A stretch of DNA of 32,214 nt from Candidatus Nitrotoga fabula. Its GTDB lineage: Bacteria; Pseudomonadota; Gammaproteobacteria; Burkholderiales; Gallionellaceae. The position numbers were made by a program, and so were the translations under genes. Numbering within the stretch: position 1 is the first letter of the stretch; every line of letters begins with the position of its first letter. Below, in pieces: positions 1 to 32,214 of the stretch. Location: NCBI RefSeq assembly GCF_905221025.1, contig NZ_CAJNBL010000012.1:1-32214 (forward strand). The letters are read 5' to 3'. Under the pieces are notes generated by a model. It was not told the DNA's origin. It did no database searches and saw only the letters and a list, made by a program, of their open reading frames with translations.

Positions 1-446
1 TACATCACTGGTCGCTTCGGGTAACTATAATCTAATCTGCTCTACCATCAAGGAAAGAGCGTAAAACCGGAATACTGATGTAATTTTATGTTTAACCTGG
101 GGCAGATTCTGGACACCTGCTCATGAAATTTCCGTTCCAGAGAGGATGAATCATCTGAACCTCCTTGGAGGCAGGATGACTCCATGCCCGATCGGACTCG
201 GCAAACAACATTCTGGACCAAGTGTTTTTTCCCCATGAACAAGACTGGATTGTGCATGGACACAGGGCTTGGTTTATACTTTTCTCATGGAATCCACAAC
301 CCAAAATCAGGAGAGATCATGCAAATTTTCCGGATCGTAACCCATGCAAGCGTTAGATAGTTGCGTTTCCGCCCGGAAACTTTATCTCACAGCGAATTGC
401 AGCATACAAACGGAATAGCGGAAATTATCCCACAATCCAAATCGCA
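1..446. other. Intergenic region upstream of the beta-barrel gene
   Basis: No convincing gene is present. A good Shine-Dalgarno (AGGAGAG) lies before an ATG at 319, but the frame closes after 13 codons at 360, so it is either a tiny ORF or the dead start of a lost gene. A TATACT hexamer near 276 could be a -10 element, but the best -35 match is badly spaced. The remaining frames encode nothing recognisable. Confidence 0.5.
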
Positions 447-1547
447 ATGAAAATCGCATGGAAAATTATCACGACTGTTTTTGTGATGTCCTCGTCATTT
501 ACCGTCTGTCCGGCCCAAGCAGATGATTGGGAGTCAGATCCCGCTTTTTCCATCAGCGGTTATGCAGAAGCTTACTATAGCCTCGACCTTGATTCGCCTG
601 CTGGTGATAAAAAGGTACCGCTTATATACAGCTATCATAAAAATAATGAAGCAGCGATCAACCTGGCATTCGTCAAAGGGACGTACAGTGCTGGCCGGGT
701 AAGAGCCAACCTCGCATTGGCCGGCGGTAGCTACATGAATACAAACTATGCATCTGAACCGGGCATACTGAACAACCTCTATGAAGGCAATATTGGCCTG
801 AAACTGTCTGATGCACATAACCTGTGGCTGGATGCAGGAGTATTCCCTTCTCATTTAGGCTTTGAAAGCGCGACAGGAAAAGACAACTGGACCCTGTCTA
901 GAAGCCTGACGGCAGAAAACTCGCCCTATTATGAAACCGGCGCAAAGATAAATTACACTTCCCAAGAGGGAACCTGGTTTCTCAGCGCACTGATACTGAA
1001 TGGCTGGCAACGTATCCAGCGTACAGAAGGAAATTCCTCACCCTCATTTGGAACGCAAATTACTTATAAGCCATCCCCCAAGATTACCCTGAACAGCAGT
1101 CTGTTCATTGGCAACGACAAGCCGGATCCTGTCAGAAAAAATCGTATCTTCCATGATTTCTATGGAATTTTTCAGTTCAACGAAACAATTTCCGCAATTG
1201 TTGGGCTGGATATCGGTGCAGAGCAGAAATTCAGCCATGCTTCCTCGATACATTCCTGGTACAACTCGACGGTTATCCTGAAATACCAGTCGTCAGCAAA
1301 AAGTGCAATTGCGGTTCGGGTGGAATATTTTGCAGATCAGAACGGGGTGATTATCAAAACAGGCACGCCTGGCAGTTTACCCACCTGGGGCTTCTCTGCG
1401 AATTATGACTATCATGTCTCTGACAACCTGTTATGGCGACTGGAAGCCAGAACATTGAACAGCCGGGATAATATTTTTACTGATCCGAACCGCAAGATGG
1501 CTGATCACGATACATTTGTAACTACCGCATTCGCGGCTTCGTTCTGA
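447..1547 (+). CDS. Putative outer-membrane beta-barrel protein (porin-like)
   Basis: This 366-residue protein begins with a Sec signal peptide: a basic MK start, a hydrophobic stretch and an AQA cleavage site near residue 25. The mature part alternates polar and aromatic residues (NYASEP, WLDAG, NYDYHVSDN, LLWRLEART) and ends in a terminal phenylalanine after TTAFAASF, the typical C-terminal strand of BAM-inserted barrels. It resembles the putative outer-membrane beta-barrel proteins often annotated as OmpL-like or DUF1597. The substrate cannot be read. There is no clear Shine-Dalgarno before the ATG, so the start was chosen for the signal peptide. The gene stands alone, with no tight partner on either side. 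The barrel assignment is firm in type and weak in function. Confidence 0.75.
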   Translation: MKIAWKIITTVFVMSSSFTVCPAQADDWESDPAFSISGYAEAYYSLDLDSPAGDKKVPLIYSYHKNNEAAINLAFVKGTYSAGRVRANLALAGGSYMNTNYASEPGILNNLYEGNIGLKLSDAHNLWLDAGVFPSHLGFESATGKDNWTLSRSLTAENSPYYETGAKINYTSQEGTWFLSALILNGWQRIQRTEGNSSPSFGTQITYKPSPKITLNSSLFIGNDKPDPVRKNRIFHDFYGIFQFNETISAIVGLDIGAEQKFSHASSIHSWYNSTVILKYQSSAKSAIAVRVEYFADQNGVIIKTGTPGSLPTWGFSANYDYHVSDNLLWRLEARTLNSRDNIFTDPNRKMADHDTFVTTAFAASF

Positions 1548-1594
1548 ATGAATCGATTCTCATCATATTGAAAATAATTCAACCTTCATGAGTA

Positions 1595-1640
1595 GGAGCC
1601 CTGATTTACCAGGGTATTGCTATTCGTCTGGACAGGCTCC
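1595..1640 (+). other. Possible stem-loop after the barrel gene
   Basis: GGAGCC at 1595 can pair with GGCTCC at 1635, and CCCTG can pair with CAGGG inside this stem. No T-run follows, so it is not a canonical intrinsic terminator. It may fold at the 3' end of the barrel transcript or be chance. Confidence 0.25.
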
Positions 1641-1795
1641 ATAAGATTCTGGTCAACAGTATGATCATCTTACTTGCTCATATGACTGATTTGTACGGTA
1701 TAGTGGTCACACCATCCCCAAGCGGGATAAACATGGCTTATCTTGAATGTATAGCCGCCCTTGATTCGAAGTGACCTGACAAGGAGAAAATTGCT

Positions 1796-2413
1796 ATGGC
1801 AGCAAACACTGTAAAAGGATGGAATCCCCTGCTCAAGTTCCTGCACTGGTTTCTGGTAATACTAGTAATCGTCGCTTTTGTGACCAGTGATAATTTAATC
1901 TACCTACACGTCTATTCCGGATATGCCATTCTTGGGGTACTGTTTTTCCGTATTTTTTGGGGAATCCTCGGGCCTGAGCATGCCAGACTCATGAATTTCA
2001 TAACCGGGCCGGCAAGGACGCTTCAGTACCTGAAGGAACTGGCAGACGGCTCCCAGAAAGGCTATACAGTGCACAACCCGATCAGCGGTCACATCATCAT
2101 GCTGATGCTTGCGATGCTGCTGGTTATTGTATTTAGCGGCCTAAAGCTGTATGCCGCATATGGACAGGGCCCGCTCGCTGCCAGTGCCGGAATGCAGATC
2201 ATTTCTTCAGCTGCGGCTGATGAGGATGACCACCATGACGACCATAATGATGAAGACGAAATGAAAACGAAAACACATGGTGCCGCACATTTTTGGAAAG
2301 AAATGCACGAATCCAGCTCCAGCCTGCTCCTGATCCTAATCGGGCTTCATATCCTAACATGCTGCATCTTGCCGAAACTTGCCAGACCGAAGCAGGAAAA
2401 AAAATCTGGCTAG
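1796..2413 (+). CDS. Cytochrome b561-family membrane protein with D/H-rich loop
   Basis: The 205-residue protein has four hydrophobic segments with histidines where b-type hemes are bound in the bacterial cytochrome b561 family: H17 in LLKFLHWFL, one in LIYLHVYSG, one in SGHIIMLML and one in LIGLHILTC. It probably passes electrons between quinones and a periplasmic partner in the inner membrane. A Shine-Dalgarno AAGGAG sits nine bases before the ATG. Between the third and fourth helices (residues about 142-155) is a loop made almost only of Asp, Glu and His, unusual for the family and suggestive of metal binding. No cytochrome c partner lies next to it. The C-terminus is a short basic tail. 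Confidence 0.85.
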   Translation: MAANTVKGWNPLLKFLHWFLVILVIVAFVTSDNLIYLHVYSGYAILGVLFFRIFWGILGPEHARLMNFITGPARTLQYLKELADGSQKGYTVHNPISGHIIMLMLAMLLVIVFSGLKLYAAYGQGPLAASAGMQIISSAAADEDDHHDDHNDEDEMKTKTHGAAHFWKEMHESSSSLLLILIGLHILTCCILPKLARPKQEKKSG

Positions 2414-2949
2414 CCCCAGCAGTGCACCTGCCTCATAAATTTGCAGGACATGGTCTCATCGAGAGTGCAGCACAAGGATTTTGGAAAACATTCCATTAAC
2501 AAACACGATGGTCCGGCAATGGCATGTTTACGTATTAAAAACTGCCAGCTCATTGCCTGAAACATCTGGTCGTTAATTTTCATTCACCTTGGTATGAAAT
2601 TCCGGCAGCGGGACCATCACGTAAGCAGATACTTCATCGAAACCCATGCCTGCCTTTTCTTATGAACCAACCTGTCGGCCAGTGTTTCCTATTATTAACC
2701 GTCACCCAGGATCATTCCTGGCATTCATGAGATTTACCCACATGTACAAATGTGCGTTAGACACCTGGGATCGATTCTTAATCAAGGTTTGGAAACAATC
2801 CTAGCAACCCGAATAGTACAAAAAGAATAGTTTTCTCCTTATTTCCCCGTCGCAATTTCGGATCCATGCCATTCTTCCTGCCAGACGCTCAAATTTGGGA
2901 GCTGCTTACAAGTGACACATAAAACTGGCCCCGTTCCAGATGCTACAAG

Positions 2950-2965
2950 TGTGCGGAAACGCACA
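2950..2965 (+). promoter_or_regulatory. Inverted repeat TGTGCG-GAAA-CGCACA (operator candidate)
   Basis: Six-base perfect arms surround a GAAA spacer, 22 bases before a consensus TATAAT (2988-2993). The repeat therefore covers or adjoins the expected -35 region, where no good TTGACA-like hexamer is seen. That is the usual position for an activator or repressor site controlling the peptide-MNIO operon. As RNA it would be a GNRA-loop hairpin, but it lies upstream of the likely transcription start. Confidence 0.4.
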
Positions 2966-2987
2966 TACTTTATGGATTATCCATGTT

Positions 2988-2993
2988 TATAAT
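2988..2993 (+). promoter_or_regulatory. -10 element (TATAAT) for the peptide-MNIO operon
   Basis: This is a perfect sigma-70-type -10 hexamer 93 bases before the peptide start codon, without a recognisable -35 at the usual spacing, which suggests activated transcription. Confidence 0.4.
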
Positions 2994-3086
2994 GAAAAAG
3001 GCATAAAGCCTACAGCGGTACAATGCAGATCGGTTCAGACCAGTGCATTTGTATTTATTATTGTGCATATCTTTGGAGACTTTCAC

Positions 3087-3320
3087 ATGGTAACGATCAA
3101 TCCAGCAATATCATTGGAACCGAAATCTACTTCGAATGTGGTTCGGGTTGCAGTTCCTGCCAGCGTACACAACAATCTGGAAATGATACAAAAAGTACAG
3201 CGCGAAATCCTGGGGAAACTGGGCTGCCTGGCCTGCTGCTCAGGGTGGGACATCCGCTTCGATTTCCAGAAACAGTTTGTTGTGGACAAGAATATGAATA
3301 TTAAGGAAATTGCAAGATAA
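3087..3320 (+). CDS. Small CxxCC peptide, candidate substrate of the MNIO enzyme
   Basis: The 77-residue protein starts at an ATG preceded by TTGGAG with suitable spacing; this start gives a short gene ending five bases before the MNIO start. There is no signal peptide or membrane segment. The N-terminal half is a possible leader (VVRVAVPAS, then a predicted helix around residues 28-44). It is followed by G46-C47-L-A-C50-C51-S-G-W-D and a hydrophobic tail (IRFDF, FVV). Three cysteines in a CxxCC cluster beside a DUF692/MNIO gene match the pattern of known MNIO substrates, which carry modified Cys or Asp residues. Being a precursor peptide is inference: it might instead be a folded partner subunit. 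I do not recognise a characterised homologue. Confidence 0.7.
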   Translation: MVTINPAISLEPKSTSNVVRVAVPASVHNNLEMIQKVQREILGKLGCLACCSGWDIRFDFQKQFVVDKNMNIKEIAR

Positions 3321-3325
3321 ACCCT

Positions 3326-4846
3326 ATGGCCCACCTCAAACCGGCAGCTTTTTCCCCCACGCCACTTGGGGTGGGCATGGTTTATTTTCCTGCACTCGAT
3401 TTTTTATTTGAACACTGCAGCAATTTGCTGGACGTAATCGAGATTGAGCCACAGACGCTCTGGTTCCGCAGCCCCGGTACCACCAATGCGCATCGTCTGG
3501 ATGATCGCGCTTTTGAAAGGGTGATACGACTTCCACAACATAAACTGATACACGGCGTTGGTTTGCCGCTCGCCGCAAGTGAGAAGTTCGAATCCAGGCA
3601 GATTCCGCCCTGGAGGCAAAGCATTTCCAGATTAAACCCTCCCTGGATCAGCGAACACCTGGCCTTTATGCGTATACCTAACAAAGGACAAGGAAAGACC
3701 AGTCACCACAGCGGCTTCCTGCTACCCCCGTTACAGTGCCAGGAGACAATGGACATAGCCATTGCCCGGATCGCAGAATTGCGAAAACTGAGTGCTGTTC
3801 CGGTAGCCTTTGAAATCCCTCCGAATTACCTCCGGCCACAGCCGGGAGAAATACAGGACGGTGACTTCTTTGCACAAATTGCAACTGCAGCTGATTGTGG
3901 CATCGTGCTGGATATACATAACCTCTGGTGCAATGAGCGGAATGGCCGCCAGAAAATGCAGGATGTACTGGAAAGGCTGCCTCTGGATCGCATCTGGGAA
4001 ATTCATCTCGCTGGAGGCGACAACCACCATGGTTACTGGCTGGATGCACACAGCGATCTCGTACCGCAACCGGTCATGGAATTCTGTGAGGAATGGCTCC
4101 CGAGACTCCCCAATGCCGGAGCACTGATTTTCGAAATCATGCCCGTCTATATTCATGCCAAAAAAATACCAGTCGACCGGATTGCAACTCAGCTTGAGAA
4201 AATGAAATTCTTGTGGCACGCTCGCCAAAAAATCCTTCCCATAACAATTTCCAGAAGCCAGAATCCGGTTCACTCCATGACATGGATACCAGAACATAGC
4301 CATAATGTGAATGCAGCCGCATATCAGAAAGTCGTCCGCTGGGAACAGTCACTGGGTGAAATGGTCAATGGACGCAGCGTGTCTATTCAAAATATTCATT
4401 TCCCCGCACTTGTAGATGACCCGGCTGTACCGGTGTATCGGACCCTGATTGAAAGCTTTCGATCCGGGACACTGGTTGAAGGACTCCCCCTGAGCTATCG
4501 GCTACTGGCCCTGACGCTTGGCGAGAATGTCACCTACAGCCTGATGAAGGAATTCTGGAGCGGTTGCTGGCCCGAGCCGTTTGCCTATGATGAGATGCTG
4601 GGATTTTCCACCTTCCTGCACCAGAAAATAAATGACAAAAAACTGTCCGTAAATTTTCTTGACAATGTTCTCAATTATGAAATTGCAGTCGCGCAAGCAC
4701 AGATGTCCGGACAGGAGCAATTCGTTCCATTCGACTGTGAACCCATTGCCCTGTTGGAGGCACTTTCGCGGTGGGAACTGCCGGCCAGCCATACCCCTGG
4801 AAAATTTGAAGTCCAGGTTCCTGCATGGAACATGCAGGAACCATAA
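3326..4846 (+). CDS. DUF692 / MNIO (multinuclear non-heme iron oxidase) with C-terminal extension
   Basis: Residues 1-290 or so form a DUF692 TIM-barrel domain. Family-type iron-ligand motifs are visible in order: H76 in LIHGVGLPL, E110-H111 in SEHLAF, E163 in FEIPPNY, D196 and N199 in LDIHNLWCN, H227 in EIHLAGG, D240 and H242 in LDAHS, and E270 in IFEIMP. Characterised MNIOs (MbnB, TglH, BufB types) oxidatively modify Cys, Asp or Asn residues of ribosomal peptides, usually with a partner protein that binds the leader. Here residues about 320-506 form a second domain whose end (FSTFLHQK, LNYEIAVAQAQ, then ALLEALSRWELPASHTPGKFEVQV) loosely resembles the C-terminal part of DUF2063 partner proteins, so enzyme and partner may be fused. 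The start lies five bases after the peptide stop, implying translational coupling. Chemistry and product are unknown. Confidence 0.88.
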   Translation: MAHLKPAAFSPTPLGVGMVYFPALDFLFEHCSNLLDVIEIEPQTLWFRSPGTTNAHRLDDRAFERVIRLPQHKLIHGVGLPLAASEKFESRQIPPWRQSISRLNPPWISEHLAFMRIPNKGQGKTSHHSGFLLPPLQCQETMDIAIARIAELRKLSAVPVAFEIPPNYLRPQPGEIQDGDFFAQIATAADCGIVLDIHNLWCNERNGRQKMQDVLERLPLDRIWEIHLAGGDNHHGYWLDAHSDLVPQPVMEFCEEWLPRLPNAGALIFEIMPVYIHAKKIPVDRIATQLEKMKFLWHARQKILPITISRSQNPVHSMTWIPEHSHNVNAAAYQKVVRWEQSLGEMVNGRSVSIQNIHFPALVDDPAVPVYRTLIESFRSGTLVEGLPLSYRLLALTLGENVTYSLMKEFWSGCWPEPFAYDEMLGFSTFLHQKINDKKLSVNFLDNVLNYEIAVAQAQMSGQEQFVPFDCEPIALLEALSRWELPASHTPGKFEVQVPAWNMQEP

Positions 4847-5242
4847 ACATCCTTTCGCGACCACCAACCCTAAAAAACATCCTCGTTTTGCTGATCGCGG
4901 GAAATGCTGACAAGCCTGCTAATAAAAACCGTTCCAGTATGGTAGTACACGAACATCTCCTTCCGGTTTCTACTCCCAGAACATCAGAAAGGGGGATATT
5001 CACCAAATCCTTCCCGCCGGAAAAACTTCAATCCAGCCTCTTGCCTTATTCCTTTCGAATTTTATCTTGGATATGATAGCGCCATGGTATGGTTAACAAG
5101 ATTTTTCTGAATGAAATTCCAGGACTCGCCGTAGCCACCATCCGGCATATTGTACCCGGTGCTTTCTGGACCTTACCCCGATGCTCATCAGAAACTACAC
5201 TCAGGATTTTCAACTAAAAAATATCAACGATAGGGGATATCT
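4847..5242. other. Spacer between MNIO and GlcG-like genes
   Basis: Nearly 400 bases with stops in all frames at short intervals. No terminator with a T-run and no clear promoter was recognised. The last 20 bases carry a weak purine-rich ribosome site (ATAGGGGATAT) for the next gene. Confidence 0.5.
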
Positions 5243-5734
5243 ATGATCGCTCGCATTACAAGCACACTAATTTTCACAATCCTTGCAAGCACAGGCAATG
5301 CCCATGCGCAAATACGCACTGTCCGCGACATTCCAACCGCACTTGCAGTTGAAGCCGTTTCTGCTGCTGTAGCGGACTGCTCATCAAAAGGTTACAGCGT
5401 CAGCGCAGCTGTAGTAGATCGCTCTGGACAACTCAAAGCACTGCAACGCGCAGACAATGCAGGACCGCATACAATCGAAACCAGTCGTAGAAAAGCGTAC
5501 ACATCACTCTCTCTCAGAACCTCGACCGCTAAGCTCATGGAAACCACCCAAAAAAATCCGGCGGCTGCCAATCTGGTTTACATACCTGACTTCATGCTTT
5601 TGGGGGGAGGATTACCTATCCAACTAGAGGGGGAAATTATTGGTGGTATCGGGATCGGTGGTGCCCCCGGAGGCCACCTTGATGAACAGTGTGCAGAAGC
5701 GGGGATCGCCAGGATCAAGGATCGCCTGAAATAA
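5243..5734 (+). CDS. Exported GlcG/HbpS-family protein (DUF336)
   Basis: The 163-residue protein starts with a 22-residue signal peptide ending AHA. The mature part matches the GlcG/HbpS fold family: LAVEAVSAAVADCSSKGYSVSAAVVDRSGQLKALQRADNAGPHTIETSRRKAYTS, then a glycine-rich GGGLPIQLEGEIIGGIGIGGAPGGHLDEQCAEAGI end. Members bind heme, cobalamin or small ligands, or act as accessory proteins; exported versions are common in proteobacteria with unknown roles. The gene appears to be single. The family call is strong; the biochemical role is not determined. Confidence 0.9.
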   Translation: MIARITSTLIFTILASTGNAHAQIRTVRDIPTALAVEAVSAAVADCSSKGYSVSAAVVDRSGQLKALQRADNAGPHTIETSRRKAYTSLSLRTSTAKLMETTQKNPAAANLVYIPDFMLLGGGLPIQLEGEIIGGIGIGGAPGGHLDEQCAEAGIARIKDRLK

Positions 5735-6033
5735 TCCAGATCAACGGTTAAACACGGTTTGTCTGGTGTGCGCCCGCCTGTCTCTCATGTTGAAATAAAA
5801 TCCGCTGGATTATCAGCACCTATCGGATCCCTTGCCGGTTCATATGTTGAAAAGATTTGTCAGCTGCAGGTTCAGGCTGGAGAACGTCTGATCGCATCAG
5901 CAATAAGACGGAACAGACGTACTCCATAGCGCACAACAGGCAATTCACGATTCACGGACATTTCCAGGGCAATAGCTGGCTCGTGCAGGTTACCTGCGGG
6001 CGCGACACCGGATTTAAACAATCCGGGCGCACG

Positions 6034-6339
6034 CTATTTCCTTGAAACGCAATATTCCCCACTGGAGAAATATCCCGCGGGGCAGCGCCCCATCCGGTGA
6101 ATGACAAACCTGCTGCTGCCTGAAGAGGCCACACAATAATTCCCACTTGAATAATACCCGGTCGGACAGATTCCATTTCTGATAATTGCATACCGGGCAT
6201 GATTACCGGGTACACAGTATGCCCCGCTGATATGATATCCAGCTGGACACGCCCCGTTTCTCGGTATGGGCTGTACCTCAGGGCTACTGAAAACGCAAAA
6301 GGGATAAATCAACAGGATAAAAAAACAGAATCTGGTCAT
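6034..6339 (-). CDS. Small secreted cysteine-repeat protein
   Basis: The 101-residue protein has a signal peptide (MTRFCFFILLIYPFCVFSS) followed by three repeats of about 25 residues. Each repeat contains C-P-x-G-Y-x-x-S-G-x-Y-C-V, preceded by an (R/H)-(N/M)-G turn. With two cysteines per repeat, six in total, it probably forms disulfide-bonded mini-domains in the periplasm or outside the cell. The mature protein is little more than these repeats. The ribosome site is weak. I recognise the repeat style from small hypothetical proteins of betaproteobacteria but no function is known to me. Confidence 0.7.
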   Translation of the reverse strand: MTRFCFFILLIYPFCVFSSPEVQPIPRNGACPAGYHISGAYCVPGNHARYAIIRNGICPTGYYSSGNYCVASSGSSRFVIHRMGRCPAGYFSSGEYCVSRK

Positions 6340-6622
6340 TCTTCAGGTACGGTCAATTAAATTCGCGATTATACAGAAACACCGGCTCCAGCCAGACAGA
6401 ACAGACTTCCAAAATAACCAAACAGCTTAGCCACAGACTCATTATTCGCGCCGACAGCCTGGGAACAAGTAGCACAAACTCGCTATTTTCCCTGCCGAAT
6501 CCACGCTGATACATCCAATCTTCCCCCGTGCCATCCAAAGTGCATGTCACGCCGGGTCATCTGAATCGAGTCGATAAGCAACCGTACTGTACGCAAGAAT
6601 CCCATGGCAGAATTTTTCTGCC
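6340..6622. other. Spacer between the Cys-repeat and FMN reductase genes
   Basis: A 65-codon minus-strand frame here (6353-6550) has a hydrophobic stretch but no ribosome site and no family likeness, so it is not called. There is no clear terminator. Confidence 0.4.
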
Positions 6623-7174
6623 TCATCCGGCATGCTTCTTCACCCATGCCACATAGCGATCTACCCAGTTTTGCATGAATTTCCTGCTGCCTTCGCCTAT
6701 GCTCCCATCTCCATCAAACAATCCTTCCCTGGCCTGAATAAATGCTTCCGGCTGGTTCAGTGTCGGCATATCCAGTGTTGCCAGAATGTTACGCAAATGT
6801 TGTTGTGCCATGGCCGTGCCAAAAGACCCCGGTGAAATCCCTATCACTCCCGCCGGTTTTCCCGCCCATACATTCTGGCCGTATGGGCGCGTGCCATGGT
6901 CAATCGCATTCTTGAGAACCCCGGGAATGGAACGGTTATATTCCGGTGTCACAAACAGAACACCCTGCGATTCCGCAATTTCACCTTTCATGCGCCGGAC
7001 AGATTCGGCCTGACTGGCATCGTCATCCTGGTTGTAAAGAGGCAGATCACCGATACGCACCATTCTGAAAAAAAACCCCTCTGGGGCAAGTTTCACAATT
7101 GCATTTGCAAGTTTCAGATTAAACGAATCTTTGCGAAGACTTCCAACAATAACGGCAATAAGATATTTATCCAA
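6623..7174 (-). CDS. NAD(P)H-dependent FMN reductase (ChrR/azoreductase-like)
   Basis: The 183-residue flavodoxin-fold protein carries the family signatures: IVGSLRKDSFNLKLA for the FMN phosphate, VLFVTPEYNRSIPGVLKNAIDHGTRP for the isoalloxazine and dimer contact, and KPAGVIGISPGSFGTAMAQQHLRNIL. Such enzymes reduce quinones, chromate, azo dyes or free flavin in the cytoplasm. The length is standard. The start codon is TTG, preceded by GGAG six bases upstream. It is oriented with the Cys-repeat gene, but 280 bases separate them, so a shared operon is doubtful. Confidence 0.9.
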   Translation of the reverse strand: MDKYLIAVIVGSLRKDSFNLKLANAIVKLAPEGFFFRMVRIGDLPLYNQDDDASQAESVRRMKGEIAESQGVLFVTPEYNRSIPGVLKNAIDHGTRPYGQNVWAGKPAGVIGISPGSFGTAMAQQHLRNILATLDMPTLNQPEAFIQAREGLFDGDGSIGEGSRKFMQNWVDRYVAWVKKHAG

Positions 7175-7368
7175 AATGATCTCCAGATTTATTCAAATAG
7201 AACTGTTATGAGCATAAATCAGTGGGCACTACACTCAGAAAGTCCGCGCACAACTATACCTTACAAACCTTTTCCCAGAATGGCAGTTTTCTTCAGCTAT
7301 AACTGCAGTTCTTCCCAGTCGCCCGGGTCTCCACCCCGCGGATCCACTCATTCCATCCGGGAAAAGGT

Positions 7369-7797
7369 TCAGTGAAGAACATCGCCAGCATCCGGCATCT
7401 CATCATCCATACCATCATCAAAATCCTCGACCATGAGGGGCTCATGCCCCATATCCCAAACCATGGACCGGTATTCCACCTCGAACCATTCACGGAACAT
7501 TTTTAGGGTCAGATTACGTGGCCAGAGGGTTTCGTCCTGAACCCATCCATTCAAAGCATGCTCAAACAGCATGCGCCAGCGTTTTTCCACCCATTTGACC
7601 GCATCTTCAGTGCACCCTACCGGATTCTTCTCGCTATCATATTCCGGCACCAAAAAAACCTCGCCATCATCATTTGCCTCTTCCAGAGTCAATTCAAATG
7701 GTTCCGGACTTGATGCTTTGATCCAGTCAAGAAATGGCTGCTTATACCGCAGCATAACCATGCCGCGGTTTAACTGAAGTCGGGGATATGCTGCCAT
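7369..7797 (-). CDS. Conserved-looking acidic protein of unknown function
   Basis: The 142-residue soluble protein is rich in Trp, Glu and Asp and ends in an acidic tail (VEDFDDGMDDEMPDAGD). The ATG follows a purine-rich GAAAGGA site. Sequence such as PFLDWIKASSP, VFLVPEY and RNLTLKMFREWFEVEYRSMVWD reads as a real compact protein, similar to hypothetical proteins of betaproteobacteria, but I cannot name the family. There is no signal peptide or membrane helix. It lies 190 bases upstream of the FMN reductase on the same strand. Confidence 0.75.
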   Translation of the reverse strand: MAAYPRLQLNRGMVMLRYKQPFLDWIKASSPEPFELTLEEANDDGEVFLVPEYDSEKNPVGCTEDAVKWVEKRWRMLFEHALNGWVQDETLWPRNLTLKMFREWFEVEYRSMVWDMGHEPLMVEDFDDGMDDEMPDAGDVLH

Positions 7798-7992
7798 GAA
7801 TTTTTCCTTTCAAATATTTTGCCCGGCGCAATTCACCCGCCACTCAGCGAGCCGCCTGGTTGTAACATCCTGCATAATTTATGATCACAAACCACACACA
7901 TCGTAAAATAACGGGAAAGCAATAGGAAATGCCTGAAAAACTTGAACCTGCCCAGGTTCACACAGGAAAATTGCATCACATAAACACACAGT

Positions 7993-8769
7993 TCAGATAT
8001 TTCTGCTCTTTTTGATCAGATCATAGGCAAGCTGGATTTCTTTTGCCTGCTCGGTAGCCACGGCAATCATGTCCTCCGGAACCCCCTGCCCCATCAGCTT
8101 ATCCGGATGATACTGACTCATCAGCTTGCGATAGGCACGTTTGATTTCCTGATCCGTGTTGTCTTGGGTAACCCCCAACGCCCGGTAAGCATCCTCCAGA
8201 GCCTGCGCGGAATTGGCCTGCTGGCTGCCGCCGAAGTGAGACTGGCTCAGCACCATGTCGACCAGATGCCTGAATGCTGACTGGTCATAACCCAGATGAG
8301 TTGCAATCCCGAAAAGCAGCGTCTCTTCAGCCGGGTGGATATGCCCATCCGCCATGGCTATGACAATCAGATAAACCAGTAGCATCTGCTTCAGGTCTCG
8401 GGTATGCCCGCAAACGGACATGAAGCGCCTGCAGGTCGGCTCAGTATCGAACGATATATCTACACCTTTGTTAAACCAGGCAATTGCCTGGGCACGATGC
8501 TCAGGCGTCATGCCCATCTTCTGGATGAACAGATCAACCTGATTGATCTCATCCCGGGAAATATGTCCGTCCGCCTTGGCCAGTTTTCCCATCAGGATGA
8601 ATACCGTTTCCAGGAAAACAGCCTGCCGGACCACATTCGTCAGCGGGTTGATCCCGCCGGTGCCCAGAGCTCTGATACGATCAATGAATATGCCTGCAAT
8701 CAAACCAAGAAACGCACCTGCATAACCAAACAACCAAAAACCTGCAATAACACAGACAAATTTAAACAA
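7993..8769 (-). CDS. djlA: DjlA-type membrane-anchored J-domain co-chaperone
   Basis: The 258-residue protein has a glycine-rich N-terminal transmembrane anchor (residues about 3-28), a central TerB-like helical domain (FLETVFILMGKLAKADGHISRDEINQVD and the repeat-like LLVYLIVIAMADGHIHPAEETLL), and a C-terminal J domain with the DnaK-activating H221-P222-D223 motif. This order and length match DjlA, which stimulates DnaK at the inner membrane and is linked to envelope stress signalling. The start is a TTG with GGAG eight bases upstream. Confidence 0.92.
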   Translation of the reverse strand: MFKFVCVIAGFWLFGYAGAFLGLIAGIFIDRIRALGTGGINPLTNVVRQAVFLETVFILMGKLAKADGHISRDEINQVDLFIQKMGMTPEHRAQAIAWFNKGVDISFDTEPTCRRFMSVCGHTRDLKQMLLVYLIVIAMADGHIHPAEETLLFGIATHLGYDQSAFRHLVDMVLSQSHFGGSQQANSAQALEDAYRALGVTQDNTDQEIKRAYRKLMSQYHPDKLMGQGVPEDMIAVATEQAKEIQLAYDLIKKSRNI

Positions 8770-9062
8770 CGAATCAACTCCAAAATAAAACCATGCCTGA
8801 ATAAAGGCTGATCACACGAATTATACTGCCTCTCATCCTACCACCTGTAATCAGCTTGCAATCCTGCACACCCCGAAAATAACGAACAGCAGAGCCAGCG
8901 TCTCCTCATCCGTCTGGAAAACATAACATCACGAATAGAAAATTGTACATAACGAAAGAAACCAGCAACCGACCTACACAAAGGTCAACCAGCAGGCTCC
9001 TAATTGGCTCAACCCGGATTCTGAAATGCCATCCGGTGACTTCCGGAAAATAACACAGGGAA
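8770..9062. other. Spacer between djlA and the LOV-GGDEF gene
   Basis: About 290 bases without a supported gene. CCGG-containing complementary segments around 9007-9050 could form an imperfect hairpin after the diguanylate cyclase gene, without a clear T-run. Confidence 0.35.
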
Positions 9063-10001
9063 TTATTCGCTGTAAAACCAGCGGTTTCTCCCTGCCGCCT
9101 TGGCACGATACACCGCCTGGTCCGATTTGGTGACAAGCGCTTCCTGATCACCAGATTCCGCAGGGAAAATTGAAGCACAGCCAACACTGATAGTCAGATT
9201 TCCATTTACCCCGTGTACGTGAGGAATATTCAGGGAACGAATTTTCTGGCACAGGGAACCGGCAAGGTTCTGTATTTCTGAACTGCTCATCCCAAGGGAA
9301 ACAAAAGCCATCTCCTCTCCGCCATACCGGGCCACAAAATCAGCTGGGCGCTGGCAAAGCTGCTGCAGTGCATCCGCCACCAGTCGCAACGCCTGATCCC
9401 CGGCCTGATGCCCGTAGGTATCGTTATATTTTTTGAAAAAATCGACATCAATAAAAAACATGTTGACCGAAATCCCACTGTTTTTCGCCGTAGCGACATA
9501 AGCCTCCAGTTTTTCATCCAGCGCCCTTCGATTATGCAGATTGGTCAAGCTGTCTCTCCCTGCCCTGACCTCCAACTCGGCATTGACTGCTTCCAGCCGG
9601 TGTTTTTCTTCCAGCAGTAGCTGCTCGAGCCTGACCTGAGCACTAATGTCGGTCTGGACACCGATGTAATAGGCCAAAACATGCCGTGAATCAAAAACCG
9701 GGGAAATCTGCAACTGATTCCAGAACATTTCACCGCTCTTTCTGAAATTCTTGATGCGTACCGTACATGCCTGCTTGAGCTGAATAGCCTGCCGTAGCAA
9801 GGTTCTCTCAGGCTGATTAAACTCCGGGTGCTGGAGATACCTGCAATTCCGGCCAATCGCCTCAGATGCTGGATATCCGGTCATTCTCTCGAATGCAGGA
9901 TTTACGAACACCAGCGGAAAATCATCTGCCCTCATGTCGGCAATCGCTATCCCGCTGCTGGACTGCATGACCGCTTCCTTATATACGCTAATGTCCAGCA
10001 T
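9063..10001 (-). CDS. LOV-GGDEF protein: putative blue-light-regulated diguanylate cyclase
   Basis: Residues 1-120 form a PAS domain of the LOV class. It has GRN-C53-RYLQ with the photo-adduct cysteine, N85 and N95 in the NFRKSGEMFWN segment, and Q116 in YYIGVQTDIS, the residues that bind FMN in known LOV photoreceptors. A coiled-coil linker (about 121-147) leads into a GGDEF domain with DSLTNLHNRR, the metal-binding FFIDVDFFKKYND, and an active-site loop G227-G-E-E-M in place of GGEEF. An inhibitory-site R218-x-x-D221 lies five residues before the loop. It should make cyclic di-GMP from GTP, with light changing the rate. The Met at the last loop position is unusual but not catalytic. A GGGAG ribosome site supports the ATG. 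Two tandem palindromes lie just upstream. Confidence 0.92.
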   Translation of the reverse strand: MLDISVYKEAVMQSSSGIAIADMRADDFPLVFVNPAFERMTGYPASEAIGRNCRYLQHPEFNQPERTLLRQAIQLKQACTVRIKNFRKSGEMFWNQLQISPVFDSRHVLAYYIGVQTDISAQVRLEQLLLEEKHRLEAVNAELEVRAGRDSLTNLHNRRALDEKLEAYVATAKNSGISVNMFFIDVDFFKKYNDTYGHQAGDQALRLVADALQQLCQRPADFVARYGGEEMAFVSLGMSSSEIQNLAGSLCQKIRSLNIPHVHGVNGNLTISVGCASIFPAESGDQEALVTKSDQAVYRAKAAGRNRWFYSE

Positions 10002-10023
10002 TTCTGAATCTCCCGGCCTCTAA

Positions 10024-10065
10024 TGATCTAATACAAAATATTAGTGATCTAATACAAAATATTAG
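10024..10065 (-). promoter_or_regulatory. Two tandem palindromic operators upstream of the LOV-GGDEF gene
   Basis: A 21-base unit occurs twice in direct succession (10024-10044 and 10045-10065) without a mismatch. Each unit contains the perfect inverted repeat CTAATA-N5-TATTAG. The 21-base period is two helical turns, so two dimeric regulators would bind the same face of the DNA. The pair lies 23-64 bases upstream of the start codon, where the promoter must be. Confidence 0.7.
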
Positions 10066-10438
10066 AACTTGAAACAGCCATGCAATGGTAATTCTGCCAC
10101 ACCGAAGCCCTACCCATTGGCCAAAGGCGAGCCATTCCAGGAATAACACAAACCCGTGTTACCGGTATGGCTGCATGGACATCAAATCATCGCGTCAATA
10201 AACACATGCATACCATGTTTTGAGGGTAACAAAAAAAAGTTTATGGATCAATACGGTAATCAGTCCCTCACAGATCAATATTTTCCCACACCGCTTGTTC
10301 CGGCGACATGAAGAACAGGCAAGCCTGTTCTTCATAATTAATATCAGCAAGAATTCGTCTTACGATTGCAATTTACCAGACAGTTACCGCGCCTGACCCA
10401 TCCTTTACTTCATGCATGGGCTGAAACCAGATTTCCAT
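10066..10438. other. Spacer between the LOV-GGDEF promoter and nirD
   Basis: There is no gene. It holds a 6-base inverted repeat TAACAC-AAACCC-GTGTTA near 10145 and the 28-base perfect palindrome at 10308-10335. The rest is featureless. Confidence 0.5.
10308..10335. terminator. Perfect 28-base palindrome downstream of nirD
   Basis: Two 13-base arms starting ATGAAGAACAGGC are separated only by AA, so the transcript would fold into a very stable hairpin about 100 bases after the nirD stop. Neither side carries a proper T-run (minus strand continues GTCGCC), so classic intrinsic termination is doubtful. It may protect mRNA 3' ends, end transcription with Rho, or be a protein-binding site. Confidence 0.4.
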
Positions 10439-10762
10439 CTATTCGGCAGCTCCTGGAAGCGAAATATACACCACATTGTTTTCCACTCTGACCGGATAGG
10501 AACGGGTGCATCCCACGTCAGGCTTCACGGCTTTACCGTCCTCGAGGCAGATATTCCAGTTATGCAACGGACAGGCCACCTTCCTTCCAAAAACAATGCC
10601 TTGCGAAAGACTTCCCCCCTTGTGTGGGCAGCGATCGCGCAGTGCGAACACATCCCCTTCCGCTGTGCGAAACAGTGCAATATCCCCCTGATTGGTCGTT
10701 ATTACCCGGGCTCCCAGGGGCGGAATTTTCTCCAGTGTGGTCACTTCATGCCAAGTATTCAT
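10439..10762 (-). CDS. nirD: Nitrite reductase (NADH) small subunit, Rieske-type
   Basis: The 107-residue protein is a Rieske-like ferredoxin: C45-P-H47 and C64-P-L-H67 provide the two Cys and two His ligands of a [2Fe-2S] cluster (DRCPHKGGSLSQG and KVACPLHNW). NirD proteins of some enterobacteria lack these ligands; here all four are present. It follows nirB by 12 bases and has its own AAGGA site, so it is the small subunit of cytoplasmic assimilatory nitrite reductase. Confidence 0.95.
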   Translation of the reverse strand: MNTWHEVTTLEKIPPLGARVITTNQGDIALFRTAEGDVFALRDRCPHKGGSLSQGIVFGRKVACPLHNWNICLEDGKAVKPDVGCTRSYPVRVENNVVYISLPGAAE

Positions 10763-10774
10763 AATTTATCCTTT

Positions 10775-13210
10775 TTACATTGATCCGACTGTCAGCGGTT
10801 CGAATTCATAGGCATGAATATTTTCTTTCGCCCATGGATTGGACGCACCTTTCAGCGCTTCAACCAGTCTTCCATACAGGGCCTTGCGATTGGCTGTATT
10901 TTCCAGTATGTGTTTCTTTACATGATCCATCCCAACCCGTTCGACATAATGAACGCTACGGTCGAGGTAATGTGCTTCTTCACGATATAGCTGGGCGAAT
11001 GCTCCGGTATATTCAAGCACTTCCTCCCGGGTCTGCACTTTTACCAGGAATTGCCCGACCACGGTTTTAATCCCGCCATTCCCTGCTACGTAAATTTCCC
11101 AACCCGAATCCACACCAATGATACCCACGTCCTTGATGCCGGATTCCGCGCAGTTTCGTGGGCAGCCGGATACGGCAACCTTGAATTTGTGCGGCATCCA
11201 CATATGATCAAATGCCCGTTCGATGGAGATTCCCATTTGGGTCGAATCCTGCACGCCGAAACGGCACCACTCACTTCCCACACAGGTTTTGACCGTACGC
11301 AAGGCTTTGCCGTAGGCATAACCCGACGGCATGTCCAAATCTGCCCATACTTTTGGCAAATCCGCCTTTCTTATTCCAAGAAGATCAATGCGCTGCCCCC
11401 CTGTCACCTTGATCATGGGAACACTGTATTTTTCAGCCACATCCGCAATACGCCGAAGCTGGCCTGGCGAAGTAATGCCGCCATATATGCGCGGTACCAC
11501 CGAAAACGTTCCATCCTTCTGAATATTGGCACTAGCGCGCTCATTAATAAAGCGCGATTGCGGATCATCGACCGCTACATGCGGCCAGGCGCATAGCAGA
11601 TAATAGTTCAGCGCTGGCCTGCACTTGGCACACCCGTTCTCTGTGTTCCAGTTCAGGAATGACATGGTTTGCGGAATGGAGGTCAGTTTTTCTTCTCGGA
11701 TTGCCTTCCGGACCTCCTCATGGCTGTGAGAGGTGCAATCGCACAAGGGTTTCACTTTGGATGATTGCGGCGCATAGGCACCCCCGATGGTGGAAGCGAG
11801 AATCTGTTCAACCAGTCCAGTACATGAGCCGCAGGAAGCAGAAGCCTTGGTGTGTTTACGCACCTCGTCCAGGGTGAACAACCCCTGTTCCTTGATAGCC
11901 CGAACAATCTTACCCTTACATATACCATTACAGCCGCAGACTTCCATCCCGTCAGTCATGGTGGCGGCAAGATTCTGACCCTGGGAACCAGAATTGCCAA
12001 GGTGAGACTGGCCGAACAGCAAACCATCCCGGATTTCCGCAACATTCTTGCCATCCCGTATCATCTGCAGATACCATGAACTATCTTTGGTATCCCCGTA
12101 CATTACAGCCCCGACCAGTTTGTCCTCCTGCAGAACCAGTTTTTTATATTTTCCTCCGGCCACATCCTGCATTACGATTTCATTCGTATCCTTGCTGCCT
12201 GTGAAATTTCCGGCCGAAAACAAATCGATTCCGGTGACTTTCAGCTTAGTGGCAGTAACCGTTCCCTGATAAGAAGAATAGCCCATGCATGCCAAATGAT
12301 TGGCGCAAACTCTGGCCATATCGAACAAGGGAGCAACCAGACCGTAGGTGGTTCCACGATGGGAAACGCACTCTCCCACCGCATAAATACTAGGATCAAA
12401 GGTTTGCATGGTATCGTTGACCACAATGCCACGGTTGCAATAAATCCCGGCGGATTCCGCCAAGGCAGTGTTTGGCCGTATGCCAACAGCCATGACCACC
12501 AGATCAGCGGGAATTTCACTGCCATCGTGAAACCGGACCGACCGCACGCGACCACAGCCATCATCCACCAGTTCCCGGGTCTGTTTCTCAAAAAGAAATT
12601 TCAAACCACGGGCCTCCAGCTCAGCCTGCAGCATCCTTGCCGAATTGACATCCAGTTGCCGCTCCATCAACCACGGCATGATATGCACCACGCTAACATC
12701 CATTCCCCTGAGAGCCAGTCCGTTTGCTGCTTCCAGGCCGAGCAATCCCCCACCAATAACTACGGCATTCCGGTATACTTCTGATGCAGCAATCATCGCA
12801 TTGGTATCCTCAATATCCCGATAGCCAATCACCCCATCCATTTCCTTTCCAGGGACAGGCAGGATGAAGGGGATGGAACCAGTGGCCAGCAAAAGACGGT
12901 CGTATCGGGCCTGCATGCCATCCTCTGCCGTTACCGTCTTGCTTTTCCGGTCTATTCGCACAACCTTCCTGTTCAAGTGCAGGGTGATATTATTTTTTCT
13001 ATACCAATCAAGATCATTCAGAATAATATTCTGTATCCCCTGTTCACCAGCCAGAACCGGCGACAGCATAATACGGTTATAGTTTGGATAGGGCTCGGCA
13101 CCAAATACGGTAATCTCATAAAGATCGGGAGCCAGCTTCAATAGCTCTTCCAACGCCCTTACCCCGGCCATTCCATTACCCACCATGACAAGTTTCATTT
13201 TTTCTTTCAT
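10775..13210 (-). CDS. nirB: Nitrite reductase (NADH) large subunit
   Basis: The 811-residue protein reduces nitrite to ammonium with NAD(P)H. In order it has an FAD/NAD-binding reductase half (VMVGNGMAGVRALEEL near the start, VIGGGLLGLEAANGL), a BFD-type [2Fe-2S] region (VCGCNGICKG, SASCGSCTG), a second cysteine cluster (CDCTSH, CAKCRPALNYYL), then the sulfite/nitrite reductase half. Siroheme-[4Fe-4S] ligands are C643, C649, C683 and C687 (CVGSEWC, CPRNC). An upstream in-frame ATG exists, but the chosen one has AGGAG seven to eight bases before it and begins just before the nucleotide-binding strand. It sits between cobA (25 bases upstream) and nirD in one operon. Confidence 0.96.
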   Translation of the reverse strand: MKEKMKLVMVGNGMAGVRALEELLKLAPDLYEITVFGAEPYPNYNRIMLSPVLAGEQGIQNIILNDLDWYRKNNITLHLNRKVVRIDRKSKTVTAEDGMQARYDRLLLATGSIPFILPVPGKEMDGVIGYRDIEDTNAMIAASEVYRNAVVIGGGLLGLEAANGLALRGMDVSVVHIMPWLMERQLDVNSARMLQAELEARGLKFLFEKQTRELVDDGCGRVRSVRFHDGSEIPADLVVMAVGIRPNTALAESAGIYCNRGIVVNDTMQTFDPSIYAVGECVSHRGTTYGLVAPLFDMARVCANHLACMGYSSYQGTVTATKLKVTGIDLFSAGNFTGSKDTNEIVMQDVAGGKYKKLVLQEDKLVGAVMYGDTKDSSWYLQMIRDGKNVAEIRDGLLFGQSHLGNSGSQGQNLAATMTDGMEVCGCNGICKGKIVRAIKEQGLFTLDEVRKHTKASASCGSCTGLVEQILASTIGGAYAPQSSKVKPLCDCTSHSHEEVRKAIREEKLTSIPQTMSFLNWNTENGCAKCRPALNYYLLCAWPHVAVDDPQSRFINERASANIQKDGTFSVVPRIYGGITSPGQLRRIADVAEKYSVPMIKVTGGQRIDLLGIRKADLPKVWADLDMPSGYAYGKALRTVKTCVGSEWCRFGVQDSTQMGISIERAFDHMWMPHKFKVAVSGCPRNCAESGIKDVGIIGVDSGWEIYVAGNGGIKTVVGQFLVKVQTREEVLEYTGAFAQLYREEAHYLDRSVHYVERVGMDHVKKHILENTANRKALYGRLVEALKGASNPWAKENIHAYEFEPLTVGSM

Positions 13211-13235
13211 AAAAATCACTCCTGAGTACAGATTG

Positions 13236-13988
13236 TCATGCAGCCAACTGCTGTGAAGCTTGTCCGGCCATTCCAGCAAACCGTACCACTTCGCCGATCA
13301 CTACGATCGCAGGGCTGGAAATTTTCTCAGCCGCCACCCGGCTTTCTAGCTGGCAGAGCGTAGTGAACACCTGTCGCTGGGCAGGAAGCGTGCCACTCTG
13401 GATCGCAACAGCAGGCATGTCTCCTGACAATCCATTCACTATCAACTTCTGCACGATCTTTCCCAGATTAGACAGCCCCATGTAAATCACCAGGGTGGTT
13501 CCCGAGGCCGCCAGTGCCTGCCAGTTCGGCTCGTCTGCTCCGTGCGTATGTCCGGTTACAAACGTTACACCATGCGTACAACTTCTATGCGTTAGAGGAA
13601 TGCCCAAGGCAGCCGAAACCCCCATGCCGGAGGTAATGCCACTGACAACGGATACCGTAATACCCGCCTTTTGCAAGGCTTGCAGCTCCTCGCCTCCGCG
13701 TCCGAACATAAACGGATCGCCCCCCTTGATGCGCGCCACCACCTTGCCTGCAAGCGCCATAGAAATCATTTGCCGGTGAATGAATGCCTGCGGGGTGGAA
13801 CTGCAACCAGCGCGCTTCCCTACATGGATAATCCGGACGCCCTCGCGGGCAAACCCCAGAACATCCGGATTGACAAGATCATCAACCAGAATGACATCTG
13901 CAAGCCCGATGGAACGCACCGCCCCAAGAGTTAGCAGATCCAGATTGCCTGGTCCTGCACCTATCAAATATACCTGGACATTTCCCAT
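13236..13988 (-). CDS. cobA: Uroporphyrinogen-III C-methyltransferase (siroheme synthesis)
   Basis: The 250-residue SUMT enzyme methylates uroporphyrinogen III twice with S-adenosylmethionine to make precorrin-2, the precursor of the siroheme needed by NirB. Motifs are complete: VYLIGAGPGNLDLLTLGAV at the start, ILVDDLVNPDVL, RIKGGDPFMFGRGGEEL, SGITSGMGVSAALGIPLTHR and TLVIYMGL. The chosen ATG is preceded by AGAGGAG; a longer frame reaching 14105 has a non-conserved N-terminal stretch. There is no attached CysG dehydrogenase/ferrochelatase domain, so those steps must be encoded elsewhere. It is the first gene of the cobA-nirB-nirD operon. Confidence 0.95.
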   Translation of the reverse strand: MGNVQVYLIGAGPGNLDLLTLGAVRSIGLADVILVDDLVNPDVLGFAREGVRIIHVGKRAGCSSTPQAFIHRQMISMALAGKVVARIKGGDPFMFGRGGEELQALQKAGITVSVVSGITSGMGVSAALGIPLTHRSCTHGVTFVTGHTHGADEPNWQALAASGTTLVIYMGLSNLGKIVQKLIVNGLSGDMPAVAIQSGTLPAQRQVFTTLCQLESRVAAEKISSPAIVVIGEVVRFAGMAGQASQQLAA

Positions 13989-14775
13989 GTTCACTCCTCT
14001 TGCTTGAAATAAAAATCTCACTGACCTGCAACCGGCGCATCCATGCACTTCCGGAAATAGCTTTCCGCCGGACAGGTACACATACATAAGCAAAATGAAT
14101 GCCATTAAGTATTACCTAATACAAATCAATATATTGGAATAATAATTTCCATTTACATACACGTATTCCTGCACAAAACAAGTGCACAATCGGATTGAAG
14201 GGTAAGAAATAGGTGCGCATGAAAAAGTCCGGGATACCCGCCAGCAAAACCCGTAAATTGAATTGCTCACCATCCTGCAAAATGGACTTGCTATCCAGCA
14301 GGATCCTGCCTCCCTTGCTTCAGGTGAAAGTCAACCGCATTAAAATTTTTTTAAAAGTGGCCCGAGTGGTTCCAACAAGCGATCCTGGAAAGTCAGGCTC
14401 ACTGACAGTTTTGACTCCATGGCATTGAGCTTGAATGCAAAGGTGATGTTCTTTACTAGAGATATTTATTCGTTCTCTCATGAAGCCTATCCAAAAGCAA
14501 TACAAACCATGCAGTAAAATGCAAAAGAACAGCCGACTGATTCAAATACTGTCATATTGTTGAAAAGGCAAATGACAGTTATCATTGTCCTTAATATTGA
14601 TTTTCCTAATCCGGGATTCTATATCCCTGATCCATGACCACACTGCTCAAGGCCATGAAATCAACTTTTGCAGCCTGTACTGATTTGCTTGCATGCAACA
14701 AACCAGGGATTTTTGAACCAAAATTACACATAATTACCTAATCGGCATAGCCAACATAAACATTTATTTGATCCC
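13989..14775. other. Long spacer between cobA and the DUF1566-like gene
   Basis: Nearly 790 bases, AT-richer than the genes, with no supported ORF in either direction. The cobA-proximal part (14100-14170) must hold the cobA-nirBD promoter. On the minus strand it contains TTTGTATTAG, the same ten bases found twice upstream of the LOV-GGDEF gene, with CCAATA ten bases before TATTAG. Around 14572-14590 the sequence ATGACAGTTATCATTGTC has partial dyad symmetry. Confidence 0.5.
14113..14134 (-). promoter_or_regulatory. Half-conserved copy of the LOV-GGDEF operator upstream of cobA
   Basis: On the minus strand CCAATA and TATTAG arms are separated by ten bases, ending in TTTGTATTAG, identical over ten bases to the operator of the diguanylate cyclase gene, where the spacer is five. 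It lies about 125-145 bases before the cobA start codon. It may be a site for the same regulator, or a chance AT-rich match. Confidence 0.3.
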
Positions 14776-15237
14776 ATGAAAAAATCAACCGTTCTACTTG
14801 CCTCCTTATTGTTTGCAGTAAATATGGCTTCTGCCGCCCCAAAGAAGAATGTAGCCGCACCTGTTGTCGAAGCGGATGAACCAGCGGACGCCGTACCGGA
14901 AAAACTGCCTCGCGGTTACATTACCAGTGGCGTACTCATCTGGTCACCCGTTTCTGACGCTGCTGTAACCCTGGCTGAAGCCAAAAAAACCTGCGAATCT
15001 TCCACAGCACTGGGTAAAAAATGGCGGCTGCCAACCAAGGATGAACTGGTCGAGTTCCATGTTGACTATCGCCATACGCTTGAAAAATTACGTGCTGAAG
15101 GATGGACGCTATCCGAAGTCTGGTCATCCACACCAGGAACGACTTTTGGCATCCAGTTCGTCATGAATTTAGACAGAGGTCTCGTAACCTATGCTGACGA
15201 AACCAACGGACTCAGCAACGTGACCTGTGTCAGCTGA
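14776..15237 (+). CDS. Secreted DUF1566-like (Lcl domain) protein
   Basis: The 153-residue protein has a signal peptide (MKKSTVLLASLLFAVNMASA) and a short Ala/Pro/acidic linker. It then has a compact domain with LAEAKKTCESSTALGKKWRLPTKDELVEF and EVWSSTPGTTFGIQFVMNLDRGLVTYADE, close to the WRLPT-K-EL pattern of DUF1566/Lcl C-terminal domains found in exported and surface proteins. Two cysteines (in KKTCES and NVTCVS) could form a disulfide. There is no obvious Shine-Dalgarno, so the start rests on the signal peptide. The function is not known. Confidence 0.8.
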   Translation: MKKSTVLLASLLFAVNMASAAPKKNVAAPVVEADEPADAVPEKLPRGYITSGVLIWSPVSDAAVTLAEAKKTCESSTALGKKWRLPTKDELVEFHVDYRHTLEKLRAEGWTLSEVWSSTPGTTFGIQFVMNLDRGLVTYADETNGLSNVTCVS

Positions 15238-15606
15238 CCCCATCTCCAGTCACACGCCACCTTTCTTGTTTCAATTCAGGTCGCCCGATATATCCGGAAA
15301 AGCAGGGCAAGCCAGAAAATTAACTCGCGAGCATTACGCTTGCTTTTCCCCCTCAACCAGAAAGATAGGTGTCCGACCGGTCAAACTGGTGTTTTCCCAG
15401 TCCATCCGGAGCATGCGGATTTCAAACCAGGTTCTCGACAAATACTTTTTGGCAGTATATTGCCTGCTCCCGGTATATCTCTTGCAGGCAGTCAGCTGTA
15501 CCCGAAATTATGTTCATGCCCCCCAGAAAACGATTTGTTTGATGGGGAAATTAAATCTTCGAGGAACGCTTCAAACAACTATCAATCCTAACAGGTGAAT
15601 ATGTAA
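15238..15606. other. Spacer with no supported gene
   Basis: About 370 bases. An 83-codon plus-strand frame (15340-15591) reads fairly open and Pro/Cys-rich but lacks a ribosome site, has only a TTG start and matches nothing I know. It could be gene debris next to the pseudogene that follows. Confidence 0.35.
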
Positions 15607-15990
15607 TCAATAGGTTATATCACTCAGAATTTCGGTTTGCCAGTCGAATGTTTTGAGCCAGTCCACCAGGATCGCCGTAGTCTGCTCTGTCCCGAGATCC
15701 TGGCCGTGCTGATCGACAAACATGATGTTTCTCCCGGGTATGCCGGTCTGGAGCAGACAGGGTTTTCCGTCTGTTCCGGCCAGTTCCCAGTCCCAGCCGA
15801 TGGTGATGGCTGGGATGCCGTGGTTGATCCATTCGGTGAAGCCGGTAATGGAGGTGGCACTTGCTCCAAGCCCGCTGGTAACCGGTCAATCATCGTCCAT
15901 GCCGGAGTAGAGACAGGTCATTTCGAATTGCCGGGATGCCTGGTATGCCAGACGGATATAGCCGTCCCGTGAAAGATCATGTGAAATGTA
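15607..15990 (-). pseudogene. Remnant of a gene interrupted by TGA
   Basis: Reading the minus strand from 15990 gives a natural-looking protein segment, YISHDLSRDGYIRLAYQ, then SGMDDD. It is followed by an in-frame TGA at 15886-15888, then PVTSGLGASATSITG, FTEWINHGIPAITIGWDWE and a long coherent tail to the TGA at 15607-15609. The two halves flow into each other, and a single TGG to TGA change (Trp to stop) would explain the break. No start codon is left upstream, where TAA and TAG codons follow in AT-rich DNA. The piece resembles the C-terminal part of some hydrolase or peptidase (EWxxxGIPAI pattern), but I cannot name the family. It looks like the decayed 3' end of a lost gene. Confidence 0.55.
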
Positions 15991-16176
15991 TTACAATAAA
16001 TATAGAATTCTCTATTTCAACAATAGATCATGAAAAATTCTTATTCATGATAACAATACAGAACCATATAAAATATTATACAGATATTTACACATGGAAA
16101 TTGCGCAGGCATGAACCGAGAAACTCAGAACGATAAATACACGCACCCTGATCTTGCATGAAACGCTTTGCAACCA

Positions 16177-18375
16177 TCACCCTTCCTGCATGGATGACGG
16201 CCGCCAGCGACGCAGAGCAAGTGCATTGGTCACGACGCAGACCGAACTCATTGCCATTGCAGATCCGGCAATGACGGGGTTCAGCAGGCCAAAAGCGGCG
16301 AGCGGAATGCCAATCAGATTGTAGATAAACGCCCAGAACAGATTCTGCCGGATTTTGTGGTAAGTTCTGCGCGAAATCACGATGGTATCTGCAACCAGAC
16401 CGGGGTCTGCGCGCATCAGCGTAATATCTGCCGTATGCATTGCCACATCCGTCCCGGAAGACATCGCAAAACTGACATCGGCCAGTGCAAGGGCAGGCGC
16501 GTCGTTGATTCCATCCCCCACCATCGCGATCACCTGCTTTCCCTGCCTTAATTCAGAAATGACGTTTGCCTTGGTCTGCGGCGTCTGCTCAGCAAACAAT
16601 CCGGACATGCCCAGCCCCTTGGCAATCACCTCGGCACTGACATGATTATCTCCGGTTAGCAGAACGGTCCGGATCCCCATATCCTGCAGACGGCTGACAG
16701 CACTTGCAGAGGAGGATCTCAGCACATCCCCGAAAGCGAGCAATCCCAGAAGTTTTTTTTCGGCATTTTCCTCAACTGCCAGCCAGGAAACGGTCTTTGC
16801 TTCCGCCTCCAACTGCTGTCCACTCTGCCAGAGCGGATGAAGCTGCACGCCGAGATCCCTCATCCAGCGCGCATTTCCAAGAAAAACCACCCTGCCATTG
16901 ACGGTTGCCCGCAAGCCCTTGCCCGGAAAGTCCTGATGATCGTCTATCCTCGGCACCCCGATGCCCAGAGTGGAAGCATGCTCTCTTACCGCCCGGGCAA
17001 GAGGATGAATGCTGCCTGCCTCCAGTGCCGCGGCAATCTGCATGAGTTCAAGACTGGATATGCCATATCCGCTTGCATCTGTAAGCACTGGCCTGCCTTC
17101 TGTCAGCGTCCCGGTCTTGTCGAAAACAACCGTATCCACTTTGCAGGCATGTTCCAGTGCACTGGCATCCTTGATCAGAATTCCGTATCGGGCGGCAATG
17201 CCGGTACCCGCCATGATGGCGGTCGGTGTCGCCAGCCCCAGTGCACATGGACAGGCAATGACCAGTACCGCAACCGCGTTCAGGATAGCCTGCTCCCAGC
17301 TGCCTGCATACACAACCCAGGCAATGAGCGTGACCAGCGACAGGAGGATCACCACTGGAACGAATACTGCACTTACCCGATCCACCAATCGTTGAATTTC
17401 CGGTTTTTCCGTCTGTGCGTCTTCCACCAGGCGAATAATCCGCGACAGAGTGGTTTCCGCACCAACCGTAGTGACCCTGACCAGCATACGCCCATCCAGA
17501 TTGACTGCCCCCCCCGTCACCTTGAACCCGGGCTCCTTGCGCAACGGTTTGCTTTCTCCTGTTATCAACGCCTCATCAACATGACTGCTCCCCTCCATAA
17601 CTTCCGCATCGACAGGAATCCTCTCTCCAGGGCGGATTACCACCTGATCTCCGGGCATAACCTGCTCCAGCGGGACATTGGTTTCTCCCTCTTCCCGTTT
17701 TACCCTTGCAGTTTCCGGTTTCAGAGCCTGCAGCGCTCTGATGGCTTCGGTCGTTTTGCGCTTTGACCGACCCTCCAGCCATTTTCCAAGGAGCACCAGC
17801 GTGATCACCGCGCTGGATGCTTCAAAATACAGATGCTCTGCCCCCTGCATGAGCAAATAGATCGAAAGTGCGTATGCAGATGTGGTGCCGATGCTGACCA
17901 GAAGATCCATATTACCGGAACGATTGACCAAAGCCTTCCACCCGGACTTGTAGAAACCCGCTCCAAGCCAGAACTGTACAGGGGTTGCAAGCACCCATTG
18001 CAGATTGCCCGGCAGCATCCAGTGGATCCCACCCAATCCAAGGATCATCGGTAGCAACAGCGGAAGACTTAACATACCAGCAACCGCCACCTTCCACCCC
18101 ATGAATCGGGTTCCAACGTCAGGTAACCTGGAGGAACGGCTGTCCAGAACAGTCGCTGCATAACCGGCCGCAGTAACGGCACGCTGCAATTCAGCCACAG
18201 AGGTTTCATCAGAAAAACAAACATGAGCCCGTTCAGTAGCAAGGTTTACCGTGGCAGACCGTACACCTGCAACCTTCTTCAACGCATTTTCAACACGCAT
18301 CACACACGAGGCACAGTTCATTCCACTGATCGCAAGATTGGTTGTATGAACTGAAGATTTCTCCGCATCCTTCAT
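16177..18375 (-). CDS. copA: Copper-exporting P1B-type ATPase
   Basis: The 732-residue enzyme pumps Cu(I) from the cytoplasm. It has one N-terminal heavy-metal domain (GMN-C21-A-S-C24) and a membrane CPC motif near residues 377-379 (IACPCALGLATP). It also has the phosphorylation motif DKTGT near residue 420, an HP motif in SIHPLARAV, GDGINDAPALA, and YNLIGIPLAAFGLLNP in the last helices, all typical of CopA. An in-frame start further upstream exists, but the chosen ATG has GGAGAGG before it and leads straight into the metal-binding domain. It lies 112 bases downstream of the MarR-type gene on the same strand, so the regulator probably controls it. Confidence 0.95.
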   Translation of the reverse strand: MKDAEKSSVHTTNLAISGMNCASCVMRVENALKKVAGVRSATVNLATERAHVCFSDETSVAELQRAVTAAGYAATVLDSRSSRLPDVGTRFMGWKVAVAGMLSLPLLLPMILGLGGIHWMLPGNLQWVLATPVQFWLGAGFYKSGWKALVNRSGNMDLLVSIGTTSAYALSIYLLMQGAEHLYFEASSAVITLVLLGKWLEGRSKRKTTEAIRALQALKPETARVKREEGETNVPLEQVMPGDQVVIRPGERIPVDAEVMEGSSHVDEALITGESKPLRKEPGFKVTGGAVNLDGRMLVRVTTVGAETTLSRIIRLVEDAQTEKPEIQRLVDRVSAVFVPVVILLSLVTLIAWVVYAGSWEQAILNAVAVLVIACPCALGLATPTAIMAGTGIAARYGILIKDASALEHACKVDTVVFDKTGTLTEGRPVLTDASGYGISSLELMQIAAALEAGSIHPLARAVREHASTLGIGVPRIDDHQDFPGKGLRATVNGRVVFLGNARWMRDLGVQLHPLWQSGQQLEAEAKTVSWLAVEENAEKKLLGLLAFGDVLRSSSASAVSRLQDMGIRTVLLTGDNHVSAEVIAKGLGMSGLFAEQTPQTKANVISELRQGKQVIAMVGDGINDAPALALADVSFAMSSGTDVAMHTADITLMRADPGLVADTIVISRRTYHKIRQNLFWAFIYNLIGIPLAAFGLLNPVIAGSAMAMSSVCVVTNALALRRWRPSSMQEG

Positions 18376-18487
18376 GATCCTCTCCTTGTCTGTCCGTAAC
18401 CGATCCGACTCTCCCTCCATGCACGTGCCAATACCCGGCTTGCCTATCCATTTCCGTTCACTGGCGTGCACCAAACCCATTGTCAGA

Positions 18488-19051
18488 TCAGATTGCAGCA
18501 GGGGCAGTCCATTCGCGACAAATCCGAACGGTTTGCCCGATCACCAGAGAATCTCCTGTCAGCCCGCAACGCGCATCCCCGCTTTCGCCCAGAAAATGCA
18601 CACACTGCCGACAAATACCGAAGGCGCGCTGCCCGTTCATGCGCTGCAGGGCAGACAGCAGGTCGCGCAGCATCCCCTGCAGCGCGGTGCCGCCTGCCGA
18701 CATGCCTTCCATGGCCTGTTCCACACGTTCGACCCAGCTTTCCTGCAATACCGACTCGCCTGCTGCGGTCAACCGGAGATGCACACGCTTGCCATGATGC
18801 GGATCACCCATCCTGACCAGAAAGCCCTTTCTTTCCAGTACAGACAGCGTCTGAGACACTGTGCCACGGGTAATCCCAAAATATTCGGCAATGGCAATAG
18901 GCAGGTCGCTATAACAATTGGCCCGGGCCAGATAGTGCAACACCTGAATATGGATAGGCAGAAGCCCGTGCCGGGCAGCATCCTCGCGCACAGCCAACTG
19001 AAGCAGAGCTCCCAGTCGTTCAAGCAGAAGAGCGGTCTGGCTGGTGGTCAT
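18488..19051 (-). CDS. MarR-family regulator with C-terminal cysteine cluster
   Basis: The 187-residue protein has a MarR winged helix (LPIHIQVLHYLARAN, PIAIAEYFGITRGTVSQTLSVLERKGFLVRMGDPHHGKRVHLRLTAAG) plus a C-terminal extension with C147-x2-C150, C162 and C178 (GICRQCVHF, RCGLTG, RICREW). This spacing suggests a bound metal or iron-sulfur cluster, or a disulfide switch. It is therefore likely a sensor for copper, oxidants or thiol stress that controls copA downstream and the divergent redoxin. ATG at 19051 was preferred over a TTG five codons upstream; neither has a strong ribosome site. Confidence 0.85.
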   Translation of the reverse strand: MTTSQTALLLERLGALLQLAVREDAARHGLLPIHIQVLHYLARANCYSDLPIAIAEYFGITRGTVSQTLSVLERKGFLVRMGDPHHGKRVHLRLTAAGESVLQESWVERVEQAMEGMSAGGTALQGMLRDLLSALQRMNGQRAFGICRQCVHFLGESGDARCGLTGDSLVIGQTVRICREWTAPAAI

Positions 19052-19074
19052 AATGTGTCGTCTCAATGCATGGC

Positions 19075-19102
19075 TTGACAGGAATAATATAGAAACTATA
19101 CA
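19075..19102 (+). promoter_or_regulatory. Sigma-70 promoter of the leader ORF-redoxin unit
   Basis: A perfect TTGACA (19075-19080) and TATACA (19097-19102) are separated by 16 bases. The spacer and -10 overlap the inverted repeat TATAGAAACTATA (19088-19100), a second possible protein site. Confidence 0.65.
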
Positions 19103-19109
19103 CTTAAAT

Positions 19110-19128
19110 ATGCATCGAGTCGATGCAT
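19110..19128. promoter_or_regulatory. 19-bp perfect palindrome, likely MarR operator
   Basis: ATGCATCGA-G-TCGATGCAT is perfectly symmetrical about 19119. It lies just after the -10 element of the redoxin promoter and about 60 bases before the divergent marR start, the classic place for a site that represses both directions. The size fits a MarR dimer. Confidence 0.7.
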
Positions 19129-19134
19129 TACAAA

Positions 19135-19153
19135 TGATCCCGTAAGGGGATCA
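19135..19153 (+). other. Small hairpin in the redoxin 5' leader
   Basis: TGATCCC (19135-19141) and GGGATCA (19147-19153) form a seven-pair stem around GTAAG. The stem covers the GGGG that would serve as ribosome site for the leader ORF at 19156. Confidence 0.4.
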
Positions 19154-19155
19154 CT

Positions 19156-19215
19156 ATGATGCGTATTCTGTTTAGCCTGTTATCCGGCTACGCAACAAAA
19201 AGGAGAACAAAATGA
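19156..19215 (+). CDS. Candidate 19-residue leader ORF overlapping the redoxin start
   Basis: An AAGGGG ribosome site precedes ATG ATG at 19156. The frame encodes 19 residues (MMRILFSLL then SGYATKRRTK) and stops at TGA 19213-19215, which overlaps the redoxin ATG in an ATGA. Such an overlap usually means translational coupling. The peptide is hydrophobic then basic, which could insert in membrane or stall ribosomes. It is too short to be sure that it is expressed; the overlap and ribosome site are seen directly, the role is inference. Confidence 0.4.
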   Translation: MMRILFSLLSGYATKRRTK

Positions 19216-19766
19216 ACGAAATTCCGACCATACCCGACTGGCAAATCAGCCAGTGGTTCAATACCTCCACACCACTCACCCAGGCCGGAATGCGCGGGCG
19301 AGTGGTCCTTCTGCACGCTTTCCAGATGCTGTGCCCAAGCTGCGTAAGCCACTCCGTACCACAGGCAGAACGTGTGCACCGCGAATTCGCCGAATCCGGC
19401 GTGTCCGTCATCGGCCTGCATACCGTCTTCGAGCACCATGCGGCGATGACGCCGGTAGGGCTCGAAGCCTTCCTGCACGAATACCACATCACCCATCCAG
19501 TAGGCGTGGATCAGATGACCCCTGGCGAACCTGTCCCGGTAACGATGCGCAAGTACAAATTGCGCGGCACTCCAAGTCTGATGCTCCTCGACCGAGCGGG
19601 GCATCTGCGGATGCATGAATTTGGCCGTGTGGATGATCTACATCTCGGCGTGGCAATTGGCCGTCTGCTAATGGAAGAAAAACCGATGCCAGACGAACTC
19701 CAGCGACAGAGCGTGCGGGACGGAAGAACGACAAATTGCGACGAACAAGGTTGCGAAGTGTCATGA
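19212..19766 (+). CDS. Redoxin / thioredoxin-fold protein with CPSC motif
   Basis: The 184-residue protein has a thioredoxin-like fold of the TlpA/AhpC type: VVLLHAFQML followed by C41-P-S-C44, VSVIGLHTVFEHHA, and RGTPSLMLLDRAGHLRMHEFG with the cis-proline. Two more cysteines, C176 and C181, lie in the last ten residues. No signal peptide is seen, so it probably works as a disulfide reductase or peroxidase-like protein in the cytoplasm. A strong AGGAG site precedes the ATG. Divergent pairing with the cysteine-rich MarR regulator and copA suggests a role in copper or thiol stress. Confidence 0.85.
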   Translation: MNEIPTIPDWQISQWFNTSTPLTQAGMRGRVVLLHAFQMLCPSCVSHSVPQAERVHREFAESGVSVIGLHTVFEHHAAMTPVGLEAFLHEYHITHPVGVDQMTPGEPVPVTMRKYKLRGTPSLMLLDRAGHLRMHEFGRVDDLHLGVAIGRLLMEEKPMPDELQRQSVRDGRTTNCDEQGCEVS

Positions 19767-19877
19767 CAGCCTGCTACCCAAAGGTTGTCGGTATGCCATG
19801 CCTGTGCAGAAAACACCCTCGCTCTCCGGGAAAATGCAGTATTGTGACCCAGCCATGACCCTTACGCCTTTATCCTG

Positions 19878-20720
19878 TCAGCGGACCCTGCGCTTCGTCC
19901 TGAAGTAAGCCATATTGTCATAATACTCAGCCAATTCATTTTCCGGAGCCCATCCAGGTATTCCCAGCAATGGAACAGGGCTCAGTTCTCTGGTGGACAG
20001 ATATCGGCCTGAACAGTTCAAATGATCGGCAAGCAAAATATCCAGGTGGGCCAGGCGATCTGCGAGGGGCCAGTCAAAGAACCCGGACTCAACCCGGAAT
20101 AACAGCCCTTGCCCGGTCATGCCCACATAGGGCCTGAGAGCCTTTTCATACAGGCCATGTCCCAAAATATAAAATCCCATCCCTTGCAATACCTCAGAGC
20201 GCCGCTTCCAGAACAAATGATGCCACTTGAAATTGCGCAACAATTCTGCCAGCCCCTGATCCGAGTATGGGACAACGACACCCGATTCATCCAGTAAAGT
20301 ACTAGTGTCACGTACTGAGCCACGCTGGCTTCCATCTGATTCTGCGCTGGTTGTCATGCCAGCCAGCGCAGAATAATGACAGGCATTGATAGCAGATTTA
20401 GCTCTGGGGAAAGTAAGCCAGACAAGTGCATTGAACAGATCATGCCAATTACCGGAACGAGTTTGTATCTCCCCTGCAAGATAGCAGCGCGGCTCATATT
20501 GCATCTCGAAAGGGAGCTGGCCGGTTCCCTGCGGGACAAACTGTATATTGCAACCATTCTGGTTCGTGATCGGCGATATTTGCAACAAGTCATTCCAGTT
20601 TTGCAAGACAGGAAAACGATCCGTTGCAAGTTGCGAAATCACAGGGTGCAACGGCTGGAACAGCGGAGATTCCAACAACCTGAACCGATCCCAGGATTCT
20701 TTCATATTCATAACCCGCAA
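19878..20720 (-). CDS. DUF3025-family protein
   Basis: The 280-residue soluble protein matches DUF3025: ESPLFQPLHPVISQL at the start, FEMQYEPRCYLAGEIQTRSGNWHDLFNALVWLTFPRAKSAIN in the middle, and GHGLYEKALRPYVGMTGQGLLFRV near the end. The family is widespread in beta- and gammaproteobacteria without a known function. The start is uncertain: a TTG at 20720 with AGGA close by, or ATG codons at 20711 and 20705. It is convergent with the redoxin gene. Confidence 0.85.
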   Translation of the reverse strand: MRVMNMKESWDRFRLLESPLFQPLHPVISQLATDRFPVLQNWNDLLQISPITNQNGCNIQFVPQGTGQLPFEMQYEPRCYLAGEIQTRSGNWHDLFNALVWLTFPRAKSAINACHYSALAGMTTSAESDGSQRGSVRDTSTLLDESGVVVPYSDQGLAELLRNFKWHHLFWKRRSEVLQGMGFYILGHGLYEKALRPYVGMTGQGLLFRVESGFFDWPLADRLAHLDILLADHLNCSGRYLSTRELSPVPLLGIPGWAPENELAEYYDNMAYFRTKRRVR

Positions 20721-20858
20721 TGATTCCTGCTCACCAGCCTTCCCCCTGAAATTTCACCTGACTGGCGCGGGATCATGCTGTGTCACCCCTTTCATGGGCA
20801 CTCTCTAAAATGCCAGGCACCATCACCAGCCCGGAATCCATTATTCATCCGCATCCTG

Positions 20859-21749
20859 TCAGGAATACCGACCGCTCGCTCTGCCCAGCCAATGCTCTCC
20901 CCAGCGATGCAGGCACAGTCCCAGTAAAATACTGGCTGTGCCCAGCCACACATGCGGAAGCACCGTCTCATTGTTCAAACCATGACCAAGCAATAATGCC
21001 AATACCGGCGTAACCAGTGTAATCAGGGCGATCTTACCCGCTTCCATATGTTTGATCATATAGTAATACAGGGTAAAACCCAGCACAGACCCGAATACTC
21101 CCAGATACAAAGTCGCTACTACCGCCCGTTCTGGCAACAATGTGGGCCATTCCCCATCCATCGCCCACCATACCAAAAAGAACAGGGGAAGTGCCACAAC
21201 CAGTGTACCCAGCGTCATCGCAAGCGGCGGGCTGTCATCCCTGATCTTCTTAAGCCATATCAAACCAAGAGACTGTAGCACCACCGCCATAAACAGCGCG
21301 GCCACTCCCATGATTGCTTTCCCACCGAGATTCAATCCTCCGCAAAACACCAACACCAGACCAGCCAGCCCCAGCAGCATGCCTGCCAGCTTACTAAGCG
21401 TGATTGCTTCCTCCTTTAGCCACCAGGCTGCTCCCAGGCTGGTAATCAGGGGAGATACCCCATACAGTACGGAGATCATCCCGGAGGTAACGTACTGAGC
21501 TGACCAGTACGTCAGCGCCATCGTGCCGAACATACTGACTCCACTGACCAGATAACTTAGGCGCGCCTTGCGGTGCAGCGGGAATGCGATACGAAACACT
21601 GCCAGCAGCACAATGCACAACAGTACACTGATTGCCATACGGAAAAAAACGGCAAAACTAAACCCAACTCCGGCTGCACTCCACTGAATGGCAAGTGGCG
21701 TAGTGGACCATAAAAGAATGACCGAAACAAAAGCGGCGGGAAGCGACAT
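20859..21749 (-). CDS. EamA/DMT-family permease
   Basis: The 296-residue inner-membrane protein has ten hydrophobic segments in two EamA repeats, with the typical repeat ends SAQYVTSGMISVLYGVSPLITSLGAAWWLKE and VFGSVLGFTLYYYMIKHMEAGKIALITLVTPVLALLLG. Such proteins export amino acids or other metabolites; the substrate is not readable. A start 11 codons further upstream is possible, but the chosen ATG has GGAG eight bases before it. A strong terminator hairpin lies only 22 bases before the start codon (see 21771-21798). Confidence 0.9.
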   Translation of the reverse strand: MSLPAAFVSVILLWSTTPLAIQWSAAGVGFSFAVFFRMAISVLLCIVLLAVFRIAFPLHRKARLSYLVSGVSMFGTMALTYWSAQYVTSGMISVLYGVSPLITSLGAAWWLKEEAITLSKLAGMLLGLAGLVLVFCGGLNLGGKAIMGVAALFMAVVLQSLGLIWLKKIRDDSPPLAMTLGTLVVALPLFFLVWWAMDGEWPTLLPERAVVATLYLGVFGSVLGFTLYYYMIKHMEAGKIALITLVTPVLALLLGHGLNNETVLPHVWLGTASILLGLCLHRWGEHWLGRASGRYS

Positions 21750-21770
21750 GCTGGATACTCCAAACAACCA

Positions 21771-21798
21771 AAAAAAAGCCACAGAATTTTTCTGTGGC
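21771..21798 (-). terminator. Intrinsic terminator / attenuator in the EamA gene leader
   Basis: On the minus strand GCCACAGAA-AAA-TTCTGTGGC is followed by seven T residues, an excellent intrinsic terminator. It ends 22 bases before the permease ATG, with the ribosome site in between, and no minus-strand gene lies upstream for 350 bases. Either it closes an unseen small transcript, or it attenuates the permease mRNA. Confidence 0.7.
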
Positions 21799-22157
21799 CT
21801 TTTAAAGTTATGAATGCTTAAACTGGATACGCTCTAAAACTCCTGACCACAATACGCAATACACCACACCACGCACGCACGTAGATGAGGCAGGAATAGA
21901 AAATGTGTCTGGAAAATCATATTAGGTACCATATTGACATTATCCGGGCAAACAACCGGCGAAGTCAATTTTTCGTCAAATCGCAACAAGTGGGCACAAA
22001 ATTCACCGCCTTTAACACCCTGACTGCGCAGGGGCATATTTGGACGCTAGCAACTTTGCTCCATGAATATTTACAAAAATTTGGGGGAAATAAATCCATT
22101 TCCATAGTCAACACGTTACAGCATTCCGCCATATTCTGCCTGGCTACACTGACAAAG
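21799..22157. other. Spacer upstream of the EamA gene
   Basis: About 360 bases without a supported gene. If the permease promoter lies here, this is its leader. On the minus strand TTGTGGTC (plus positions 21845-21852) can pair over eight bases, two of them G-U, with the 5' arm of the terminator, giving a possible antiterminator. AC/GT-rich sequence around 21860-21882 is repetitive but short. Confidence 0.4.
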
Positions 22158-22844
22158 TTAGGCATTTGCCATAAATGCACTCTGTTCTTTTATAAAAAGA
22201 CGTTTATCCTTGCTTTCGCTGACCAGAGAAAGATACGGGTCTAACTTCTCGATGGAATTTAACCAGCTGCCATAAATGGATTGATGTATATCTGTCCGTG
22301 GCTGCTGGAAGTCAAAAAGAAGCGGCCTGAGCCCCCTTTCCTTGATGATCATTGCACTTTGTCTCTTTTTCCACTGCCTTGCATTGGTCTCCCATGGCGT
22401 GTATAGCGTGTTGACAATAATCCTGTCAAATTTCCTAAAAAAAGGGTTGGATACGATATGCCTGAAAAACATCTCATTATGAGCGCTGTTGGCAAAACTG
22501 TTAAATGTGCGAGGCAACAGGGCAAAAAGTTCATCAGGACAGCTCTGGATAAAATATCGCTCGTGCAGAATTTGAATCAAGTCAAAATGCAACACGATAT
22601 GGTTTGGCAACGAATCCGTATTCGCAAGAAATGAAACATGATCTTCATTGAACCATGACCCCTGATTTAACCTTTCCTGAGCACTCAGCCTCCAGTCAGG
22701 GAACTTGGCAGGAATGGTTGTGGTTTGAAAAATTTCATGATATTCCTCCCCGAAAACAGGAAGATTCTTATTAAGCGCATTCAGCAAAAGCGTCGATTTC
22801 CCTGCACCGGAATATCCCGCCAGCAGAAACAATATTTTTTTCAA
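22158..22844 (-). CDS. P-loop NTPase/kinase-like protein of unknown role
   Basis: The 228-residue protein begins with ILFLLAGYSGAGKSTLL, a clear Walker A loop (GYSGAGKST). There is a hydrophobic strand ending in Asp (HIVLHFDLIQIL) and later a strand FDRIIVNTL, consistent with a P-loop kinase or ATPase fold. I do not recognise the family. The DNA is clearly more AT-rich than most neighbours, with many Lys, Asn, Phe and Ile codons, which hints at horizontal origin. The start is odd: the frame opens at a TTG placed directly after GGAAGGAGG with no spacing, and the next TTG is four codons on. Confidence 0.7.
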   Translation of the reverse strand: MKKILFLLAGYSGAGKSTLLLNALNKNLPVFGEEYHEIFQTTTIPAKFPDWRLSAQERLNQGSWFNEDHVSFLANTDSLPNHIVLHFDLIQILHERYFIQSCPDELFALLPRTFNSFANSAHNEMFFRHIVSNPFFRKFDRIIVNTLYTPWETNARQWKKRQSAMIIKERGLRPLLFDFQQPRTDIHQSIYGSWLNSIEKLDPYLSLVSESKDKRLFIKEQSAFMANA

Positions 22845-23252
22845 CCTCCTTCCCCCCGCCTATTTTTTGTTATTCAACAGCCTGGCTGTCACCATTTTAA
22901 AGCACGTGCAATATCAGATCGTATTCAACCGGCTATTCTGCCACCTATCCATGGATCCTGAAAGATCAGCCTGCTGCCACCAGGCAGGTGGCTTTTCAAA
23001 TGCCCCCAGGATCAATTCCATAGGTAAAACAACCTCATGAATCATTCTGACAGTGCAAATCAATTCCCGCACAGGAAACTTGCAGAATGCCGGCAGGAAA
23101 TCCATGCCAGCCATGCATGAGCAATGAAAGCGGGGTCAGAAGTGCAGATCATCATGCATCTGCAATCTTCATTTGCAATGAAACTCGCCAGAGATTGCCA
23201 AAATCGTTCAAAATTACAGTCACGCAATTCATCCAGACAGGGAGAACGCATC
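22845..23252. other. Divergent spacer between the P-loop gene and gdhA
   Basis: About 400 bases hold the start regions of both flanking genes. Frames here extend gdhA upstream but have no family likeness. No clear promoter hexamers were recognised. CCACCTATCC near 22940 and CCACCAGGCAGGTGGC near 22977-22992 form a small GCCACC/GGTGGC-type dyad. Confidence 0.4.
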
Positions 23253-24596
23253 ATGAGGTATGCATCAATTGAAAATTTTCTGGGTTATCTCACAGAAAGA
23301 AACCCCGGACAGCCTGAATTTATACAAGCTGTGACAGAAGTCATGGAAAGTCTGTGGCCATATATCCAGCAGCATCCCAGATATGCCGAGCAGGGACTGC
23401 TGGATCGAATGATCGAGCCGGAGCGCATCCTGATATTTCGCGTATCGTGGGTCGACGATCACGGCACGGTACAAGTGAATCGCGGCTACCGGATACAACA
23501 GAATTCGGCCATCGGGCCATACAAAGGCGGACTGCGCTTCCACCCATCCGTAAACCTGTCGATTTTGAAATTCCTGGCATTTGAACAGACGCTCAAAAAT
23601 GCGCTTACCACCCTGCCCATGGGCGGCGGCAAAGGCGGCTCCGATTTCGACCCGAAAGGAAAAAGTCCCGGCGAGGTCATGCGCTTCTGTCAGGCATTTA
23701 TCTGCGAACTGTTCCGTCACGTTGGCCCGGATACCGACATTCCAGCTGGCGACATCGGGGTAGGCGGACGCGAGATTGGGTTCATGGCGGGAATGATGAA
23801 GAAGCTCAGTAACCGTTCCGATTGCGTTTTCACCGGGAAGGGGCTGTCCTTCGGCGGTTCACTGATTCGTCCAGAAGCCACCGGATACGGAACGGTCTAT
23901 TTCGCAGAGGAAATGCTCCAGCAGTCGGCCCGCAGCATGGCCGGAATGCGCGTCAGTGTGTCAGGTGCTGGAAATGTAGCGCAGTACGCCATAGAAAAGG
24001 CCATGCAAATGGGTGCGAAAGTAATCACCATATCCGATTCCACCGGCACAGTGGTCGATGAATCTGGCTTCACGTCAGAGAAACTGGCCGAACTGATGGA
24101 AATAAAAAATCATCTCTATGGTCGCGTCAGCGATTACGCACAACGGGTCGGCGCAAAATTCTACGAAGGGCTGCGCCCATGGCATATTCCGGTCGATGTC
24201 GCGCTGCCTTGCGCAACTCAAAACGAACTCGATATCCATGACGCGACCACTCTGGTCAACAACGGTGTTCTCTGCGTTGCCGAGGGCGCCAACATGCCCT
24301 CCACCATGGAAGCCGCAAAATATTTCGAGGCCCATGGCATCCTTTACGCGCCGGGCAAAGCCAGCAATGCCGGCGGTGTCGCGACCTCCGGGCTGGAAAT
24401 GAGCCAGAATGCTATGCGCATATCCTGGACACGCGAAGAGGTGGATGCACGCCTGCTCGGCATCATGCGCGGCATTCATGAAGTGTGCACACGGTATGGA
24501 CGCCGCCCCGATGGTTCCGTCAGCTATGTAAATGGCGCCAACGTCGCCGGTTTTGTGAAAGTGGCCGATGCGATGCTGGCACAGGGGGTCGTTTAA
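23253..24596 (+). CDS. gdhA: NADP-type glutamate dehydrogenase
   Basis: The 447-residue protein has the length of hexameric GdhA. It includes GYRIQQNSAIGPYKGGLRFHPSVN, the substrate-binding LPMGGGKGGSDFDPKG with the catalytic lysine region, DIPAGDIGVGGREIGFMAG, GKGLSFGGSLIRPEATGYG and the nucleotide-binding SGAGNVAQYAIEKA. It makes glutamate from 2-oxoglutarate and ammonium, fitting with nitrite-derived ammonium from NirBD in the same region. The frame stays open further upstream, but the ATG at 23253, preceded by GGGAG, matches the family start (MRYASIENFL). Confidence 0.96.
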   Translation: MRYASIENFLGYLTERNPGQPEFIQAVTEVMESLWPYIQQHPRYAEQGLLDRMIEPERILIFRVSWVDDHGTVQVNRGYRIQQNSAIGPYKGGLRFHPSVNLSILKFLAFEQTLKNALTTLPMGGGKGGSDFDPKGKSPGEVMRFCQAFICELFRHVGPDTDIPAGDIGVGGREIGFMAGMMKKLSNRSDCVFTGKGLSFGGSLIRPEATGYGTVYFAEEMLQQSARSMAGMRVSVSGAGNVAQYAIEKAMQMGAKVITISDSTGTVVDESGFTSEKLAELMEIKNHLYGRVSDYAQRVGAKFYEGLRPWHIPVDVALPCATQNELDIHDATTLVNNGVLCVAEGANMPSTMEAAKYFEAHGILYAPGKASNAGGVATSGLEMSQNAMRISWTREEVDARLLGIMRGIHEVCTRYGRRPDGSVSYVNGANVAGFVKVADAMLAQGVV

Positions 24597-25109
24597 TTCT
24601 AGTGCCTGGCTGTCCGGAAATAACCAGACAGACCCGGAAAACGCAAGAAGAAATCGGGAAATGCTCCGGGGATGGTCGGCATGGAGCCGAATGTGACACC
24701 AATATAAAAAAATCGCCGGGAAGGAGGAAACCGGCGATTCAAGAGAAGTCAATACAAACCACAAAAACTCAACTACAAAGCTCTGACCCGTATAAACCGG
24801 ATTAAGTTCAATCTCACTCTGGAATAGCTTCGGAACGGGCATCCTCTCCAGCATTCATGAGGTGATAAGCGACTGGTCAGGCCCGATCCCGGATATCAGC
24901 AGGAAACCAGACCAGATCACAGCAGCCGTGGCATTTCTTTGCATCCTCGACATAGTAGTATGTCAATGTGGGTTAACGCACAGACGGGTTGATTCCGCAT
25001 CTGGTATAAATTTGCCAATTAAATTTTTTGCCAGTTCGTTTCAGTCGCTTTATCCGGTCTTCGGTATTGCTATCGTTCACAAACCTGATATGGAAGGATA
25101 TTAACTCTT
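24597..25109. other. Spacer between gdhA and the serine hydrolase gene
   Basis: About 510 bases without a supported gene. It contains the stem-loop at 24711-24739 (copy 1 of a dispersed repeat). The right-hand part is AT-rich. The ribosome site of the hydrolase (GGAAGGA, 11 bases before its ATG) lies at the end. Confidence 0.5.
24711..24739. repeat. Stem-loop repeat, copy 1 (GGAAGGAG loop)
   Basis: AATCGCCGG and CCGGCGATT form a perfect nine-pair stem around a purine loop GAAGGAGGAAA. On the minus strand seven T follow, so it could terminate minus-strand transcription; on the plus strand there is no T-run. A diverged copy in the same orientation is at 28925-28954. Confidence 0.6.
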
Positions 25110-26825
25110 ATGACACCATGGAACCCCGCTATTTTCAGCAAAAACATCCCCAAGGAATGCCAGGACAGGATCGCCGGCTTCCAGCAGGAAGGCCACAAAA
25201 TACTGTGCATCGCCTTTCCAGCCGAAGGCGGGAATCGCTGGAGCGTCATCACGAACAAAGGTTTTTTCAATCGCGGCATCCCGGATGAATGCCACGATAA
25301 AATGCGCGAATTCCACAAGGCAGGAGAAAAGGTGATCTGGGTCGCGTTTCCTCCGGCTGGCGGCAACCGATGGAGCGTGATCACGGACAAGGGGTTTTTT
25401 AATCGCAACATCCCGGACGAATGTCACAACAAAATGCAAGAGTTTCACAAAGCCGGCAACCGGGTGGTCAGCGTGTCATTCCCACCCGCAGGCGGAAACC
25501 GCTGGAGCGTAATTACCGCCAGTACTTTTTTCAATCGTGGCATTCCGGACGAATGCCACGATAAAATGCGCGAATTCCAGCAGAAGGGAGAAAAGGTCAT
25601 CAGCGTAGGTTTCCCTTTTGCAGGTAGAACACGCTATAGCATCATAACCAGGAATGGCGAATTCTTTAACCGGAACAGCCCCGGCGGCTGCCATCGCGTG
25701 ATGCGCGCAATGAGCAATAGTGGCGTTGGACAACTGGCGATGATTGGTTTCCACCCATCAGGTGCATACGTGATCGTGTCAGATGCCGACCCGGCAGGAA
25801 AGCCGCAGCCTGCTCTTACAAGCAGTGGAAAAACATTCTCAATTGACGACTACGCCGCAAACCTAAAAGCGCAGCTCGATAGCAAGACCTGTAAATACGG
25901 TTTTATGGTACGCTACAAATCTGCCATGCGAGCCTGGGCCGCCGGACCAAAACGCACGGCCGACAACCCTCCTGAGCAGCGATTCAGCGTTTTTCACTGG
26001 TTCAACCCTGCAAGCGTCACCAAGACCATTACGGCGGTCGCCCTCCTGCACGTTATCCACAAGAAGGGGCTCACCATAGAAGAAAAAATCTACAAATGGC
26101 TGCCCAAGGCATGGAACATTCCGGATTCATTCAAAACCATCTCGGTAAAAGAACTGCTTCACCACACGAGCGGAATTCGCTCCGGCGTGCTGACATACGA
26201 TGAGCTCAAGGACATGGTCGAGGCAGGCATCAACCTCAAAGACAAGCAAGTGCCGGAATACCAGAACACAAATTACGCCCTGGCCCGCATTGTCGTGGCC
26301 TACCTGAACGGACATAAATCCAGCAATGCAGATCAGGCCTCCGCTACAGCACAGAATTTCATTAAATATTGTCAGGCCAATATTTTCGATCCGCTGGGAA
26401 TCCCCGGCGTGGAATGGAAACCTGATGCCGACGATCCGACGGAATTCTACCCGAACCCGCCAGGGGATTCCGCTGGAACAAGCTATGGAGACTGGTCACT
26501 CAGGCCAGGTTCTGCGGGCGTACACCTGTCGCTTGCCGAACTCTCCCTGTTCGTGGCCAAGCTGGCGGATACCGATGTACTGCTGCCGCAAGCCATGCGC
26601 ACCCAGATGGACAATGAAGGCCTGGGCCTGGGCAAGCATGGCAGCGGCAAGGGAGAATACTACTCAAAAGGCGGTTATTTCCCGGGCAGCAAAAATGGCG
26701 GCGCCGAATTGCATAGCGTAATTGCCAAATACACGAACGGGGTACAGCTCGCACTCGTATATAACGGCGACAGCGCAACGGCTCAGTTCGATATGGAAAA
26801 AGCCTACAACGACGCCTGGAAATAA
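25110..26825 (+). CDS. Serine hydrolase (class C beta-lactamase family) with five N-terminal repeats
   Basis: The 571-residue protein has five tandem units of about 44 residues (8-51, 52-95, 96-139, 140-184, 185-228). Their consensus is FFNR-x-IPDECH-x-KM-x-EF, then AGxKV and FPPAGGNRWSVIT; units 2-4 are nearly identical, unit 5 is decayed. From about 243 follows a beta-lactamase/DD-peptidase-like domain: S302-V-T-K305 (SxxK nucleophile), LLHHTSGIRSG, and a YxN-type motif in YQNTNYALARI. The usual late KTG/HxG motif is represented only by a glycine-rich KGGYFPGSKNGG stretch, so activity is not certain. No signal peptide is seen and an in-frame stop lies eight codons upstream. The repeats may bind a ligand or partner. 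Domain order looks unusual; function unknown. Confidence 0.88.
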   Translation: MTPWNPAIFSKNIPKECQDRIAGFQQEGHKILCIAFPAEGGNRWSVITNKGFFNRGIPDECHDKMREFHKAGEKVIWVAFPPAGGNRWSVITDKGFFNRNIPDECHNKMQEFHKAGNRVVSVSFPPAGGNRWSVITASTFFNRGIPDECHDKMREFQQKGEKVISVGFPFAGRTRYSIITRNGEFFNRNSPGGCHRVMRAMSNSGVGQLAMIGFHPSGAYVIVSDADPAGKPQPALTSSGKTFSIDDYAANLKAQLDSKTCKYGFMVRYKSAMRAWAAGPKRTADNPPEQRFSVFHWFNPASVTKTITAVALLHVIHKKGLTIEEKIYKWLPKAWNIPDSFKTISVKELLHHTSGIRSGVLTYDELKDMVEAGINLKDKQVPEYQNTNYALARIVVAYLNGHKSSNADQASATAQNFIKYCQANIFDPLGIPGVEWKPDADDPTEFYPNPPGDSAGTSYGDWSLRPGSAGVHLSLAELSLFVAKLADTDVLLPQAMRTQMDNEGLGLGKHGSGKGEYYSKGGYFPGSKNGGAELHSVIAKYTNGVQLALVYNGDSATAQFDMEKAYNDAWK

Positions 26826-26846
26826 ACTGCCCGGCAGCATCAGCCC

Positions 26847-26876
26847 GGCGGGCGCATTTAACTGCTTGCGCCCGCC
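26847..26876 (+). terminator. GC-rich hairpin after the serine hydrolase gene
   Basis: Perfect ten-base arms GGCGGGCGCA and TGCGCCCGCC enclose ten bases, starting 21 bases after the hydrolase stop. No T-run follows, so it may need Rho or act as an mRNA 3' stabiliser. Confidence 0.6.
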
Positions 26877-26885
26877 TGGAAAGAT

Positions 26886-27027
26886 GTAGCAAACTGGCAG
26901 GGTTTCAAAACCGCTACTCCTGCAAAACAGTAGAAACAAAGGATGCAAATCGGGCGATTACCGGACAAAAAAACAGCCTGAGGAAACTTTCCATTCCTCC
27001 CTGCATAAAAACAGGGCTGTTTCTTTT
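26886..27027 (+). promoter_or_regulatory. Structured metY leader with terminator-like hairpins
   Basis: GTAGC (26886-26890) pairs with GCTAC (26913-26917) around GGTTT/AAACC. Further on, AAACAGCC (26971-26978) pairs with GGCTGTTT (27015-27022), followed by CTTTTTCC, a terminator-like end. A competing hairpin CCCTG/CAGGG (26999-27003 with 27012-27016) uses part of the same 3' arm. Alternative pairings before a terminator suggest attenuation or a riboswitch-like leader for metY. They might instead simply terminate the hydrolase transcript. No known SAM riboswitch consensus was recognised. Confidence 0.4.
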
Positions 27028-27086
27028 TCCGGGCGTCTGGAATAGAATTCTTTGATTTTACCCATACCATTACCAGCAAAGGAGCG

Positions 27087-28361
27087 ATGATGAAACTCGA
27101 AACGCTGGCCGTGCACGGCGGCTATACTCCTGAAGCGACGACCAGGGCCGTCGCGGTTCCCATTTATCAGACGACCTCGTACGCCTTTGATGACACGCAA
27201 CATGGCGCCGACCTGTTCGACCTCAAGGTGCAGGGCAATATTTACACGCGCATCATGAACCCGACGCAGGATGTACTGGAAAAACGGGTATCCGCCATGG
27301 AAGGCGGCATTGCGGGGCTCGCGCTGGCCTCCGGCATGGCCGCCATCACCTACGCAATCCTTACCATCGCCGAAACAGGCGACAACATCGTCACCTCATC
27401 CACCCTCTACGGCGGAACCTACAACCTGTTTGCACATACCCTGCCACAGTATGGCATCGAAGTGCGCTTCACCGACTATCGCGATCCTTCCAGTTTTGAA
27501 GCGCTGGTCGACAAAAAGACCAAAGCAGTGTTCTGCGAATCAGTTGGCAACCCGCTCGGCAACATTACCGACTTCGAAAAACTTGCAGACATCGCGCATC
27601 GCCACGGCGTGCCGCTGATCGTCGATAATACGGTTCCCTCGCCCTATCTGTGCCGCCCTTTTGAACATGGCGCCGATATTATCGTCCATGCCCTGACCAA
27701 ATACCTCGGCGGCCATGGCAATTCAATTGGCGGCATAATTGTTGACAGCGGCAAATTTCCATGGACAGAGCACAAGGAAAAATTCAGGCGGCTGAATGAA
27801 CCTGACGTTTCCTACCACGGCGTCATCTACACTGAAGCACTCGGGCCAGCGGCCTACATCGGTCGTGCGCGCGTCGTGCCATTGCGCAACATGGGCGCAG
27901 CAATCTCTCCCTTCAATTCCTTCCTGATTCTGCAAGGGGTAGAGACACTCGCACTACGGATGGACCGCATCTGCGACAACGCCTTGACAGTTGCACAATT
28001 CCTGAAGGATCACCCAAAGGTCGGATGGGTCAACTATGCCGGGCTTGAAGAACACCCGGACCATGGGCTGGTAAAAAAATACATGGGAGGAAAGGCTTCG
28101 GGCATCCTTACCTTCGGTGTAAAAGGAGGCAGCCCGGCCGGCGCCCGTTTCCAGGATGCGCTCACGCTTGTCACCCGGCTCGTCAACATCGGAGACTGCA
28201 AGACCCTTGCCTGCCATCCGGCCTCGACTACGCACCGCCAGCTTGGACCGGCCGAACTGGCCAAAGCCGGCGTCCCAGAAGACATGGTACGGCTCTCGAT
28301 CGGCATCGAGCACATTGACGATATCCTGGCTGACATCGACCAGGCACTCGCAAAGGTCTAA
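27087..28361 (+). CDS. metY: O-acetylhomoserine aminocarboxypropyltransferase (sulfhydrylase)
   Basis: The 424-residue PLP enzyme of the Cys/Met metabolism family makes homocysteine from O-acetylhomoserine and sulfide. The start (LETLAVHGGYTPEATTRAVAVPIYQTTSYAFDDTQHGADLF) and the PLP lysine K205 in HALTKYLGGHGNSIGG are diagnostic. LVTRLVNIGDCKTLACHPASTTHRQL near the end is the usual C-terminal signature, and the length fits MetY rather than the shorter MetB/MetC. AAAGGAG immediately precedes the ATG pair; the second ATG at 27090 is equally possible. Confidence 0.95.
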   Translation: MMKLETLAVHGGYTPEATTRAVAVPIYQTTSYAFDDTQHGADLFDLKVQGNIYTRIMNPTQDVLEKRVSAMEGGIAGLALASGMAAITYAILTIAETGDNIVTSSTLYGGTYNLFAHTLPQYGIEVRFTDYRDPSSFEALVDKKTKAVFCESVGNPLGNITDFEKLADIAHRHGVPLIVDNTVPSPYLCRPFEHGADIIVHALTKYLGGHGNSIGGIIVDSGKFPWTEHKEKFRRLNEPDVSYHGVIYTEALGPAAYIGRARVVPLRNMGAAISPFNSFLILQGVETLALRMDRICDNALTVAQFLKDHPKVGWVNYAGLEEHPDHGLVKKYMGGKASGILTFGVKGGSPAGARFQDALTLVTRLVNIGDCKTLACHPASTTHRQLGPAELAKAGVPEDMVRLSIGIEHIDDILADIDQALAKV

Positions 28362-28924
28362 AACACCGCGGGTTCCGTTAAAATCAGCAGAATAGCTGCA
28401 AGGCCGGATTCCTCGCAGATAGTCCATGCCCGATCCGGCCTGCCGCTCCAGGAGCGCAATAGTTCGCAATCCAGCAAAGCGCTGCTATCCGCCCTGATTA
28501 ACCAGGAAGTCTTCTTCACTACTAATTGGTTTAAGTGCAAGCATCAGGATTCCCTAGGGAATTTCATTACCTTCAAAAACTCCCCATTCGACTTGTGATT
28601 GAAGCACACGGGCAGGAGAAAGCTTATAAGGCGGGTTGCAAAAAGCACATTACATGCCCTGAATCTGTTCATATTTATATTTTGATTACCTCAAGAGATC
28701 AATGGAGAAAATCATCAGACACAATCCATGATGGGAAATCTGAACAGTCGCCCCGAATGGCTGGCCGCACTACAATAAATGTTCCTCTTCCGGAAAACCA
28801 ACGACGCAAAATTGAAGCAACAGGAACTAAGATAGACAAAAAGATGTTATAATTAGTTTTAGAAATATTCAGGAACAAACTTTTCGGCGCAGCGGCATCC
28901 AGCACGGTTACCCTATGCAAAAAG

Positions 28925-28954
28925 AATCGCTAGGAAGGAGAAAAGCCGGCGGTT
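28925..28954. repeat. Stem-loop repeat, copy 2 (GGAAGGAG loop, diverged)
   Basis: The unit reads AATCGC, then TAGGAAGGAGAAAAG, then CCGGCGGTT, the same layout as 24711-24739, with the loop core GGAAGGAG intact and the stem partly rescued by G-U pairs. Both copies have the same orientation. Confidence 0.5.
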
Positions 28955-28975
28955 CGTAAGTAGCCCATATTCAAC

Positions 28976-28997
28976 TTGCAAATAGTCAAATTTGCAA
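28976..28997. promoter_or_regulatory. Inverted repeat TTGCAAAT-N6-ATTTGCAA
   Basis: Perfect eight-base arms with a six-base spacer lie about 215 bases upstream of the winged-helix gene. This is a typical size for a dimeric regulator site, possibly for that protein itself. Confidence 0.4.
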
Positions 28998-29211
28998 AGT
29001 TCAGACCTCAAAAAATCCGCCAGGTTTTACATTCCCGAATACCAGACGCCATCTTTCCGCGATCTTCATGGTTCGTGAGAAAGCGATGGCATTGGAGTCA
29101 TACAGCGGAAAGCCATATCTGCAAACATGGATAGATTTGCGGATGGAACTTTCAGGGTAGGGGGCACCCTAACAGGCAGGTTGATATGTCAATTTAAAAA
29201 GGAAGATCACG

Positions 29212-29466
29212 ATGGAAGAAATCCTTCAGTATCTGAAAAAAAATGGTGAGCAGCTTGACTCGAAGATTGCCGTGGCTACAAAAATCCCGCTGGCTACCGT
29301 ACGGCAGCACATTGCTGATCTTACCGCCAAACAGGAAGTAGTCACGTGCTACACCACCCGATTTGTAAAAGGGAAGAAAATTGAGGGCATCACTTGCCGG
29401 ATCTCTGGATATGTTCCACCAGCCGCACCAGGCAGAAAATCCAAGGCGCAGCAATTAACTCTGTAA
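29212..29466 (+). CDS. Small winged-helix DNA-binding protein (FaeA-like)
   Basis: The 84-residue protein is nearly all one helix-turn-helix domain: EEILQYLKKNG, LDSKIAVATKIPLATVRQHIADLTAKQEV, then a strand pair (VVTCYTTRFVKGKKIEGITCRISGY) as the wing, and a basic tail GRKSKAQQL. It resembles FaeA-like and other minimal winged-helix regulators. GGAAG precedes the ATG and an intrinsic terminator follows, so it is transcribed alone. The target is unknown; the palindrome upstream is a candidate. Confidence 0.8.
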   Translation: MEEILQYLKKNGEQLDSKIAVATKIPLATVRQHIADLTAKQEVVTCYTTRFVKGKKIEGITCRISGYVPPAAPGRKSKAQQLTL

Positions 29467-29494
29467 CCATGCTTGTTGCACTTTATGCAAAAAG

Positions 29495-29517
29495 GCCATT
29501 CCTTGGAATGGCTTTTT
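29495..29517 (+). terminator. Intrinsic terminator of the winged-helix gene
   Basis: GCCATTCC and GGAATGGC arms are followed by TTTTTG and more T. It lies 28 bases after the stop codon and separates this gene from the convergent katG. Confidence 0.85.
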
Positions 29518-29621
29518 GTTTTGTGGCAGCCATTCCATAGATTTCATACGAAACAAAAAAACGATTGGTGATAGATAAACTGCCTCCAAGCAAAAATTGC
29601 AGCGGTCGGTTTCCGCAAGGA

Positions 29622-32047
<2,426 letters not shown>

Positions 32048-32214
32048 ATGCATGAGTACTGCCGGAATCCTTTTCAAAACAGGGGATCTTCGCAGGAGGA
32101 GAAAATTCTGGCCAATACATTAACACACACTCGCCGTACGATCGGCCTGTGCATGATCGTTAAAAATGAAGTTTCTGTCATCGAACGTTGTCTTGCCAGT
32201 GTCCGGCCATGGCT
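32048..32214 (+). CDS. Family-2 glycosyltransferase, 5' part only
   Basis: The frame runs off the window end. IGLCMIVKNEVSVIERCLASVRPW is the characteristic first strand and helix of GT-A glycosyltransferases (SLCMIVKNE...ERCLxSV pattern), cytoplasmic enzymes that use nucleotide sugars. The start is uncertain: the only ATG (32048) has no ribosome site. A very strong AGGAGGA at 32094-32100 precedes in-frame ATT (32105) and CTG (32108), which could be rare start codons. Some members of this group carry TPR repeats, but the rest of the gene is not visible. Confidence 0.75.
   Translation, partial: MHEYCRNPFQNRGSSQEEKILANTLTHTRRTIGLCMIVKNEVSVIERCLASVRPW

What the first reader, a model, noticed from the sequence alone, without database searches (positions are those of the whole stretch)
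3087..4846. Two-gene MNIO operon with a CxxCC peptide: candidate undescribed RiPP-type system
A 77-residue peptide with C47-L-A-C50-C51-S-G-W-D lies five bases before a DUF692/MNIO enzyme that keeps all recognisable iron-ligand motifs. Known MNIO substrates (methanobactin, TglA, bufferin, aminopyruvatide types) do not, as far as I recall, have this cluster followed by a hydrophobic tail. There is no signal peptide as in bufferins and no exporter next to it, so the product may stay in the cell or be a modified protein. The presence of copA nearby in the window makes metal handling a possibility, but that is only inference.
Basis: partly seen in the sequence, partly recalled or inferred. Interest (0 to 1): 0.82.

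Follow-up and report, generated by a model that had tools for sequence, protein, structure and literature searches.

The report
Two-gene cassette for modified cysteine mini-protein
A gene for a small cysteine-bearing protein sits beside a gene for an iron enzyme that probably rewrites its cysteines, and the same pair recurs in distantly related bacteria, so it looks like a real but rare modification system that nobody has yet tested at the bench as far as could be found.

Summary
Confirmed: a 77-residue peptide (3087-3320; C47-x-x-C50-C51-S-G-W-D) lies five bases before a 506-residue MNIO enzyme (3326-4846). Eight of TglH's nine iron ligands map by alignment and are identical in 15 of 15 family enzymes; the ninth (E270) fits by position only. 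The pair is a conserved cassette: 15 loci, 17 peptide genes, the peptide next to the enzyme in 15 of 15. A peptide model made without the pattern hits, with the motif masked, picked exactly the 11 of 46 pattern stretches that carry the enzyme. Best reading: one chain, MNIO plus partner, oxidises the CxxC(C)SGxD loop of a small, probably cytoplasmic protein. Chemistry and role are inferred. "Undescribed" is too strong: a 2025 survey lists "adjamnio-IV" (119-146 residues, 5-6 Cys, CxxCC, before MNIOs); I could not see its alignment. Two two-domain relatives fit that description; the window's form (77 residues, 3 Cys) does not. New variant of a known kind.

The parts
3087..3320 (+). 77-residue peptide with C47-x-x-C50-C51-S-G-W-D, the likely substrate
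3225..3251 (+). codons 47-55, the C-x-x-C-C-S-G-W-D loop (likely modification site, inferred)
   Evidence: conservation tallies; loop between helix and strand in the model
3326..4846 (+). 506-residue MNIO enzyme fused to a partner-like domain
3326..4225 (+). MNIO catalytic domain, about residues 1-300, with the iron ligands
   Evidence: PF05114 covers residues 74-267; model; ligands
4313..4843 (+). C-terminal DUF2063/PME-like partner domain, residues 330-506
   Evidence: profile comparison with BufC, E 8e-7, best of 30 shuffled controls 0.078

Best explanation
This is a self-contained two-gene MNIO modification cassette. The second gene makes one chain that carries both the multinuclear non-haem iron oxidase and a DUF2063/PME-like partner domain, joined by a flexible linker. 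The partner domain holds the peptide encoded just before it, and the iron centre with O2 oxidises a cysteine of the LG-C47-x-x-C50-C51-S-G-x-D loop. C50 is my first choice: it is kept in 21 of 21 domains, and in the 17 C-type domains it always follows a small residue (Ala, Ser or Gly). The product probably stays in the cytoplasm as a modified small folded protein, since no signal peptide and no shared protease or exporter goes with the pair; binding a soft metal such as copper is the likeliest role. Shown: the pair, its conservation and co-occurrence, eight iron ligands, the partner-like domain. Inferred: that the peptide is the substrate, which atom changes, that it stays inside, and the metal role (about 0.3 taken alone).
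For: Peptide directly followed by the enzyme gene in 15 of 15 loci. With the motif masked, a model from 5 peptides found without the pattern scan scored 12 ORFs in 11 of 46 stretches at E <= 3.6e-10 (next best 3.6), the same 11 that have an MNIO. The 11 genomes holding those loci gave 15 domain hits, all in the cassette. Eight iron ligands identical in 15 of 15 enzymes. C-terminal domain against BufC: 91.6%, E 8e-7; reverse 1.8e-6; controls: best of 30 shuffles 0.078, reversed 0.28, BufB 0.068. Structure model closest to TglH and MbnB. An engineered HvfB-HvfC fusion is active (PMC13419390, passage), so one chain is workable. One locus, L119, has the cassette straight after a bufferin-type operon.
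Against: No experiment. The partner assignment rests on profile comparison alone; TglI or MbnC did not appear among the 50 Foldseek rows shown, and the second structural aligner was not available. The bufferin neighbour is 1 of 15 loci, and no metal gene is shared among the loci compared. The peptide model is of moderate confidence (pLDDT 76, pTM 0.53). The ninth iron ligand is placed by position only.
Confidence: 0.6

Rival explanations
1. A conventional RiPP: the modified loop and tail are cut out by a protease encoded elsewhere and exported as a small natural product.
For: Known MNIO products of the signal-peptide-less kind (methanobactin, pearlin, aminopyruvatide) are small molecules (PMC12452194).
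Against: No protease or transporter is shared between the loci compared (query print-out of five of 13 loci); conservation runs on after the loop (F64, V66-D67 region); two-domain forms keep the whole unit.
Confidence: 0.15
2. The enzyme changes another residue, the invariant D55 or the aromatic residue 54, rather than a Cys.
For: D55 is kept in 17 of 17 C-type domains; other MNIOs act on Asp, Asn and Phe (PMC12452194).
Against: Residue 54 varies (W 8, F 7, L 1, Y 1); the known Asp and Asn targets are C-terminal, D55 is internal; Cys is the commonest MNIO target (PMC12452194).
Confidence: 0.13
3. The peptide is an unmodified accessory, for example a small metal carrier or regulator of the enzyme, and the true substrate lies elsewhere.
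For: A CxxCC loop could bind metal as it is; two peptide copies accompany one enzyme in 2 of 15 loci (L049, L119).
Against: Gene order (precursor, then MNIO) and the Cys motif match known MNIO precursors (PMC12452194), and the fused domain already fills the partner role.
Confidence: 0.08

Closest known systems
adjamnio-IV putative precursors (Antoine et al. 2025, PMC12452194)
   Same: CxxCC motif, no signal peptide, gene directly before an MNIO with no separate partner listed; two-domain relatives L116 and L127 here are 143 and 145 aa with 5 Cys, inside the published 119-146 aa and 5-6 Cys.
   Different: The window's peptide is one domain, 77 aa, 3 Cys; relatives L121 and L113 (161, 169 aa) are longer than the published range. 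The text I read does not mention a fused partner.
Bufferins, BufABC (PMC12452194)
   Same: Peptide then MNIO; the C-terminal domain resembles BufC; best NCBIfam match BufB, 112 bits.
   Different: BufB cut-off is 310 bits; no signal-peptide-like stretch; partner is fused; the enzyme falls outside the bufferin rows in the tree.
TglHI, pearlin maturation (PMC10880893)
   Same: Closest solved structure (8hci, E 3.4e-17) and closest PDB sequence; eight iron ligands shared.
   Different: The peptide does not end in Cys; the essential Asn73 of TglH corresponds by alignment to Val78; partner is fused.
MovX (PMC12452194; PMC13419390, passages)
   Same: An MNIO without a separate partner that carries an extra fused domain.
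   Different: MovX's extra domain is described as winged-helix/RRE; here it is DUF2063-like and helical with a short beta-alpha-beta end.

Membership tests
MNIO superfamily (PF05114) | Profile match above the curated cut-off | tested here: met
   130 bits against 25
MNIO superfamily (PF05114) | The nine iron ligands seen in TglH | tested here: inconclusive
   Eight map by alignment and are identical in 15 of 15; the ninth, E270, fits by position only
Bufferin system | BufB-type enzyme by NCBIfam cut-off | tested here: not met
   112 bits against 310
Bufferin system | Sec signal peptide on the precursor | tested here: not met
   Hydropathy proxy only: highest 15-residue mean in the first 40 is 0.58 in the window, at most 1.05 in 17 of 17, against 2.10-2.53 in three bufferin controls
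Bufferin system | Separate DUF2063 partner gene after the MNIO | tested here: not met
   No such gene follows; a similar domain is fused
Pearlin (TglA/TglHI) | Cys at the C-terminus of the scaffold | tested here: not met
   Encoded peptide ends in Ala-Arg; the Cys is added by a separate enzyme in pearlins and none was looked for in the genome
Methanobactin | MbnB-type enzyme by NCBIfam cut-off | tested here: not met
   20 bits against 325
Aminopyruvatide | ApyH-type enzyme by cut-off and C-terminal Asp on the precursor | tested here: not met
   87 bits against 400; peptide ends in Ala-Arg
adjamnio-IV | CxxCC motif and gene directly before an MNIO | tested here: met
adjamnio-IV | 119-146 residues with 5-6 Cys | tested here: not met
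   77 residues, 3 Cys in the window; relatives L116 and L127 do meet it
adjamnio-IV | Sequence alignment to its members (Fig. S3) | not testable with these tools

The most novel reading that the evidence does not exclude
A single-chain MNIO with a built-in partner installs a new oxidative modification in the loop of a folded cytoplasmic mini-protein. The product is not a secreted natural product but an intracellular protein with a protein-derived metal site or cofactor, passed between phyla as a two-gene cassette.
Probability: 0.35. Interest if true: 0.8.

Novelty: new variant of a known kind. Interest (0 to 1): 0.62.

Why it matters
It may be among the smallest complete MNIO systems: two genes, one enzyme chain, one substrate, so the role of the partner protein and the choice of modified residue can be tested with two genes. 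It would widen MNIO targets to what looks like a folded cytoplasmic protein, and it gives a residue-level definition (LG-C-x-x-C-[CT]-S-G-x-D-I, with a degenerate H-x-x-C domain in the two-domain forms) by which more can be found.

Tried and rejected
Single-sequence searches found nothing beyond the window's own genome: P0001 in genome contigs and viral contigs, P0002 in viral contigs and plasmids, P0002 in 398 genomes. P0001 found only distant MNIOs in 61 relatives and 398 genomes (one search listed only matches at E <= 1e-17) and in plasmids (326 records, all under 60% identity, none with one place covering 80%), and nothing in phages. The family came out only with a degenerate DNA pattern, whose expected chance count was not measured by a tool.

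Rejected hits: L095 from viral contigs (motif in an unrelated 225-residue frame); the G142 hit (22 bits, a frame that reads like a GGDEF protein) and the G790 hit (23 bits, stop-filled). 35 of the 46 pattern stretches have no MNIO and no masked-motif score better than E 3.6.

Promoter- and terminator-like sites were no more than in shuffles. Base composition gives no sign of transfer (GC: peptide 0.449, enzyme 0.509, window 0.506). An empty-site test was not decisive: the HbpS-like gene after the cassette is kept at 77-82% in 10 of the other 18 genomes of the genus, but in the six stretches compared none of the other seven window genes tested was found. A structural check of the C-terminal domain could not be run. 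The copA link was dropped.

Full report
OBSERVATION. The two genes are as described. The peptide is 77 residues; the 506-residue enzyme starts five bases after its stop. The enzyme matches PF05114 at 130 bits (cut-off 25). The peptide itself has no Pfam or NCBIfam match up to E 1; among the 13 rows of its alignment only single weak matches appear (best E 0.057 in Pfam, 0.02 in NCBIfam). The enzyme is the only PF05114 match at E <= 0.001 in the window's 2.3-Mb genome.

THE FAMILY. Single-sequence searches found no relatives, so I scanned the genome collection (one genome for each of 84,980 species) with a degenerate pattern for C-x-x-C-C-x-G-[aromatic]-D-[ILV]-x-F. It gave 46 stretches, of which 11 have an MNIO gene next to the motif ORF. 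Their record titles name Nitrosospira briensis, Comamonadaceae, Thiobacillus, Candidatus Thiothrix singaporensis, Pseudomonadales, Glutamicibacter soli, Corynebacteriales, Solirubrobacteraceae, Anaerolineales, Synechococcaceae and Cyclobacteriaceae; that these span five phyla is recalled taxonomy. Profile searches of sampled genomes added three: G575 among 274 genomes of the window's class and G1244 and G1286 among 296 of the phylum of G710. With the window that makes 15 loci and 17 peptide genes. The enzyme is the next gene in 15 of 15, mostly close by; in L113 the gap is 141 bases or more.

CONTROL FOR CHANCE. A peptide model built only from five sequences found without the pattern scan was applied to the 47 motif ORFs of the 46 stretches, with the motif replaced by X. 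Twelve ORFs in 11 stretches scored E <= 3.6e-10 and the next best 3.6; those 11 stretches are the 11 with an MNIO. A search of the 11 genomes gave 15 domain hits, all in the cassette. Elsewhere the profile found 1 of 146 genomes in the phylum of G718 (plus one chance hit) and 1 of 201 in that of G716, in each case the genome already known. The pair is rare and patchy: of 125 genomes in the family of Nitrosospira briensis only that one has the enzyme at E <= 1e-40, and among 60 other relatives of the window's genome P0001 finds only partial matches of E 5.7e-22 or weaker.

PEPTIDE ANATOMY. In the 17 C-type domains C47, C50, S52, G53 and D55 are kept in 17 of 17 and C51 in 16 of 17 (Thr in L126); residue 49 is A, S or G; residue 54 is W 8, F 7, L 1, Y 1. 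Four members have two domains, the first with H-x-x-C-x-[ST]-G, so C50 is present in 21 of 21 domains. Two loci have tandem genes (L049, L119). The AlphaFold2 model (13 rows; pLDDT 76, pTM 0.53) shows strand, helix, Cys loop, strands; Foldseek gave no match at E <= 0.001 (best 0.035). No peptide has a signal-peptide-like stretch by a hydropathy proxy. Purifying selection is seen in the 3 of 7 pairs where dS could be computed.

ENZYME ANATOMY. AlphaFold2 (7 rows) gave pLDDT 85.5 and pTM 0.85, with a low-confidence linker at 307-327. Foldseek's best match is TglH (8hci, E 3.4e-17), then a DUF692 protein and MbnB. TglH's ligands were taken from passages of PMC10880893. Eight map through the profile alignment and are identical in 15 of 15 enzymes. 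The ninth, TglH E258, is not placed: that alignment sets it two residues from E270, and an alignment with 26 BufB-type enzymes leaves a gap. E270 remains the likely one because it is identical in 15 of 15, ends a predicted strand and has nearly the same spacing from the preceding His ligand (28 against 27). TglH's Asn73 corresponds to Val78.

PARTNER DOMAIN. P0001 has no Pfam match past residue 267 at E <= 1. A profile of the 15 C-terminal domains (from residue 330) matches a profile of 20 BufC proteins (20 kept of 24 candidates from 26 bufferin-type loci): probability 91.6%, E 8e-7; reverse comparison E 1.8e-6. Controls: best of 30 column-shuffled profiles E 0.078, reversed profile 0.28, BufB profile 0.068. 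These E-values are for one profile against one. No structural comparison of this domain could be made.

TREE. The 15 enzymes lie on one side of a fully supported branch (100/100) against 34 other MNIO domains. TglH, MbnB, ApyH and ChrH were not in that tree, and its root is not known. Inside it the rows from Actinomycetota records mix with Pseudomonadota and Bacteroidota rows, which suggests horizontal transfer (inference; composition in the window gives no sign of it).

SURROUNDINGS. An ORF comparison of 13 loci (L126 and L127 not included; print-out for five loci as query) showed the peptide, the enzyme, their antisense frames and a few generic signalling proteins as shared. Two single cases are suggestive. 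In L119 the cassette directly follows a bufferin-type operon: an 88-aa Cys-rich peptide without Pfam match, an MNIO, a DUF2063 protein. In Nitrosospira briensis it lies just past prophage-like genes: integrase after tRNA-Cys, major head protein, tail protein, terminase small subunit. In the window the neighbours are a porin, a cytochrome b561 and an HbpS-like protein.

MECHANISM. Most likely the fused partner domain presents the peptide and the iron centre oxidises a Cys of the loop. In 5-thiooxazole formation the 4-Da loss was localised to Lys-Cys pairs (PMC13097082, passages); here the equivalent pair would be residue 49 and C50. One chain is workable, because an engineered HvfB-HvfC fusion was active (PMC13419390, passages). 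That text names MovX and ChrH as exceptions to the separate partner and, in the passages I saw, no natural DUF2063 fusion. Everything past 'conserved pair, intact iron site, partner-like domain' is inference.

WHAT IS KNOWN. L116 and L127 fit that (143 and 145 aa, 5 Cys); L121 and L113 are longer (161, 169); the window's form does not fit. Literature searches: MNIO with CxxCC gave one paper, this one; the motif letters gave none and 'adjamnio' only this one; searches on MNIO with fusion, partner or mining terms were judged from listings plus passages of six papers and showed no natural fusion of this kind. The library lacks most subscription journals. So the class was probably noticed and not characterised; the single-domain form and the fused partner appear new in what I could search.

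VERDICT. Real, conserved, compact, untested. New variant of a known kind; interest 0.62.

Noticed in passing
   Followed up: partly
L117:1871-14482: In Nitrosospira briensis the cassette lies just past prophage-like genes: tRNA-Cys, integrase, major head protein, tail protein, terminase small subunit, so it may travel as cargo.
   Followed up: partly
window:6034-6339 (minus strand): A 101-residue protein with three CPAGY/CPTGY...SGxYC repeats and a hydrophobic N-terminus; only weak, sub-cut-off Pfam matches.
   Followed up: no
window:1796-2413: The cytochrome b561 gene before the cassette has a His/Asp-rich insert (DEDDHHDDHNDEDE), perhaps metal-binding; only 1 of the other 18 genomes of the genus has a match at E <= 1e-20 (47% identity).
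   Followed up: no
L157:2701-6852: On a Burkholderia stagnalis plasmid a 77-residue hypothetical protein (2701-2934) precedes an MNIO and two methyltransferase genes: another possible MNIO cluster, unrelated in the tree (long branch).
   Followed up: no
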